Source of the DNA: Lebetimonas sp. JH292
GTDB taxonomy: Bacteria; Campylobacterota; Campylobacteria; Campylobacterales; Nautiliaceae
Assembly: GCF_000523275.1 (NCBI RefSeq)
Contig: NZ_ATHQ01000001.1
Location: 381,001-445,000, forward strand
Reading direction: 5' to 3'
DNA length: 64,000 nucleotides
Below the pieces are notes generated by a model, which did no database searches, was not told the origin of the DNA, and saw nothing but the letters and a program-made list of their open reading frames with translations. Positions within the stretch are counted from its first letter, which is position 1. Each line of letters opens with the position of its first letter. Positions 1 to 64,000 of the stretch are shown here, piece by piece. The translations under genes and the position numbers were made by a program.

Positions 1-1
1 A

Positions 2-1163
2 TTAATCAAAAAAACAAAAACTCTAAAAAAAGAAATAATTGGCAGTCTGTATCCCAGTGTTTCAATTTTTGCCAGTAGCGAGCATTTTTCATCTCCAACA
101 AATATAAAACCCCTGCCTCCAACTAAATCACAACAAATTGGAATGCAGCATGGAGGTTATTGGTTTTCTCAAAATATAAATAAAATCGGCTTTTCTGCTT
201 CTATGCCAATTTTTGTAAAAAATATATACGATACTAAAAGCAAAATTTCCCATCTGTTAATTGCAAGCAAATATAAAGCAAAAATTAATCTTTTAAAAAG
301 AGAAAGTCTATTAATTACACTTCTTAGTAAATACAACTATTTAATAAAATTAAAAAAAGCTTTAAATGATGAAAAAAATTCAATTGAAACAACTCTTAAT
401 GCCATTAATGTTGGTGTAAAAGTTGGAAGAATTCCGGCATTTAACGCTCTAAGATTAAAAGATGCCTTAAATCAGATAAATATAAAAATCTCAGGCATTA
501 ATACACAAATCGATTCCAAACGGTTACAGAAAATTTTATAAATTAACAAAAATAAAATTAAATAAACCGTTACCAATTGAAATAGACTCAAATATTCAAA
601 AAAAATCTTTTTTAGCTGTTAAACCTTTAAAAGAAAATTTAAAAGCAAGTGAATATGATGTAAAAACAGCAAAAGATTCATTCTGGCCAAAACTTATGCT
701 ACAAGTAAAAGGATACAGGGCATTTGCTAATGCATATAACAATGATGAACATTTAGCACTAAACTATGCAAGCGCTGGAATTTATATTAGTTGGAATATT
801 TTTAACAAAAAAAACAATGCTGAAATAGAAAAAGCAAAAATAGACAAACTAAAAAATGCCCTAACAATACAAAAAACAATAAAAGATTTAAATGCAAATG
901 TTTTAAAAATAACAGCATCTCTTAAAGAGATTAAAAAATCAATTTCTTTAGCTCAAAATTCAATTGAAATAAGAGAAGAGCTATTAAAAGGAGCAAAAGC
1001 GGCGTTTAAATTAAATAGAATGACAGTAGATGATTATTTAAAATATGAAGACAATTTAGCATTTGCTAAAGCCAACTTAGCAAATCTGATAGCAAACAAA
1101 AACTCATTAATCGCTAACTTAGCATTTATTTATGGAAATAACTTAGAAAGGATATTCAAATGA
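2..1163 (+). pseudogene. TolC-family outer-membrane efflux protein, 5'-truncated by window edge and frameshifted
   Basis: The reading frame is already open at the left edge (SLYPSVSIFASSEHF is read upstream of the first ATG) and stops at 541. A second frame, open from about 486, continues with FYKLTKIKLNKPLPIEID and runs to 1163. The two parts together give the long alpha-helical, Asn/Lys-rich repeat halves of a TolC-family channel. The frame change must lie between 486 and 541, because the second frame has a stop at 483. Its stop overlaps the ATG of the membrane fusion protein gene (ATGA), so this is the first visible gene of a tripartite efflux operon. Either the frameshift is real and the pump lacks its dedicated outer-membrane channel, or one base is wrong in the assembly. 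The family call is from overall pattern and context only. Confidence 0.72.
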
Positions 1164-2245
1164 AAAAATTAATTGCTTGGAGTGTTGTAATATTAGTTAC
1201 AATAGGTTTAGTAATAGGTGGAGTAAAATTAATTAAAAAAAGAAGAGCAGAAGATGCAAAACTAAAAACAGCTACAATTTTTCCAATCGTTATAAAAACT
1301 GTTAATCCTAAAAATCAGGCTACATTAACATATCCATATTTAGCATTAGTTAAAAATAATTCACAAGTTACAGTTACAACAAAATTCGCAGGGGAAATTA
1401 AATGTATTGCAAATCTTGGAGGATATGTTACAAAAGGTGAAACAGTTGCAAAAATAGATGATTCACATTTAAAAGCTTCTCTTAAAGCTACAAATGAAAA
1501 AATCAAATCAATTAAAAATAAACTAAATGCAGAATATGTAACACTTAAAAATTTAATTGCTACTCATAAAAGAACAAAAGCCCTTTTAAATGTAAAAATG
1601 GCAAGTATTGAACAGTATCAAGCAGAAGAGAGTAAATTAGCTTCACTTAAAGCACAAATTGCAGCTGATAAAAATACTTTGCATTCTTTAAAAGCTCAAA
1701 AAGCTGCAATACTTAATGATTTAAAATATACTAATATAACTTCGCCAATTGATGGTGTTATTGCTCAAAAATTTGCAAATAAAGGTGATAATGCATTTCC
1801 AGGAAAACCTCTAATAACTATTGCATCAAATAGTGGAAATTATCTGTTTATAGCAACTCCTGATAATTTCAAAAAAGCTATTTATAAAAATAAAATGTAT
1901 AATTTAATTCCACTTCATTCTACATTTAACGGAGTGCCTGCTTATAAAATTGATGTAAATGATACTAATTTGATTTTAGGAGAAAAAGTAAAAATAAAAC
2001 TTGTAAGCTTTAGCGGAAATGCAACAATATTGCCTTATGATGCAATACTTAGTATAAACGGTAAAAATTATGTATTTATTCCAAATGGAAATAAAGCCGA
2101 GATTCAAAAAGTTCATATTTTAGCAAAAGGTACTGAAGGTGTGGCAATAAAAGAAAACATCAGCTCATCTGTAATAGAAGCAAAACCTGATATTTTATTA
2201 AGAATTAAAGCAGGATACCCAATTAAAATGGTGAGTAGTGAGTAG
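1160..2245 (+). CDS. RND efflux periplasmic adaptor (HlyD/MFP family)
   Basis: This 361-residue periplasmic adaptor would link an inner-membrane RND pump to a TolC channel. An N-terminal membrane anchor (about residues 7-24) is followed by a lipoyl-like half (GEIKCIANLGGYVTKGETVAKID), a Lys/Ala-rich helical hairpin (about 105-190), the second lipoyl half (YTNITSPIDGVIAQKFANKGD) and beta-barrel domains. This is the usual order for the family. The start overlaps the stop of the upstream TolC gene by ATGA. The last residues (KMVSSE) and the stop are encoded by the first units of a 7-bp repeat array, so the natural C terminus may have been replaced by repeat sequence. The RND gene follows after a 142-bp repeat-filled gap. 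Substrate is unknown. Confidence 0.88.
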   Translation: MKKLIAWSVVILVTIGLVIGGVKLIKKRRAEDAKLKTATIFPIVIKTVNPKNQATLTYPYLALVKNNSQVTVTTKFAGEIKCIANLGGYVTKGETVAKIDDSHLKASLKATNEKIKSIKNKLNAEYVTLKNLIATHKRTKALLNVKMASIEQYQAEESKLASLKAQIAADKNTLHSLKAQKAAILNDLKYTNITSPIDGVIAQKFANKGDNAFPGKPLITIASNSGNYLFIATPDNFKKAIYKNKMYNLIPLHSTFNGVPAYKIDVNDTNLILGEKVKIKLVSFSGNATILPYDAILSINGKNYVFIPNGNKAEIQKVHILAKGTEGVAIKENISSSVIEAKPDILLRIKAGYPIKMVSSE

Positions 2246-2293
2246 TGAGTGGTGAGTGGTGAGTGGTGAGTAGTGAGTGGTGAGTAGTGAGTG
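2231..2293 (+). repeat. Heptanucleotide tandem array, GTGAGTA/GTGAGTG x9
   Basis: Nine consecutive 7-bp units (GTGAGTA or GTGAGTG) are read on the plus strand. The array begins inside the last codons of the adaptor gene and supplies its stop codon. On this strand the array carries TGA and TAG in all three frames; on the other strand it has no stop. The same words recur at many gene junctions in the window. Confidence 0.95.
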
Positions 2294-2301
2294 GTCAAAA
2301 A

Positions 2302-2372
2302 ATCAAGTTCCAAGTGAAAAGTGAGCTTTGCTCACCTGGCTATCAAAAGCGGCTATGGTGAAAAATTAAAAG
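2302..2372 (+). repeat. Composite dispersed repeat with hairpin, efflux operon copy
   Basis: Directly after the array come drifting 7-mers (CAAGTTC, CAAGTGA, AAAGTGA), then a perfect hairpin GTGAGC-TTT-GCTCAC at 2321-2335, then CTGGCTATCAAAAGCGGC, a degenerate version of the GGCCGCTT/AAGCGGCC palindrome seen elsewhere. The order (AAAGTGAGC, TTTGCTCA, CTGGC, palindrome, ATGGTGAAAA) matches the minus-strand copy inside the magIII gene near 22.65 kb. It lies between the adaptor and pump genes and could affect their relative expression. Confidence 0.8.
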
Positions 2373-2387
2373 TGTAAAGGATAAAAG

Positions 2388-5300
2388 ATGTTTGAATTTT
2401 TTTATAAAAGAGGTTACCTATTAACCGCGATAATTATAGGAATGTTTGTATTTGGGGTTTTAGGGCTTATTAAAATGCCAAAAAATCTTTTTCCTGATGC
2501 AAACAGACCTGAAGTTGTAATATTCACAACCGTCCCCGGTGCAACTCCAAGCGTAGTTGCAACAATGGTATCAAAACCTATTGAAGAAGAGATGGGGACA
2601 CTTAGTAATGTATATGAAATTAAATCTACAAATGTTCCAAATTTCTCAATAGTTCATGTTGTATTTGATTACAAAAAAGGACTCCAGGCAGCAGCTGTTG
2701 ATGTAAACAATGCCCTAAACCGTATAAAAGGCAAATTACCTCCAAATGCTACACCTGCAATATATTTAGTAGGAGATTTTACACTTCCTGTAGATGTTTT
2801 TTCTCTTTATCCAAAAAACAATTCTATCAATTTGGCTGAAATCAGAAAAATTGCCGAGAGTTACATAAAACCAAAACTTCTTTCATCCCCTAATATCGGA
2901 AATGTTGAAGTTTTCGGCGGATATCAAAGCGCGGTAATGATAAAACTTGACCCTAAAAAAATGAAAAAATATAACCTAACACTCGATAAAGTAATAAATA
3001 TTATTAGAGCTACAAATAAAGATTTACCTATCGGTTTTATAAAAAGCAAAGACGGATTTTTAACTTTAAGTTTTTACGGTGAAAAAGATGATGTTAAAAA
3101 GCTAAAAGTTAGCTTTATCTTGCCAAATATTAAATTAAAAGATATAGCTGATATTAAATGGACATATCAAACAAATAACAGCGGATATATAGGAGATGAC
3201 AAACCTTCCATTGCAATTTCAGTTCAGAGGGCTCCAGGTGGAAGCGTTTTAGATACTGCAAAAGCCGCCAGAGCTATAATGAAACAAATTCAAAAAGAAT
3301 ATCCAAATATAGCTGTAAAAATTGCTGATACTCAAGTAGAGCTTGTTGAAACTGCAAATACAAATATGCTTGAAGCTTTACGTGACGCCATTATTTATAC
3401 ACTTTTAGTATTACTTATTTTCCTTGGAAACTTCAGGGCGATTGTTGCAGCCGGATTTTCTATCCCAATGGTGTTTTTTGGAACAATTGCTTTTCTTTAC
3501 CTAACGGGTCAGGGATTAAACATCGTGATTTACACTGCCATTATATTGGCCCTCGGAATGCTAACAGACGATGCAGTTGTTGTGCTTGAAAATATTGAAA
3601 GACACTTAGAAGAAAAAGAGAGCTTAAAAGATGCAATATATTATGGGACAAAAGAAGTTTTAAAACCTATTTTTGCAGGGACAATTTCTACAATTGCAAT
3701 TACATTTCCTTTAATGTTTGCCGGCGGCTTTCCTCAAAAAATATTCAGACCGTTAATTGAAACATTGATTATAGCGCTTCTTATCAGCTGGTTTTTATCT
3801 ATTACCTTTATTCCGAAACTATCGCTTCTTTTATATAAAAACGGTTTTGAAAAAACAAAAATAGAAAAATTCTTTGAAATACTTTATCAAAAAACCATAG
3901 GAAAACTTATAATCCCTTATGTAGGAATAATTAAATTCTCAAACGGAAAATTTTATCCTCTAAGAAGAATGCTTATTATGGCGGCGGCAGTATTCACATT
4001 AATGCTAAGCCTTAAAAACATTATGCCGACAATCGGAAGAGATACAATGCCTCCTATGGATACTGGTATTATGAAAGTAAGCTTGGAATTTTCAAACAAC
4101 ATTAATGCAGATGAGGCTAAAAAAAGACTAATTCCATTCTTTGCATGGTTAGATAAACAACCTTGGCTTGAGAAAAGTTCAGTATCAATCGGGACTGAAA
4201 AAGGTGTTTTATCCCTTGGAGGCGGAGGTGCCGGAAACAGTGTAGGAATGACTATTACCGCCGTAAACAGATTTAAAAGAAAAAAAACAATCTGGCAGCT
4301 TGAAAATGAAATAAGAGAGCATTTAGCAAATCTGCACGGAATAAAAAAACTTGCAGTATTTGATTTTGGTGCAACACCTCTTTCTACAATAAGTGCGCCT
4401 CTTGATATTGAAATTAGAAGCGAAAATTACGAAAACTTACCAGATATTGCACACAGGGTCGAAAGACTTCTATATAACATAAAAGGTCTTACAACTATAA
4501 AAACAAGCTGGGACAAAGATATGCAAGAAGCTGTTATTAAAATAGATAAAAATAAAGCCTTAAGTTATGGAGTAACTCCACTTCAGATAATTTCGCAAAT
4601 TGCCTTAAATGATAAAGTAGCAACAATTAATTCAGACTTAAGCAGTATGAATGTGCAGTTTGTAAGGGTTAGATTTAATAAAAACTATGAAAATATGGAA
4701 AGTTTAAAATATTTGTTAATTTCTACACCAAAAGGAGTTATTCCTTTAAAAGAAATAGCTACAATAAAACCAGATTTTACTTATAATAAAATTACAAGAG
4801 ACGATTTACTCTACTCAATTGATGTGGAAGGATACAGAGCTAAAAGACCTGTTAGTAAAATTACAGCTGACGCTGATAATATATTACATAAAGCGGAAAT
4901 CAAAAATTACGAACAGGCCGGTGACATAAAAGAGATGAAAGATTCATTTTCAAGAATGATTAAAGCAATTGCTATTGGTATAATTGTATTAATTCTAACT
5001 TTAAGCGTTGTTTATGAATCATTTAGACTTGCATTTATTATGATTTTAGTATTGCCTCTTTCTATGATTGGGGCGGCATGGGGAATGCTGATTATGCACA
5101 AACCTTCATGTATGCCAAGTTTAATGGGTACACTGCTTCTTTTTGGAATTATTATCAAAAACGCGGTATTGCTTATTGACTTTTATAAAAATTATAAAAA
5201 AGAAGGCAATAGACCTTACGATGCTGCACTTCAGGCTATCAGGGTCAGATTCAGGCCTGTTATGATGACAGCTTTTGGTACAATTGCCGGTATGATTCCT

Positions 5301-5483
5301 ATTGCTCTTGAACAAGCTGTAGGGCTTGAGAGACTCTCACCTCTTGCCGATGTTGCAATTGGCGGACTTTTAATAGGAACTCTTCTTACACTTGTATATG
5401 TTCCAATGATTTCATACGCAACAGACCCGGATAATAAAAAAACAAATATTTTCGAAAAAATGGAAGAAGAATTAGAAAAATAA
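2388..5483 (+). CDS. RND efflux pump, inner-membrane transporter (AcrB family)
   Basis: This 1031-residue protein has the full length and duplicated layout of an AcrB/MexB-type proton-driven exporter: TM1 at about 10-30, a large periplasmic loop (about 35-320), a TM2-TM6 block with the proton-relay segment LALGMLTDDAVVVLENIER, a second periplasmic loop (about 545-850) and a second TM block ending near residue 1010. The second half carries FGIIIKNAVLLIDF. A purine-rich ribosome site (AAAGGATAAAAG) precedes the ATG. It forms an operon with the adaptor and the broken TolC gene upstream. The sequence does not tell whether the substrate is drugs, metals or lipids. Confidence 0.93.
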   Translation: MFEFFYKRGYLLTAIIIGMFVFGVLGLIKMPKNLFPDANRPEVVIFTTVPGATPSVVATMVSKPIEEEMGTLSNVYEIKSTNVPNFSIVHVVFDYKKGLQAAAVDVNNALNRIKGKLPPNATPAIYLVGDFTLPVDVFSLYPKNNSINLAEIRKIAESYIKPKLLSSPNIGNVEVFGGYQSAVMIKLDPKKMKKYNLTLDKVINIIRATNKDLPIGFIKSKDGFLTLSFYGEKDDVKKLKVSFILPNIKLKDIADIKWTYQTNNSGYIGDDKPSIAISVQRAPGGSVLDTAKAARAIMKQIQKEYPNIAVKIADTQVELVETANTNMLEALRDAIIYTLLVLLIFLGNFRAIVAAGFSIPMVFFGTIAFLYLTGQGLNIVIYTAIILALGMLTDDAVVVLENIERHLEEKESLKDAIYYGTKEVLKPIFAGTISTIAITFPLMFAGGFPQKIFRPLIETLIIALLISWFLSITFIPKLSLLLYKNGFEKTKIEKFFEILYQKTIGKLIIPYVGIIKFSNGKFYPLRRMLIMAAAVFTLMLSLKNIMPTIGRDTMPPMDTGIMKVSLEFSNNINADEAKKRLIPFFAWLDKQPWLEKSSVSIGTEKGVLSLGGGGAGNSVGMTITAVNRFKRKKTIWQLENEIREHLANLHGIKKLAVFDFGATPLSTISAPLDIEIRSENYENLPDIAHRVERLLYNIKGLTTIKTSWDKDMQEAVIKIDKNKALSYGVTPLQIISQIALNDKVATINSDLSSMNVQFVRVRFNKNYENMESLKYLLISTPKGVIPLKEIATIKPDFTYNKITRDDLLYSIDVEGYRAKRPVSKITADADNILHKAEIKNYEQAGDIKEMKDSFSRMIKAIAIGIIVLILTLSVVYESFRLAFIMILVLPLSMIGAAWGMLIMHKPSCMPSLMGTLLLFGIIIKNAVLLIDFYKNYKKEGNRPYDAALQAIRVRFRPVMMTAFGTIAGMIPIALEQAVGLERLSPLADVAIGGLLIGTLLTLVYVPMISYATDPDNKKTNIFEKMEEELEK

Positions 5484-5495
5484 TTCTTCTTTTAC

Positions 5496-5524
5496 TTGCA
5501 AAAATAAAAAAAATGAGTTATAAT
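5496..5524 (+). promoter_or_regulatory. Sigma70-type promoter before the rhodanese gene
   Basis: TTGCAA at 5496-5501 and a perfect TATAAT at 5519-5524 are separated by 17 bp. AAGGAG follows shortly before the ATG at 5556. It fits the start of a new transcription unit after the RND gene. Confidence 0.6.
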
Positions 5525-5555
5525 TCATTTACTAACCAGTAAGTAAGGAGAATAA

Positions 5556-5912
5556 ATGACAAAATACGCAACACCACAAGGTCAAAATGAAATTAAAATT
5601 TCACTTGAAGAGTTTAAAAAAGAATTTAACGAAGGCAATGCAGTATTAATCGATATTAGAATGCCTTTTGAAAAAAAAGTATGGAAATTACCTTTTGCTC
5701 TTGATATTCCAGCAAATGAGCTTGAAAACAGACTAAATGAAATTCCAAAAGATAAACTAATCGTAACTGCATGTCCGGGAAACAGCAGAAGTTCTTTTGC
5801 AGCAGCTTTTCTTAAAGAAAAAGGTTATAATGCAAAATTTTTAGTAGAAGGATTGCTTGAGCTTATGAAAGCGTTTAAAGGCGGAAAAGCAAAAGAGCTT
5901 AAGGTAGATTAA
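5556..5912 (+). CDS. Single-domain rhodanese (sulfurtransferase)
   Basis: A 118-residue single-domain rhodanese. The opening VLIDIRMPFE motif is at about 30-39 and the active-site loop CPGNSRS at 73-79, with Cys73 as the predicted persulfide-forming residue. It lacks a signal peptide and should be cytoplasmic, carrying sulfane sulfur. It begins an operon-like run: its TAA overlaps the next ATG by one base (TAATG), and a TauE/SafE exporter follows, so a role in sulfur handling is a reasonable inference. A near-consensus promoter and AAGGAG lie just upstream. Confidence 0.88.
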   Translation: MTKYATPQGQNEIKISLEEFKKEFNEGNAVLIDIRMPFEKKVWKLPFALDIPANELENRLNEIPKDKLIVTACPGNSRSSFAAAFLKEKGYNAKFLVEGLLELMKAFKGGKAKELKVD

Positions 5913-6163
5913 TGTATGAATCTTGTTATCCTTTAAATGAAGGAGAAATTTTAAATGAGGCTCACAAAGATTGGCCTCTTTTTGTTTTAGATATTTACGG
6001 AAGTAAATTAGAAACTCTAAAAATCTCAAAAAGAATAATGTGCACTTTAAAACACCTGCCTCTTAGACTTCAGGTTTTTTATCATCACGATACATTAAAA
6101 GCAATTGAAGTTGGCTGTGGAAAAGACCCTTGTATTAAAGATGAATGGAAAAATTCTCTTTGA
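5912..6163 (+). CDS. Conserved-looking 83-residue protein of unknown function
   Basis: I do not recognise this 83-residue protein. Its start codon overlaps the rhodanese stop (TAATG), which supports real translation and coupling. It has four cysteines (MYESCY, RIMCTLK, EVGCGKDPC) and a His pair in VFYHHDTL, so metal or persulfide binding is possible but not shown. There is no signal peptide or membrane segment. A 29-residue frame overlaps its end, so an alternative is that the 83-aa frame is the larger part of a frameshifted protein. Confidence 0.6.
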   Translation: MYESCYPLNEGEILNEAHKDWPLFVLDIYGSKLETLKISKRIMCTLKHLPLRLQVFYHHDTLKAIEVGCGKDPCIKDEWKNSL

Positions 6164-6230
6164 AGGACTTATTCAGGCAGAAGAGATAAAAGAAATTTTT
6201 GAAAAACTGTTAAAGGTAAAAAATGCATGA
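6141..6230 (+). CDS. Possible 29-residue ORF bridging to the TauE gene
   Basis: The frame MNGKILFEGLIQAEEI... (29 residues) starts inside the end of the 83-aa gene and ends over the start codon of the exporter gene (GCATGA). It is amphipathic helical in character. It may be a coupling leader, or the out-of-frame tail of the 83-aa protein after a frameshift. Weakly supported. Confidence 0.3.
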   Translation: MNGKILFEGLIQAEEIKEIFEKLLKVKNA

Positions 6231-6984
6231 ATTACTTTATTACGGGGAATTTTTTATTTTAACACTGATATTTTCTACTGTTTTCGCAATGGGCGGAGTC
6301 GGTTCGGCCATTGTTTTAGTACCCCTTTTTAATTCACTTGGACTTCCTTTAAATGTGGCAAAGGCTTTCGGGCTTTTTATAAATTCAATGAGCACAATTA
6401 CTGCCAGTATTATGAACTTTTTAAGGGGAGTTCTTGATATAAGAGCCACTCTTCCTCTTGCAATTTCTTCAATTATAGGGGCGCCTATCGGCGCATATTC
6501 AAGCAAATTTATCCCGCCTGTTTATGTAAAAATTCTTCTGGCTTTATTTATTATATTAGCCGTATTTTTAATGTTTAAAAAGAAAAAAGAAGCCAAATTT
6601 AATTATACAAAACAGTGGGTAATGGTTGCTTTAGGTTTAAGTGTCGGTTTTTTATCCGGACTTATGGGAGTAGGTGGAGGGAGTTTAATTTTACCTGCTT
6701 TGATTTTACTCGGATTTGATGCAAAAGTGTCCGCTTATATGGTAAGTTTTGTCCTTCCGTTTTCAACGCTCAGCGGATTTTTTACGTACTTAAGCATTAC
6801 ACATATAGACTGGATTATGCTTTTAAATGTAAGTGCAGCCGCAATTTTAGGAGGATATTTGGGTGATAAAATAATGCATTACCGCTTAACACCTCAGCAG
6901 GTTAAAAAATTAATTGCTATTATTTTAATTTTGCTGGATATAAAAATTATTTATTCAATTTTACATTATTATCATTTGGTTTAA
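6223..6984 (+). CDS. TauE/SafE-family membrane permease
   Basis: This 253-residue protein has about eight hydrophobic segments in two homologous halves, each with a glycine-rich signature: GGVGSAIVLVPLF near residue 24 and SGLMGVGGGSLILPAL near residue 145. These are the hallmarks of the TauE/SafE (formerly DUF81) family, whose members export sulfite, sulfoacetate and related organosulfur anions. Its place after a rhodanese gene favours a sulfur-compound substrate, but this is inference. The start follows AAAGGTAAAAA. Confidence 0.88.
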   Translation: MHELLYYGEFFILTLIFSTVFAMGGVGSAIVLVPLFNSLGLPLNVAKAFGLFINSMSTITASIMNFLRGVLDIRATLPLAISSIIGAPIGAYSSKFIPPVYVKILLALFIILAVFLMFKKKKEAKFNYTKQWVMVALGLSVGFLSGLMGVGGGSLILPALILLGFDAKVSAYMVSFVLPFSTLSGFFTYLSITHIDWIMLLNVSAAAILGGYLGDKIMHYRLTPQQVKKLIAIILILLDIKIIYSILHYYHLV

Positions 6985-6993
6985 GGAGAAAGA

Positions 6994-7230
6994 ATGCATA
7001 GAATCTTAGCAAAACTAGCCGACTGGCTGATAGAAAAAGAAGAAAAAGAAGCGGAAAAATGTGATATTCCTGATGAAGTAATAGATGAATGGCTTGAAAT
7101 TTTAAAAGAAAGAAAAAAAGAGTTAAAAGAAACAGCACCTCATTCAGAAGAATATGATATGATAAAAGAATTAATTAAAAAAGTTGAGCATATTAAGGAG
7201 CTTAGAGCCAAAAAATGCGCAATAAAATAA
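6994..7230 (+). CDS. Charged helical 78-residue protein, unknown function
   Basis: A 78-residue protein rich in Glu and Lys, predicted almost entirely helical (LADWLIEKEEKEAEK, LKERKKELKETA). It starts 10 bp after the TauE stop with AAGGAGAAAG as ribosome site, so it is the likely last gene of the rhodanese operon. It has two cysteines (EKCDIP and KKCAIK). I do not recognise the family. Confidence 0.6.
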   Translation: MHRILAKLADWLIEKEEKEAEKCDIPDEVIDEWLEILKERKKELKETAPHSEEYDMIKELIKKVEHIKELRAKKCAIK

Positions 7231-7341
7231 ATAAACAATCATAAATTTAAATATCTAAAACTACATTGATAAAAATATTACCGCCAAGCCCTTTTTTGCT
7301 ATACTTATAAAATATTACAAAAAAGGCATATTGGGTATACA

Positions 7342-7717
7342 ATGAAAAAAATTAAAGAGCTTGAAAAATTTGAAAAGCCAAGAGAAAAAGCCGTATTGCT
7401 TGGAAGCGGTGTTAAAGGAAAAGATGTTATTAAACTTTCACGGGAAATTGTAAAAATTTTAAAAAATGACTTTGATGAAATCAACATAGAAAAACTTCTT
7501 CAAATCCACGGGCTTGGTATTGTAAAACAATATAAAACTGTCACCTCAGCTAAAGATATTTATGAAGAACTGAAAGAATTCTATGATAAAAAACAGGAAT
7601 ATTGTATTATTGTAGCGCATAACCATCCATCAGGAAATCTTACTCATTGAACTGTTAGACCATATAATTTTTAGTAAAAATGGATTTATAAGTTTGCAAC
7701 AAAAAGGAATTTTATAA
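7342..7717 (+). pseudogene. radC: radC remnant with two internal deletions
   Basis: The N-terminal part (REKAVLLGSGVKGKDVIKLSREI) and the HNHPSG metal motif of the RadC JAB/MPN domain are present, but most of the stretch between the helix-hairpin region and HNHPSG is missing (FYDKKQEYCIIVAHNHPSG). After the stop at 7650, the other frame gives the canonical C terminus ELLDHIIFSKNGFISLQQKGIL up to 7717, without the usual linker after HNHPSG. RadC-family genes often sit in accessory islands. Here it is the first of a row of broken genes, and its last base overlaps the hsdM start. It should be non-functional. Confidence 0.82.
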
Positions 7718-8870
7718 TGGCAAAGAAAAAAAACAGTGAAACTTTTGAGCAAAGCTTATGGAAAGCGGCCGATAAACTGAGGAAAAATATTGATGGAATA
7801 TAAGCATGTGGTTTTAGGGCTTATATTTTTACGCTACATATCAGAAGCATTTGAGGATTTGTATGAAAAACTCAAAAAAGGAGAAGGTGAATACGAAGGA
7901 GCGGTTTATGCAAGGGGGAATATTGACCCTATTGCTCTTGGGGGATTAATTGATTTATTTAGCAATATTGCAATAAACGAGGCAAAAGAAAAAACTTCAG
8001 ATATTTTAGGGCATGTGTTTGAATATTTTTTAGGGGAATTTGCGCTTGCTGAAGGAAAAAAAGGCGGTCAATTCTATACTCCAAGAAGTGTTGTTGAGCT
8101 TTTAGTTGAGATGCTTGAACCATACCGTGGAAGAGTGTTTGACCCATGCTGTGGAAGTGGCGGGATGTTTGTGCAATCAGAAAAATTTGTGCAGGAACAT
8201 CAAGGAAAAATCAACGATATATCCATTTACGGGCAGGAGAGCAACCAGACAACCTGGCGGCTTTGTAAAATGAATCTTGCAATTAGAGGTATTGACAGCT
8301 CACAGGTAAAATGGAATCCAGAAGGCTCTTTTCTAAACGATGCCCACAAAGACTTAAAGTCAAGATGCAAGATGGAAATATGGCGTGCCGCCTGCTGGCA
8401 ACGCAAACTATGCATGGATTCAACACTTCATCTTTCACCTTGCACCTCATGGAAAAGCTGGCTTTGTCTTAGCAAAAGGAGCACTTACTACAAAACAGAG
8501 TGCAGAATATGAGATAAGAAAAAATATGATTGAAGATGATATTGTAGATTGTATTGTAAATTTACCTGCAAAACTATTTTTAAATACGCAAATTCCGGCA
8601 TCTTTATGGTTTTTGAGAAAAAATAAAACTACAAGAAAAAAACAGATACTATTTATTGATGCAAGGGATATGAGATATTAAAAAAATAGCAGATAAAAAC
8701 TATGAAGATATAAAAGGATTTTGCAAATCCGCTACCATTGAAGAGGTAAGAGAGCTTGATTATGTATTAACACCCGGGCGTTATGTGGGACTTGCCAAAG
8801 GTTTAATAAATTAAAAGCCCAGTTTTTAGAGCAGTTAGCTGAAGAAGAGAAGCTCAATAAATTGATATAA
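7717..8870 (+). pseudogene. hsdM: hsdM remnant (type I restriction-modification methyltransferase)
   Basis: Pieces in several frames rebuild Hsd[15 protein letters not shown] (7717-7801), then [20 protein letters not shown] through [13 protein letters not shown] (SAM motif I) to [10 protein letters not shown] (about 8360), then [14 protein letters not shown] onward to the end at 8681, then [32 protein letters not shown] and [23 protein letters not shown]. The catalytic motif IV (NPPF) and its neighbours are deleted between DLK and KYGVPP, so no active methyltransferase can be made. At least three frame breaks and two short deletions are visible. The same pattern continues through the rest of the island. 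Confidence 0.88.
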
Positions 8871-8967
8871 GAAAATATGGAAAAGATAGATATGAAGGGT
8901 AAAAGAAAAGTTGTATTGAAAAAAACTCTCCCTCATAAATGTATAAGAGACAATCCAAAAGCAGGTA

Positions 8968-9836
8968 ATGCCTGAAGAAGATTTATTAAAAATAGAAGAA
9001 ATAATAAGCAATGTTATCCATGATAACTGCTATCCTCTTATTTTGCCTGAAATTTCATTTGTAAATCATAATGGAAAATATGTTGTTAAAATTAAAATTT
9101 ACAAAGGTAATAACCCGCCTTATTGTTAGAAAGAGAAAAACAGGGCATTTCTTTTGATTCGCTTCCGGTATATTCAAAAACTATTGATGTTTCCCACAAA
9201 TGCATTTTTACTGCTTTCTAATGATGAAATAAGAAATGTACGTTTTCCCTACGCAAAAATAGAATGCGCAAGATTTAAAGGAACAATACCCGGAGATTTT
9301 ATAGACCAGAAGAGCATTAATGAGCCTATAAGTTTTCAGGCAGAAGAAGCATATAAATTCTGTTCTTAGACACATTTCTCAAGGCTCAACATATGAGGGA
9401 GTTTATAGAAAAGACAGATGGGAATATCCAGTTATTGCAATTCGTGAAGCAATAAGAAATGCAGTTATTCATCGTGATTATTCTTTAACAGGAAAAGATA
9501 TAAAAATTGCCATATTTGATGATAAGATTGAAATTACTAGTCCTTTAGTCTTTAAAAAACTTGGAATAATAGAGCAGTGGGGAAATGGATTAAGATTGAT
9601 TGCCAAAGAGTTAAAAAAATATCCTGAAATTAGGTTTGAGTAAAAGTAAACTACCGTCCAGAAACCCAAAAGAGTGTTTCAACAGAATCCGCGACCAATT
9701 ACGACATTACGAACGATTACGAACGATTACGAACGATTAACATTGTTTATCTTTTAGATAATTCGAAAAAAATCTTATTCAAAGGCAAGGGAAAGGTAGA
9801 AGCACTTATTATGTTTTAAAGAAGGATGAATTGTGA
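8968..9836 (+). pseudogene. AlbA/RecG-like ATP-binding protein remnant inside the hsd locus
   Basis: Successive frames give MPEEDLLKIEEIISN...YPLILPEISF (8968-9129), GISFDSLPVYSKTID, PTNAFLLLSNDEIRNVRFPYAK (to 9369), then HISQGSTYEGVYRKD...AIREAIRNAVIHRDYS (GHKL-like ATP site) to RFE at 9643, then YRPETQKSV and a C terminus RQGKGRSTYYVLKKDEL ending at 9836. This is the layout of the AlbA_2 'RecG-like/Schlafen-AlbA' family often found between hsdM and hsdS. At least four frame breaks and a deletion after EITSP are present. Known members are suspected regulators or defence accessories. This copy is dead. Confidence 0.75.
9711..9740 (+). repeat. 10-bp tandem repeat GAACGATTAC x3
   Basis: Three copies of GAACGATTAC (the last ends in AA) lie in the 3' part of the AlbA-like remnant, encoding NDYERLRTI-like residues. 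A 10-bp unit changes frame on each slippage event, so this is a possible source of one of the frame breaks. Confidence 0.85.
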
Positions 9837-9931
9837 AGGGTGAAGGATGAAGGATGAAGGATGAAGGATGAAGGATGAAGGATGAAGGATGAGGATGAAG
9901 GATGAAGGATGAAGGATGAAGGATGAAGGAT
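9837..9931 (+). repeat. Heptanucleotide array GGATGAA upstream of hsdS
   Basis: About thirteen units of GGATGAA, with one shortened unit (GATGAGGATGAAG near 9890), fill the gap between the AlbA-like remnant and hsdS. TGA occurs in every frame on the plus strand, while the reverse strand (TTCATCC) is fully open and yields a meaningless FILHPSS repeat peptide. This word is confined to the hsd island; the rest of the window uses GTGAGTA-type words. Confidence 0.95.
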
Positions 9932-9949
9932 AAAAAGGAGATTTAAGGG

Positions 9950-10606
9950 ATGAGTGAAAAATTGCCTAATGGGTGGAAAAGGGTTAAGTTGGGAGAGGTT
10001 GCTGTATTTAATTACGGAAAATCTCTTCCTGAAAAAAATCGAATTAAAGGAAATATACCTGTTTACAGTTGCATAATGAAGCTTTAGTAAAATCAAAAGG
10101 AATTATTGTTGGTAGAAAAGGAACAATAGGGAAAGTTTATAAAGCAAAAGTTCCTTTTTATCCAATTGATACTTGTTATTATAGTATTATTTGCTCATTT
10201 ATTTGAAGTTAGATGAATTAAATGAAGACAGTGCTGTTCCTGGTCTAAACAGAAACACAGCTTATTCTCAGGAAATTCTTCTCCCACCTCTCCCCGAACA
10301 AAAAGCCATAGCCTCTGTGCTTTCATCTCTTGACGATAAAATTGACCTACTTAACCGCCAAAACCAAACACTTGAAAAAATGACCGAGACACTTTTTAGA
10401 AAATGGTTTATAGAAGACGCAAAAGAGGATTGGGAAATAGTTTCTTTACAAGTAAAAGAAAAATAAAACTTCGTACTAAAGCTAATAGCGGAGTTCAAGT
10501 CAATTTGACAATTCAATAAATCAGAAATATTGATATTAACCAAATCCGCACCCTTGAAAAATTGCGAGACATACTTTTACCAAAACTCATAAGCGGGGAA
10601 GTGAGG
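9950..10606 (+). pseudogene. hsdS: hsdS remnant (type I specificity subunit)
   Basis: The start MSEKLPNGWKRVKLGEVA is typical of HsdS. The frame breaks after IPVYSC, resumes as HNEALVKSKGIIVGRKGTIGKVYKA, and breaks again before the central conserved region LPPLPEQKAIASVLSSLDDKI...TLFRKWFIED (to 10466). A third frame ends with TLEKLRDILLPKLISGEV, the usual C-terminal repeat. The second target-recognition domain is missing, so only one half-specificity remains and it is frameshifted. It is flanked on both sides by GGATGAA arrays. Confidence 0.85.
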
Positions 10607-10679
10607 ATGAAGGATGAAGGATGAAGGATGAAGGATGAAGAATGGAAGGATGAAGGATGAAGGATGAAGAATGAAAGGG
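10603..10679 (+). repeat. Heptanucleotide array GGATGAA between hsdS and hsdR
   Basis: About eleven GGATGAA units, two of them changed to AGAATGG or GAATGAAA forms, start within the last codons of hsdS (GEVRMKDEG, stop) and end at the ATG region of the hsdR remnant. This is the second array of this word. No copy is seen outside the island. Confidence 0.95.
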
Positions 10680-10682
10680 AAT

Positions 10683-12674
10683 ATGAAAAAAGTTTTTGAT
10701 ATAAAAGATAGAACTTTCCAATATGCTCTAAAAGCAATTGGGAAAACAGTATTTAAGGTCTGCAACAAGTATAGATCCCAGGGATATGACTATCTTTACG
10801 GCGGGGATATTGCTCCAGATGGTGAAAATCCACTGAGAGAATCTTTTGAAAATGTGATTTTGTATGAAAGATTAAGAAATGCCATAAGAAGATTTAATCC
10901 GGAATTGCCTCAAAGTGCCATTGATGATGCCATAAAACAGCTAACGGAAATTCATACACCAGATTTAATAACAAATAATGAAATTTTCCACAGAATGCTA
11001 ACAGATGGTTATTGATTTTAAAAATAAAAGAGCCGATATTGTCATATTTATAAACGGACTGCCGCTTATTGTGATGGAACTTAAAAACCCAACAGATAAA
11101 AACGCCACTATAAAATCAGCCTATAACCAGCTTCAAACTTATAAAAAAACCATTCCCTCACGGAAAAGTGCTGATGGTAAAAAAGAAGCTTCACATTTGA
11201 TAAGCCAGCTTGAAACACTGATATATGGACTTTTGAATAAAGAAACTCTTATTGTGTATGGATTGCCCGATGTAAAAGAACAAAAAGAAGGAGACAAAAA
11301 AGCGGGTGTTGTCTGGCATACCCAAGGCTCTGGCAAATCTCTTTCTATGCTCTTTTATGCCGGAAATTTTAACACTTTTGCTTCAGCTTCAAAACTCCTA
11401 AGGCAAGAGCCTGTGCAGGCAAAAAGCAGAGAGGAGTTAAAGAAGCTGTTAAAAGTAGAAAGCGGCGGCGTTGTATTTACAACAATTCATAAATTCTGGC
11501 CTGAAGAGGGAAATGGTAATTGTTGATGAAGCACACAGAACTCAAAATGGTTTGAGAGGTAAAGTGGATAAAAAAAGCGGTGAGATAAAATACGGATTTG
11601 CAAATCTAAGAGATGCCCTCCCAAATGCAACTTATATCGCCTTTACGGGAACACCGATTGAACTGTATTTGGAAACTATATAGATATTTATGATATTGCA
11701 AATGCTGTTGAAGATGGAGCAACGGTGCCTATATATTATGAAAGCAGGCTTGTCAAGATAGATTTAACAGATGAAGGTAAAAAACTGATAGAAGAGTATG
11801 AGCAAGAGCTGGAAAACGGACTTAGCGAAGTTGAAAAAGCAAAAGCAAAATATTCTAAACTTGAAGCGTTGGTCGGGGCTAAGCCAAGAATAAAAGAAAT
11901 AGCTAAAGATATTGTGAATCATTTTGAAAGCCGTCTTGAAGTAATGGATGGAAAAGGTATGATAGTTACCATGACTCGGCAAATTGCGGCAAACCTTTAT
12001 GATGAAATCATCAAACTGCGCCCCGAGTGGCACAGTGATGAGCTAAAAAAAGGAAAAATAAAAGTTGTAATGACTACTTCCCTTCATACAATGTATATAG
12101 ACAAACCTATGAAAGGCCATACTCTTATGCTTATAAAGATAAAACAGGCGGACTTATAGTTGATTATATAGGAAGAGGAAGCCGTAAAAGTGATGCTTGA
12201 AAAATTAGAAGTTGTAAGGGATATGCTGAGCGATGAACATAAAAGATCAAACAGATAGTAGATAAAGCGGTATCTTCAAACGGAGTGATTGATATATTTG
12301 ATGAAGCGGGAAGAAATAAAAGTAATGAAGAATTAAAAATTGGATAAAAGCCAATATTGTAAAAAGTAAAACTTTGAAAGAATCTTTAGAAGAGCTGGTA
12401 AGAAAATATAACAACAGACTCCTAACCGCCGCTGAGGTTATTGATGAGCTCATACATAAAACAAAGCGATAAAGAACCGCAGGAGATGGGATTAACTCCT
12501 TATGAGTATGCATTTTACTGTGCGGTTGCGGAAAATGAGAGTGCAAGAGAGCTTATGGGAAAAGAAAAACTAAAAGAGCTTGCTGTGGTTTTATTTCAAA
12601 AAGTAAAACAAAACACTACAATAGACTGGGCTTTTAAGTTTTATAAAAATACGAAAAAAAATAAATTGTTATAA
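10683..12674 (+). pseudogene. hsdR: hsdR remnant (type I restriction endonuclease)
   Basis: Fragments in several frames match HsdR in order: GYDYLYGGDIAPDGENPLRESFENVIL and [11 protein letters not shown] (to 11015); [23 protein letters not shown] (nuclease-side motif, 11026 on); [12 protein letters not shown] (Walker A); [12 protein letters not shown] (motif II, DEAH); [11 protein letters not shown] (motif III); a long helical stretch to ATNLY-like and [13 protein letters not shown]; and a final fragment LTPYEYAFYCAVAENESARELMGKEKLKELAVVLF at 12441-12674, truncated at the C terminus. The first 20 residues (MKKVFDIKDRTFQYALKAIG) do not look like HsdR but resemble a small four-helix-bundle protein, suggesting a junction. 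At least six breaks make the gene inactive. Confidence 0.87.
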
Positions 12675-12691
12675 TTACTAAAAAGCAAAAA

Positions 12692-12847
12692 ATGAAAGAA
12701 TTAATTCCTTTAACTATTTCTTTATTAATAACTTTGACAATTTTAAATATTTTAAAACTTTCTTTCCTGCCAGGTTTTATTTTAGGAAGCATAATCTGGT
12801 CAATTTTGCATTATAATATTAAAAAATTTTTAAAAGGCAAATTATGA
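12692..12847 (+). CDS. Small hydrophobic protein, 51 residues
   Basis: A 51-residue protein ([20 protein letters not shown]...) has two hydrophobic stretches split by KLSFLPGF and a basic C terminus ([11 protein letters not shown]). Its stop overlaps the moaC start (ATGA), which supports translation and coupling to moaC. Predicted inner-membrane protein of unknown role. It lies just after the decayed hsd island and may mark the resumption of the core genome. Confidence 0.55.
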
Positions 12848-13314
12848 AACTAACTCATATAAATGAAAAGCACAATCCTAAAATGGTGGATGTCGGAGAA
12901 AAAGCTGTTACAAAAAGAATTGCAGTTGCAAGCGGTGAAATACATATGCAAAAAGAAACAAAAAAAGCTATTTTGGAAGAAAAAACAAAAAAAGGTGCGG
13001 TTTTGCAAACAGCAATAATAGCTGCAATTATGGGCGGTAAAAAAACAAGCGAATTAATTCCGATGTGTCATAATATTTTAATAGACGGAATAGATGTGGA
13101 TGTAGAAGAAATTGAAAACGGGTTTAAACTAATTGCAACCGCAAAAACCACTTCAAAAACCGGTATTGAAATGGAAGCCCTAACTGCCGTAAGTATCGGG
13201 CTTCTTGCAATTTATGATATGGCAAAAGCAATAGACAGAAGTATGGAAATAACAAATATTCATTTAGATTATAAAGCCGGTGGAAAATCGGGGGAATTTA
13301 AAAGAAGTGAATAG
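12844..13314 (+). CDS. moaC: Cyclic pyranopterin monophosphate synthase MoaC
   Basis: A 156-residue MoaC, which converts the MoaA product (3',8-cyclo-7,8-dihydro-GTP) to cyclic pyranopterin monophosphate in molybdenum cofactor synthesis. Signatures include [35 protein letters not shown] (catalytic helix) and DYKAGGKSG near the C terminus. Normal length. The last residues KRSE and the TAG stop lie in a short GTGAGTA-type array that also supplies the start of mobA. Located next to mobA, another gene of the same pathway. Confidence 0.95.
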
Positions 13315-13333
13315 TGAGTAGTGAGTAGTGAAA
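13306..13333 (+). repeat. Heptad array at the moaC/mobA junction
   Basis: Four units (AGTGAAT, AGTGAGT, AGTGAGT, AGTGAAA) span the stop of moaC and the GTG start of mobA. The repeat therefore supplies both the end of one gene and the beginning of the next. Confidence 0.85.
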
Positions 13334-13819
13334 AGAGAAATATATATTACATGTTTTATTTTAGTGGGTGGAAAATCGAGCAGGTTCGGTGAGGATAAAT
13401 CAAAACTTTTTTATAAAATTCAATTTGATAAATGTAAAAAAATATTTAAAAAGGTCTGTTTTGTGGCAAAAAACAAAAAATTTAAAAATTACCCTTTTTT
13501 TATAGAAAAATCTAAAATATACGCTCCAATTTTTGCTTTGGAAGAAATTATAAAAAAAGAAAAAAAAGTTTTTGTTTTAAGTGTTGACACCCCTTTAATA
13601 TCTGAAAAATCAATAAAAAAGCTCCTTTTTTCACACGCTACAGCTTCACAAAATCCCTTAATCGGATATTATGATTATACAATGCTGCCGAAAATAAAAG
13701 AATCGATTAAAACAGATTTGAGACTTTTTAAAATAAATCCCAAAAAAATAAAAATTAACAATAAAGAATTAATTAATATAAATAAAAAAAGCGATTTAAA
13801 ACTTATTCGTAAATTCTAA
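13328..13819 (+). CDS. mobA: Molybdenum cofactor guanylyltransferase MobA
   Basis: A 163-residue nucleotidyltransferase with the N-terminal signature LVGGKSSRFGEDKSKL (LAGGxSxRMGxDK family motif, GTP binding) and VLSVDTPLI (the metal-binding Asp segment). It attaches GMP to molybdopterin. It is somewhat shorter than typical MobA (about 190 aa). The only start in frame before the signature is a GTG contributed by the last unit of a 7-bp repeat array. It is 13 bp downstream of moaC and overlaps the convergent WD40 gene by 17 bp. Confidence 0.82.
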   Translation: MKREIYITCFILVGGKSSRFGEDKSKLFYKIQFDKCKKIFKKVCFVAKNKKFKNYPFFIEKSKIYAPIFALEEIIKKEKKVFVLSVDTPLISEKSIKKLLFSHATASQNPLIGYYDYTMLPKIKESIKTDLRLFKINPKKIKINNKELININKKSDLKLIRKF

Positions 13820-15935
13820 AAGGCAGATTTTTATATATTAAATTATTTATATTCCCTTCACTTACTCCGCTTAAATCAACATTTATTTTCAATTTTTTGG
13901 CTTTTTCTATCATATCCCCTATTTCCAAATCAAAACCGAACAAATTTATATATCTTTTAAAAGCCCTGATTATTTTTTCGTCAACTTTTTCACCTTTTAA
14001 TTTTAAAGCCAAAAGATAAATAATCTGCTGTAAATACGCACTTTTTATTAAATTGGCGATTCTGAGGGAATATTCTTTAATTTTAAATAAATTCCCCACG
14101 GTATTTAAAATAGCTTCAATATCGCCTTTTGCGGCAAATTTTTCCGCAATTGCCAGTTTTTCTTTTATTTCGTTTTGAATCTCTTTAAAATCATTTACAT
14201 CTTCCAAAAACGGATACATTTTTACATATTCAAAAATTGCGTGATAATCTTTTGATGCAAGCAGTCTTTGAAAATCCATCAAAATTTTTGCTTTATCTTT
14301 ATATTCATTTGCTTTTTCTTCATATCCGGGGAAATTTTCCAAAATCCCGGCGTAAGATAAAACTTTTTTATAATCTCCGTCTTTTAATAAAATCTGAATA
14401 TTCCGATCAAGTGTTTTAGCAAAATTTATTGCTCTTTTATACTCTTCTGTTTCTGTTAAAAACGGAAATCTTTTAACTAAAATAAAAAACTCTTTAAAAT
14501 CTTTTTTTGCCAGTTTTTCTTTTAATAAATTATAGAGCTGCTTTTCATTAAAAAGAGCCTGAATTAACGGTGTTTTTTGAGAAACTCCCCTAAAAGGTTT
14601 TAATAAATCTCTTGCTTTTTCAATATTGTTTTCTTTTAACATTGCCTCTTTTGCCAAATCAAAAACTTTTTTCCAGTCGTCTTCCATTTTTTTATAATAA
14701 ATTGTATCTTTAAATGAAGGATACTGATTGGCCAGAGAATATGCCAAAGGATATTTTAAGGTAAACACCGCATTTTTAAATTTGTCAAATTCCCTGAAAT
14801 CCCTAAGCAAATTTTGTATGATAGCTCTTTTTACAGGGATATCCGCAAAAGGTTTAAAAAGCTCTTTTGCACTTTCGATATCACCTTTTTCCAAAAATTT
14901 ATGAGCTATATTTAATGTTTTATTCCATTCGTTTTCAAGCAGCTTATATGCGTTTGTAGACTGTAAAAAAGGATTTTTGTTTATAAGCTCATAAGCCATA
15001 GAATATTTTTTGGAAGAAATTAACGCCCTTAACTCTCTCTCTTCTGAAAGCAAATCATAAATGTATATATCCCCATCGAGTGTTCCTACAAGCAGATAAT
15101 TTTTATCTTTAATATATTCTATAGAACTTGGAGATGAAGGGAGTTTAATAAATTCATTTGTTATCAGTTCATAGTTTTCCAGAGAATATAAAGCCACTTT
15201 TTTATCAGTGGAAACAATAAAAAGAAACCTGCCGTCTTTATCTATGCATAAATCAACAATCTGATCAGTCATATTGGGCAGCCTCTTTAAAACTTTTCCT
15301 TTTGCATAATTCCATACAATCAATTCCCCTGTTTTATCTCCGCTTATCATTTGTTGATTAGGGATAAATTTAAGCTTTGTAACAGCGCCTCTGTGTGACT
15401 TTTTTCTGAAAGACAAATCCATTGATGCAATGTTTGTAATAGTTATGCTTCTATCATAACTTCCTGTGGCAGCCCACAAAGAATTCAGGCTGAAATCGGT
15501 TGAAAGTATATAATCGGCATGTGGAGGAAGTGCCCCTACCATTTTTCCGGTAGATATTGACCATAAATATGCCCTACCGTCTTCTCCACCTGTTAAAATA
15601 TATTTTTCCTCTTTGTCAAAACTTACGCTTAATACATTGCCTTTATGCCATCCAAGCAAAAAAAGCTGTTTTTTATTCTCTATATCCCAGACAGAAGTTT
15701 TTTTCTTTCCATCAACGGCAATCGCCAAATATTTGCCGTTCTCAGAAATATCCACACCGTTTTCCAAAGGTCTATTTTTAGGAAGTTTTATCCTAAATCC
15801 TCCAACAAGTTTATAATCTTCAATAGAATATATTCTTAATGTATTTTCTTCATCCATCACACAGAATTTACTGTTTCCAATATATTTAATCTTATTTATA
15901 GCTGTTTTTATAACCAGTCTTTTTATTGCTTCCAA
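13803..15935 (-). CDS. WD40 beta-propeller plus helical-repeat protein, unknown function
   Basis: A 710-residue cytoplasmic protein. The first 310 or so residues hold WD40-like blades: GWHKGNVLSVSFDKEEKYILT..DGRAYLWSI, HADYILSTDFS..GSYDRSITI, SHRGAVTKLKFI..ELIVWNY, and two weaker ones ending in DGDIYIYDLLS. The rest is an all-helical repeat region with spaced motifs such as KNPFLQSTNAYKLLENEW, RGVSQKTPLIQALFNEKQLYNLL and FPFLTETEEYKRAINFAKTL, reminiscent of alpha-solenoid repeats. No signal peptide or membrane segment. It is divergent from polA with a 48-bp gap. This architecture is uncommon in bacteria. A scaffold role is plausible but unproven. Confidence 0.82.
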   Translation of the reverse strand: MEAIKRLVIKTAINKIKYIGNSKFCVMDEENTLRIYSIEDYKLVGGFRIKLPKNRPLENGVDISENGKYLAIAVDGKKKTSVWDIENKKQLFLLGWHKGNVLSVSFDKEEKYILTGGEDGRAYLWSISTGKMVGALPPHADYILSTDFSLNSLWAATGSYDRSITITNIASMDLSFRKKSHRGAVTKLKFIPNQQMISGDKTGELIVWNYAKGKVLKRLPNMTDQIVDLCIDKDGRFLFIVSTDKKVALYSLENYELITNEFIKLPSSPSSIEYIKDKNYLLVGTLDGDIYIYDLLSEERELRALISSKKYSMAYELINKNPFLQSTNAYKLLENEWNKTLNIAHKFLEKGDIESAKELFKPFADIPVKRAIIQNLLRDFREFDKFKNAVFTLKYPLAYSLANQYPSFKDTIYYKKMEDDWKKVFDLAKEAMLKENNIEKARDLLKPFRGVSQKTPLIQALFNEKQLYNLLKEKLAKKDFKEFFILVKRFPFLTETEEYKRAINFAKTLDRNIQILLKDGDYKKVLSYAGILENFPGYEEKANEYKDKAKILMDFQRLLASKDYHAIFEYVKMYPFLEDVNDFKEIQNEIKEKLAIAEKFAAKGDIEAILNTVGNLFKIKEYSLRIANLIKSAYLQQIIYLLALKLKGEKVDEKIIRAFKRYINLFGFDLEIGDMIEKAKKLKINVDLSGVSEGNINNLIYKNLPFRIYE

Positions 15936-15983
15936 AACCCATCCTTTAAAATTATGCTAATATTTTAACAAAAAAGGCAATTT

Positions 15984-18590
15984 ATGACCACACTTACAAT
16001 TATTGACACATTCGGATTTTTATTTAGAAATTTTTATGCCCTGCCCCCGCTTAAAAGCAAAAAAGGCATTCCTACAGGAATGATAACCGGATTTATGAAT
16101 TTTATAGCAAGTCTCGGACGTGATTTTCCAACCGATTATGTTGTATTTACACTCGATTCAAAAGAAAAAGAAACTTTCAGAAAAGAGATGTTCAGCGATT
16201 ATAAAGCAAACCGTCCGGAAGCTCCGGAAGAGCTTAAAGCCCAACTTCCGATTGCAATAGATTTAATTAAAGAAATGGGCTTTAAGATGATAGAAAAACC
16301 AGGATTTGAAAGTGATGATTTAATTGCAAGTTTAGCCAAAACAGCAGCTAAAAACGGGATAAAAGTAAAAATAGTAAGCCATGATAAGGATATGTATCAG
16401 TTAATTGATGATGATAAAATAGTGATTTTTGACCCTATAAAAAAAACAGAAATAAACGAAGTTGAATGTTTTAAAAAATTCGGGGTTTATCCAAAAGATT
16501 TTAAAGATTTTCAGGCATTACTCGGAGATTCAAGCGATAATGTCCCTGGAGTCAGAGGAATAGGGGTAAAAACAGCCGCAAAACTTATAAATGAATATCA
16601 TACGCTTGAAAATATATACGCCCATATTGATGAAATAAAAGGGGCTGTAAAAAAAAGACTCCTTGATGGAAAAGAGAGTGCATTTTTAAGTAGAAAGCTT
16701 GTAACCTTAAAAACAGATTTGTTTGAAAATATAAATTTAGAAGAATTTAAATACCCTGAAATAAACCCTGTTTTGAAAGTGGCCGACAAACTTATAGATC
16801 TTGATATTAAAAGCATAGTGGACAGGGTAAAAAAAGACGGGCTTTTTGTTAAAACAAAAGCACCCGAGATAAAAAGAATCGAATTTAACGCCGTTTTAAT
16901 AGAAAATGAAAAAGAGCTCTTTGACATAATTGATTCAATTAAAGATGAAATTGTAGCATTCGATACGGAAACCGATTCTCTTGAAAATCCCAATATAGTC
17001 GGATTCAGTTTTGCCTTTAGGGAAAATGAGGCCTATTATGTGCCTGTGAATCATAATTATTTAGGGGTTAGCAAACAGATACCTGAAAATAAGGCAATTG
17101 AAGCAATTAAAAAATTATTATCCAAAAAAATAATAGGGCACAATTTAAAATTTGATTTTAAAATGTTGCGAAAATACGGAATTGACACCCCCGCCCCGTT
17201 TGCCGATACAATGATTCTTGCCTGGATAATCGACCCCGATTCCCCGGTAGGGCTTGACAGTGTTGCAAAAAGATATCTTGAGCATACAAATATAAAATTT
17301 AAGGAAGTTGTGGGAAAAAATCAAAATTTCTCAAATATAGACATCCAAAGTGCCTGCAAATATGCTGCTGAAGATGCTTTTATAACATTAAAACTGTATC
17401 ATAAACTAAAAGAAAAATTATGGAAAGAAGTTAAATGGGATTTGGAAGAAATTGAGTGGCAATTTATAAATTTGTTAATTGATATGGAAAACGAGGGGAT
17501 AAAACTTGATATAGAATATATGAATAAACTCCAGAAAAAAATAACCGAAAAATTAGACTCCCTTACCAAAGAGATTTATTCTCTTGCGGGAAGCGAATTT
17601 AATATAAAAAGTCCTAAACAGCTTGGATACATACTTTTTGAAACCTTGAAACTTCCTGCAAAAAGAAAAACAAAAACCGGATTTTCCACCGATGAAAAAG
17701 TGTTAAAATCATTAAAATCCGCTCATCCTATAATAGAAAAACTGCTTGAATACAGAAAATTTGACAAATTACTTTCAACATATATAATACCGCTGAGCGA
17801 GCATGCAAAAAAAGACAAATTCCATAAAATTTACACCAATTTTCTTCAGACAGGAACATCCACGGGAAGACTTTCAAGCAAAAATCCAAATCTTCAAAAC
17901 ATCCCGACATCAACCGAAATAAACATAAGAAACGCTTTTTATACAGATAAGCTTTTTGTAAGCCTTGATTATTCCCAAATTGAACTTAGACTCCTTGCAC
18001 ATTTCAGTGAAGATTCCTCAATGATAAAAGCTTTTTTGGAAAATGCCGACATACACCAGAAAACAGCCGATATTATAGGAACCACAAGAAGTATTGCAAA
18101 ATCTATAAATTTCGGTCTAATCTACGGAATGGGGCCTAAAAAGCTTAGTGAAACCATAAATGTTTCCATGAAAGAGGCAAAAGAATTTATAGAAAAATAT
18201 TTTTCATCATTCCCTACAGTAAAAGATTTTCTGGAAAAAATCAAAATAAATGCAAGGGATAATGGATTCGTGGAAACACTTTTTAAAAGAAGAAGATTTT
18301 TCGATTTTGCAAGTGCAAACGCGCGGACATTGGCAATGTTTGAAAGAGAAGCGGTTAATACAATTTTTCAGGGAAGTGCAGCAGATATTATTAAAAAAGC
18401 AATGCTTGATATTAAAAATTTTAACCCAAGTGCAAAAATGATTCTTCAAATCCACGACGAACTTATTTTTGAAATAGAAGATGAAAAAGAAGCATTAGAA
18501 TACAAAAAAATAATGGAAAATGTTGTAAAACTAAAAGTACCTTTAAAAGTAGGAATTAGTTTTGGAAAAAGGTGGGGGGAGCTTAAATGA
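15984..18590 (+). CDS. polA: DNA polymerase I
   Basis: An 868-residue Pol I with three domains in order: a 5'-nuclease (1 to about 290, with IVSHDKDMYQLI near 131), a 3'-5' exonuclease (about 300-480, FDTETDS with catalytic Asp327 and Glu) and a family A polymerase (about 500-868) with motif A SLDYSQIELRLL near 658, O-helix KSINFGLIYGM near 705 and motif C QIHDELIFE near 821. All catalytic acids are visible, so proofreading is probably kept. It acts in Okazaki fragment maturation and repair. Its stop overlaps the following lipoprotein gene (ATGA). Confidence 0.96.
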   Translation: MTTLTIIDTFGFLFRNFYALPPLKSKKGIPTGMITGFMNFIASLGRDFPTDYVVFTLDSKEKETFRKEMFSDYKANRPEAPEELKAQLPIAIDLIKEMGFKMIEKPGFESDDLIASLAKTAAKNGIKVKIVSHDKDMYQLIDDDKIVIFDPIKKTEINEVECFKKFGVYPKDFKDFQALLGDSSDNVPGVRGIGVKTAAKLINEYHTLENIYAHIDEIKGAVKKRLLDGKESAFLSRKLVTLKTDLFENINLEEFKYPEINPVLKVADKLIDLDIKSIVDRVKKDGLFVKTKAPEIKRIEFNAVLIENEKELFDIIDSIKDEIVAFDTETDSLENPNIVGFSFAFRENEAYYVPVNHNYLGVSKQIPENKAIEAIKKLLSKKIIGHNLKFDFKMLRKYGIDTPAPFADTMILAWIIDPDSPVGLDSVAKRYLEHTNIKFKEVVGKNQNFSNIDIQSACKYAAEDAFITLKLYHKLKEKLWKEVKWDLEEIEWQFINLLIDMENEGIKLDIEYMNKLQKKITEKLDSLTKEIYSLAGSEFNIKSPKQLGYILFETLKLPAKRKTKTGFSTDEKVLKSLKSAHPIIEKLLEYRKFDKLLSTYIIPLSEHAKKDKFHKIYTNFLQTGTSTGRLSSKNPNLQNIPTSTEINIRNAFYTDKLFVSLDYSQIELRLLAHFSEDSSMIKAFLENADIHQKTADIIGTTRSIAKSINFGLIYGMGPKKLSETINVSMKEAKEFIEKYFSSFPTVKDFLEKIKINARDNGFVETLFKRRRFFDFASANARTLAMFEREAVNTIFQGSAADIIKKAMLDIKNFNPSAKMILQIHDELIFEIEDEKEALEYKKIMENVVKLKVPLKVGISFGKRWGELK

Positions 18591-18618
18591 ATGTAAAATG
18601 GATAATGAAAAATGGGAA
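18587..18618 (+). repeat. Heptad-spaced ATG array at the polA/lipoprotein junction
   Basis: ATG occurs at 18591, 18598, 18605 and 18612, exactly 7 bp apart (TAAAATG, GATAATG, AAAAATG). This looks like another member of the 7-bp repeat family, here extending the N terminus of the downstream gene. Confidence 0.6.
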
Positions 18619-19678
18619 ATTAATATTTTTACTGTTTTTAATATTTTTTACCGCTTGTAGCGAAAAGCAGATAAATATTTATGCAGTTGCAAAACCCAAT
18701 GAAATACAAAACGAAAAAATAAGATTTATAAAAATAGATAAAATTCAAAATGACAAAACAGACCTTAAAGACAAAATTATTCAAAAAATAAAAGTTGTTA
18801 ATAATATAAAACCAGACTATTTTCATATAAATCCAACAAATTACAAATCTGTTTTGAGCGGAACAGAAAAAATAAACAAAAATGATATTTTTTATTACAA
18901 AAAAGTAAAAATAATCTATAAAAACAACAGATGTAAAGTAACCCTTTATCCCTGTAGGGAAATAGGAGGCAGATTTTTCTGCAACTATTCAAACCCGATT
19001 CATTATTCTTTAAAAAATTTTAAAAATATTCAAAAAAAGAGTTATCAAAACGGGGATTATATTTTAATTAATAACTTTATTTATAAAGAACGGATATATT
19101 GTAAATCTGAATTTACCACAATAAAATGCGAAAAAAAAGAAATTACACTTAAAAGCAAATTAAACATAAAAGATAAAAACAGTAATTTACTTTTTTCAAA
19201 AACCTATAAAAAAATATCTATAAACGACCCGTGTCAAAATATAAAAGAAATTTACCCAAATGAAACAAAAGAATATAAAGCATATTTAGATTTTAATCAA
19301 AAAGCCATCACCCTTGCATATGATACAGCCTCTAATTTTATAGAAGATATAGCCCCCCATTATATTACTTTCAGTGCAAAATTATTTGACAATGCGGATG
19401 TAAGTATGAAATATTTTGATAAAAAAACATTTGAAAATATTATAGATACAATAAACAAAAACCCGTCCAAAACAAAAAATTTATTAAATAAAATACAAAA
19501 ACTTTCAATTAAATACCCAAAAAGCTGTGTTATAAAATACGATTTGGCCGTTATGTATTTGAAAATAAAAAATTACCAAAAAGCAAAAAATTTATTAATA
19601 AATCTAAATAACTGCAATAAAGATATTCAAAAAGAAAGGGATAGATTATTCAATATTTTACAAAAGGTTTATTTCTAA
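18587..19678 (+). CDS. Putative lipoprotein with C-terminal TPR-like helices
   Basis: A 363-residue product from 18587, or 357 from the ATG at 18605. The signal LIFLLFLIFFTAC ends in a lipobox (FTAC), so the Cys should be lipidated. The better start is probably 18605, since the leading MNVKWI is repeat-derived. The middle is Lys/Asn-rich with paired cysteines (VTLYPCREIGGRFFCNYS), and the last 80 residues form TPR-like helices (YDLAVMYLKIKNYQKAKNLLINLNNC). Translationally coupled to polA by ATGA. Function unknown; overlaps the convergent methyltransferase gene by 29 bp. Confidence 0.72.
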   Translation: MNVKWIMKNGKLIFLLFLIFFTACSEKQINIYAVAKPNEIQNEKIRFIKIDKIQNDKTDLKDKIIQKIKVVNNIKPDYFHINPTNYKSVLSGTEKINKNDIFYYKKVKIIYKNNRCKVTLYPCREIGGRFFCNYSNPIHYSLKNFKNIQKKSYQNGDYILINNFIYKERIYCKSEFTTIKCEKKEITLKSKLNIKDKNSNLLFSKTYKKISINDPCQNIKEIYPNETKEYKAYLDFNQKAITLAYDTASNFIEDIAPHYITFSAKLFDNADVSMKYFDKKTFENIIDTINKNPSKTKNLLNKIQKLSIKYPKSCVIKYDLAVMYLKIKNYQKAKNLLINLNNCNKDIQKERDRLFNILQKVYF

Positions 19679-20156
19679 TAACCTCAATCCCCATTTTCAA
19701 GCATTTAAAAGAAAATTTAAAAGGGGGTGTTTTTGCAATGTATTCGCAATAGCTTTTTCCAAATTTTTTAATAGCTTCAGCCTCTTCTACAAATAAAATA
19801 AACATAGCTCCCAAAAACATAAGCCAGCCGGCAAATAAAACAGCTATAATTTTTGAGCTTAAAAGAGCAACTCCTACCATCAAAAACATATTTCCAAACT
19901 GCCCGGGGTGTCTCATACAGCTAAAAATTCCGACATTTACAAATTTATCCGGAGGGGAAAATTTATCTGTTTTAACTTTGTGTCCGTAAAGTTTAAGAGT
20001 TCTTCCCGCAATTGAATTTAACATAATGGCATAAATTATAAACAAAACCCCTAAAATTTCTAAAAACAGATTTTTTTCAATTAATCTCGGGGCAAAAAAG
20101 CAAACTCCTAAATCGGCTAAAAACAAAACTATCCAGTATGTAAATCTTTTTTTCAT
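19650..20156 (-). CDS. Isoprenylcysteine carboxyl methyltransferase-like membrane protein
   Basis: A 168-residue membrane protein with about four to five hydrophobic segments and the conserved RHPGQFGNMFLMVGVALLS segment of the ICMT/PEMT phospholipid methyltransferase-like superfamily. A conserved C-terminal EEAEAIKKFGKSYCEYIAKTP stretch matches the 'E...L...FG..Y..Y......F' signature of this group. Bacterial substrates are largely unknown. The start overlaps the rmuC stop by 4 bp, so the two are co-transcribed. Confidence 0.8.
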   Translation of the reverse strand: MKKRFTYWIVLFLADLGVCFFAPRLIEKNLFLEILGVLFIIYAIMLNSIAGRTLKLYGHKVKTDKFSPPDKFVNVGIFSCMRHPGQFGNMFLMVGVALLSSKIIAVLFAGWLMFLGAMFILFVEEAEAIKKFGKSYCEYIAKTPPFKFSFKCLKMGIEVIRNKPFVKY

Positions 20157-21625
20157 TTTTCACTTTCTATTTTTGCAATTTCAACATAATCTTTCGGCAA
20201 CTCTTTTTTAGGTTTAATCCCCGCTTTGTCTTTTAATCTGCTGATTTGTGAAATTACATTTCCCCTTCCGGTAATCAGTTTGTTTTTTGCACTTTCAAAA
20301 GATTTTCCGGCTTTGTCTATTGAGTCTCCCACTTTTTCAAAATCTTCTATAAAACCTCTTATTTTATCGTATAAGTTTTCGGCAGATTTAACAACTTCGG
20401 CAATGTTTTTTGCCTGTTTTTCGTATCTCCAGGAAACTTCAATACTTCTAAGAGCAGCCAAAAGGGTAGTAGGAGATGTTAAAATTATCCTTTTTTTAAA
20501 TGCATATTCAAATAAACCCGGCTCATTTTCAAGTGCCAGCATCAAAGCCCCTTCAATCGGTACAAACATTAAAATAAAATCAAGTGAATTATGATTTAGG
20601 GATTCATATTTTTTTTCGGCCAGTGTGTCAATGTGTCTTTTTACCGAAATCAGATGATTTTTCAAAGCATCTTCATTTCCCCCAACATATTCGTCATATG
20701 CATTTAAAGAGACTTTTGAATCTATTATGACAATTCTTTCATTTGGAAGATATACCACCACATCCGGTCTTAATATTTTATTTCCGTCTTTAAACACCAC
20801 TTCTCTTTTAAACTCTTCCCCTTCCCTTAACCCGCTCATTTCAAGTATTCTCTCAAGCACAACCTCACCCCAGTTTCCAACCTTTTTAACATCCCCTTTT
20901 AAGGCTTTTGTCAGATTATTTGCATCCTGGCTTAGCTGCTGGTTTAATTCTTTCAAATTCTTAAGTTCATTAAAAAGTGAAGATATGTTTTTAATTTCAC
21001 TTTCATACAGTTTATTTACTCTTTCTTTAAAATCTTTTAAATTATTGTTAAGAGGATTTAATATATTTTCAAAATTTTTAATACCGTCGTTTGAAAGTTT
21101 TTTGGCATTTTCTTCTAAAATTTTATTTGCAACATTTTCAAAAGCCGTTTTTAACTCTTCTTCGCTTTTTTTGATAATTGAGAGTTTTTCTTCGTAAGCT
21201 TTTTGCTCTTCATTTAGCTTTGTCTGAAGTTCTTTTATTAACGCTTTGTCTTTTTGGTTTTCTTTCAAAAGAGCGTCATATTTTTCTTTTATCTCTTCCA
21301 AAAACGAAAGTTTTTCATTTAAAGCCGATTTTTCTTCAGAAAGTCTGTTTTTTTCGTTTCTTAATTTTTCATATTCTGTTTTTATATTTTCATATTCTTT
21401 TATTTTTTCTTCTAAATTTTCAATTTCTTTTTCCATAACGGCTGCCTGAGCCATATGATTTTGAAAATTCTCTTTTGTTTGTCCGTATATTTTATTCAAT
21501 TCTTCAAACTCGGCTTTGACTTTTTCATTTTCCGATTTTGTTTTATTCATCACATAATACATAAAGCCTATAGCCACAAAAGCTAAAACAACAATTAAAA
21601 TAATAATTAAATAAATTTCTTTCAT
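20153..21625 (-). CDS. rmuC: DNA recombination protein RmuC
   Basis: A 490-residue RmuC-family protein: N-terminal membrane anchor (about 4-24), a long coiled coil (25 to about 230, heptads of E/K/L) and the RmuC nuclease-like domain with GDVKKVGNWGEVVLERILEMSGL, VIIDSKVSLNAYDEY and PTTLLAALRSIEVSWRYEKQ. The family limits inversion at short inverted repeats in E. coli, which is of interest in a genome rich in short palindromic repeats. Normal length; RBS GGAGACGGG-like before the ATG. Confidence 0.93.
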   Translation of the reverse strand: MKEIYLIIILIVVLAFVAIGFMYYVMNKTKSENEKVKAEFEELNKIYGQTKENFQNHMAQAAVMEKEIENLEEKIKEYENIKTEYEKLRNEKNRLSEEKSALNEKLSFLEEIKEKYDALLKENQKDKALIKELQTKLNEEQKAYEEKLSIIKKSEEELKTAFENVANKILEENAKKLSNDGIKNFENILNPLNNNLKDFKERVNKLYESEIKNISSLFNELKNLKELNQQLSQDANNLTKALKGDVKKVGNWGEVVLERILEMSGLREGEEFKREVVFKDGNKILRPDVVVYLPNERIVIIDSKVSLNAYDEYVGGNEDALKNHLISVKRHIDTLAEKKYESLNHNSLDFILMFVPIEGALMLALENEPGLFEYAFKKRIILTSPTTLLAALRSIEVSWRYEKQAKNIAEVVKSAENLYDKIRGFIEDFEKVGDSIDKAGKSFESAKNKLITGRGNVISQISRLKDKAGIKPKKELPKDYVEIAKIESEK

Positions 21626-21634
21626 CCCGTCTCC

Positions 21635-22198
21635 TTAAATTATTTTTTCAAATTTTCTCAAATTTTTACGTCTGATTTTGACGCCCGGCAGATACTTTTC
21701 AACCAAAGTCCAAAAATTCCTGCCGTGATTTTTATGTTTAATATGGGCTAGTTCATGCACAACAACATATTCAATCAGCTCTATAGGAAGTTTTGCAAGA
21801 AAATAATTAAAACTGACGGAATTTTTATAACTGCAGCTTCCCCATCTTGTTTTATTGAATCTAAAAGATATTTTAGCAGGATGCAGATTCATTTTATTAG
21901 CATACTTATAAACAATCGGCAAGATAACTTCAGGCAGTTTATTTTTATAGATTTCTTTTTCGTCAATTCCGTTTTTTATATATTTTTTTCCAAAAAGATA
22001 ATAATAATTCACATTTTTTTGTTTTTCAATTATGTGGTCGGCATACTTTAAAATGAACTTTTTTACAAAATCATTTGACACAAATCTGTTTGCACTAACC
22101 TCCACATGAGAATCATAAATTCTTAAATAAATATGCTTTATAGGCTTTTTTATTATTTTATATTTTATTTCAACCCCGTTAAAAAAAAGTTTATCCAT
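21635..22198 (-). CDS. YgjP-like metallopeptidase (M48/DUF45)
   Basis: A 187-residue protein with the zinc-binding motif HELAHIKHKNHGRNFW near residues 143-158 and RWGSCSYKNSVSFNY upstream, as in the YgjP/DUF45 family of minigluzincin-like metallopeptidases. There is no signal sequence, so it is cytoplasmic. It overlaps the end of magIII by 8 bp. In this family members lie next to type I restriction or repair genes in various bacteria; the physiological substrate is not known. Confidence 0.87.
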   Translation of the reverse strand: MDKLFFNGVEIKYKIIKKPIKHIYLRIYDSHVEVSANRFVSNDFVKKFILKYADHIIEKQKNVNYYYLFGKKYIKNGIDEKEIYKNKLPEVILPIVYKYANKMNLHPAKISFRFNKTRWGSCSYKNSVSFNYFLAKLPIELIEYVVVHELAHIKHKNHGRNFWTLVEKYLPGVKIRRKNLRKFEKII

Positions 22199-22856
22199 TT
22201 TTCATAAACTCCACTATTTTACCATGAAACCTTGCATAACACAAATTCAAATCGTTTTCATAAATTTCAGCCAATTTACCCCAGTTTTCTTCCACTCCCC
22301 TCTCAAACCACTCTTTCATATCATCATAACTTTCAAACTCAAAGCCTTTTTTCTTAAGGAGTCTTTTTGTGTATGCATCCATAACCATAGTTTCTTTGAA
22401 ACAGGCATAGCATAATATACTGTCAGCCGTTTCGAATCCTATTCCTTTTTGGCTTAAAAGCCACTCACGGGTTACATTTTCTTTAAAATTTTCAAAATCA
22501 CCAAAATCTCTTAAAATATTTCTTGAAAGTGCTATCAGTCTTTTTGCTTTTTGATTGTAAAATCCGGCAGATTTAATAAGCTCAGCCAAATAAGAAGGCT
22601 CAAAACTTGCCACTTCTTCAATTCTCCATTCTCCATCACGGCCGCTTGAAAAGCGGCCAGATGAGCAAAGCTCACTTTTCATTTTTAACTGATTTAACGC
22701 TTTTTCAACATTCTCCCATTTAGTATTTTGCGTTAAAACAGCACCTACCACCACTTCAAAAGTACCGGCATCCGGCCACCAGTATTTTGGCTTATTTTTT
22801 AACAGCTCTTTTTTTCTAAGTTCTTCTAACAGTTCATATGAATTGCTAAATTCCAT
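22191..22856 (-). CDS. magIII: 3-methyladenine DNA glycosylase, MagIII type
   Basis: An HhH-GPD glycosylase of the Helicobacter MagIII type, shown by YWWPDAGTFEVVVGAVLTQNTKWENVEKAL, SAGFYNQKAKRLIALSRNIL, KGIGFETADSILCYAC, VMDAYTKRLL with the catalytic Asp, and the C-terminal YARFHGKIVEF. It lacks the endonuclease III iron-sulfur cysteines, as expected for MagIII. The start at 22856 (GGAGGAG before MEFSNSYELL) is better than the ATG at 22877, which lies in repeat DNA. Between ALNQLK and EEVASFEP, about 20 residues (KSELCSSGRFSSGRDGEW...) are encoded by an in-frame palindromic repeat copy. It removes alkylated purines. Confidence 0.88.
   Translation of the reverse strand: MEFSNSYELLEELRKKELLKNKPKYWWPDAGTFEVVVGAVLTQNTKWENVEKALNQLKMKSELCSSGRFSSGRDGEWRIEEVASFEPSYLAELIKSAGFYNQKAKRLIALSRNILRDFGDFENFKENVTREWLLSQKGIGFETADSILCYACFKETMVMDAYTKRLLKKKGFEFESYDDMKEWFERGVEENWGKLAEIYENDLNLCYARFHGKIVEFMKNG
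22618..22692 (-). repeat. Palindromic repeat inserted in frame inside magIII
   Basis: On the coding strand the segment reads AAAAGTGAGC-TTT-GCTC, then ATCTGGCCGCTT-TTC-AAGCGGCC, then GTGATGGAGAATGGAGAA. It contains an 8-bp stem (22640-22647 with 22651-22658) and a small GAGC/GCTC stem (22663-22673), and is flanked by 7-bp words. The same modules in the same order occur between the efflux genes at 2317-2365. The copy keeps the reading frame and has no stop in it, so it is translated. Confidence 0.85.
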
Positions 22857-22861
22857 CTCTC

Positions 22862-23112
22862 CTCCATTTTCCACCATGGCCGCTTTTCAAGCAGCCAGGT
22901 GAGCTTAATTCGCTTTGCTCATTTTCGCTCATTTTTCACTTTTCACTTTTCATCATGGCCGCTTTTCAAGCAGCCAGATGAGCTTAATTCGCTTTACTCA
23001 TTTGCGCTCATTTTTCACTTTTCACTTGAAACTTGGCTACTTGGAACTTGGCAACTTGTCAACTCCCAACTCACTACTCACAACTCACTACTCACAACTC
23101 ACTACTCACTAC
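22862..23112. repeat. Large composite repeat block (two 79-bp palindromic units plus heptad arrays)
   Basis: Two tandem units begin with CATGGCCGCTTTTCAAGCAG at 22875 and at 22954 (79 bp apart) and differ at only a few positions. Each continues through GTGAGCTTAATTCGCTTTGC and 7-mers of the TTTTCAC type. They are followed by 7-mers of the ACTTGGC/TACTTGG/AACTTGG type (23025-23065) and then by CTCACTA/CTCACAA units to 23112. The block separates magIII from the phosphoesterase gene and provides the last residues of that gene (VVSSEL). The plus-strand ORFs through it (LTTHYS-like peptides) are not considered genes. Confidence 0.9.
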
Positions 23113-23895
23113 TTTCGCTTCCTGTGTTACAATAAGTTCTCCATCATCAAAAGCTTTATATTTTTTGGCTGAAATCGATTTTTTAGCATCCGTATTAATA
23201 ACAACCGCCTGAAAAATTGTTTTGCATTTCTTAGGCACGTCAAAATTATGCTTAAGCCCTGTGAGAGAGTTCATAATAGGGGCGTTTTCTTTTATGCCTA
23301 TTACATTATCCCTGCATCCGCTAAGCCCTATATCCGTTAAATAGCAAGTCCCATCATTTATTTGTAAATCATCGGTTCCTATATGTGTATGGGTTCCGAT
23401 AATCGCTCCAACTTTTCCTTTTAGCAGATGAAAAAGAGTTCTTTTTTCAGCAGTAGCTTCTGCATGAAAATCTATAAAAATAAATTTTTCTTCTTTTAAA
23501 TTATCTACAAAATTTTTAATTTCAATAAAAGGATTTTTTCCATAAGGCATCGTAAAATTTCCCATAGCATTAATTACAATTATATTTTCATCTTCATAAT
23601 ACCATCTGCCCGGAGCTTCAAAATAATTAAGAGGTCTTAGTATCTTACCTTCGCTAAGCAGCTGCAAAGCTTCTTTTTTTTTATCAAAAGTATGGTTTCC
23701 GCCTGTAAAAATATCAATTCCGGCATTTTTCATCTCTTCATATGTTTTAACTGTAATTCCAAATCCATGGGTAATATTTTCATAATTTCCTATTACATAG
23801 TCAATATTTTCTGTTTCTTTTATAAGCGGCAGATATTTTTTTACCGTTTTTCTGCCCGGCTTTCCCACAATATCACCTATAAAAAGTATATTCAT
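23092..23895 (-). CDS. YmdB-type metallophosphoesterase
   Basis: A 267-residue calcineurin-like phosphoesterase of the YmdB family (cyclic-nucleotide phosphodiesterase family, TIGR00282 type). Metal ligands are visible in MNILFIGDIVGKPGR, GNYENITHGFGIT, GGNHTFDKK, IDFHAEATAEK and GTHTHIGTDD, with a conserved YLTDIGLSGCRDNVIG loop. In Firmicutes YmdB hydrolyses 2',3'- or 3',5'-cAMP and influences biofilm choices; in Campylobacterota the role is not established. The final residues VVSSEL and the TGA come from a CTCACTA-type repeat array. The start is divergent from the next gene with only about 25 bp between. Confidence 0.87.
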   Translation of the reverse strand: MNILFIGDIVGKPGRKTVKKYLPLIKETENIDYVIGNYENITHGFGITVKTYEEMKNAGIDIFTGGNHTFDKKKEALQLLSEGKILRPLNYFEAPGRWYYEDENIIVINAMGNFTMPYGKNPFIEIKNFVDNLKEEKFIFIDFHAEATAEKRTLFHLLKGKVGAIIGTHTHIGTDDLQINDGTCYLTDIGLSGCRDNVIGIKENAPIMNSLTGLKHNFDVPKKCKTIFQAVVINTDAKKSISAKKYKAFDDGELIVTQEAKVVSSEL

Positions 23896-23920
23896 TTATC
23901 ACCTTTGATATAATTTGATT

Positions 23921-24727
23921 ATGAAAAAGTTTATATTATTTGTAATTATAATCAATTTATTCGCCGGCAGTATCAATGACACTAATTCAACCCATAAAAT
24001 AATAGTAGGCTATAAAAAAAATTTTATTGACAAAATAAATTATTTTGTACCGGACTTTTTAAAAATTTCAACGGAGACATCATTTGTAAATATAAGAATT
24101 TATGAAGATACATTAACTCAAAAAACACCTTCAGCTTCTGTGGGTATAAATATTAAACTGCCCGAATTTTTTGTAAAAAAAATTAAAACAAAAAATAAAA
24201 ATGTAAACAATGCCAAAAAAAAAGAGTATTCGTCAATCATTTTTAAATTAAGGCCGTTTATAAGAATAAAAAAACACAGAATTTTTTTCTTTCAAAACAT
24301 AATCGAATATAAAAAAACTTATTTAAACAATGAATTTGGAATATCAAATAAAATAAATTATTATCCGTTTGAAAATTATTGGGAAGAAAATATCAATTTT
24401 GCCTATTTCAAATATTTAAAAAACATTTTTGGAGCCAATTTAAATATTTCTACAGATAAAGAAAATTTCCCGACAAAATATTATTCTTTAAATTTTTCTG
24501 TTTCTAATTTCAAAAGAAAATTTATCTCTTCTTATGGATATGAAATCGGGGGAAGCACTGATAATAATCCTTTTATTTATTATCATAAGTTATTTATAAA
24601 TTTCAGAAAAACACTTTTTAATAAAAAATATATATATCTGGAATTAATGCCTTATTTTTTAATTTCAAAAGATTATGACTTCAAATTAAAACCGGCTGTT
24701 ACTTCATCAATAAATATAAAATTTTAG
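23921..24727 (+). CDS. Putative exported beta-rich (outer-membrane-like) protein
   Basis: A 268-residue protein from the ATG at 23921 (a TTG at 23915 would add MI). It has a signal-like N terminus KKFILFVIIINLFAGS and then alternating aromatic and polar residues typical of beta strands (YYPFENYWEENINFAYFKYL, LYLELMPYFLIS-like C terminus), suggesting a small beta-barrel. I do not recognise a named family. A TATAAT at 23909-23914 lies only 6 bp before the ATG, so a leaderless mRNA is conceivable. hisS follows 26 bp downstream. Confidence 0.6.
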   Translation: MKKFILFVIIINLFAGSINDTNSTHKIIVGYKKNFIDKINYFVPDFLKISTETSFVNIRIYEDTLTQKTPSASVGINIKLPEFFVKKIKTKNKNVNNAKKKEYSSIIFKLRPFIRIKKHRIFFFQNIIEYKKTYLNNEFGISNKINYYPFENYWEENINFAYFKYLKNIFGANLNISTDKENFPTKYYSLNFSVSNFKRKFISSYGYEIGGSTDNNPFIYYHKLFINFRKTLFNKKYIYLELMPYFLISKDYDFKLKPAVTSSINIKF

Positions 24728-24753
24728 ATAAAATTTCAATAAAAAGGCTATTG

Positions 24754-25917
24754 ATGATTAAAGCTCTAAGAGGCATGAAAGATATTATCGAAGATAAAAG
24801 ATTTTTAAAAATTTACGACACAGCAAGAGAAGTCGCCGAAAGTTACGGATACGGATATATAGAAACGCCTATTTTGGAAGAAACCGGACTTTTTAAAAGA
24901 AGTGTCGGGGAAAGCAGTGATATTGTAAACAAAGAAATGTACGAGTTTAAAGACAGGGGCGGAAATGATGTATGTCTCCGTCCCGAAGGCACCGCAGGGG
25001 TTGTAAGAAGTTTTATCGAGCATAAATTTGACAGAGTGCAAACTCCTAAAAGATTTTGGTATTTCGGCCCTATGTTTAGATACGAAAGGCCCCAAAAAGG
25101 AAGACTCAGAGAATTTCACCAGTTCGGAATCGAAAGTTTCGGAGAATCAAGCGTATACGAAGATGTTTTAATAATCGCCGTTGCAGCCGATATTTTTAAA
25201 AAATTAAACATCGATTTTACATTAAAAATAAATTCTCTTGGCTGTGAAAAATGCATGCCTGAATATAAAAACAAATTAGTTTCATTTCTTGAAAAAAACA
25301 AAGACAAATTATGCGAAGACTGCCAAAGAAGAATAAACCAAAATCCGATTCGTACACTTGATTGTAAAAACTCTTCATGCCAGGCGATTTTAAAAAACGC
25401 TCCGAAAATTACAGACAATCTGTGCGAAAACTGTTTGAGTGATTTTGAAAAATTAAAAGAAGGGCTAAACGCTTTAAAAATACCTTTTGAAATAGATAAA
25501 CACTTAGTAAGAGGTCTTGATTATTACACAAAAACAACATTTGAATTTATAAGTAACAGTATCGGTGCTCAAAGTGCAATTTGCGGCGGCGGAAGATATG
25601 ACAGACTGGTTGAAATGCTTGGAGGAAAACCGACTCCCGGTGTCGGATTTGCGATAGGAATTGAAAGGATTATGGATTTGATTTATATAAACAGCGAAAG
25701 AAACGGTATCTATATGGGTGCATTAATTCAGGAGGCTCTCCCTTTTATATTAAAAAAAGCAAACGAACTTAGAAGAGAAGAAAAAGTATTTGCAGAAGTT
25801 AAAATAAAATCACTTAAAGCGCATTTAAAAGCTGCGGATAAAGGAAACTATAAAAAAGCCCTGATTGTGGGGGAAGACGAATTAAAAAGCGGAAAATTTT
25901 TTGAAAAAGAACTATAA
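24754..25917 (+). CDS. hisS: Histidyl-tRNA synthetase
   Basis: A class II synthetase of 387 residues. Visible are motif 2 (FWYFGPMFRYERPQKGRLRE), the histidine signatures LVRGLDYYTKTTFEF and GGGRYDRLV, and motif 3 (GVGFAIGIERI). The anticodon-binding domain begins near residue 320 and ends abruptly at ALIVGEDELKSGKFFEKEL. Family members usually continue about 15-30 residues with a further strand. A GTGAGTA-type array and hairpin start directly after the stop, so the C terminus may have been shortened by repeat insertion. The ATG at 24754 is preferred to the TTG just before it. Confidence 0.95.
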   Translation: MIKALRGMKDIIEDKRFLKIYDTAREVAESYGYGYIETPILEETGLFKRSVGESSDIVNKEMYEFKDRGGNDVCLRPEGTAGVVRSFIEHKFDRVQTPKRFWYFGPMFRYERPQKGRLREFHQFGIESFGESSVYEDVLIIAVAADIFKKLNIDFTLKINSLGCEKCMPEYKNKLVSFLEKNKDKLCEDCQRRINQNPIRTLDCKNSSCQAILKNAPKITDNLCENCLSDFEKLKEGLNALKIPFEIDKHLVRGLDYYTKTTFEFISNSIGAQSAICGGGRYDRLVEMLGGKPTPGVGFAIGIERIMDLIYINSERNGIYMGALIQEALPFILKKANELRREEKVFAEVKIKSLKAHLKAADKGNYKKALIVGEDELKSGKFFEKEL

Positions 25918-25918
25918 A

Positions 25919-26008
25919 ATAGTGAGTAGTGAGTTGTGAGCCTGCCCGGCCGTTTGAAAAACGGCGGGGTGGTTAGTGGTGAGTAGTAAAGTTGCCAAGT
26001 AAACTTTT
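25919..26008 (+). repeat. Composite repeat after hisS (heptads plus CCGTTT hairpin)
   Basis: Units AGTGAGT, AGTGAGT, TGTGAG lead into a GC-rich hairpin CCGTTT-GAA-AAACGG (25950-25964, extended by flanking CCCGG and CGGGG), then TGGTTAGTGGTGAGTAGTAA and AAAGTTGCCAAGTAAACTTT. The palindrome is a sequence variant of the GGCCGCTT/AAGCGGCC type, with both arms changed together. The hairpin could act as a terminator or mRNA end for hisS. Confidence 0.85.
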
Positions 26009-26032
26009 TACTTTTAATTAAAAGGGTTTTTT

Positions 26033-27859
26033 ATGGATTACGGCCTAAATATTTGGGGTGAAAATAATTTTTTTATAGACAATGACAGACTGAGAATAAA
26101 TTATGCAAACCAGCCGGCACTTATTGATATAGTAAAAGACCTTGAAGCTCAGGGTATAAAAGGCCCTATTTTACTTCGTTTTCCGCATTTAATAAGAAAA
26201 CAGATAAATTCACTTTACCAAAATTTCAATCAGGCCATAAAAGAATTTGATTACAAAGGTGAATTTAAAGCTGTATTTCCCCTAAAAGTCAATCAGTTTC
26301 CTACATTTGTAAAACCTTTAATTAAAATAGCCAAAAATTATAATTACGGCCTTGAAGCCGGAAGTAAGGCGGAGCTTATTCTGGCAATGACTTACAATAA
26401 TAAAAATTATCCCATTACCATAAACGGTTTTAAAGACAGAGAAATGATACGCCTTGCGTTTATTGCCGGATTTATGGGTTATAACGTAACTATTACCATA
26501 GAAGGGCTTAACGAGCTCAATTCCATTTTGGAAGTAAGCCGTGAATATAAAAAAGTACCGGTATTTATAGGAATCAGAATAAGGCTTCATACAAGCGGAG
26601 TGGGAATATGGGCAAAATCAGGGGGATATGAATCAAAATTCGGGCTTAATTCCACTGAAATTATTGAAGCTGTTGAAATACTGAAAAAAGAAAATCTTAT
26701 CGACAAAATTAAAATGATTCATTTTCATATAGGAAGCCAGATAAATGACATAGGACCCCTTAAAAAGGCAATAAGGGAAGCCGGAAATATTTATGCAGAC
26801 CTCAGAAAAATGGGCTCAGTTAATTTAAGCGCCATTAATATAGGCGGAGGTTTGGCAATAGAATATTCCCAGTGGGAACATAAAAGGGACAGAAATTATT
26901 CCATCAGAGAATTCAGCAATGATGTAATATATCTGTTAAAAGAAATTGCTTCTAAAAAAAATGTCCCTATGCCGGACATTTATACAGAAAGCGGCCGCTT
27001 TATCGCTTCCCCCTCAACTGTGCTTATAGCGCCTGTAATTGAACTTTTTTCCCAGGAGTATAATGAAAAAGCCCTTAGACTCAAAGAAAAAAATCCGGAT
27101 TTGATTGAAGAACTTCTCGATTTATTCAAACTGATAAATGAAACTAATTATATAGAATATTTTCATGATGCACTTGATCATTTTGAAAGCCTCTTAACAC
27201 TCTTTGATTTGGGAATAATAGATTTAACAGACAGAAGCAATGCGGAAATTCTGGTTAATTTAATAATAAAAAAAGCAATTGTTTTTGCGACATACAGGGG
27301 ATTTAAAAATAAAGAATTAAAAGCGATAAATGAAAAAATACAGGAAAAATATTTAGCAAACTTTTCCATTTTTCAAAGCCTTCCGGATTTTTGGGGATTA
27401 AAACAGCGCTTTCCTTTAATGCCTATAACAAAACTTAATATAAATCCAAACAGAAGTGCCACAATTTGGGATATCACCTGCGACAGTGACGGTGAAATAC
27501 CTTTTAATAAAGAAACGCCTCTTTATCTGCATGATGTAGATTTAAACAAAGAAAATTATTATCTTGCATTCTTTTTGGTTGGAGCTTATCAGGAAATTTT
27601 AGGAATGAAACATAATCTGTTCAGCTATACCAACGAAGCGGTTATAACTTTTGATGAAAACGGAAATTACAAAATAGATTTTCTTGAAAGAACTCAAAAA
27701 ATAAGGGATATTTTAATAGATTTGGATTATGAAATAGATGAAATAGAGCATCTGTTAAAAAGCAAAATTAAAAAAAGCAGTTTAAACAAAGAAGAGCAAA
27801 AAGAACTTTTAGGAGAGCTTTTTATTTTATTAAACGATACGGTTTATTTAAAAGATTAA
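26033..27859 (+). CDS. speA: Biosynthetic arginine decarboxylase
   Basis: A 608-residue PLP-dependent enzyme that makes agmatine, the first step of spermidine synthesis by the arginine route. Visible are AVFPLKVNQFPTFV (PLP lysine), LEAGSKAELILAM, MIHFHIGSQ (ring-stacking His), YTESGRFIASPSTVLI and the C-terminal WDITCDSDGEIPF (active-site Cys/Asp from the partner subunit). Length is normal for the SpeA family. It follows hisS across a repeat block. It overlaps the convergent cheW by 4 bp. Confidence 0.95.
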   Translation: MDYGLNIWGENNFFIDNDRLRINYANQPALIDIVKDLEAQGIKGPILLRFPHLIRKQINSLYQNFNQAIKEFDYKGEFKAVFPLKVNQFPTFVKPLIKIAKNYNYGLEAGSKAELILAMTYNNKNYPITINGFKDREMIRLAFIAGFMGYNVTITIEGLNELNSILEVSREYKKVPVFIGIRIRLHTSGVGIWAKSGGYESKFGLNSTEIIEAVEILKKENLIDKIKMIHFHIGSQINDIGPLKKAIREAGNIYADLRKMGSVNLSAINIGGGLAIEYSQWEHKRDRNYSIREFSNDVIYLLKEIASKKNVPMPDIYTESGRFIASPSTVLIAPVIELFSQEYNEKALRLKEKNPDLIEELLDLFKLINETNYIEYFHDALDHFESLLTLFDLGIIDLTDRSNAEILVNLIIKKAIVFATYRGFKNKELKAINEKIQEKYLANFSIFQSLPDFWGLKQRFPLMPITKLNINPNRSATIWDITCDSDGEIPFNKETPLYLHDVDLNKENYYLAFFLVGAYQEILGMKHNLFSYTNEAVITFDENGNYKIDFLERTQKIRDILIDLDYEIDEIEHLLKSKIKKSSLNKEEQKELLGELFILLNDTVYLKD

Positions 27860-28380
27860 CCGTTATTTCCCACTATTTCCTCTTTTTTTACTAAATTATC
27901 AACTTTTAATATTGTAACAATTCTTCCGTCATCCATTCTGCCGATACCTTCTATGATTTCATCATCATTTTCATAGGTGCTCGGAGGCGGCGCAATATTT
28001 TTTTTGGGAATTCTCAGGGCTGAGGTAAGCCTGTCTATTATAAAAGCGACATCTTCGTTTTTTATTTTCATTACAATAAATCTTGTGGCATCCGGATCTA
28101 TTTCCGGCTCAGCGGCGGTATTGAATTTTATTCTCAAATCTATCAGAGGCAAAACATTGCCTCTTAAATTAAACACCCCTAAAACATAAGGGGGAGTAAA
28201 AGGGACTTTGGTCCATTCTATAGGTTTGATAATTTCCTGAATGGATAAAATAGGTACTGCAAATTCCTCTTCTCCCACTATAAATCCCACAACCTGAATA
28301 TAATCATCCAATACATTTTTTTCTTCACCGCTCCCTAAAGCTTTTTTCTGCTGTTTTAATATTTCGTTTAATCTGCCCAT
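27856..28380 (-). CDS. cheW: Chemotaxis coupling protein CheW
   Basis: A 174-residue CheW with the beta-barrel SH3-like fold signatures VVGFIVGEEEFAVPILSIQEIIK, VLGVFNLRGNVLPLIDLR and ALRIPKKNIAPPP. It links methyl-accepting receptors to CheA in the cytoplasm. It is the last gene of cheV-cheA-cheW, 9 bp after cheA with AAGGATAATAAATG as start region. The N-terminal 20 residues (KQQKKALGSGEEKNVLD) are an extra helix relative to minimal CheW. Confidence 0.94.
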   Translation of the reverse strand: MGRLNEILKQQKKALGSGEEKNVLDDYIQVVGFIVGEEEFAVPILSIQEIIKPIEWTKVPFTPPYVLGVFNLRGNVLPLIDLRIKFNTAAEPEIDPDATRFIVMKIKNEDVAFIIDRLTSALRIPKKNIAPPPSTYENDDEIIEGIGRMDDGRIVTILKVDNLVKKEEIVGNNG

Positions 28381-28389
28381 TTATTATCC

Positions 28390-30738
28390 TTATAATCCCA
28401 AATTTCTTCTAACTACATTTTGCAAATATTCCGGTGTGTACGGTTTGGTGATATATTCATTCATTCCCACCTCAACCCCTCTGACCCTGTCCGATTTTGT
28501 AGTTCTGCTTGTCACCGCTATTAAAGGCAGTTTTCTGTATTTATTGTATTTTCTGATTTCCTGAGCCAGTGTATATCCGTCCATTCTCGGCATTTCTATA
28601 TCTATAAGCATAGCATCGATATCGTTTTTTTTGAGTTTTTCAAGAGCTTCCATACCGTCTTTGGCTTCTATAACCTGTACTCCGAGAGGCTCAAGTGATT
28701 GTTTCATTATTTTTCTGTCCATCGGTGAATCATCTATTATCATTACAACATAATCTTCGGGTTTTTCTTTTTTCTTTTTACTTTGACCGATAGCCGCTGT
28801 GGCATTAACCCTGTTATGTGTTTCTTTTGCAAGTTTCATTAAACTGCCCACATCAAGAATCAATGTAACCTTGCCGTCACCTCTGATTGTCGCACCTGCA
28901 ATTCCCGGAATTCCTTTTAAAAATTCCCCCAGTGATTTAATAACTATTTCTTCCTGGCCAATAAAACTGTCAACTATCAAACCTATTTTTGTCGCTCCAA
29001 GACCCAAAATTACCACATATAAATATTTATCCGGTTCAAGAACTTTTTCTATTTTAAAAACATCAGCCATATTAACAAGAGGCAGTATTTCATCTCGCAG
29101 TTTCAATACACTTTTTCCTTCAATTGTATAAATATCTTCTTCGACAATTCTAACGGTTTCGATTACATTTGAAAGAGGTACGGCGAAAAGCTCTTCCTGA
29201 CTGGCTACCAGCAATGCCTGAATAATAGCAAGGGTTAGAGGAATTTTAAGTTTAAAGGTTGTGCCTTTACCTGGGATTGAATCCACTTCTATAATACCGT
29301 TTAATTTTTCAATATTTGTTTTTACAACATCCATTCCCACACCGCGGCCGGAAACTGATGTAACTTTAGCAGCAGTTGAAAAGCCGGGTTTAAAAATAAG
29401 CATAAACGCTTCTTTATCGCTCATATTTTCAGCTTCCTGGGAAGTAATAAGCCCTTTTTCTATAGCTTTTTGTTTTAAAGCATCAGGGTCCATTCCGGCA
29501 CCGTCATCTTTTATTTCAATTACAATCATATTACCTTCGTTATATGCTTTAAGCCAAACTGTGCCTTCTTCGGGTTTTCCTTTTGCTTTTCTTTTTTCAG
29601 GCTCTTCAATTCCATGGTCAATGGAATTTCTAATCATATGCACCAGAGGGTCACCGATTTCTTCTATAATGGATTTATCAAGCTCTGTTTCTTCACCTTC
29701 AATAATTAACCTCACTTTTTTACCAAGCTCACGGGAAAGGTCTCTTACCAGGCGGGGAAATTTATTAAACACTTTTCCAATAGGAAGCATTCTTGTCTTC
29801 ATAACTGCTATTTGTAAATCGGTTGTAACAATTGATATACTTGAGACCACTTGATTAAGTTCTTCTAAAAATTTTTCGCCTTCATATCTTTCTTCCACGT
29901 CGTTATAAATTTTAATAAGCCTGTTTTTTGCTAAAACAAGTTCTCCGATTAAATTCATAAGCTGGTCAAGCCTTTTTACATCAACTCTGATTGTCTGCTC
30001 GGCAGTAGAAATTTTTTTAATCTCTTTTTTCTTTGAAACCGAAGGTTTACTCTCCTGCGCTTTTGCAGGTTTTGTTTCTTGTTTTTGAGCCGGAATATTT
30101 TTTTCCTCTTTTTTTTCTTCGGTTTTTTCTTCTTTATTTCCTTCAGAGTTTCTAAGTTTCACCAAATGCTCTAACACTGCGTCAAGCTCTTCCGGAGAGA
30201 GAGAATCCAAATCAAGTTCATCCGCATTTTCAAGTGTAATTTCGTCCAGATTAATATTACCTACAGCATTTCCTTCTTTTTTTTCATTTTTACCATTTTC
30301 ACTGCTTTCACTACTTACATTTTCACTGTTTTCACCGCCTAAACTTTTTCCATTTGCAATTGCATCAAGTTTTTTAACCACTTCGTCAATATCTATTTCA
30401 GGTGAACTGTCATCCCCGTTGTCCCTTATATATTCAAGAATTGCTTTCATCAAATCAACTGATTCCAAAATAACATCCATAATATCCGGCGTTATCTTAA
30501 GTTCCCCTTTTCTCGCCTTATCAAGAACAGCTTCCATATGATGGGTTAAATGAGCTAATTTTTCAAAATTTAAAAAACCGCTGCTTCCTTTAATGGTATG
30601 GGCAACCCTGAATATTTTATTAAGTAAATCCAAATCATCCGGATTATTTTCAAGCTCAATCAAATCCTGGTCCATCTCTTCTATCATTTCGAAAGCTTCT
30701 ATTAAAAAATCTTCCAATAATTCCTGAATATCATCCAT
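28390..30738 (-). CDS. cheA: Chemotaxis histidine kinase CheA with C-terminal receiver
   Basis: A 782-residue CheA-Y hybrid. Order: HPt domain (1-105; VAHTIKGSSGFLNF with phospho-accepting His47), a low-complexity acidic linker (about 135-250), dimerisation helices (about 255-315), HATPase with N box HMIRNSIDHGIE, G1 DDGAGMD and GRGVGMDVVKTNI, a CheW-like domain (about 500-640) and a receiver (about 660-782; IIDDSPMDRK, LIDIEMPRMDG phospho-Asp, VTSRTTKS, ITKPY). This is the usual Campylobacterota form. No separate P2 domain is evident. It follows cheV by 2 bp. Confidence 0.96.
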   Translation of the reverse strand: MDDIQELLEDFLIEAFEMIEEMDQDLIELENNPDDLDLLNKIFRVAHTIKGSSGFLNFEKLAHLTHHMEAVLDKARKGELKITPDIMDVILESVDLMKAILEYIRDNGDDSSPEIDIDEVVKKLDAIANGKSLGGENSENVSSESSENGKNEKKEGNAVGNINLDEITLENADELDLDSLSPEELDAVLEHLVKLRNSEGNKEEKTEEKKEEKNIPAQKQETKPAKAQESKPSVSKKKEIKKISTAEQTIRVDVKRLDQLMNLIGELVLAKNRLIKIYNDVEERYEGEKFLEELNQVVSSISIVTTDLQIAVMKTRMLPIGKVFNKFPRLVRDLSRELGKKVRLIIEGEETELDKSIIEEIGDPLVHMIRNSIDHGIEEPEKRKAKGKPEEGTVWLKAYNEGNMIVIEIKDDGAGMDPDALKQKAIEKGLITSQEAENMSDKEAFMLIFKPGFSTAAKVTSVSGRGVGMDVVKTNIEKLNGIIEVDSIPGKGTTFKLKIPLTLAIIQALLVASQEELFAVPLSNVIETVRIVEEDIYTIEGKSVLKLRDEILPLVNMADVFKIEKVLEPDKYLYVVILGLGATKIGLIVDSFIGQEEIVIKSLGEFLKGIPGIAGATIRGDGKVTLILDVGSLMKLAKETHNRVNATAAIGQSKKKKEKPEDYVVMIIDDSPMDRKIMKQSLEPLGVQVIEAKDGMEALEKLKKNDIDAMLIDIEMPRMDGYTLAQEIRKYNKYRKLPLIAVTSRTTKSDRVRGVEVGMNEYITKPYTPEYLQNVVRRNLGL

Positions 30739-30740
30739 TT

Positions 30741-31694
30741 TTATTCCTTATTTGAATTTTTAAGCACATCTGCTATAGATTTATAAAATTTACTCGGATC
30801 GAATTTGACAAGATAGCCTTCAGCACCGACGGCTTTCCCCCTCTCGTCTGAAAATGCGTCCGAAATTGAAGAAGAGAATATTAAAGGGATATTTTTAAAT
30901 CTTGAATCGTTATGAATTTTAGCAGCCATATGATACCCGTCCATTTTCGGCATTTCAACATCACTTAAAATAAGTTTTAATTTTTCTTTTAAATTATCGC
31001 CGTATACAGAATAAAGCTCTTCTAATTTTTCAAGCCCTTCCTCTCCGTTTTTAGCTTCAATAACATCAAATCCCATTTTTTCCAATGCTTCTTTTTCCAT
31101 TTTTCTTGCGGTAAGAGAATCGTCTACTAAAAGCACAAGACCGGAAAATTTTTCTATTTTATCTGTTTCAAATTCCAGATTTGCTTCAAAAAGCCCCATT
31201 TCTTCAACAATGCTTTCCAAATCCAAAATAAGCATTATTTCACCGTTTTCAAGTTTTGTAATTCCTGTTATTTTACTTTTATCAAGTTTTCCCTGCCCGA
31301 CTCCAAAACTTGCAGGTTCTATATCCGCCCATGAAATTCTTCTTATCCTTTTTGCATCATGGACAATAAAGCCTATAAGCATATTGTTAAATTCGGCAAT
31401 AATTACCCTTTTTTTTATAGGAGCTTCGTTTTCATTAGGCTCTTTTATCCCCATCCATTTGGCAAGATTGACTACAGGGACGACCACTCCCCTCAAATCA
31501 AAAATTCCCTCAACAAAATCTTCACTGCCAGGTAATTCGGTAAGTTCGGGCATTTTAATTATTTCTCTGACTTTTGCCACATTTATACCGTAAATCCCTT
31601 CATATATTTTACCGTCTGCATCTTTTTTAAAAATCCTGAAATCGACAAGCTCCAGTTCGTTTGAGCCGGCTTTTAATATTTTGTCATCGGCCAT
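30741..31694 (-). CDS. cheV: Chemotaxis protein CheV
   Basis: A 317-residue CheV: a CheW-like coupling domain (about 10-175; YGINVAKVREIIKMPELTELPG, VEGIFDLRGVVVPVVNLAKWMG) followed by a receiver (about 190-317; LLVDDSLTARKM, LILSDVEMPKMDG with phospho-Asp, IFSSSISD, VGAEGYLVKFDP). It tunes receptor-CheA coupling, possibly as a phosphate sink. It is the first chemotaxis gene of the operon and its start overlaps the end of lpxH by 11 bp, so expression may be tied to the lpxH transcript. Confidence 0.95.
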   Translation of the reverse strand: MADDKILKAGSNELELVDFRIFKKDADGKIYEGIYGINVAKVREIIKMPELTELPGSEDFVEGIFDLRGVVVPVVNLAKWMGIKEPNENEAPIKKRVIIAEFNNMLIGFIVHDAKRIRRISWADIEPASFGVGQGKLDKSKITGITKLENGEIMLILDLESIVEEMGLFEANLEFETDKIEKFSGLVLLVDDSLTARKMEKEALEKMGFDVIEAKNGEEGLEKLEELYSVYGDNLKEKLKLILSDVEMPKMDGYHMAAKIHNDSRFKNIPLIFSSSISDAFSDERGKAVGAEGYLVKFDPSKFYKSIADVLKNSNKE

Positions 31695-32352
31695 AATTTA
31701 ATTCCTTAAATTTTATTTTGTTATCTAATTGTATTATATTATATTTTCCGCTGCAAAAAAAAGACGGGAGAATCTTTATTGAAGAGATACTTTTGGAAAT
31801 ATGATAATGTCCTATGATTATATAATCATATTTTTTAGCAATATTTAAATTCAAATCTATTTTTTGACATTTTATTTTCTTATTCAAAAATTTTTTAAAA
31901 AGCCAGTTATTTACAAAATTAAAACTAAATATATGAATCAAATTAAGCGTTATTTTATTTCTTATTATCATTGAATACAATTTATAAAAAAAACTTTCGT
32001 TATCCAAATCCCCGTGAGATAAATAAACAGATTTTTCAATGTCTGTAAACGCATCGGCAAAAGTAACCGCGGGAAAAAATTCATCAATACAAAAATCGTG
32101 ATTTCCGTAGATATAATAAACTTCTGTTTTTTTAGATAATTTATTAATAAGTTCAATCGCTTCTTGATTATATTTTTTTAAATATTCAAAAGGCAAAAGA
32201 AGATGAAAAATATCCCCCATAAAAAAAACCTGAGGAGGATTTTTTTTAACTAAAAAATTTAAAAAATTTAAAAAACTCTTATCACCTTTTTTATAATGCG
32301 AATCGGCTATAAAAACAGCCCCGTTTTTTATATCAATCTCTTTTATTCTCAC
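31684..32352 (-). CDS. lpxH: UDP-2,3-diacylglucosamine hydrolase-like phosphoesterase
   Basis: A 222-residue calcineurin-like phosphoesterase with FIADSHYKKGD, FFMGDIFHLLLP, YIYGNHDFCID, LSHGDLD and IIGHYHIS metal-binding blocks, as in LpxH-type enzymes of lipid A synthesis in Campylobacterota. The first in-frame start is a GTG that belongs to a GTGAGTA-type repeat array (MRIKEIDIKNGAVF). An lpxB gene lies 3 kb away. The assignment to LpxH rather than another phosphoesterase rests on motif layout and the ESTABLISHED Campylobacterota pattern of a short LpxH-like protein, so it is not certain. Confidence 0.72.
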   Translation of the reverse strand: MRIKEIDIKNGAVFIADSHYKKGDKSFLNFLNFLVKKNPPQVFFMGDIFHLLLPFEYLKKYNQEAIELINKLSKKTEVYYIYGNHDFCIDEFFPAVTFADAFTDIEKSVYLSHGDLDNESFFYKLYSMIIRNKITLNLIHIFSFNFVNNWLFKKFLNKKIKCQKIDLNLNIAKKYDYIIIGHYHISKSISSIKILPSFFCSGKYNIIQLDNKIKFKELNYGR

Positions 32353-32377
32353 TACTCACCACTCACTACTCACTATA
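32349..32377 (-). repeat. Heptad array at the argC/lpxH junction
   Basis: On the minus strand units TAGTGAG, TAGTGAG, TGGTGAG, TAGTGAG lie directly after the argC stop, and the last GTG is the start codon of lpxH. The moaC/mobA junction is arranged in the same way. Confidence 0.9.
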
Positions 32378-32378
32378 T

Positions 32379-33356
32379 TTATGGTACATAAGCTATTTTG
32401 GGAAGTGCCGTGTTTTCAGGCAAATCAAAAAGCAGATTTGCATTTGCAACAGCCTGGGAAGAAGCTCCTCTTAATAAATTGTCAATTACACTGTTGATAA
32501 AAAGCATATTTTTATTTTTCATAGCAAAAATATCACAAAAATGGGTTCCGGCCACATTTTTTATTTCCACCGGGTTGTTTCTCACTCTTATAAATTTTTC
32601 ATTTTTATAAACTTCTTTTAAAACTTCCATCGGGTTTATATCTTTTTTCAGTTTGGCATAAATACTGATTTGCATACCCCTTGTAATCGGCAAAAGCTGA
32701 GGCACAAATGTTACATTAAGACCGGTTTTTTCCGCTATTTCTATACTGTGGCGGTGTTTAACCGGATTATAAGCGAAAAAATTTTCATTGTCTTTTACAA
32801 AATGGGTTGTAGATTTTAACCCTTTTCCGGCCCCGCTGACCCCGCTTTTTGCATCAACAAACACATCTTTTTCAATATAATCCAAAAATGGATAAAGCCC
32901 CAGAATGGTTGCCGTAGGATAACATCCCGGATTTGCCACAAGAGACACTTTTTTTATGTAATCCCTGAAAATTTCCGGAAGCCCGTATGCCGCATTTTCC
33001 AAATGAACAGGGTCGATATGAGAACAGTAATATTCTTCGTAATTTTTCTGATTCAGTCTGTAATCGGCAGAAAAATCTACTATTTTTGTATATCCATAAA
33101 TTTCTTTAACTATTGCCATAGCGGTTTTGTGGGGCACAGCCAAAAACACTAAATCAAATTTTTTTAATTTTTCGCTGTCTAATTTTTGAATTTCGCACTA
33201 CGAAACTCCTCTCGAGGGAGGATAAATATTTTCTAAACTCTTTCCACCTTCACTTCCGAAAAGCCCTTTTATTTTAAAATGTGGATGATTAAGTAAAATT
33301 TTTATAAGTTCAATTCCTGTATATCCGCTCGCCCCTACAATAGCCGTTTTAATCAT
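32379..33356 (-). pseudogene. argC: argC with an in-frame stop at codon 53
   Basis: The gene encodes N-acetyl-gamma-glutamyl-phosphate reductase (arginine synthesis). The frame starts at 33356 (MIKTAIVGASGYTGIELIKIL, Rossmann motif) and would run without shift to 32379 (325 residues) but for a TAG at 33198-33200 within GVS-stop-CEIQKLDSEKLKKFD. Downstream are VANPGCYPTATILGLYPF (catalytic Cys) and the conserved HRHSIEI. Reading of the same frame continues perfectly on both sides, so this is a point nonsense change or a base-calling error, or it is bypassed. The TAG sits in the loop of a TTTCG/CGAAA inverted repeat (33191-33205). It overlaps hepT by 8 bp. Confidence 0.85.
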
Positions 33357-33717
33357 TTAGTTCCTTTAATTTTCTTATTAACTTTTCAAGTTCAGCTAAT
33401 TTATTAGCACATATTTCATAAATTATTTCTGAATCAACATCAATATAATGATGTGAAAGTATTTCTCTTGTTCTAATAATTTTTGACCAGTATTCTTTAT
33501 CATTTACTTTTAATAACAGCTTATCATTTTTTTTATAAATATTTTTAATTGCTTCTCCTATTGCTTGAAGTCTCATAGAAATACTGTCTAATCTCATTAA
33601 ATTTTCTTCATTTTTTAAAAAATCATCACTACAAGAAATAGGCTGAAATCTAAATCTAATATGCCTAATACTCTCAAGAATAAAATCTAAAAGTTTATTT
33701 GTATCAGATTTATCCAT
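33349..33717 (-). CDS. hepT: HepT-like HEPN toxin (DUF86)
   Basis: A 122-residue all-helical HEPN protein carrying the RX4H-type RNase/toxin motif with following Tyr (TREILSHHYIDVD), as in HepT of MntA/HepT pairs. The length is normal. The antitoxin gene is directly upstream with an 8-bp overlap. Known HepT toxins are neutralised by AMP or polyAMP addition from MntA to the motif Tyr, and both residues are kept here. The stop overlaps the argC start, so the pair is embedded in a housekeeping transcript. Confidence 0.88.
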   Translation of the reverse strand: MDKSDTNKLLDFILESIRHIRFRFQPISCSDDFLKNEENLMRLDSISMRLQAIGEAIKNIYKKNDKLLLKVNDKEYWSKIIRTREILSHHYIDVDSEIIYEICANKLAELEKLIRKLKELND

Positions 33718-34009
33718 AAATTACTTCTTTTTTAATATTTTCTAAAAATTTAGCGTTTTTATGAGGATAAACTATATCAATCTTTTTTTTGAAAAACTTT
33801 TCTAAAAACAAAAGAACTCCAGTTACATTATCAAAGTTTTTTTCTTCAAATTCAACATAAAAATCTATATCACTATCTTTTCTAAAATTTTCATTTGCAA
33901 AACTTCCAAAAATACCTATTTTTTTTACTGAATATTTCTTTCTTAAAACAGGTTTAATTTTATCAAGCTTTCTTAAAATATATTCTTTACTTAATTCCGC
34001 ATTATCCAT
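33710..34009 (-). CDS. mntA: MntA-type minimal nucleotidyltransferase antitoxin
   Basis: A 99-residue minimal nucleotidyltransferase with the GSX10DXD signature (GSFANENFRKDSDIDFYVEF) and a downstream VDIVYPHKN segment with a third potential acidic residue. Together with the overlapping HEPN gene it forms a type VII (MntA/HepT) toxin-antitoxin pair. It would adenylylate the toxin. The start is just after dut. Confidence 0.88.
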   Translation of the reverse strand: MDNAELSKEYILRKLDKIKPVLRKKYSVKKIGIFGSFANENFRKDSDIDFYVEFEEKNFDNVTGVLLFLEKFFKKKIDIVYPHKNAKFLENIKKEVIYG

Positions 34010-34024
34010 TATTCATTCTCCATT

Positions 34025-34453
34025 TTATTTTCCCGTGCTTCCAAATCCGCCACTGCCTCTTTTCGTTTCACTAAGCTCTCCAACTTCAATAAATCTTGCC
34101 TGAATCACAGGGGCAACTACAGCCTGAGCAATTCTCTCACCCTTTTTTATTTCAAAATCCTCATTACCTAAATTTATAAGAAGTACTTTAATCTCTCCTC
34201 TGTAATCAGAATCAATTGTCCCTGGTGTATTTAAAACAGTAATTCCGTGTTTAAAAGCAAGACCGCTTCTTGGCCTGATTTGAATTTCATATCCTCTTTC
34301 TATTTCAAACGCCAGAGCGGTTTTTATTAATCTTCTCTCTCCAGGCTTTATTATAATATCTTCAACAGAATGCAAATCAAATCCGGCTGCCTCTTCGCTT
34401 TTGTATTCAGGAATTATTGCTTCATTACTCAATTTCTTAACTTTTAAAACCAT
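34025..34453 (-). CDS. dut: Deoxyuridine 5'-triphosphate nucleotidohydrolase
   Basis: A 142-residue trimeric dUTPase with all five motifs: [49 protein letters not shown] and [11 protein letters not shown]. It hydrolyses dUTP to dUMP, limiting uracil in DNA and feeding thymidylate synthesis. It lies between greA and the toxin-antitoxin pair. A short T-rich 7-bp-periodic stretch (CATTTTACATTTTCAATTTT) separates it from greA. Confidence 0.96.
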
Positions 34454-34486
34454 ATTTTTCCCTCATTTTACATTTTCAATTTTTCA

Positions 34487-34972
34487 TTAATTAAAGCAGA
34501 TATCTTCATAACATATTTTATCGATTTCATATGCTTTAACGCCTCCTGGCAGATTAACTTCAACCTCATCCCCTACTTCTTTTCCGATTAAAGCTTTTGC
34601 AAGTGGAGAATTATAAGAAATTAATCCTTTTTCAGGGTTTGATTCAGGCCCTCCAACAATTGTATATTTAACCTCTTCATCACTGTCCAAATCTGTTAAA
34701 TAAACAGTGCTTCCAAATGCCACCCTGTTGTGAGCATGCTCTTTAGGATCCACTACCACAGCCCTGCTTAAAATATCACTCAGTTCTGCTATTCTTCTTT
34801 CAATATGGGACTGTTTTTCTTTTGCCGCATGATATTCCGCATTTTCTTTCAAATCCCCAAGCTCTCTTGCCGCATCAATTTCTTTTGCGACTTCCGGTCT
34901 TGCAATTGTTTTTAAATAATCAAGTTCTTTTGCTAATTTTTCAAAACCGTATTTGGTCATAGGTTCTTTCAT
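34487..34972 (-). CDS. greA: Transcription elongation factor GreA
   Basis: A 161-residue GreA: an N-terminal antiparallel coiled coil (1-75, with the acidic tip ARELGDLKENAEYHAAKE) and a C-terminal FKBP-like domain (about 80-161; VYLTDLDSDEEVKYTIVG, ISYNSPLAKALIGKEVGDEV). The catalytic DxxE-type acidic pair is in DLKENAE. It rescues backtracked RNA polymerase. The two domains have standard length. Confidence 0.96.
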   Translation of the reverse strand: MKEPMTKYGFEKLAKELDYLKTIARPEVAKEIDAARELGDLKENAEYHAAKEKQSHIERRIAELSDILSRAVVVDPKEHAHNRVAFGSTVYLTDLDSDEEVKYTIVGGPESNPEKGLISYNSPLAKALIGKEVGDEVEVNLPGGVKAYEIDKICYEDICFN

Positions 34973-35004
34973 CTACACCCTTTTTAATAAAAATTATATC
35001 AAAT

Positions 35005-36034
35005 TTATTCAGTTAATAATTCAACAACTCTCTTAGAACTGCCATATTTCAAAAGTTCCCTTAATTTTTTCGATTTTTTTTGAAATTCTTCTAAATTGCT
35101 TGTTTTATAATCTTTCAAAAGCTCATTAATATCAAATTTTTGAAGATATTCTTTATGAAACTCCCCTAAATTCTCTTTTTCAAAAATAATATTTGCTAAA
35201 CCTACATAATTTAGTTTAACAAACATTTTTGCAATTAAATATTCAATCTCCCTTGCTTTATACATTAAAACAAAAGGAGTTCCAATTATTGCCGCTTCAA
35301 GGGTTGCAGTCCCTGAGCAGATATATGCAAAATCACTTTTTAAAAGGGCTTCGTGGGTATCGAATACTATTTTAAAATCACTGACATCGCCGTAAATTTC
35401 ATTAATTTTGTTTTTATATACAGGATGAACCACCAAAATTTTGTTTTTATCAATTTTTTTCGCAAGTTCTCTAAAAACCGGCATAAGAGATTTTATTTCA
35501 CTTTTTCTGCTGCCTGGCAAAAAAGCAACATTCCCGTATTCTTTATTATCACGATATTTTTAATTTCATCGAGTAAAGGATTTCCTACATATATACCACT
35601 TTTCCATATCTCACGCTCAAATGGAAAAATATAAGCCTTTTTATCCACAAATCTATTTACCTCTTTAATTCTTCCTTTTTTCCAGGCCCACACCTTTGGC
35701 AGATTATAAAAAGTATGTCTATTTAAGGATATTTTTTTTTAATTGACTTTGCAAGTCTAAGGTTAAATGAAGGTGCATCGATTAGTAAAACCTTGTCTAC
35801 TTTTTCACTCATCTTTGTTAACTCTTCAATAGTATGTTTAGCCAATTTAATTTTAGGCAAAACATCAAAAAATCCCATTACATTGAATTCATTGCTGTCA
35901 ATTACTGGCTCTCCCAAACTTTTATCAAAAACACCTTCAATTTTACACTTTTCATTTTTAACTTTGCATTTTTTTAAAATTTCCTTTAAATGTAAATTTG
36001 CACTTGGCTCAATTGCGCTTGTCAGTATCTTCAT
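35005..36034 (-). pseudogene. lpxB: lpxB with two frameshifts
   Basis: Lipid-A-disaccharide synthase (glycosyltransferase family 19) in three frames: MKILTSAIEPSANLHLKEI...APSFNLRLAKSIKKK (36034-35740), LPKVWAWKKGRIKEVNR...GNPLLDEIKN (to about 35560) and FLPGSRKSEIKSLMPVF...AYICSGTATLEAAIIGTP...KRVVELLTE to 35005. The first break is at an A9 tract on the coding strand (T9 at 35732-35740); a tenth A would restore the frame. The second lies at about 35540-35565. Residues VKNEKCKIEGV near codons 26-36 are encoded by 7-bp-periodic repeat-like DNA. Since lipid A synthesis is normally essential, an assembly error or a reversible slip is as likely as true loss. Confidence 0.82.
35935..35976 (-). repeat. 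Suspected intragenic heptad repeat in lpxB
   Basis: Plus-strand reading CTTCAAT, TTTACAC, TTTTCAT, TTTTAAC, TTTGCAT, six 7-mers in phase. The stretch CACTTTTCATTTTTAACT is identical to one in the magIII insertion (22672-22689). In frame and without stops in lpxB. Confidence 0.55.
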
Positions 36035-36167
36035 CTTCAAATTCCACACTTGCCTGATTTATGTTTTTACTTTTTACATTCTTTTTTTCATTTTTTGCAT
36101 TTTCTTTTTTCTTTTCCATGACTTTTCCGTCAACCGTTTTTTTTCCAAAATATCTCGGCATACACAT
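36009..36167 (-). CDS. Small basic/acidic 52-residue protein before lpxB
   Basis: The frame MCMPRYFGKKTVDGKVMEKKKE...FEDEDTDKRN (52 residues) is preceded by AAGGAG and overlaps the lpxB start region by 26 bp. The MCMPRYFGKK start looks specific rather than random, with two possible metal ligands near the N terminus; the middle is low-complexity Lys/Asn/Glu. I do not recognise the family. Confidence 0.5.
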   Translation of the reverse strand: MCMPRYFGKKTVDGKVMEKKKENAKNEKKNVKSKNINQASVEFEDEDTDKRN

Positions 36168-36232
36168 CAAAACTCCTTAATCAATATGGATGTTTTTTAT
36201 TATTTAAATTTTACAACTTTAATTCTTTTTTA

Positions 36233-36319
36233 CTAACTTGCACCGTTTTTATATTTTTCAATAGCTTTTATTATATCATCTTTACTTATTTTCTTAATTT
36301 TCCATTTTTCCTTTTTCAT
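36233..36319 (-). CDS. Possible 28-residue ORF coupled to addA
   Basis: Its ATG overlaps the addA stop (ATGA), and the frame MKKEKWKIKKISKDDIIKAI... ends at a TAG (36233-36235). The first ten codons are in 7-bp-periodic DNA, while the second half (KDDIIKAIEKYKNGAS) looks like a folded helix. Could be a real small protein or the out-of-frame tail of AddA. Confidence 0.35.
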   Translation of the reverse strand: MKKEKWKIKKISKDDIIKAIEKYKNGAS

Positions 36320-38979
36320 TTTCCATTTTTATCCACCTCTCTAAATTCTTGCTCATCTACATAAAACAAATATCCTTTTGCTTTTTTGCCTGTAAGTTTT
36401 TCTACAACTTCCATATAATGCCTTACCTGGTTTAAATATCCGCTTTCATCTTTTGGTTTTGTGGATTTATAATCGATTATAACATACCCGTCTTTTTTTT
36501 CTATAAGCAAATCTATCCTTCCAAGCTGTTTTTCATAAATAAAAGGAATCTCTTTTTTGCCGTCTTCAAGCTGCGGTTTTGATTTTTTATAAAAATTTTT
36601 TACTTCATTTATATCGCAAAAATCACCGTAAATATTATTTACTGCTTCTATATCATCACATTCAAAAGAGTAATGAATCGCATTTCCTAAATAAATAGCT
36701 TCATAATCGTTTGGTTTGTATTCCTCCTCATCTACCTTTAATTCCTGTTTGCCGTAATTTTTTAAATTTATTTTAATAGGTTTTATCTCATTTTCATCTT
36801 TTTTATCAACTGAAGGAATAATTTCTCCTTTTTGAAATTTTTCAAGCTTAGTAATAAATGCCGATTTTTCATTTTTTTTGAGAATTATTAATAAATTTTT
36901 AGCTCTTGTAAATGCTACATATTCAACATTTTTTTTATCTTCAAGAGTCAATCTTCTTCATTTTGTTTTATAATTTATAGTTTGAATCTATAAATTCCCT
37001 ATTTGCAATTTTAAGTTTAATATCTTTTAATTTCGCATTTTCGTAATAAAACAGAATATTGCTTTTGTCACTGTTTTCTTTTGAGAGTCTGTCAAGCACT
37101 ATTACATTGTCAAATTCAAGCCCTTTGCTTTTATGAATGGTTATAACGGTAATCCCGTCAAATTCTTTATACGGAAGTTCGTCTTTGTAATTATCAATCT
37201 CACTCACAAAGTCCTCTAAAGTGTCATATTTCGAGGAGTGATATAATAGTTTTAAACTTGCTTCATCTCTCAAGTCATATTTATCCATAATTTTTTTTAT
37301 CATTTTAATCGGTCTGTCTTTATCTATTTTTATCACTTCATCGCTGTATTTTTTTCCTATTAGTGAAAGAAAATTTAATTTTTCTATTTTTTGGGTATTG
37401 TCATTTAAGTATTTCATAAGGGAAATTATTGCTTTTACACTGGGTTGTGAAATTATTTTTGCTTTTTTTGCGGTAACTACTCTTTTACCTTTATCTTCTA
37501 AAAATTCAGATAAAGCTAAAATATCGTCATTTGTATATACGAGTACCGCTATATCTTTGTCCTTTACCCCGTATTCATTTAAAAACTTTATTTTTTCATA
37601 TACGCCCTCAAACGCATCTTCCTTTGTGATTTCATCCACCTCCACATATCCCTTTTCATCTCTGTTTGCTTCTTCTCCCAAATTAAATTTGCTGTTTACA
37701 AAATCGACTATATTTTTTGCACTTCTGTAGTTTACTTTTAATTTTTCAACCTCAAGCCCGTTGGCTCTGTATCTTTTGGCAATCTCGCTAAAAAGCTCTT
37801 TTCTTCCGCCCCTGAACCTGTAAATGGCCTGTTTTATATCCCCCACATAAAAAAAACTTCTGTTTTCCGCTCTGCCAACCCCGCTTGCTATTTCATCCAC
37901 AAGCGGCTCAAATATTTCCCACTGCGCTGTTGATGTATCCTGAAATTCATCCATTAATATATGGTTTATTTTTGAATCAAGCCTAAAATACAAAAAATCT
38001 TTATCAACGGGATTTTCCCTTAAAAGAAAATATACCAAATGTTCAATATCTTTAAATGAAAGAATGTTTTCCTCTTTTTTGATTTTGAATTTTAAATTTT
38101 TGTATTTCTCATAAAAATAAAAGAGGTTTTTAAAAAAAATTTTTTCTTTTAAATTAAAATATTTATATTTTCTATTAATTTATTAAATTCATCATCCATC
38201 CAAGGTTCATAACATTTCTTAAATCTTTTCTAAACTTCCAATATCCAAAAAAGAAGGAATTGTTTTTACTTTTAACATTTCGTAAATATTTTTTCTAAAA
38301 AAATTAGTTACTTGTTTACACTCTTGTGTTGCTATAAATAAACTAATTTTTTAACTCTTCAATTTGTTTTAAAACCTCATCAATTATCCATTCTCCATTT
38401 TCACTTTTAACTCCTTGAAGTTCTTTGTCTTTTTCATACAAATCTTCAAAAAGATTTAATAATGAAGAAAATTTTTCCTCTTTTTTGGCTATATCGATTA
38501 ATAACTTAAATTCATCTGTTTTTAAATCTTTTAAAAATTCTTTAAAAATTATCTCCCTGTCAATATCTCCCACATCGAAATTACTTCTAAATCCGGCAAA
38601 AAAGCTGAATTTTCTTAAGATTTTATTTATAAACGAATCAATTGTCTGAATATTTACATCGTTTGTAAGAAATTTTTTAATTAAAATATCTGTCTTACTT
38701 AACAAATCGTTTTCATTTATTCCCAACTCGTTACATATCATTTCAATAATATTTTTTTTCTCTTTTCTTTTTTTCTTCTTTTAATTTATCATCACTTTTT
38801 TTAAGCAGGTTTAAAAACTTAACAATCCTCTCTTTCATTTCATTGGCGGCTTTGTTTGTAAAAGTAATGGCAATAATATTTACAGGATTATCTAAATTAA
38901 GAAGTGCAATATATCTGTTTGCAAGCCTAAATGTCTTACCGCTTCCCGCACTTGCTTCAACACTCAATAATTTTTTCAT
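36316..38979 (-). pseudogene. addA: addA-like UvrD/Rep-family helicase-nuclease, multiple frameshifts
   Basis: Pieces in order match an AddA/RecB-type helicase: [20 protein letters not shown] (Walker A) with [16 protein letters not shown] (motif Ia), then NIQTIDSFINKILRKF, then ILMDEFQDTSTAQW (motif II), FYVGDIKQAIYRFRGG (motif III), VEKLKVNYRSAKNIVDF (motif IV), ITVITIHKSKGLEFDNVIVLD (motif V), VEYVAFTRAKNLLIIL (motif VI) and a C-terminal nuclease VIIDYKSTKP. Frame changes occur near 38755 (T8 run), several times between 38040 and 38345, and near 36960. Paired with addB downstream in reading order. Either AddAB repair is lost here, or homopolymer errors break the assembled sequence. Confidence 0.85.
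38378..38412 (-). repeat. Suspected intragenic heptad repeat in addA
   Basis: On the plus strand the segment TCAATTATCCATTCTCCAT followed by TTTCACTTTTAACTCC runs in 7-mers. The first 19 bases match the magIII insertion (near 22618-22636) with a single difference. It encodes VKSENGEWIIDEV in frame. Confidence 0.55.
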
Positions 38980-38993
38980 TTCTTTTCCTTTCT

Positions 38994-39028
38994 TTCACCG
39001 TTGACCATTCACTATTCACCACTCACTT
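38994..39028 (-). repeat. Heptad array between addB and addA
   Basis: Plus-strand reading TTTCACC, GTTGACC, ATTCACT, ATTCACC, ACTCACT. Degenerate GTGAGTG-type units (on the minus strand) in the gap between the addB stop and the addA start. Confidence 0.8.
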
Positions 39029-39033
39029 TTATT

Positions 39034-41295
39034 TTAATCTCTCCCGCATGCAATTTTATAATCGCAGTATTTACAGATACTGAGTGCTTTTTTTGTTTTT
39101 TCTTTTCCGTTTTTATCTATATAAATAATGTCCTCGGCGGCTTTTATTTTTTTAGGAAGATTATTTAAAACCTTTTTCAGTTCTTCCATTTTCACAACAC
39201 CTTCAATTTTACCCGGTTTTTCGCTTCCCAAATCCCAAATGAGCGTTTTTATATTTTTATCTGGATAGTTTTGTTTGGCCCAGAGAAAATAAAACGTTGT
39301 TTGAAAATCATAAATATATTCTTCATTTTCCCCTGCCTTGGAAGAAGTTTTATAGTCTATTAAAATTATTTCATTTTCTTTATAATCAATTCTGTCCACC
39401 CTGCAAGCTAACTCTTTGCCTTCAAAAATAAATTTTTTTGTAACCTCTGTTTCGTTTTTTGAATATTTCATCTGATCAAAATCTATTTTGCAAAAAGTTT
39501 TAATATTATCTTCCCATTTTACCAATACGTCAAAAAGCAGTTTTTTATCGTTTATTCTTTTTGTAATTTCTTTCATTAAAATATCAAAATAATCTTTATC
39601 ATTTTCCATTTTTAACTTTTTATTTCTAACAATGTCGGCAACCGCTTCATGAAAAATATTTCCAAAAAACTTCTCTTCATCTTTTTCGTTAAATATTCCC
39701 AGTATTTTGGAAAAATAATATTTTTTCGGACATTCCACAAGATTTTTCAACTGAGTCGGATATAAAGGATATAATATTTCAAATTCATCTGAATATTTTG
39801 TAATTTCTTTTGGTTTGGAATATTTAAAGGCAATTTCCCTGTATTTTTCATCTCCGTTTTTTCCCAAAGAAAATCCAAGCTCATATAAAAACCTACTTGG
39901 CGATTTTTCTTCGTTTTTTACATAACTTATTGCCACTTTTTTTGCACTGTTTATTAATTGATAATAATAATGTTTTTGCAAATTTTCCCTGTCGTTTCTT
40001 GTGGGAAGTTTTGCCTGGCGTCTTATAAAAGTATTTAAAAACAGATCACTTTCACTGACTCTTGGCACAATATCTTCATTAAAATCCACTATAATCACCC
40101 CGTCAAATTTCATTCCTCTGCTCTCTAACACACCCATACAGGTAATTTTGCCGCTGTAAACATCATCAATCTTTAAATTTTTAAATCTCTCCAGTACAAA
40201 AAACAAAAAGTCTTTTTTATTTTCAAACATATTTTTAAACTTTTCAAGTTTGAAAAGTTCTTCGTCTATAATCTTTAATTCTTTATTGGCAGCGGTTTTT
40301 TTTATAAAATCACTCAGCTCTTTTTTTTCAAAAGCCTCAAGGTAATCTTTGCATTTTTTAAAAGCAATATCACTATTTGAAGTTATAAATTCATAAATTG
40401 ATTTTAATAATATATATAAATTGCTTTTTGTAAAACTCTCCCCCATTGCAAAATTGAGATTTTTATATTCATCAAACAGTTTCAAATATTCGCTGAATTC
40501 TTCATCAGGCAAAATTACTGCTATTTTTTCAGGTTCAATTCCCTCATTAACCATTTGAGAAATTTTTGCAAATACAAAATTCACCTGATTTAATCTTTCA
40601 GAAAAATAAGCAATTTCAATCTCAGGTGAATTGATTTTTTTATCCAGTTTTTGAAGTTTACTGTTATGAAAATCAAGTTTATAAATATAACCTTCAGGGG
40701 CTGCGATTTTTAATGATTTTTCAATCAGTATTTTATTGAATCTGTCTACACTGAAAGTAATTTCAACAGGAATTTTAATTTTTTCCAAAACTTTTAAATC
40801 AAACTTGCTAAGATAGCCGTCTAACACCATCTCAATTTTATCAATACCTTCAAGCAGGCCTTTGTTTATTCTAAAATCCTCAATTAAAAACTTATCTGTA
40901 TATCCGTCTTTTTCAATTAAATTTTTATAATTTTTTCTAATTTCCTTTAAAATTTCCAAATGTTCGGCATAATCTAAATAAACATCGCTTAAAATTACAT
41001 TATCAATATCCACATCTTCTAAAAACAGCTCGTTAAAAAAAGAAAAAATAAAACTGCTGTCATCAAAAAAATTTATAAATTCCCTGCTTATTCCGAGTTT
41101 TTCAATATCTACATTTTTAATTGCTTCAAAAAGATATTTTTTTCTTAAATCCTCATCAATGAATTTTCTACCCTCAACCACAACTATTTTACCTAAAAAT
41201 TCCCCTAACGTATAAAATTTATCCAGAAACTGATTATCCTTATCTTCAAGCCATTTTCTTATTTGACGCGAGGTTGTAAAAATCTTGAGGTTCAT
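39034..41295 (-). CDS. addB: AddB-like nuclease/inactivated helicase
   Basis: A 753-residue protein. The N-terminal and central part is a helicase-like fold without a clear Walker A (NLKIFTTSRQIRKWLED start; AVILPDEEFSEYL, MGVLESRGMKFDGVIIVDFNED, LNTFIRRQAKLPTRNDRENLQK). The C terminus is a PD-(D/E)XK nuclease (GNIFHEAVADIV, CRVDRIDYKENEIILIDYKTS) with a terminal cysteine set SICKYCDYKIACGRD typical for iron-sulfur AddB/Cas4-like nucleases. It is the AddB partner for double-strand break processing. The ATG at 41295 is preferred over the TTG before it. A short repeat-like stretch (39599-39628) encodes KKLKMENDK in frame. Confidence 0.85.
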   Translation of the reverse strand: MNLKIFTTSRQIRKWLEDKDNQFLDKFYTLGEFLGKIVVVEGRKFIDEDLRKKYLFEAIKNVDIEKLGISREFINFFDDSSFIFSFFNELFLEDVDIDNVILSDVYLDYAEHLEILKEIRKNYKNLIEKDGYTDKFLIEDFRINKGLLEGIDKIEMVLDGYLSKFDLKVLEKIKIPVEITFSVDRFNKILIEKSLKIAAPEGYIYKLDFHNSKLQKLDKKINSPEIEIAYFSERLNQVNFVFAKISQMVNEGIEPEKIAVILPDEEFSEYLKLFDEYKNLNFAMGESFTKSNLYILLKSIYEFITSNSDIAFKKCKDYLEAFEKKELSDFIKKTAANKELKIIDEELFKLEKFKNMFENKKDFLFFVLERFKNLKIDDVYSGKITCMGVLESRGMKFDGVIIVDFNEDIVPRVSESDLFLNTFIRRQAKLPTRNDRENLQKHYYYQLINSAKKVAISYVKNEEKSPSRFLYELGFSLGKNGDEKYREIAFKYSKPKEITKYSDEFEILYPLYPTQLKNLVECPKKYYFSKILGIFNEKDEEKFFGNIFHEAVADIVRNKKLKMENDKDYFDILMKEITKRINDKKLLFDVLVKWEDNIKTFCKIDFDQMKYSKNETEVTKKFIFEGKELACRVDRIDYKENEIILIDYKTSSKAGENEEYIYDFQTTFYFLWAKQNYPDKNIKTLIWDLGSEKPGKIEGVVKMEELKKVLNNLPKKIKAAEDIIYIDKNGKEKTKKALSICKYCDYKIACGRD

Positions 41296-41309
41296 CAATT
41301 GCCTTTATA

Positions 41310-42074
41310 TTAATAATTTCTTACAAAATCCAAAAGTTCCCTGTTTTTTCTAAATTTTCCCCCGAAATATTCCGTTGTAAATCCGTCCGCATCGCTTAGG
41401 GCCCCTCTTAAAAATTCACATGAATGTTTAATATTTTTTAGTTTTACATAAACATCCTCTGTTTTAGCCGTATCTGAAATTTCTTCATAAATTGCTTTTG
41501 TCAAATCTTCCTGAAGCCAGCCGCGCTGGGCAATAAACCTGACCACTCTTTGAAGTTTTGAAATTCCTAAAACATATTCTTTTGGAATGTAAGAAATTAT
41601 TACCTTTGCATTATTAAATTTTGTAGAAAACGGGGCAAAATGATGACTGCAGACCGCCGTTAAATCAACTTCTTTTATTATTGGATTTTCAAAATCAGAG
41701 CTTATTTCATTTGGAAATTTGGCAAGTCTGACGGGTTTATTGAATCTTCCGCCCATTAATTCCCTGTCGTCTTTTGTATCAGTTCCGCTCCACATTTTAA
41801 TGATTCTTCCTGCGGTCCCTATATTTCCCTCTTTTAAATTTTCAGCAACATTCGGGTCGTTCACATCGATTTTAAGTGCGTCAAAAACCTCTTTTAATTT
41901 TTCGGTTGCTATAAGTCTCATCAAATAATGAACATCATCATTCCACTCATCGTTAAAATCATACACATTTTCATTTATTTTAAATTTAGGGGTTTTATTG
42001 TATATTTCGAGAGCTTTTTCAAAAGGCGTGGATAAATTTTTCGATTCATAAATTTTTTTTATTTTACTAAACAA
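41310..42074 (-). CDS. folE: GTP cyclohydrolase I-family protein
   Basis: A 254-residue protein whose middle and C terminus show the GTP cyclohydrolase I fold: GNIGTAGRIIKMW, VCSHHFAPFST (zinc-binding Cys and His), VLGISKLQRVVRFIAQRGWLQEDLTKAI and HSCEFLRGALSDADGFTTEYFGG (second zinc Cys). It should open GTP to dihydroneopterin triphosphate for folate and 7-deazaguanine synthesis. Sequence details differ from E. coli FolE (CSHHF for CEHHF, and an altered ILR region), so substrate should not be taken for granted. TTG start with AAAGG upstream. Close upstream gene is mrp. Confidence 0.83.
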   Translation of the reverse strand: MFSKIKKIYESKNLSTPFEKALEIYNKTPKFKINENVYDFNDEWNDDVHYLMRLIATEKLKEVFDALKIDVNDPNVAENLKEGNIGTAGRIIKMWSGTDTKDDRELMGGRFNKPVRLAKFPNEISSDFENPIIKEVDLTAVCSHHFAPFSTKFNNAKVIISYIPKEYVLGISKLQRVVRFIAQRGWLQEDLTKAIYEEISDTAKTEDVYVKLKNIKHSCEFLRGALSDADGFTTEYFGGKFRKNRELLDFVRNY

Positions 42075-42123
42075 TTTTAAACCTTTTTTATAAATTTAAA
42101 AAGCCTTAAAAAGGCTAAAGAGT

Positions 42124-43239
42124 TTAATGCATACTGCAAGCACTTGGAGCTCCGTTTACTCCGTAAATTGGCTGAATCATTTCATTTCCGGCCATATCTT
42201 CCGCTAATACATAATCAATAAATTCAATTAATTCCTTTGCAGCTTTTTGAAATCTTTTTGCACTTTCACTCTCAGGCCTGTTAATAAGTATAGGTTTTCC
42301 CATATCCCCGCCTTCTCTTATTTCCGGCTCAATCGGAATCTGGCCTAAAACTTTGGTATCGTAATCTTTTGCAAGTTTTGCCGCAGCACCTTTTCCGAAA
42401 ATATCATATTCCATTCCACAGTTCGGACATATAAATCCGCTCATATTCTCAATTACCCCGGCAATTGGGATATGTAACTGTTTGAACATATCAAAACTTC
42501 TTTTTGCATCATCAACCGCCACTGTCTGAGGAGTGGTTACCGCTACACCTGCAGTTACAGGAACCTGTTGGGCCATAGTCATTTGGGCATCGCCAGTTCC
42601 TGGAGGCATATCAATTACCACTATGTCAAGCTCTCCCCATGCCACATCTTCCATAAACTGCTGAAGCGCCTTAACAAGCATTGCACCTCTCCACATTAAA
42701 GCCTTTCCTTCCGGAAGCAGATTTGCCATAGACATAAATTCTATTCCATATACATCGAAAGGTTTAACTTTATTTCCTATAACTTCCGGTTTTCTGTCCT
42801 GCATTCCGAGCATTCTTGCAACATTTGGACCGTAAATATCACCATCGAGTATTCCTACTTTTTTTCCTTCTTTAGCCAAAGCCAAAGCTAAATTTACAGA
42901 TGTGGTTGTTTTTCCCACACCTCCTTTTCCGGATGAAACCATTACAAAACTTTTGACGCTTGGCATTTTATTAACGCCCCTGCTTGATGTTTCTCTCGGT
43001 TTTTTAGGTCTTATTATCTGAGTAGTGGCTTCAACTCCCTCTTCTTTTAAAACCTCAACGGTTGCGTCGTTTAATTTTTGAGCAATTTCATCGTCGGTTG
43101 ATGGAATTTGATAAGTAATAATTGCTTTTTTATTATCATCACTCACTTCTATATCTTTTACAAATCCAAAATCCACAACCGATTTTTTAAAACCTGGATA
43201 CACCACTTTTTTTAAAGCTTCTTTAATTTTTTCTTTCAC
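42124..43239 (-). CDS. mrp: Iron-sulfur cluster carrier Mrp/ApbC (P-loop ATPase)
   Basis: A 371-residue protein with an N-terminal DUF59/MIP18-like domain (about 1-90) and a ParA-type ATPase (about 95-350): deviant Walker A SSGKGGVGKTTTSVNLALAL, DGDIYGPNVARMLG, VIDMPPGTGDAQMT. The CXXC in FICPNCGMEYDIFG binds the transferred Fe-S cluster. Cytoplasmic assembly factor. The C-terminal tail GAPSACSMH adds two Cys-His ligands that may be functional. It is near ispDF as in Campylobacter jejuni. Confidence 0.95.
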   Translation of the reverse strand: MKEKIKEALKKVVYPGFKKSVVDFGFVKDIEVSDDNKKAIITYQIPSTDDEIAQKLNDATVEVLKEEGVEATTQIIRPKKPRETSSRGVNKMPSVKSFVMVSSGKGGVGKTTTSVNLALALAKEGKKVGILDGDIYGPNVARMLGMQDRKPEVIGNKVKPFDVYGIEFMSMANLLPEGKALMWRGAMLVKALQQFMEDVAWGELDIVVIDMPPGTGDAQMTMAQQVPVTAGVAVTTPQTVAVDDAKRSFDMFKQLHIPIAGVIENMSGFICPNCGMEYDIFGKGAAAKLAKDYDTKVLGQIPIEPEIREGGDMGKPILINRPESESAKRFQKAAKELIEFIDYVLAEDMAGNEMIQPIYGVNGAPSACSMH

Positions 43240-43310
43240 TTCAACTCCTTAAATTATAATTTTTGATTGTTTATATTACTTTTTTTTAATTTTGTCAACC
43301 ATATTTTACT

Positions 43311-44730
<1,420 letters not shown>

Positions 44731-44771
44731 TTATTTTATTTTAAATACTTTTTACAAAAAAAACCTTAAAA

Positions 44772-44850
44772 TAAGCTTAATTTTTCAATTTTTCACTTGA
44801 AACTTGGCTACTTGGCTTCTTGGAACTCACCACTCACTACTCACCATTTA
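44772..44850. repeat. Drifting heptad block between thiC and ispDF
   Basis: Plus-strand 7-mers: CAATTTT, TCACTTG, AAACTTG, GCTACTT, GGCTTCT, TGGAACT, CACCACT, CACTACT, CACCATT. A run of at least 25 bases around 44775-44800 is identical to the block near 23015-23045. It lies between two divergent genes, and a possible -35 element (44848-44853) begins at its edge. Confidence 0.85.
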
Positions 44851-44876
44851 CCATTTGTAACATTTTTTTGTATAAT
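44848..44876 (+). promoter_or_regulatory. Possible sigma70 promoter for ispDF
   Basis: A perfect TATAAT at 44871-44876 has TTACCA (4 of 6 to consensus) 17 bp upstream at 44848-44853. The -35 lies at the end of the repeat block, which would therefore influence promoter strength. Confidence 0.45.
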
Positions 44877-44904
44877 TTCGTAACATATTTACAAAAGGAA
44901 ACAT

Positions 44905-46026
44905 TTGAGTGTTACTTTAATAATTTTAAGCGCAGGCAATTCCACAAGATTTAATTATACCGTAAAAAAACAGTGGATAAGAATTAATTCAAAACCCCTC
45001 TGGCTGTTTGTAGCTGAACGGTTAAACAGTTTTTATAATTTTAAAGACACGATTATTACGGCAAATCCTGATGAAATAAGGCTTTATAAAAAACTGAGCG
45101 ATTATAAAATAGTAAAAGGAGATAAAGAAAGACAGTTAAGCCTTCAAAACGCTTTAAAAGAAGTAAAAACACCTTATGTAATGGTTACGGATGTGGCAAG
45201 AGCGTGTATTCCAAAAGAAATTATTTTAAATTTAATAAAAAACAAAGAAAAAGCCGATTGTATAGTGCCTTTTTTAAAACCGGTGGACACTGTTGTATTT
45301 GAAAATAAAACAATTGACAGAAACAGCATAAAACTTATTCAAACACCTCAGCTAAGTGTTAGCGAAATTTTAAAAAAGGCGATTCAGTGTGATAAAATAT
45401 TCACAGACGAAAGAGCTTTGATAGAACATATAGGCGGAAAAATTTTATATATTGACGGAAGTGAAGAAAGCAGAAAAATCACATATTTTAAAGATTTAAA
45501 TCTTCCATGTCTAAAACCTCCAAAAAAAGTTTTTTTAACAGGAAACGGGTATGATACCCATAAATTTATAAAAAATAAAAAAATGCTGCTTGGAGGAATT
45601 CCGATAGACGTAGATTACGGATTAAAAGCCCACAGTGACGGTGATGTGGTAATACATTCGCTTATTGATGCACTCCTTGGGGCTGCCGGATATGGGGATA
45701 TCGGGGAATTTTTCCCGGACAATGATGAAAAATACAAAAACGCCTCTTCGGTTAATTTCTTAAAAGAAATAATTAAAATTTTAAATAAAACAGGTTTTGA
45801 AATTATAAATGCCGATATTTCCATCATAGCCGAAAAGCCGAAACTGCAAAATTATAAAACAAAAATAGCCAAAAATCTCTCAAAACTTTTAAGAGCGCCT
45901 GTAAACGTAAAAGCAACCACAAACGAAAAAATGGGATTTACCGGCAGAGGCGAAGGGATAGCCGTTATTTCTACAGCCACATTAACATATAAGGACTGGC
46001 ATGAAGATTACAATTGTGGAAAATGA
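44905..46026 (+). CDS. ispDF: Bifunctional IspD-IspF
   Basis: A 373-residue fusion for the MEP isoprenoid pathway. The N-terminal half (1 to about 205) is IspD, CDP-ME synthase, with LILSAGNSTRFNYTVKKQW (nucleotide loop) and VMVTDVARACIP. The C-terminal half (about 210-373) is IspF, MECDP synthase, with GNGYDTHKF, KAHSDGDVVIHSLIDALLGA and NEKMGFTGRGEGI. The fusion is common in Campylobacterota and alphaproteobacteria. The start is a TTG with AAAAGGAAA upstream; no ATG is available before the nucleotide loop. It overlaps the next gene by 26 bp. Confidence 0.93.
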   Translation: MSVTLIILSAGNSTRFNYTVKKQWIRINSKPLWLFVAERLNSFYNFKDTIITANPDEIRLYKKLSDYKIVKGDKERQLSLQNALKEVKTPYVMVTDVARACIPKEIILNLIKNKEKADCIVPFLKPVDTVVFENKTIDRNSIKLIQTPQLSVSEILKKAIQCDKIFTDERALIEHIGGKILYIDGSEESRKITYFKDLNLPCLKPPKKVFLTGNGYDTHKFIKNKKMLLGGIPIDVDYGLKAHSDGDVVIHSLIDALLGAAGYGDIGEFFPDNDEKYKNASSVNFLKEIIKILNKTGFEIINADISIIAEKPKLQNYKTKIAKNLSKLLRAPVNVKATTNEKMGFTGRGEGIAVISTATLTYKDWHEDYNCGK

Positions 46027-46867
46027 ATTATACCTGGCTCAAAGTATTCAGAATAATTTAAGCGAAAAATTAAATGCAAAATGTGAAATTTTTGCTTCTT
46101 ATGACGAAGCGGTAAATTCAAATGCAGACATCTTTTTAGTAAATACAAATCTTCAGGGAAATTTAAAAAACTTTGTTTTATCTCACAAAGACAAAATAAT
46201 CATTTTACTGGCGCCTTATGTAACTCATTCAAATGTTACCCAGCCAATTGAACTCGGTGCGGACGATTACATTCAAAAGCCTTTTTCAATAGAAGAGCTT
46301 ATAAGAAAAATAAATCATTTAAAAGAATTTTATTACCTAAAAAGTAAAACAACATGTTACAGCAATTTTATCGAATATTTACTAAAAGATATTGAAATAA
46401 CACTTCCCAAAAACATATCTTATCCGCTTCTTATAAAAACAAATTTTATCAGGGCCGTGGATAAAATAGTGTTTGAAATAGCAAAAAAAGAGAATCTTCC
46501 CATTAAAATAATTGATTTGAATAAAAACGATGAAAAAGATTTCTTAAATACTAATACTATTTATTACTGTTTTAACATAGAAAAAAACTGGCAGAATTTA
46601 CCCAATCTTTTTTTTAAAAGAAAAGTCATTATATCCGTTAGTAAAGATTTTGATAATATTTTGGACGAATTTAATGAATTGAATATCGATTATCCTAAAA
46701 AAATCTTTTTAAATGATGAAATTCTTTCTATAGAAGAATATATCAAATTTGTAATTAACAATCACCAGCATAAATTCCCAGATACGGAGCTCAGCAAAAA
46801 ACTTGGAATAAGCAGAAAAAGTTTATGGGAAAAAAGGAAAAAATATGGCATTTTCAAACAAAAATAA
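46001..46867 (+). CDS. HP1021-like atypical orphan response regulator
   Basis: A 288-residue regulator encoded between ispDF and sat, the position of Cj1608 and its Helicobacter homologue HP1021. The receiver (1 to about 105) has NTNLQG where LDxxMPG is expected (ADIFLVNTNLQG), so the phospho-accepting Asp is replaced by Asn; SHSNVTQPIELGADDYIQKPF carries the conserved Lys. The C terminus (about 250-288) has a helix-turn-helix LSKKLGISRKSLWEKRKKYGIF. HP1021 is a phosphorylation-independent DNA-binding regulator linked to oxidative stress and replication. Only three Cys are seen (AKCEI, TTCYS, YYCFN), so the same redox role is uncertain. It overlaps sat by 23 bp. Confidence 0.82.
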   Translation: MKITIVENELYLAQSIQNNLSEKLNAKCEIFASYDEAVNSNADIFLVNTNLQGNLKNFVLSHKDKIIILLAPYVTHSNVTQPIELGADDYIQKPFSIEELIRKINHLKEFYYLKSKTTCYSNFIEYLLKDIEITLPKNISYPLLIKTNFIRAVDKIVFEIAKKENLPIKIIDLNKNDEKDFLNTNTIYYCFNIEKNWQNLPNLFFKRKVIISVSKDFDNILDEFNELNIDYPKKIFLNDEILSIEEYIKFVINNHQHKFPDTELSKKLGISRKSLWEKRKKYGIFKQK

Positions 46868-48020
46868 AATTTTTATAGACAAAGAGGCATATTATACACT
46901 TGCAATGGTTCAAGCCGGATTGCTTGCGCCTATAGATAAATTGATGAATAAAAAAGAAGCCGAAACTGCAAATAATGAAAAAAAATATAAAGGGAAATCC
47001 GTTCCTTTTTCTTTTATACTCGCACCTGCGGGAAAAAGAAACGAAGAGGTTTTAAAAAATAATCCGAAAAAAATAGAACTTTTTTACAACAGCAGAAAAA
47101 TAGGGGAAATTAACGTAGAAGAAATTTATGAAATTGATCCGCTAAAAAGAGTAGAAATTATTTACGGAAGTAAAGATTATAAAAATTACCCGCAAATAGC
47201 AAAAACATTAAAAAGGCTCGGTAAATACGCAATTGCAGGAAAGTTTTGGGTCGAAGATTACGGAATAAAGAAAAAAATAGATTATGTAAAAGAATTCATA
47301 AAAAATAAAACAAATGTAGTAGGTATGACCATGCATGCAAAACCTGTTCACAGGGTACACGAAAAAATAATGCGTCAGGCGATTGAAAGAAATGATTTAT
47401 TAATAGTTTTTTTAGTAAAAAATATACAAGAAGAAGAGGTACCTTATAAATTAAGGTTTGATACGTTAAAATATTTAGTGGAAACATACTTTCCAAAAGA
47501 CAAAATAATAATTATTCCTTTGGTGAACACCTATATATTTTCCGGGGTAAATGAAGCGATACTGGATGCCATAATTGCAAAAAACTTCGGTTGCAATAAA
47601 TTCATAATGGGTCAAACACACAAAGGGCTTGGAATATATTATCAGGCAGACCATTTAAAAAGTATTTTTGATTCTATGAATTTGGAAATAGAAGCAAAAA
47701 CTATTAACGAATATGTTTATTGTAATGTTTGCAAAACAATTGTAAGCGTAAATTCATGCCCTCACGGAAGCCATCACCATATCAGCTATCACAGTGATTC
47801 TATTTTTGAACTCTTGAAAACCGGCCTTATGCCTCCCACTATTCTTATGAGAAAAGAAATCAGCGCCAAATTTTTGGCTAATATGTTTCCAAACAGATTT
47901 AAAAACCTTGAAAAATTGTTTTACGACATTTCACCTAATAAAGGGCTTATTGAAGAGAGCAGCGATGAAGATTTTTATATTTCTTTAATGAAACTTTATC
48001 AGACAAGTTCACTTACTTAA
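46845..48020 (+). CDS. sat: Sulfate adenylyltransferase (ATP sulfurylase)
   Basis: A 391-residue Sat of the dissimilatory/assimilatory bacterial type: N-terminal PUA-like domain (1 to about 150), then the catalytic domain with GMTMHAKPVHRVHEKIMRQA (variant of the QxRNPxHxxHE site; His pair kept), LIVFLVKNIQEEEVP and GQTHKGLGIYYQADHL. C-terminal CX2C/CX2H-like ligands (YVYCNVCKTIVSVNSCPHGSHH) suggest a zinc-binding site as in archaeal/Campylobacterota forms. It makes APS from sulfate and ATP, or the reverse. The end abuts a repeat array. Confidence 0.92.
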   Translation: MAFSNKNKIFIDKEAYYTLAMVQAGLLAPIDKLMNKKEAETANNEKKYKGKSVPFSFILAPAGKRNEEVLKNNPKKIELFYNSRKIGEINVEEIYEIDPLKRVEIIYGSKDYKNYPQIAKTLKRLGKYAIAGKFWVEDYGIKKKIDYVKEFIKNKTNVVGMTMHAKPVHRVHEKIMRQAIERNDLLIVFLVKNIQEEEVPYKLRFDTLKYLVETYFPKDKIIIIPLVNTYIFSGVNEAILDAIIAKNFGCNKFIMGQTHKGLGIYYQADHLKSIFDSMNLEIEAKTINEYVYCNVCKTIVSVNSCPHGSHHHISYHSDSIFELLKTGLMPPTILMRKEISAKFLANMFPNRFKNLEKLFYDISPNKGLIEESSDEDFYISLMKLYQTSSLT

Positions 48021-48052
48021 TAGTGAGTAGTGAGTGGTGAGTAGTGAGTTGT
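48021..48052 (+). repeat. Heptad array between sat and pgpA
   Basis: AGTGAGT, AGTGAGT, GGTGAGT, AGTGAGT, TGTAAA units begin one base after the sat stop. The downstream pgpA reading frame has no visible ATG, GTG or TTG start. Confidence 0.93.
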
Positions 48053-48066
48053 AAAAAATAAATTAA

Positions 48067-48555
48067 AAGAAATTTAATAAATTTAAGTGGTTTATATTAA
48101 CAGGCTTTTATTCCGGACTTCTTCCAAAAGTACCGGGAACATGGGGAAGTCTTGTAGCTACAATTTTAGCGTATATAATAATAAAATTTTTTCCAAATCC
48201 TTACATAACAATTTGGCTTTTAATAATACTTTTTAGCATTATAGGAATTAAATTTACAAATGATTATGAAAAAGCGGGCGGGATACACGATGACAAAAGA
48301 ATTGTGATTGACGAATTTGCAGGAGTTTTGATTTCAATCGGGATGTTTGGGGATTTAGAAAAAGACACGTTAATTAAATTATTTTTAGCATTTGTTTCTT
48401 TTAGGTTATTGGATATAAGCAAGCCTTCCATTATAGGGAAGATAGATAAAAAAGCCCCCGGCGGGCTTGGAGTAATGGGAGATGATATTGTCGCCGGAAT
48501 TTTTGGGGGGATAATGGCTGGAATTTTATATATCGGATATATTAAATTGTTTTAA
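48067..48555 (+). CDS. pgpA: Phosphatidylglycerophosphatase A, start not determinable
   Basis: The frame reads KKFNKFKWFILTGFYSGLLPKVPGTWGSLVAT... with the PgpA signature DDKRIVIDEFAGVLISI and C-terminal APGGLGVMGDDIVAGIFGGIMAG. Membrane enzyme making phosphatidylglycerol. The frame is open from an in-frame TAA at 48064 to the stop at 48555 (163 codons), but no ATG, GTG or TTG exists in frame before the GTG at 48304, which is far inside the conserved domain. So either a non-standard start (ATT or ATA) or a 5' end destroyed by the adjacent repeat array or an indel. The coordinates mark the open frame, not a proven start. Confidence 0.68.
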   Translation, partial: KKFNKFKWFILTGFYSGLLPKVPGTWGSLVATILAYIIIKFFPNPYITIWLLIILFSIIGIKFTNDYEKAGGIHDDKRIVIDEFAGVLISIGMFGDLEKDTLIKLFLAFVSFRLLDISKPSIIGKIDKKAPGGLGVMGDDIVAGIFGGIMAGILYIGYIKLF

Positions 48556-48559
48556 ATTT

Positions 48560-49186
48560 TTACGGAAAAGCTATAACACCTCTTTGACACTGCTTTTTAT
48601 GCATATCTTTAGCATTGTCTATAAGTTCATATAAATCTTCCTTAACGGGATTGCCTCTTAAATTAATCCTGATTTCCGTAATAAATCCGTCTTTGCAAAC
48701 AAGCTGAAATTTTCTTGAATTACTTTTTCCGAAAACCTGCCCGAATATCCATCTTATTCTTGCCAAAGATACGCTGCTTCCCATATGCATTACAAAAAAC
48801 TGCTGAATAAATGTTTCATTAAACTGCTGATCTAATTTAATGGCCGTAGTAAAATATGTTTTAGCATCGCTTCCAAAACAGGTTCCGTGTTTTTTCCATT
48901 CATGCTTTGCAAGAGAAAACTTTGCCCCGGGCATATATTTAATCAAAATTTTCATAAAATTTTTATCCAGATTCATAGGTTTGTAAGCACAGTATTCTTT
49001 TTTCGGCCAAAGCCCGTGCACACTAAAATGCGTCAGCGAATAATCCCCTCTTTTCCTTGTCAAACACACAGGATTTTTCGGATGAACCCTGCAAAATCCG
49101 TTTTGCCAGCTGAGTGCCAAAATATTATTTTCAGAAATTGCAAAAAGGGAACTTAAAAATATTAACAGTAAAAATAATTTTTTCAC
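48560..49186 (-). CDS. Secreted RNase T2
   Basis: A 208-residue protein with a signal peptide (KKLFLLLIFLSSLFAIS) and both catalytic T2 motifs: CAS I FSVHGLWPKK (His) and CAS II KHEWKKHGTCF (His-Glu-His arrangement). Cys residues (FCRVHPKNPVC, YCAYK, GTCF) fit the conserved disulfides. It should be periplasmic and degrade RNA for nutrient scavenging. It overlaps the YigZ-like gene by 4 bp. Confidence 0.9.
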   Translation of the reverse strand: MKKLFLLLIFLSSLFAISENNILALSWQNGFCRVHPKNPVCLTRKRGDYSLTHFSVHGLWPKKEYCAYKPMNLDKNFMKILIKYMPGAKFSLAKHEWKKHGTCFGSDAKTYFTTAIKLDQQFNETFIQQFFVMHMGSSVSLARIRWIFGQVFGKSNSRKFQLVCKDGFITEIRINLRGNPVKEDLYELIDNAKDMHKKQCQRGVIAFP

Positions 49187-49737
49187 AGGTTTTCCTTTAT
49201 AAGATTAATTTTTTCAATATCGTCTCTTATTATATATTCAATCCCCTCTGTTCCAAAACCTCTCTCAATTACAAAAATATTGAATTTTTTAATTAAATAT
49301 TCTATTTTTTTTGTTTTATCATAATCAACTTCGAAAGTGTATTCAAAAATATCTTTGTATTCAATAATTTTAGCATTTAAAACAGCATTTTTTGCAGCGT
49401 CGCTGTATGCCCTCGCAAGGTTTCCCACACCGAGCAATATCCCTCCGAAATATCTTATAGTAACAATGCCCACATTTATCAAATCATATCCCTGAAGTAC
49501 TTTGAGAGTGGGCCTGCCCGCGCTTCCTCTTGGCTCTTTGTCATCATTTGAATGTTCTATAATCTGATTGCTTTTATTTAAATATCTAAAAGCTGTTACA
49601 AAATGATTTGCCTTTTTATGGATATTTTTAAGCTCTGCAAGTTTTTTTTCAAATTCATTGTAAGGGACAAGAAAAGAGTGAAATTTTGAATTTTTGATTT
49701 CAATGCTTGCCGCACTTAAATTTTTAACAGTATACAT
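49183..49737 (-). CDS. YigZ/IMPACT-family protein
   Basis: A 184-residue IMPACT/YigZ protein: VKNLSAASIEIKNSKFHSFL, HFVTAFRY, EPRGSAGRPTLKVLQ, GIVTIRYFGGILLGVGNLARAYSDA. This UPF0029 family is linked to translation control in eukaryotes (IMPACT) and has unclear function in bacteria. Its start touches the stop of prs, so it is probably co-transcribed. Confidence 0.87.
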   Translation of the reverse strand: MYTVKNLSAASIEIKNSKFHSFLVPYNEFEKKLAELKNIHKKANHFVTAFRYLNKSNQIIEHSNDDKEPRGSAGRPTLKVLQGYDLINVGIVTIRYFGGILLGVGNLARAYSDAAKNAVLNAKIIEYKDIFEYTFEVDYDKTKKIEYLIKKFNIFVIERGFGTEGIEYIIRDDIEKINLIKENL

Positions 49738-50663
49738 TAACTAAAAAGTTTGTTTACACTTTCATTATATACGATTCTTCTTATCACCTCTGCAAAAAGT
49801 TTTGCTGTTGAGAGAATTTTTATTTTTTTACAGGTTTTTTTGAAAGGTATTGTGTCACTTATTATGACTTCATCCAAAACGGAATTTTTTATTCTGTCAA
49901 TTGCGGGACCGCTGAGTACGCCGTGGGTTGCAAAAGCCATTACGGAAACTGCACCTTTTTCCTTAAGTGCTTTTGCGGCATGGCAGATAGTGCCTGCCGT
50001 ATCAATCATATCGTCTATTAAAATTACGTCTTTGCCTTTAACATCGCCTATAATGTTCATAACTTCGCTTACATTGGCTTTTTCCCTTCTTTTATCAACT
50101 ATTACCATATCAAGACCCAATTTGCTTGCAAAATATCTGGCTCTTGCAACACCACCTATATCAGGAGAGGCAATTATAGGATTTTTTAAATGTTTTTCCT
50201 TAAAATATTCAAAAAAGAGAATACTTCCGTATAAATTATCCACGGGTATATCAAAAAAGCCCTGAATTTGACCGGCATGCAGGTCAATTGTAACAACTCT
50301 GTCAATTCCTGCTTTTTCCATCATATTTGCAACAAGCTTTGCACTGATTGGAACCCTCGGGGCGGCTTTTCTGTCCTGTCTCGCATAACCGAAATAAGGG
50401 ATAATTGCGGTAATACTGTTTGCACTTGCCCTTCTCATGGCATCTGTAATAATAAGAAGCTCCATTAAATTATCATTTGCCGGAGCACAAGTCGGCTGAA
50501 CAATAAAACAGTCAATTCCCCTGACACTTTCACCTATTTGAACATTAATTTCCCCGTCGCTGAATCTGTTAACGGTAATTTTACTGAGCGGCCTGTCCAA
50601 ATAATCGGCTATATCCTGAGCAACTTTCGGATTGGCTGTTCCGCTGAAAAGTTTAAATTTCAT
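49737..50663 (-). CDS. prs: Ribose-phosphate pyrophosphokinase
   Basis: A 308-residue PRPP synthase: KFKLFSGTANPKVAQDIADYL, RFSDGEINVQI, FGYARQDRKAAPR, DLHAGQIQGFFDIPVDNL (ribose-5-P binding), DIGGVARARYFA and the PRPP loop VILIDDMIDTAGT. It makes PRPP for nucleotide, histidine and tryptophan synthesis. The start at 50663 with AAGGAG is better than the upstream ATG at 50678 (MKERK), which falls in the ribosome site itself. Confidence 0.96.
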   Translation of the reverse strand: MKFKLFSGTANPKVAQDIADYLDRPLSKITVNRFSDGEINVQIGESVRGIDCFIVQPTCAPANDNLMELLIITDAMRRASANSITAIIPYFGYARQDRKAAPRVPISAKLVANMMEKAGIDRVVTIDLHAGQIQGFFDIPVDNLYGSILFFEYFKEKHLKNPIIASPDIGGVARARYFASKLGLDMVIVDKRREKANVSEVMNIIGDVKGKDVILIDDMIDTAGTICHAAKALKEKGAVSVMAFATHGVLSGPAIDRIKNSVLDEVIISDTIPFKKTCKKIKILSTAKLFAEVIRRIVYNESVNKLFS

Positions 50664-50702
50664 TTTTCTCTCCTTCATTTTATTATTGAAATGTTACCAA
50701 AA

Positions 50703-50750
50703 TTTTTTCCTACATTCATTATTCACCATTCACAACTCACCACTTACTAT
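50703..50750 (-). repeat. Heptad array at the mnmA 3' end
   Basis: Plus-strand 7-mers CATTCAT, TATTCAC, CATTCAC, AACTCAC, CACTTAC precede the mnmA stop, and the array occupies the gap to prs. Strand sense is the same as in other copies: the TGA-bearing strand is downstream of the minus-strand gene. Confidence 0.85.
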
Positions 50751-51766
50751 CTCTTCGCCCCTCTTATCCATCCACCGCCGAGAAGTTTTTCTCCATCATA
50801 AAATACACACGCCTGACCTTTTGCAACTCCAATTACAGGTTCAAGAAATTTAACCACTGCTTTGCTTTTTGTTTCCATCTTTACAACAGAAGGTAATTTA
50901 GGGGCACGGTATCTGACTTTTGAAAGAGCTGCAAATTCATTTTTTTCTATAAACAAATTTACACCTTTTAAAAAAACCACTCTTTTTTCCAAATCCGCTT
51001 TATCGCCTACAATCAGTTTGTTCATTTTTGAATCAATGCCAATAACATACTGGGGCTTGTGTGATTTAAATAAATTAAAGCCTTTTCTCTGACCTATGGT
51101 ATAAAAAGCATAACCCCTGTGGTACCCTATTTTTTTGCCTTTTTTGTCTATAACCATTCCTTTTTTTTCGGGTTTGAAATGATTTTTAAGAACATCTATA
51201 TAATTCGTGTCTATAAAACAAATATCCTGAGATTCTTTCTGGGACGCAAATTCATCAAGTCCTATTTCTTTTGCAATTGCTTTTATTTCATCTTTGCTGT
51301 AATTTCCCAAAGGAAAAATAAGTTTGGGAAGCACTTCTTTTTTTATACCGAATAAAAAATAACTTTGGTCTTTGTTTTTATCTTTTGCTTCATATAGAAA
51401 TTTCCCGTCGTTTCTTACATAATGCCCTGTCGCCGCTTTCTCGCATTTATATTTTTCCAAAAATTTCATAAAAATTCCAAATTTTATTTTTATATTACAC
51501 ATAGCACAGGGATTGGGGGTAGAACCTTCTTCATAACTTTTTACAAAATATTCATACACTTCTTTTTTAAATTCTTCCTCCACGTCCTCAACAAAATATT
51601 CAAATCCGATTTTTTTAGATAATTTTTCTATTTTTTTTAAATTTTGAGAATGATTGAGTTTATGCATTTTCATATATATGCCGATTACTTCATAACCTTT
51701 TTGTTTTAAAAGATAAGCACTTACAGCACTGTCCACCCCTCCACTGATTCCGAGCAATACCCTCAC
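50747..51766 (-). CDS. mnmA: tRNA-specific 2-thiouridylase MnmA
   Basis: A 339-residue MnmA that thiolates U34 of Lys, Glu and Gln tRNAs. Visible are the PP-loop GISGGVDSAVSAYLL, the first catalytic Cys in NPCAMCNIKIKFG, the second in ESQDICFID, and AFYTIGQRKGFN. ATP is used to adenylate U34 before sulfur transfer. The C terminus WIRGAKR is followed at once by the repeat array. It overlaps ttcA by 4 bp, so two tRNA thiolases are encoded side by side. Confidence 0.95.
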   Translation of the reverse strand: MRVLLGISGGVDSAVSAYLLKQKGYEVIGIYMKMHKLNHSQNLKKIEKLSKKIGFEYFVEDVEEEFKKEVYEYFVKSYEEGSTPNPCAMCNIKIKFGIFMKFLEKYKCEKAATGHYVRNDGKFLYEAKDKNKDQSYFLFGIKKEVLPKLIFPLGNYSKDEIKAIAKEIGLDEFASQKESQDICFIDTNYIDVLKNHFKPEKKGMVIDKKGKKIGYHRGYAFYTIGQRKGFNLFKSHKPQYVIGIDSKMNKLIVGDKADLEKRVVFLKGVNLFIEKNEFAALSKVRYRAPKLPSVVKMETKSKAVVKFLEPVIGVAKGQACVFYDGEKLLGGGWIRGAKR

Positions 51767-52536
51767 TTTAAATATTCCTTCATAAAAAAAGTATCACAGT
51801 CGATATTTGAAAATGCGCTCTCAAGTCTTTGAAAGAGTTTTGGATTTTCTTTTTCCATAACTTTAAGCCAGTTTTTTATTTTTTCCCTTGCATACGGTTC
51901 TTTGCCGTCACTTGCTTTAAATGCAAGACAGCTCTCTTCTCCACTGATTATTGGAAAATTATTTTTATTTGCCATATATTCTATCCATTTTTCCCGAACT
52001 TTTATCATAGGCCTGATTACATCAAGCCCTGTATAAGCTCTATATTTTGGAGGCATTGAACGCATTATACCGTTATAAAAAAGTCCCATAAAAAAAGTTT
52101 CCACCGCATCGTCAAAATGATGCCCTAAAGCCAATTTATTATATCCAAGCTCTTTTGCTTTTGTATAAAGTGCACCTCTTCTCATTCTTGCACAAAAACT
52201 ACAGGGAGACGACCCGGGACGCTTTTTTTCTTCCAAAATTTCAAAAATAGGTGTTTTATACCAGATATATTCAATTCCGAATTTTTCACAATGCTCTTTC
52301 AAAGGGGTATAATCTATTCCACTCCCTGCATCTATAGTAACAGCAGCCAAATCAAAATTAAAAGGTGCAATAAGCTGCATTCTTTTTAACACATGAAGTA
52401 ATACAAAAGAATCTTTTCCTCCGCTAAATGCCACTAAAACCTTATCGCCCGATTTAATAAGCTCAAACTCCCCCTGAACACGCCCTACAAATTTTGTAAC
52501 TTTTTTAGAAAAAAATATATCTTTTATGGGATTCAC
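51763..52536 (-). CDS. ttcA: tRNA 2-thiocytidine synthetase TtcA
   Basis: A 257-residue TtcA with PP-loop VLVAFSGGKDSFVLLHVL, the Fe-S ligand pair CSFCARMRRGALY, and a third Cys in EESCLAFKAS near the C terminus, matching the three cluster ligands of the family. It thiolates C32 of certain tRNAs using an Fe-S cluster. The upstream DUF945-like gene overlaps by 4 bp. Confidence 0.92.
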   Translation of the reverse strand: MNPIKDIFFSKKVTKFVGRVQGEFELIKSGDKVLVAFSGGKDSFVLLHVLKRMQLIAPFNFDLAAVTIDAGSGIDYTPLKEHCEKFGIEYIWYKTPIFEILEEKKRPGSSPCSFCARMRRGALYTKAKELGYNKLALGHHFDDAVETFFMGLFYNGIMRSMPPKYRAYTGLDVIRPMIKVREKWIEYMANKNNFPIISGEESCLAFKASDGKEPYAREKIKNWLKVMEKENPKLFQRLESAFSNIDCDTFFMKEYLK

Positions 52537-53723
52537 TTAATTTCTTCCCCATTGACAAACAGTTTTGAATTTTTCAAATTTATATTAAGTATAACTTTTC
52601 CGCCCTTTTTCCCGGCAAGAGCAAAAACAAATGCGCTTTTAGGAAATAAATTCATAAGAACTGTGGCTATTTCTGGCGAACTCTCGTAATAAATATGGGA
52701 ATTTAAAAAACTTAAATTATTTTCCTCTAAATCTTTTTGCAGATTATTATCAGGTTTTATTTTTAAATCGGCGTCAATTAAAAAATATCCCAAATCTTTT
52801 TTTGCAACCTCAATATTTTTAACCTTGGAATTTAAATTAATTTCAAATCCTTTTTTTAAAAGTTCAAATGTCAATTCTTTAGTTATATTGACATCATTTG
52901 TATTTGCAATTGAAATTAATGATTTCGTATCCAATTTTGAAATATTTACATTTAACATAAACTGGTTTATATTTAAATAATCGCTTATAAATTTATCAAA
53001 AGAAAATTTGCTTATTATATTTGTTTTTCCTTTAAAATCTGTATTAGTAAGGGTATGAATGTTTTCTATTTGAAACCTGTTTTTTCCAAAATTTAAAAAC
53101 ACATTAAAATTATTTTCACTTTTAAAATTGTCTTTTTTATAAAATGAGCTGTTTTTGATATTTTTAATTTCCAACAACACATTTTTCATTTTTAAATACA
53201 CATCACCAATATTTAATTTATTATTGACAATTTCACTGTATTCAAGAATTCCTTTAATATCTTTAACCCCAGCATTTATGTGGTTAAACGGCAAATTTAT
53301 ATCTTCAAATTTATAAGTATAAACCTTAAAATTAGGAGTAGTTGCAAAAAATTTGATTTTTTTGTCAAATAAAGTGTTTATTTTAGCTTCGTCTGCTTTA
53401 TCATTTAAATCAATTTTTTCCAAAACACCTTTAAAATTAACTTTTGTAACAGGCAGATTGTTAAATGTTGTTTCCACTTTAAAATATAAATCTTTAATAA
53501 AATTATTATTCAGTTTTTTACCCGGAATATCCACCAAAAAAATCCTGTCTGTTTTTAAATATCCACTTTTGTTTTTAATTTCTTTTATTTTTATTCCCTG
53601 TTGCTGTTGCAAGCTCAAAAGCATGGTGTCAAATTTTGAATTCATAAGTTTTGAAAAAACAAAAGGCGTTATTGCTATCATTATCAAAAGAGTCAAAAAC
53701 ATTACAACTAATTTATTTTTCAT
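52533..53723 (-). CDS. YdgA/DUF945-like periplasmic protein
   Basis: A 396-residue protein with an N-terminal membrane anchor or signal (LVVMFLTLLIMIAITPFVF, 4-24) and a long beta-rich, repeat-like ectodomain (VKDIKGILEYSEIVNNKLNIGDVYLKMKN, NISKLDTKSLISIANTND). The layout and C-terminal LNINLKNSKLFVNGEEIK resemble the YdgA/DUF945 group of the AsmA-like periplasmic proteins. Function is unknown; a role in envelope lipid transport or swarming has been proposed for relatives. Co-transcribed with ttcA. Confidence 0.62.
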   Translation of the reverse strand: MKNKLVVMFLTLLIMIAITPFVFSKLMNSKFDTMLLSLQQQQGIKIKEIKNKSGYLKTDRIFLVDIPGKKLNNNFIKDLYFKVETTFNNLPVTKVNFKGVLEKIDLNDKADEAKINTLFDKKIKFFATTPNFKVYTYKFEDINLPFNHINAGVKDIKGILEYSEIVNNKLNIGDVYLKMKNVLLEIKNIKNSSFYKKDNFKSENNFNVFLNFGKNRFQIENIHTLTNTDFKGKTNIISKFSFDKFISDYLNINQFMLNVNISKLDTKSLISIANTNDVNITKELTFELLKKGFEINLNSKVKNIEVAKKDLGYFLIDADLKIKPDNNLQKDLEENNLSFLNSHIYYESSPEIATVLMNLFPKSAFVFALAGKKGGKVILNINLKNSKLFVNGEEIK

Positions 53724-53727
53724 AAAA

Positions 53728-53850
53728 TTCCTTTTTTAATTTTACATTTTTCACCATGGCCGCTTTTCAAGCAGCCCATTATCCATTTTCCACCATGGCC
53801 GTTTTTCAAACGGCCGGGTGAGCTTAATTCGCTTTGCTCATTTTCGCTCA
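53728..53850. repeat. Composite repeat block with two GGCCG palindromes before the DUF945-like gene
   Basis: T-rich 7-mers (TTTTTAA, TTTTACA, TTTTTCA) are followed by CATGGCCGCTTTTCAAGCAG at 53755 (a copy truncated after CAGCCCATTATCC), then CATGGCCGTTTTTCAAACGG at 53793 with the remainder of the 79-bp unit (GTGAGCTTAATTCGCTTTGC and following bases). In the second palindrome the arms are GGCCGTTT and AAACGGCC: changed on both sides relative to GGCCGCTT, which keeps the hairpin. The block separates mtnN and the ydgA-like gene. Confidence 0.9.
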
Positions 53851-53853
53851 TTT

Positions 53854-54543
53854 TCAATCTTCCATAACTTTCAGCATTTCTATTAAAAATTTGGCGCTTA
53901 CTTTGCTGCTCTCTTCTAAAAATTTATCAAAATCTCCTCCGGCGCCTTCTTCTGCACTGTCACTTATGGCCCTTAACATAAAAAAAGGAACATTTTCATT
54001 AAAACATACACATCCTACCGCTCCTCCTTCCATTTCAATGGCACTTGCTTTAAATGTTTTGGCAATCCACTCTTTACGCTCACGTGAATGGATAAACTGA
54101 TCTCCGCTTGCAATAATTCCTTCTTTTAATTTTATATTTAAATTTCTTGCAACTTTTTTAGCAATATTATTTAATTCTTCATCACAATCAAAAAAAACCT
54201 GACTCTCCGGAATAAACCCCGGTTCATAACCAAACACCGTTAAATCAATATCATGCTGGCATGTTTTTGTGGCAATAATTAAATCCCCTATTTTTAAATC
54301 CCGTTCAATTGCACCTGCAACACCGCTGAAAAGTAAAATTTCGGCATTGAATTTTTCTATTAAAACAGAGGCGGTTAAAGCGGCGTTTACTTTGCCTATT
54401 TTAGAATAAGCCAAAACCAAATCAATTTTTCTAAATTTAGCAATATAAAACTTATTATTTGCGTATTCTACAACTTCTTTTAATTTTAAATATTTTAAAA
54501 TGGGTTCAAGTTCCTCCCTCATAGCACACATAATAGCTACCAT
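53854..54543 (-). CDS. mtnN: MTA/SAH nucleosidase (MqnB-like activity possible)
   Basis: A 229-residue nucleosidase: MVAIMCAMREELEPIL, GVAGAIERDLKIGDLIIA, IASGDQFI, AIEMEGGAVGCVC (ribose-binding Glu) and ISDSAEEGA (catalytic Asp). In Helicobacter and Campylobacter the same enzyme also cleaves 6-amino-6-deoxyfutalosine for menaquinone, which may apply here. It overlaps the hydrolase gene upstream (ATG/TAA region shared). Confidence 0.92.
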   Translation of the reverse strand: MVAIMCAMREELEPILKYLKLKEVVEYANNKFYIAKFRKIDLVLAYSKIGKVNAALTASVLIEKFNAEILLFSGVAGAIERDLKIGDLIIATKTCQHDIDLTVFGYEPGFIPESQVFFDCDEELNNIAKKVARNLNIKLKEGIIASGDQFIHSRERKEWIAKTFKASAIEMEGGAVGCVCFNENVPFFMLRAISDSAEEGAGGDFDKFLEESSKVSAKFLIEMLKVMED

Positions 54544-55283
54544 CAGTTTTTCCTTAAAAAATATTTTTGGGTAAAGGTCAGTTTATTATTTAATTCGCAT
54601 TCAATCAATTCTTCTTCAAAATATTCCGATTTTATTTCAATTTCACCCTTTGGATTAACAACTCTGCTTCCCCCCCAAAATCCAAGACCGTCTTCAAATC
54701 CTACACGATTGCAAAAAGCAACATATCCACCGCTTAAAATTGCCATTGTTTTTAAAATACTTTCCCACTGTTCCTCAATTAACAGTTTTTTATCTTTAAA
54801 TTCCCTGGCTGGGGAAGCTGAAATTACAATAATTAAATCCGGTTTCTCTTTTGCCACAAAATCAATTGCATCGCTGCTAAATACATCTTCACATATAAAC
54901 ATAACAGTTTTGCCGAATTTTGTATTAAAACTGTTAAACTCACTACCGTTGAAGAAAAATCTGCCCTCTTCAAATACCCCGTAAGTTGGCAGATATTTTT
55001 TATTATGAATTATTAATTCTTTTCCCAAATAAACGGCACTATTATATATTTTGCTGTTTATTTTTAAAGCGGCACCCAATACCACATCTTTATTAAATTG
55101 AAGCCTTTTAAAAAAATCTACATTAAAAGCATCTTCAAGCAGGGCGTCTTTTATTTTATATCCGTTCATACTGAGTTCCGGGAAAATAATCAAATCGGCA
55201 TCCGTTTTATTTACATATTCAATGTGTTTATTTAAATTATCGGGGCTTAGTTTCGATTTTATCTGTGCTAAAGCTATTTTCAT
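54543..55283 (-). CDS. Carbon-nitrogen hydrolase (nitrilase superfamily)
   Basis: A 246-residue member of the nitrilase superfamily with the Glu-Lys-Cys triad: FPELSMNGYKI (Glu), HNKKYLPTYGVFEEGRFF (Lys) and VMFICEDVFSSDAID (Cys), followed by NRVGFEDGLGFWGGSRV. It hydrolyses an amide-type C-N bond, but the substrate cannot be told. It resembles the glutaminase-like domain of some NAD synthetases as a free protein. It overlaps fabD by 4 bp and mtnN by 1 bp, in a compact fabD-hydrolase-mtnN operon. Confidence 0.87.
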   Translation of the reverse strand: MKIALAQIKSKLSPDNLNKHIEYVNKTDADLIIFPELSMNGYKIKDALLEDAFNVDFFKRLQFNKDVVLGAALKINSKIYNSAVYLGKELIIHNKKYLPTYGVFEEGRFFFNGSEFNSFNTKFGKTVMFICEDVFSSDAIDFVAKEKPDLIIVISASPAREFKDKKLLIEEQWESILKTMAILSGGYVAFCNRVGFEDGLGFWGGSRVVNPKGEIEIKSEYFEEELIECELNNKLTFTQKYFLRKN

Positions 55284-56185
55284 AACGCTAATACCTTCTC
55301 AAGACCCGCCATATCTGTAATAGGATATGTTTTTTTCTTTGTAATTTTTCTGTTTATACCCATTAAAACTTTTCCCCCGAATTCTACAAAAAAGTCTGCT
55401 TCATCTTCATAATTTTTGATTGACTGTTTATATAAAACAGGCTTTGTAAGCTGAATCGGTAAAACTTCTAACGCTTTTTGTTTAGTATTATATTTTTTTG
55501 CAGTTACATTGCTTACAACATCTTTAAATTCATTTTTTAATGATTCTTCCAATAATTCCCTTAAAGGTTCGGTTGCACTTTCAAGCAGTGGACAATGACT
55601 TGCCACACTCATATTAAGAAGCATTACCCTTTTAGCACCTTTTTCTTTTAAAATTTCTTCCAATTTAATTAAATCATCTCTAATTCCGGCTATTACAATC
55701 TGTCCGTCACTGTTATAATTTGCAGGCCACACCCGAAGATTTGAATTTTTACAGACTTCTTCCACTGCATTGTCATCAAGCCCCAAAACCACCATCATAC
55801 TCCCGATTTTATCTTTAAAAGCCGCATTCATTAATTTACCTCTATTATGCACTAATTTAATGGCATCAGCCAAATCAAAGGCGCCGGCACTAAAAAGTGC
55901 GCTAAATTCGCCCAATGAATGACCAAGTGAAAAATTATAAGTAAAATCCCTGTTTGTCTCAAAAAGTTTAAAAGCTATTGCTGAATACAATAAAATTGCC
56001 GGCTGGGTGAATTCGGTTTTATTAATTTCATCATTTTCCTCAAACATCAGTTTTTTAAAATCAATTTTTATTGCATCGCTTGCAATTTCAAACATTTCAC
56101 GGGCTATTTCTGAATTTTCATAAAAATCTTTTCCCATCCCAATAAACTGGCTGCCCTGTCCCGGGAATAAAAGACCAAGTTTCAT
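55280..56185 (-). CDS. fabD: Malonyl-CoA:ACP transacylase
   Basis: A 301-residue FabD: N-terminal LLFPGQGSQFIGMGKDF, QPAILLYSAIAFK, the nucleophile motif GHSLGEFSALFSAGAF (active-site Ser), VWPANYNSDGQIVIAG, and NMSVASHCPLL with the catalytic His. It loads malonyl groups on ACP for fatty-acid synthesis. Normal length. A promoter region of about 200 bp separates it from slyD. Confidence 0.95.
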   Translation of the reverse strand: MKLGLLFPGQGSQFIGMGKDFYENSEIAREMFEIASDAIKIDFKKLMFEENDEINKTEFTQPAILLYSAIAFKLFETNRDFTYNFSLGHSLGEFSALFSAGAFDLADAIKLVHNRGKLMNAAFKDKIGSMMVVLGLDDNAVEEVCKNSNLRVWPANYNSDGQIVIAGIRDDLIKLEEILKEKGAKRVMLLNMSVASHCPLLESATEPLRELLEESLKNEFKDVVSNVTAKKYNTKQKALEVLPIQLTKPVLYKQSIKNYEDEADFFVEFGGKVLMGINRKITKKKTYPITDMAGLEKVLAL

Positions 56186-56399
56186 TTCATTCCTTTTTTT
56201 ATGTAATTATAACAAAGTGAAAAGTGAAAAATGAAAGAACTGATTAAATGGTAGTAATATATAAAAATTACTTCAAAGATAAAAATATAACAAATCAGTG
56301 CACGATATAAAAAATAAAAGAAGAATTAATTAAATTAATAAATATTATTTCTCTTACATAATAGCGTCAGACACTAATTAATATAAAAAGAGAGGTAGC
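56186..56399. other. Intergenic region between slyD and fabD with a short repeat remnant
   Basis: 214 bp without a credible gene. GTGAAAA-GTGAAAA-ATGAAAG units at 56217-56237 are a remnant of the repeat family. The rest is AT-rich (TTATTTCTCTTACATAATAG and similar). No tRNA or structured RNA was recognised. It should hold the fabD promoter on the minus strand and the 3' end of the slyD transcript. Confidence 0.6.
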
Positions 56400-56888
56400 C
56401 TAATGGCATCCGCATCCTTCCCCACATTCACACGCATTTCCACCGACCTGACCTGTTAAAGCTTCGTCTGCCGTTGCTTCTCTTTTACCTACAACTTTTA
56501 CGTCAAAATATAAATCTTCCCCTGCTAACGGATGATTATAATCTATTGTAACATTTTGATCGTCAAAATCTTTTACTGTTACCGCAATAGTTTGCCCGTC
56601 AGGAGACTGACCGTAAAGTGTCATACCTTTTTGAAGTTCAATTCCTTCGAATTGTTCTCTTGGAAGAGTTTGAACAGCTTCTTCGTTTCTTTCCCCGTAA
56701 GCTTCACCCGCAGGTACAGTTACGCTTTTTTCTTCTCCGGCTTGCATATTTACTATTTCTTTTTCAAGACCAGGAATAATTTGTCCTTTTCCTGCTACAA
56801 ATTCGAGCGGAGCCTGTCCTTTATTGGTATCAACAATTTCACCTTCAGAGTTTTTCACTGTATATTCTATTGAATAAACTTCTGCCAT
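56400..56888 (-). CDS. slyD: FKBP-type peptidyl-prolyl isomerase SlyD
   Basis: A 162-residue SlyD. An FKBP domain (EVYSIEYTVKNSEGEIVDTN, PLEFVAGKGQIIPGLEKEI) holds an inserted IF chaperone domain (about 65-130; AYGERNEEAVQTLP), then DYNHPLAGEDLYFDVKVV. The C terminus ACECGEGCGCH is a metal-binding tail, short compared with E. coli. It acts in folding and probably nickel supply to hydrogenases, important in this group. Confidence 0.94.
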   Translation of the reverse strand: MAEVYSIEYTVKNSEGEIVDTNKGQAPLEFVAGKGQIIPGLEKEIVNMQAGEEKSVTVPAGEAYGERNEEAVQTLPREQFEGIELQKGMTLYGQSPDGQTIAVTVKDFDDQNVTIDYNHPLAGEDLYFDVKVVGKREATADEALTGQVGGNACECGEGCGCH

Positions 56889-56923
56889 AATGTTCCTTTA
56901 TTATTTTTAAGCAGTATAACATA

Positions 56924-57790
56924 TTATTTTAATTTTTCCAACTCTTTTTTTGCCAACCTGGAATATTTTGAATTTTTAAAATCGTTAATCAGTTTTTCAA
57001 ATGTAAGCAAAGCCTCTTTTTTCATTCCGAGTTTTTCAAAGCTTATACCTGTATGATATAAAAGCTTATCGGTAAAAGAGGTTTTTTTAGGATAAAGAGT
57101 TATACTTTTTTTATAAAATGCCAAAGCATCTTTATAATTTTTCTCTTTAAAAGATATTTCACCCAGATAAAAGCTGCTAGTCGCCGGCATATAATTTGAA
57201 TTCAGTGATATTAAAAACAAATTTTTAGCTTTCTCTAATTTATCTGAAAAATATAATTTTTTTGCTTTTTTGTATGCAGCTTTAGGTGAAATATTTTGTT
57301 TTTTTATCTGATTTAAAATATCCTGAATAGAAGACGTCAGGTATTTAAAATTCTGATTTTGTATTTTCACTATTTCATTTATACTCTCTTTTAATTTGGA
57401 ATAATTGTTGTTTAATACTGTAATATTGTTTTCCAAACCGCTAATATTGGCCTCAAGATTTGATATACGCTTTTTTATATTAACCATATTGTTATTTAAT
57501 AAATCTATTTCATCAAGCATTGTCTTGATTGCCTGGGATTTATCCTTCAAATCATTAATAGTTTCGTCATATTGGACAAATTTTTGTGTAAAATCATTTT
57601 TTATTTTTTTTAACTCATTTTTTAATGAATTTATATTTTTCTGTATATTGTTTATTGATTTTTTATTATTTAATATAGCTTTTTCATCAGGTGTTAAACC
57701 GTAAGGATTGGGAGAATTTAAATTACCGGCATTAAAAGGGTTAACATCTGCAAATAATAATAACGGAAGTAAAAAAAGAAGTTTTTTCAT
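56924..57790 (-). CDS. cpoB: Tol-Pal accessory protein CpoB (YbgF)
   Basis: A 288-residue periplasmic protein: signal peptide KKLLFLLPLLLFADVNPF, a long coiled coil (about 35-165; NNITVLNNNYSKLKESINEI) and C-terminal TPR repeats (about 180-288; KAAYKKAKKLYFSDKLEKAKN, YHTGISFEKLGMKKEALLTFEKL). Coiled coil plus TPR and position after pal identify it as CpoB, which couples Tol function to PBP1b activity in E. coli. Its ribosome site lies in a perfect hairpin (57789-57816). Confidence 0.85.
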   Translation of the reverse strand: MKKLLFLLPLLLFADVNPFNAGNLNSPNPYGLTPDEKAILNNKKSINNIQKNINSLKNELKKIKNDFTQKFVQYDETINDLKDKSQAIKTMLDEIDLLNNNMVNIKKRISNLEANISGLENNITVLNNNYSKLKESINEIVKIQNQNFKYLTSSIQDILNQIKKQNISPKAAYKKAKKLYFSDKLEKAKNLFLISLNSNYMPATSSFYLGEISFKEKNYKDALAFYKKSITLYPKKTSFTDKLLYHTGISFEKLGMKKEALLTFEKLINDFKNSKYSRLAKKELEKLK

Positions 57791-57816
57791 ACAATTCCTT
57801 TTTTAAGGAATTGTAT
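57789..57816 (-). promoter_or_regulatory. Perfect hairpin covering the cpoB ribosome site
   Basis: On the minus strand ATACAATTCCTT-AAAA-AAGGAATTGTAT is a 12-bp perfect inverted repeat with a 4-base loop. AAGGAA is the cpoB ribosome site, and the last two stem bases are the AT of the start codon (57790-57788). When folded, the mRNA would hide the start. Confidence 0.85.
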
Positions 57817-57821
57817 CTAAA

Positions 57822-58415
57822 TTATGGAAGATAAGTAAAATTATCCCTTCTGTTTAATCTCCAGCACCATTTGGCATGAGCTGTACATACCGGATTTAAT
57901 TCACCATAACTGATTACAGTTAATTTTTTAGGATCAACACCAAGTTTTATAAGCGCATTTTTTACGCTGTTTGCCCTTTTTAGACCTAAAGCATAATTAT
58001 ATTCTTCTGTTCCCCATTCATCACAGTTACCTTCAATTCTTATAGTGTAATTAGATGGATTGTTTTTAATAAGTTCTGCCAATTTTTCCACTTTCGGCCA
58101 CTGGTCAGCTCTTATGTTGTATTTGTCAAAATCAAAATAAATTACTATACCTGAGAGTTTTTTTGCAAATTCTTCATTTGCGTTTTGTGCACTAACTTTT
58201 GCTCCTCCCAATGTTTCTTCTTCAACGTTTGCATTTTCGGTATTTACACTCGCATTTTGCTCTGTAGCATTTGCATTTGCATTTACATTTTGTTCTGTTT
58301 GCTGTGACTGTGCCCCGGTATTTACATTTTGAGCATTTTCCAAACTCGGTTGTTTAGAACATCCCGCTAAAAACAAAACTGCCGCTGCTACACCTACCAA
58401 TAATTTTTTTTTCAT
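57822..58415 (-). CDS. pal: Peptidoglycan-associated lipoprotein Pal
   Basis: A 197-residue outer-membrane lipoprotein. The signal LLVGVAAAVLFLAGC gives the lipidated Cys, followed by a low-complexity Asn/Ala/Gln linker (about 20-80) and an OmpA-like peptidoglycan-binding domain (IVIYFDFDKYNIRADQWPKVEKLAELI, RIEGNCDEWGTEEYNYALGLKRANSV). The start at 58415, preceded by AAAGGAGAAAA, is preferred to the ATG at 58484, which lies within tolB. Central to Tol-Pal envelope constriction. Confidence 0.95.
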   Translation of the reverse strand: MKKKLLVGVAAAVLFLAGCSKQPSLENAQNVNTGAQSQQTEQNVNANANATEQNASVNTENANVEEETLGGAKVSAQNANEEFAKKLSGIVIYFDFDKYNIRADQWPKVEKLAELIKNNPSNYTIRIEGNCDEWGTEEYNYALGLKRANSVKNALIKLGVDPKKLTVISYGELNPVCTAHAKWCWRLNRRDNFTYLP

Positions 58416-58425
58416 TTTTTCTCCT

Positions 58426-59589
58426 TTACCAGTCAAATGATTGTAATATTTTTGGCAACTTATAATAAAAAACCTTGTTTTCATTTAAACGTATTATACC
58501 AATTTTACTGAAAAAATTCTCTCTTTTTATAAACATTACAGAATTTCCGTCAACAGAAAAATTGGCATACATATTCTGACCGCCGAATGTAAGTCTTTTT
58601 AAGCTGTCATCATCTTTATTAATCAAAAAAAGATTAAATGTATTGCTTTTAAAAGCGTTGTTTGTTTCTCTTACACTCACAACAAGATAATTTTTATATG
58701 TATCAACACCTATTTGATTTTTACCCTGATATAAAACTCTCGATACATTCCCACTTTTTAAATCTTTTGAAAAAACAAGGGGTATGCCGTACCTGTCACT
58801 TACAAATACTATTTTATCATAATTATCTCCCCAAAATTTGCCGCTTACATCTATACCAGAATATGTTGTAAGCCTTATTAATTTTTTAGTGTTTATATCA
58901 TATTCATAAACATCCGGAAGCCCTTCAGGGGCCAATGTCAATAAAATTTTATTTCCTTTTACATCAGATACAATTGCAAGGCCCGGTGAAGTTAAAATTT
59001 TTTCTTTTTTCCCGGTATAAATATTATATTTATATATTACGGCATATCTTCCAAGTTTTGTATAATAAATTGTGCTTTGTTTTTTATCCGCCCATTTGGG
59101 GAAAATATTGAGCCCTCCGCTAATCAATCTTTTTTTATAAGAAAGCGTATAATCGGATATATAAATATTTGCTTCTTTTGGCGCAACAAGCATGGAATAA
59201 ACAACTTTTCTGATTAAAAATTTTGCATCGGGCAGATTAAAATATCTGTTTAAATCATATACGGCTTTATGTACCAAAAAAGGGAAAAACGCATATGTAT
59301 TTGATTTATAAATTTTGGTTAAAACAATATTATTGTTGTTTATATATTTTACTTTTAATGTTTTATTTTTATATTCAAAGTTTAATTTAAAAGAGGCGTT
59401 AGTGTCATTAAAAGAGTAATTAAAATGATCAAGCACCTTTAAATCCATATTAAGAATTTTTAAAACATTTTTATCTCCTCTGAATTCTATCGATATATGA
59501 GGCTTATTTTGCAGATATTTTGTAATTACAATTTCATTTGCAAAAAGTGATATTGCAAATATAAAACATAATAGTAATTTTTTAATCAT
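58426..59589 (-). CDS. tolB: Tol-Pal beta-propeller protein TolB
   Basis: A 387-residue periplasmic protein: signal IKKLLLCFIFAISLFANE, an N-terminal mixed domain (about 20-150) and a six-bladed propeller (about 165-387) with PDVYEYDINTKKLIRLTTYSGIDVSG and NQIGVDTYKNYLVVSV. Sequence is diverged but the length, signal and place before pal fit TolB. Overlaps the tolA-like gene by 4 bp. Confidence 0.9.
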   Translation of the reverse strand: MIKKLLLCFIFAISLFANEIVITKYLQNKPHISIEFRGDKNVLKILNMDLKVLDHFNYSFNDTNASFKLNFEYKNKTLKVKYINNNNIVLTKIYKSNTYAFFPFLVHKAVYDLNRYFNLPDAKFLIRKVVYSMLVAPKEANIYISDYTLSYKKRLISGGLNIFPKWADKKQSTIYYTKLGRYAVIYKYNIYTGKKEKILTSPGLAIVSDVKGNKILLTLAPEGLPDVYEYDINTKKLIRLTTYSGIDVSGKFWGDNYDKIVFVSDRYGIPLVFSKDLKSGNVSRVLYQGKNQIGVDTYKNYLVVSVRETNNAFKSNTFNLFLINKDDDSLKRLTFGGQNMYANFSVDGNSVMFIKRENFFSKIGIIRLNENKVFYYKLPKILQSFDW

Positions 59590-60269
59590 TTATTGGCCTT
59601 TGTTATAAATTTTACCGTAATATTAAATTTTTTATCAAATGTTAATTTTTCTATTTCCCCAATCAGTTCCCGCTGTCTGTATTCATCCAGATTACTTTCC
59701 AATATATAAGCATTGGTTTTACTGCCGTCAAACACAATGTTTATTTTAGCATATTCTCCAATTATATTGGAAATGTTATTCCAAAGAGGAGAGAGCTTTT
59801 TAACTATTAAATTTTCAATTTCTTTATCGCTTAAATTTCCCCCTCCCCCGATTAAAGAAACATTAAAATTAATGGTTTTCACTTTTTTTAATTCTTCTTC
59901 AATCCCTTTATACCTGCTCATATCAAGCTGTGATTTACGCTTTATTTTTTCTGTATCAACATTATAATTAACCGCTTTAAAAATATCGTTAATTTTTATA
60001 TTTTTTCCGCCTTTTGTAAAAGCGGAATGTGAACCTTTTTTTATTTTTTTTACAATTTTTTTTACCGGCTTATTTTTTTGTTTAATAATCTGCTTTTTGA
60101 CAGTGCTTTTAGGACTGTTTATAATAGATTTTTTATTTGCAGGAACTATAATTGCGGTGTGTATTAAAACTTCCTTTTTTTTCTTGGTTTGTTTATAAAT
60201 AAGCACAAAAAAAAAGATAATTACAGAATATACAATTAATGTAAGAAAAAAAGATACAAGGATTCTCAT
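59586..60269 (-). CDS. tolA: TolA/TonB-like envelope-spanning protein
   Basis: A 227-residue protein with one N-terminal TM segment (FFLTLIVYSVIIFFFVLIY), a Lys-rich periplasmic linker (KSTVKKQIIKQKNKPVKKIVKKIKKG) and a C-terminal domain of about 90 residues (KINIVFDGSKTNAYILESNLDE). This is the layout of TolA/TonB energy transducers, though sequence conservation is low. Its position between tolR and tolB argues for TolA. Confidence 0.8.
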   Translation of the reverse strand: MRILVSFFLTLIVYSVIIFFFVLIYKQTKKKKEVLIHTAIIVPANKKSIINSPKSTVKKQIIKQKNKPVKKIVKKIKKGSHSAFTKGGKNIKINDIFKAVNYNVDTEKIKRKSQLDMSRYKGIEEELKKVKTINFNVSLIGGGGNLSDKEIENLIVKKLSPLWNNISNIIGEYAKINIVFDGSKTNAYILESNLDEYRQRELIGEIEKLTFDKKFNITVKFITKANK

Positions 60270-60643
60270 TGGGTAAGAAGCCCTATTTGTGTAAAGCCTG
60301 TTTTAACAACAGCCGCATATATTTTCATAAAATCTTTATATTTTATATCTTTATCTGCCGCAATATAAACTAAAGCATTTTTATTAAAATTCCCGTATTT
60401 TAAATTGAAATTTTCCAAAAAATTTTTAAACGGTAATTCTTCCTTATTGACATAAACTTTTAAATTTTTATTGATAACTATATTAATTGCCGCTTTTTTT
60501 ACAGCCGGGGATGTTCTGCTTCCTTTTGGCAGATTAACGCTTTTTTCCTGATATGTGTTCATGGTTACTGAAACCATTAAAATTGCCAACAGCACAAGCA
60601 TAATATCCACAAAAGGAGTAATATTAAGTTCAGGTTTTTTCAT
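60266..60643 (-). CDS. tolR: TolR/ExbD-family proton channel subunit
   Basis: A 125-residue protein with one N-terminal TM helix carrying the conserved proton-path Asp (NITPFVDIMLVLLAILMVS) and a periplasmic domain (SVNLPKGSRTSP, KVYVNKEELPF, ADKDIKYKDFMKI). It forms the channel with the TolQ/ExbB protein encoded next to it. It overlaps both neighbours by 4 bp. Confidence 0.93.
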   Translation of the reverse strand: MKKPELNITPFVDIMLVLLAILMVSVTMNTYQEKSVNLPKGSRTSPAVKKAAINIVINKNLKVYVNKEELPFKNFLENFNLKYGNFNKNALVYIAADKDIKYKDFMKIYAAVVKTGFTQIGLLTQ

Positions 60644-61182
60644 CTGCTGAGATATACATCCTTTTGTATTTTTAAAATACTTTCCAAATCTTCTATTTTT
60701 TTAGAGAGAATCTGATGAAAACTATAAGCGGGAACAGCGGTAATTATACCAACGGCCGTTGCAATTAAGGCATCTGCAATAGAAGGTGCAATCATATTGA
60801 TAGTGGTAACCTTTTCCATAGAATTAAATGCGTCAAGTATACCTATTACAGTTCCGAAAAGTCCAATAAAAGGGGCAGTAGATGCAACAATACTTAAAAA
60901 AACTATAAAATTATTTGCCTTTTTTTTGGCTGCTTCAATGCATGCATCAAAAGAATATTTATTTATCTCTTTTGAATTTTCAATACAGCTTTTTAAAGAA
61001 GACTTAATAGAAAAATTATTACTCATAAGTAAAGAATTTAATGATTCCTCTTCATTTTTTATCCAGGAAGACAAAGTTAAATATTTATAAAAAAAAACAA
61101 AAAAAACAAAAAAAAGATAAATTCCAAGCCATCCCAAAACAACGATGTTTACAGGATTGCTAAGAACCTTATCTAATAGCAC
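60640..61182 (-). CDS. tolQ: TolQ/ExbB/MotA-family proton channel protein
   Basis: A 180-residue protein with three TM helices. The signature VASTAPFIGLFGTVIGILDAF (TM2) and ALIATAVGIITAVPAYSFHQIL (TM3) are those of the TolQ/ExbB family. Energy source for the Tol-Pal machine with TolR. The start lies inside the end of atpC (14-bp overlap), so the Tol genes are probably expressed from the ATP synthase transcript as well as any promoter of their own. Confidence 0.93.
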   Translation of the reverse strand: MLLDKVLSNPVNIVVLGWLGIYLFFVFFVFFYKYLTLSSWIKNEEESLNSLLMSNNFSIKSSLKSCIENSKEINKYSFDACIEAAKKKANNFIVFLSIVASTAPFIGLFGTVIGILDAFNSMEKVTTINMIAPSIADALIATAVGIITAVPAYSFHQILSKKIEDLESILKIQKDVYLSR

Positions 61183-61543
61183 TCTCTATCTTTGCTTCAA
61201 CATCTGCGTAAAGAGCGTCACTTGAAATAGCTTCTTTTAGAAGTTTTTTAGCCTCTTCCATTTTTTTGGCAATTTCACTTTCATCGGGTCCCGTAACAGG
61301 AACGGCAGATGAAATTAAAACATTGGTATGATCGGGGGCTACTTCAACATATCCTTTATCAATAGCGATAATCTCTTTTTTACCGTCAGGTTTAATTAAA
61401 GTGATAATTCCGGGATGAAGAGAAGTAACAAGCGGTGCATGATTGTCCAATACACCGAATTCCCCTTCTATTCCGGGGAAATATGCTTCTTTAACTTCAC
61501 CTTCATAAACTTTGCCAAGAGGTGTTACAATTTCTACTTTCAT
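61169..61543 (-). CDS. atpC: ATP synthase epsilon subunit
   Basis: A 124-residue epsilon subunit: N-terminal beta-sandwich (KVEIVTPLGKVYEGEVKEAYFPGIEGEFGVLDNHAPLVTSL) and a C-terminal helical pair (about 90-124; EIAKKMEEAKKLLKEAI). It links the rotor to F1 and inhibits hydrolysis. Last gene of the atp cluster, 9 bp after atpD. Overlaps tolQ by 14 bp. Confidence 0.95.
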   Translation of the reverse strand: MKVEIVTPLGKVYEGEVKEAYFPGIEGEFGVLDNHAPLVTSLHPGIITLIKPDGKKEIIAIDKGYVEVAPDHTNVLISSAVPVTGPDESEIAKKMEEAKKLLKEAISSDALYADVEAKIESAIR

Positions 61544-61552
61544 ATTTTACCT

Positions 61553-62965
<1,413 letters not shown>

Positions 62966-63841
62966 TTATTTTTTCATTGCTTCAATAGCAGTTACTATTT
63001 CAATCAATTCTCTTGTAACATTTTCCTGTCTGACTTTATTAAACTGAAGTGTTAATTGATGAACCATATCTTTTGCATTGTTTGTTGCCGCATCCATTGC
63101 CTGCATTCTGGCACTGTGTTCCGCAGCAAGAGAATCAAGCAAAGCAAAATAAAGTGAATATTCCAAATACTGTTTGACTAATGTCTCTAAAATAATTTCA
63201 TAATCCTGATCTGGTTCAACCTCAAGATAAACATTGCTTTCTTCTTCTTCCACTTCAATTGGTAAAAGCTCTTTTACTTCTACTTTTTGAGTCAATTTAT
63301 TCACATATCCGTTATGAACAAGTATAATGTTATCTATATTGTTTTGAATAAAGTCATTATAACTCGTTTCTATAATTTCTTTAGCCTTTTCGTAATCAGG
63401 GGCGGAACTGAGGCCTATAATTTCCTCACTCATTTCTATTCCCATAAATTTAAAATATTCAATTGCTTTTTTCCCTATTACTTTTAGTCTGATTTTAGCT
63501 TTTTTGTCTTTTAATTCTTTTATAAGATTTAAGGTCTCCTTGATTGTATGGATATTAAATCCTCCACAAAGACCTTTGTCGGCGGTAATGACAATTAAAT
63601 CGATTTTTTGAGTGTTTACTTTTGCAAACGCCCTTAAATCGATAACATCCTTAACTGCGCTGAGTTTAGATGATATTTCATGCATTACTTCATCTATCTT
63701 TTTGGCATATTCCCTTGAGCGAATCAAAGCTTCTTCCGCTCTTTTTAATTTAGCGGTAGAAACCAGCTTCATCGCCCTGGTTGTTTTTTGAGTGTTTTTA
63801 ACACTGCTTATTTTTTGTTTTAATTCTTTTAAGGTTGCCAT
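62966..63841 (-). CDS. atpG: ATP synthase gamma subunit
   Basis: A 291-residue gamma subunit with the two coiled-coil helices at the termini (ATLKELKQKISSVKNTQKTTRAMKLVSTAKLKRAE and SARMQAMDAATNNAKDMVHQLTLQFNKVRQ) and the central Rossmann-like domain (VITADKGLCGGFN). It forms the rotor stalk. Two bases separate it from the end of atpA. Confidence 0.97.
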   Translation of the reverse strand: MATLKELKQKISSVKNTQKTTRAMKLVSTAKLKRAEEALIRSREYAKKIDEVMHEISSKLSAVKDVIDLRAFAKVNTQKIDLIVITADKGLCGGFNIHTIKETLNLIKELKDKKAKIRLKVIGKKAIEYFKFMGIEMSEEIIGLSSAPDYEKAKEIIETSYNDFIQNNIDNIILVHNGYVNKLTQKVEVKELLPIEVEEEESNVYLEVEPDQDYEIILETLVKQYLEYSLYFALLDSLAAEHSARMQAMDAATNNAKDMVHQLTLQFNKVRQENVTRELIEIVTAIEAMKK

Positions 63842-63844
63842 TTA

Positions 63845-64000
63845 TTATCCCTCAAACTGAGTTTTAAATTCTTCTAAAGCTTTTTTCAATATCTCTTCTG
63901 TTTCGGCATCTATTTGTTTTTTACTTCTGATATTTTCAAAAATCTGAGGATATTTTGCTTCTACAAACGGATAAAGCTCATCTTCAAATTTTCTTATACT
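63845..64000 (-). CDS. atpA: ATP synthase alpha subunit, C-terminal end only
   Basis: The last 51 codons of atpA run into the right window edge: [22 protein letters not shown]...[18 protein letters not shown]. This is the usual C-terminal helical end of the alpha subunit, and the position before atpG fits. Stop TAA at 63847-63845. Confidence 0.88.

Follow-up and report, generated by a model that had tools for sequence, protein, structure and literature searches.

The closest described counterparts of the element reported here are the Rickettsia palindromic elements (RPEs), the study behind which is reportedly that of Ogata et al. (2000), and which include shorter families as well. The passages devoted to RPEs in PMC2229807 and PMC10969869 describe them as dispersed palindromes of Rickettsia that lie between genes and also, with the frame kept, within genes unrelated to one another, with lengths of 105-146 bp (PMC2229807). 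The element that we describe here, found in a stretch of 64,000 nucleotides (the window, C1:381001-445000) of a 1.64-Mb Lebetimonas genome (G000) and elsewhere in that genome, is likewise a many-copy palindrome that lies between genes as well as in frame inside unrelated conserved genes, with orthologues that lack the inserted segment, a conserved encoded peptide and an insert that is expected in tolerated loops. It differs in architecture (39 or 58 nt with a 13-pair stem versus long terminal inverted repeats and a length of some 105-146 bp), in being inserted in pre-existing heptads and in its host, since RPEs are specific to Rickettsia (Rickettsiales) and the present element belongs to the Campylobacterota, with Nautiliaceae-type genomes as its kin. 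The comparison with RPEs made in the initial annotation holds in the sense of 'works like', but extends neither to sequence, which is unrelated, nor to length.

Intragenic GTAG/CGTC REPs are short hairpins within ORFs in several species, many of them in DNA-repair genes, and one REP-bearing organism, Sulfurovum, belongs to the same phylum as Lebetimonas (PMC3733652). Like them, the present element is a short hairpin of 20-40 bp that recurs many times, but 26 aligned copies show no GTAG/CGTC tetranucleotide at the hairpin foot, the RAYT-like gene is not flanked by it, and it is co-oriented with genes and heptads. The TAACTGA heptameric direct repeats of Beggiatoaceae, cyanobacteria and Bacteroidetes form spacer arrays that face the downstream start codon (PMC4679880). 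Seven-base arrays pointed at a downstream start codon are found here too; the forward TAACTGA repeats have stops in every frame, whereas the AAAATGG heptads of the present family are stop-free in all six and occur inside genes as well. In Nostoc, Elhai et al. (2008) reportedly described very small dispersed repeats within heptamer arrays, likewise tiny elements inserted inside heptameric repeats but with other sequences and another host; in-frame insertion into enzymes is not known to be part of that description. The element is thus akin in outcome to RPEs and intragenic REPs and a member of neither.

The palindromic insert in magIII

The host gene encodes a 3-methyladenine DNA glycosylase, as its product exceeds the cut-off of the family profile (NCBIfam PRK13913.1, 324.8 bits in the profile search, cut-off 192), matches H. 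pylori MagIII (1pu6, E=9e-69) and, with the insert in place, retains all invariant columns of the family and its predicted fold. We take the ATG at 22854-22856 (MEFSNS) as the probable true start, because the earlier codons of the listed ORF fall within the upstream repeat copy. The features discussed are collected in the table.

Features of the repeat system (positions are those of the window unless preceded by a contig or locus label)
Feature	Position	Strand	Remarks
Intergenic copy, shortened stem variant	2317..2365	+	
magIII, 3-methyladenine DNA glycosylase	22191..22877	-	228-aa ORF as listed; NCBIfam and 1pu6 matches
Heptad-like host sequence 3' of the insert	22618..22633	-	GAGAATGGAGAATTGA; resembles insert-free orthologues
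Inserted 39-nt palindromic unit in magIII	22634..22672	-	internal, sense, 39-nt class; from orthologue comparison, DNA alignment and unit length
Apical palindrome in magIII, 8-bp perfect stem and 3-nt loop	22640..22658	-	inverted relative to other copies
GTG trinucleotide preceding the unit	22673..22675	-	unit's own end is ATG (22634-22636)
Intergenic copy, long class	22872..22901	-	immediately upstream of magIII, same direction
Composite array, ymdB-like gene to magIII	22903..23113	-	heptads, then hairpins
Second intergenic copy, long class	22951..22980	-	tandem with the 22872..22901 copy, 79-bp period
Family B hairpin	25948..25966	+	GCCCGGCCGTTTGAAAAACGGCGGGG; ~33 bp past a gene end
Intergenic copy	53791..53820	-	second, 5'-truncated copy follows at ~53752-53783
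Copy in bioA	C1:61166		internal, sense, 39-nt class
Copy in asparagine synthase gene	C1:241913		internal, sense, 39-nt class
Copy in ftsK	C1:358434		variable linker; internal, sense, 58-nt class
Copy in molybdopterin oxidoreductase gene	C4:34354		internal, sense, 39-nt class
mqnD/PemK-like fused ORF	L240:9056-10366 (G000:C1:889542)		hairpin in frame as NLPGRLKSGGVVSSENE
Y1 (RAYT-like) transposase gene, ~250 aa	L095:432-1184 (G000:C1:926967)		

The initial annotation had assigned positions 22618-22692 to a repeat copy, which is the correct place, but the insert proper covers only the 39-nt unit (coding strand AGCTTTGCTCATCTGGCCGCTTTTCAAGCGGCCGTGATG) and the remainder is heptad-like flank. The unit adds 13 residues (within ...KMKSELCSSGRFSSGRDGEW..., between KMKS and GEW), and these are missing in 29 of 29 aligned orthologues from the family and order, the same-genus one included. 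The extra residues that had been proposed are therefore real, and the same residues in distant orthologues, which had been named as the sign of an ancestral segment, were found in none. The frame downstream is intact and the unit is free of stops, again as first proposed, and it occupies the sole open sense frame; at the level of sequence comparison, both the insertion and the keeping of the frame are shown.

The 8-bp perfect stem (GGCCGCTT-GAA-AAGCGGCC) lies exactly where the initial annotation had put it. The apical stem-loop is flipped with respect to the other copies (coding strand CTTTTCAAG versus CTTGAAAAG), a detail that the initial annotation had missed, plausibly by mutation of a near-perfect palindrome. 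The pair of RTG trinucleotides at the borders of the unit may represent a duplicated target or, alternatively, heptad sequence that is shared.

In the AlphaFold model of MagIII (mean pLDDT 89.6) the low-confidence residues are the N-terminus and residues 73-82; the latter, in the insert region, fall below 50 and lie in the loop after helix 54-71. The fold is otherwise intact and matches H. pylori MagIII (1pu7) with a TM-score of 0.87, and the insert site is a loop of variable length across the wider family. The surface loop that had been suggested for modelling is in line with this prediction, and the insert fits a tolerated surface loop of a presumably working enzyme.

Copies of the element and their surroundings

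Searches and sampled stretches of the genome, from which the lists of copies were drawn, gave 22 copies of a 30-nt pattern of the element (consensus CAYCTGGCYGCTTGAAAAGCGGCCAYGRTG) at up to three mismatches, 14 oriented one way and 8 the other, and none of the reversed pattern used as control. Within the window a 19-nt core pattern had seven matches at up to three mismatches (chance mean 0.01). No copy of the element was found in 40 relatives, among them a genome of the same genus, and when the whole collection was scanned for the hairpin core, unrelated bacteria gave 58 scattered single matches, which look like chance, and viral contigs gave 3. At the magIII locus Rfam gave no family, with one sub-threshold chance match.

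Two size classes dominate, 39 and 58 nt, each bounded by RTG trinucleotides and set, as a rule, between period-7 arrays. The length of the 39-nt class is divisible by three, and its sense strand contains a single stop-free frame. The element folds into a hairpin of 13 pairs with a single bulge, and 95.3% of the cells in the aligned copies are paired. Compensatory changes are present at T7-A32 (C-G in 8 copies) and at C15-G23 (T-A in 7), and cells with a double change number 16 versus a shuffle mean of 6.5 (reached in 0/500 shuffles), the values being much lower when the partner is slid.

Most intergenic copies are co-directional with the gene downstream. Between the ymdB-like gene and magIII the minus strand reads GTGAGTA/GTGAGTT, CCAAGTT and GTGAAAA heptads and then hairpins. 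The order of modules along transcription tends to be fixed in spacers (for instance at 22868-23113): stop codon, GTGAGTA heptads (with the B hairpin, if present), CCAAGTT, GTGAAAA heptads, A hairpin and start codon. The intergenic copy at 2317-2365, to which the magIII insert had first been compared, does agree with it in the modules and in their order, but forms a shortened variant of the hairpin (TGGCTATCAAAAGCGGCTA). The window also holds long arrays of other heptads (GAAGGAT in about 16 copies and AGGATGA in about 10, at 9821-9931 and 10604-10678).

A sister family, B, is formed by a hairpin (GCCCGGCCGCTTGMAAAGCGGCGGGG) that sits within GTGAGTA heptads, commonly some 20-50 bp after stop codons and in the same direction as the gene. 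In one case a family B hairpin links mqnD, a gene of menaquinone biosynthesis, to a PemK-like gene, so that both form a single ORF of 437 aa; the two are separate adjacent ORFs in 5/5 relatives checked.

We found five copies of the element internal to genes, all on the sense strand and all in the same frame, and in each case the alignments contain orthologues without the insert. The peptide of the open sense frame is alike at each copy (ELCSSGxLKSGHDG). About seven further genes have a copy near the 5' end (those for a 158-aa protein, a glycosyltransferase and an ABC protein, folB, lspA, a dprA-like gene and one that we take, by eye, to be thiS-like), in every case on the sense strand and in the single open sense frame. 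About half of the in-ORF cases are N-terminal, and some of these copies may lie upstream of the true start. Of the six frames of the 39-nt unit in a heptad context, three are open (one sense, two antisense), and only the sense frame is used; if any open frame were usable, the chance of five in five in the sense direction would be (1/3)^5, about 0.004. Frame alone is inadequate to explain this bias, because the spacer copies share the orientation bias. Judging from the sequence, the insert would be translated into peptide.

Landing sites in relatives

At most of the corresponding empty sites, relatives have repeats of period 7 (AAAATGG, with KWKMENG as the encoded peptide), which in many instances are in frame already. 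Examples are ENGEWKIEN, VKWTMEN and KNEKCKMEN in asparagine synthase, KCKMENE in the molybdopterin oxidoreductase and WKMENGEWRIE in MagIII. Scored against random coding windows of the relative G001, 9 of 10 site/genome cases had P <= 0.006 on both measures. At the magIII site the signal of G001 itself is weak (P 0.04-0.17) and that of other genera strong, and the ftsK orthologue of G001 had no clear heptad. Because orthologues at most sites carry heptad DNA, the palindrome arrived after the heptads, an order of events that these sequence comparisons show, and the magIII site was probably a period-7 repeat before the palindrome came.

Arrays of AAAATGG have no stop in any of the six frames; those of GTGAAAA and GTGAGTA are not free of stops on the sense strand, and this explains which type dominates inside genes. 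AAAATGG arrays occur in 6/7 Nautiliaceae searched and, as a single match, in 1/93 other genomes of the order, and are thus essentially confined to Nautiliaceae; in both species sampled, further heptad arrays lie inside ORFs. One loop of BioA shows a growth series: G006, G002 and G008 lack extra residues, G005 has about 10, G001 about 25 and the present genome about 54; the predicted structure of BioA (mean pLDDT 43.6, shallow alignment) was set aside.

Two other loops deserve mention. In a protein to which we gave the name ThiE-like by eye, different species have different repeat peptides at one loop (relatives L289, L290, L292 and L293), and several relatives have heptads of both directions, forward and reverse, in frame, which together give a hairpin of up to -28.6 kcal/mol; the gene in the present genome (L237:4875-5534) has CCAAGTT heptads at that loop. 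These inverted heptads resemble the translated hairpins of Nematomorpha mitochondria, where coding palindromes lie within genes (PMC6649704), but those hairpins, long perfect inverted repeats, are formed by conserved sequence and not by a dispersed insertion family. At the molybdopterin oxidoreductase site, G005 and G006, which belong to different genera, share a near-identical palindrome unrelated to the element (12-bp stem, TQKSNRFLSGG), and the genus mates of both have heptads there. This palindrome (CACTCAAAAATC...GATTTTTGAGTG) is not a dispersed element but a single-locus sequence, so that its sharing reflects parallel gain or transfer.

Alternative explanations and proposed route of spread

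Very probably, the magIII segment is a non-autonomous palindromic repeat that inserted in frame into a translated gene at a time that is recent for the genus, that spread after the heptads and that is borne as a tolerated loop. The variable length of the MagIII loop in the wider family could have suggested an ancestral or ordinary loop that resembles the repeat by chance, but the segment is in 0/29 orthologues, is highly identical to copies elsewhere and recurs in unrelated genes; the orthologue alignments rule this out and leave it practically no probability. Hairpins within genes might also be skipped by the ribosome, as in the bypassed palindromic elements of Magnusiomyces mitochondrial genes that are mentioned in a passage of PMC6649704. 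We consider this very improbable here, as skipped inserts would be free to break the frame or to hold stops, and the five internal copies are 5/5 in the only open sense frame and keep the frame downstream of them intact.

Two further explanations carry more weight, although we regard each as unlikely. One is that a Y1/RAYT transposase that prefers RTG in heptads moves the element, as a MITE or REP, instead of its being copied by homology. This would agree with exact insertions of 39 nt at several sites, bordered on both sides by RTG, which may be a 3-bp duplication, as expected of a MITE, or heptad sequence, and with the Y1 transposase of about 250 aa encoded in nearly every Nautiliaceae genome searched, which resembles RAYT yet stays under the NCBIfam cut-off (55.6 versus 80 bits). 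The Y1 gene is, however, present in relatives without the element and unflanked by an A or B hairpin (its flank has GTGAGTA heptads alone, and the nearest hairpin is about 1.5 kb past its end, beyond other genes), the element lacks the GTAG/CGTC tag and it is nearly always co-oriented with genes; the conserved gene is possibly domesticated. The other explanation sees a functional RNA or translation module, a hairpin with RBS-like heptads between co-directional genes, of which the gene-internal copies are by-products. The shared direction of most intergenic copies and the following gene, the place of the B hairpin shortly past stop codons and the heptad repeats known before start codons elsewhere (PMC4679880) all point this way, but the element is species-specific and missing in the orthologous spacers checked in relatives. 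This module and the insertion of a non-autonomous repeat are mutually compatible.

For the latter, we propose that heptad arrays would first have spread into tolerant loops and gene junctions, and that RTG trinucleotides in other heptads would then have received copies of a heptad-flanked palindrome. Heptad homology may have guided this copying, through ectopic recombination or gene conversion, or a putative enzyme with an RTG target may have carried it out. Homology-guided exchange between dispersed heptads is favoured over a dedicated transposase because heptads form both the borders of the palindrome and its landing sites; strand-switching at the hairpin may assist it. The direction of the heptads would set the orientation of the palindrome, and purifying selection would leave in genes mostly 39-nt copies with the frame open, the insert being translated as a disordered surface loop that is tolerated and for which we claim no useful function. 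More tentatively, and with somewhat less than even confidence, we envisage two layers of coding repeats in Nautiliaceae, in which stop-free heptads, kept in frame, colonise genes as general landing pads and frame-compatible 39-nt palindromes are copied in by homology-guided exchange, so that loops may grow modularly and neighbouring genes may become fused.

In the literature searched, which included the Nautilia and Caminibacter genome papers and fell short of most subscription papers, the repeats of Nautiliaceae are undescribed, and the RepRanger REP counts for a Caminibacter are generic. Rickettsia is the best-known source of mobile palindromes that write new peptide into functional enzymes. 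The outcome is not exclusive to that genus, because intragenic REPs have been reported in several species (PMC3733652), which qualifies the comparison with Rickettsia drawn in the initial annotation. The in-frame palindromic insertion that the annotation proposed is real and recurs in unrelated genes. The same outcome in a vent lineage unrelated to Rickettsia indicates that the phenomenon is not bound to intracellular life, and since the pre-insertion state survives in close relatives, the order of events, the rule for landing and what the insert costs the protein are directly testable.
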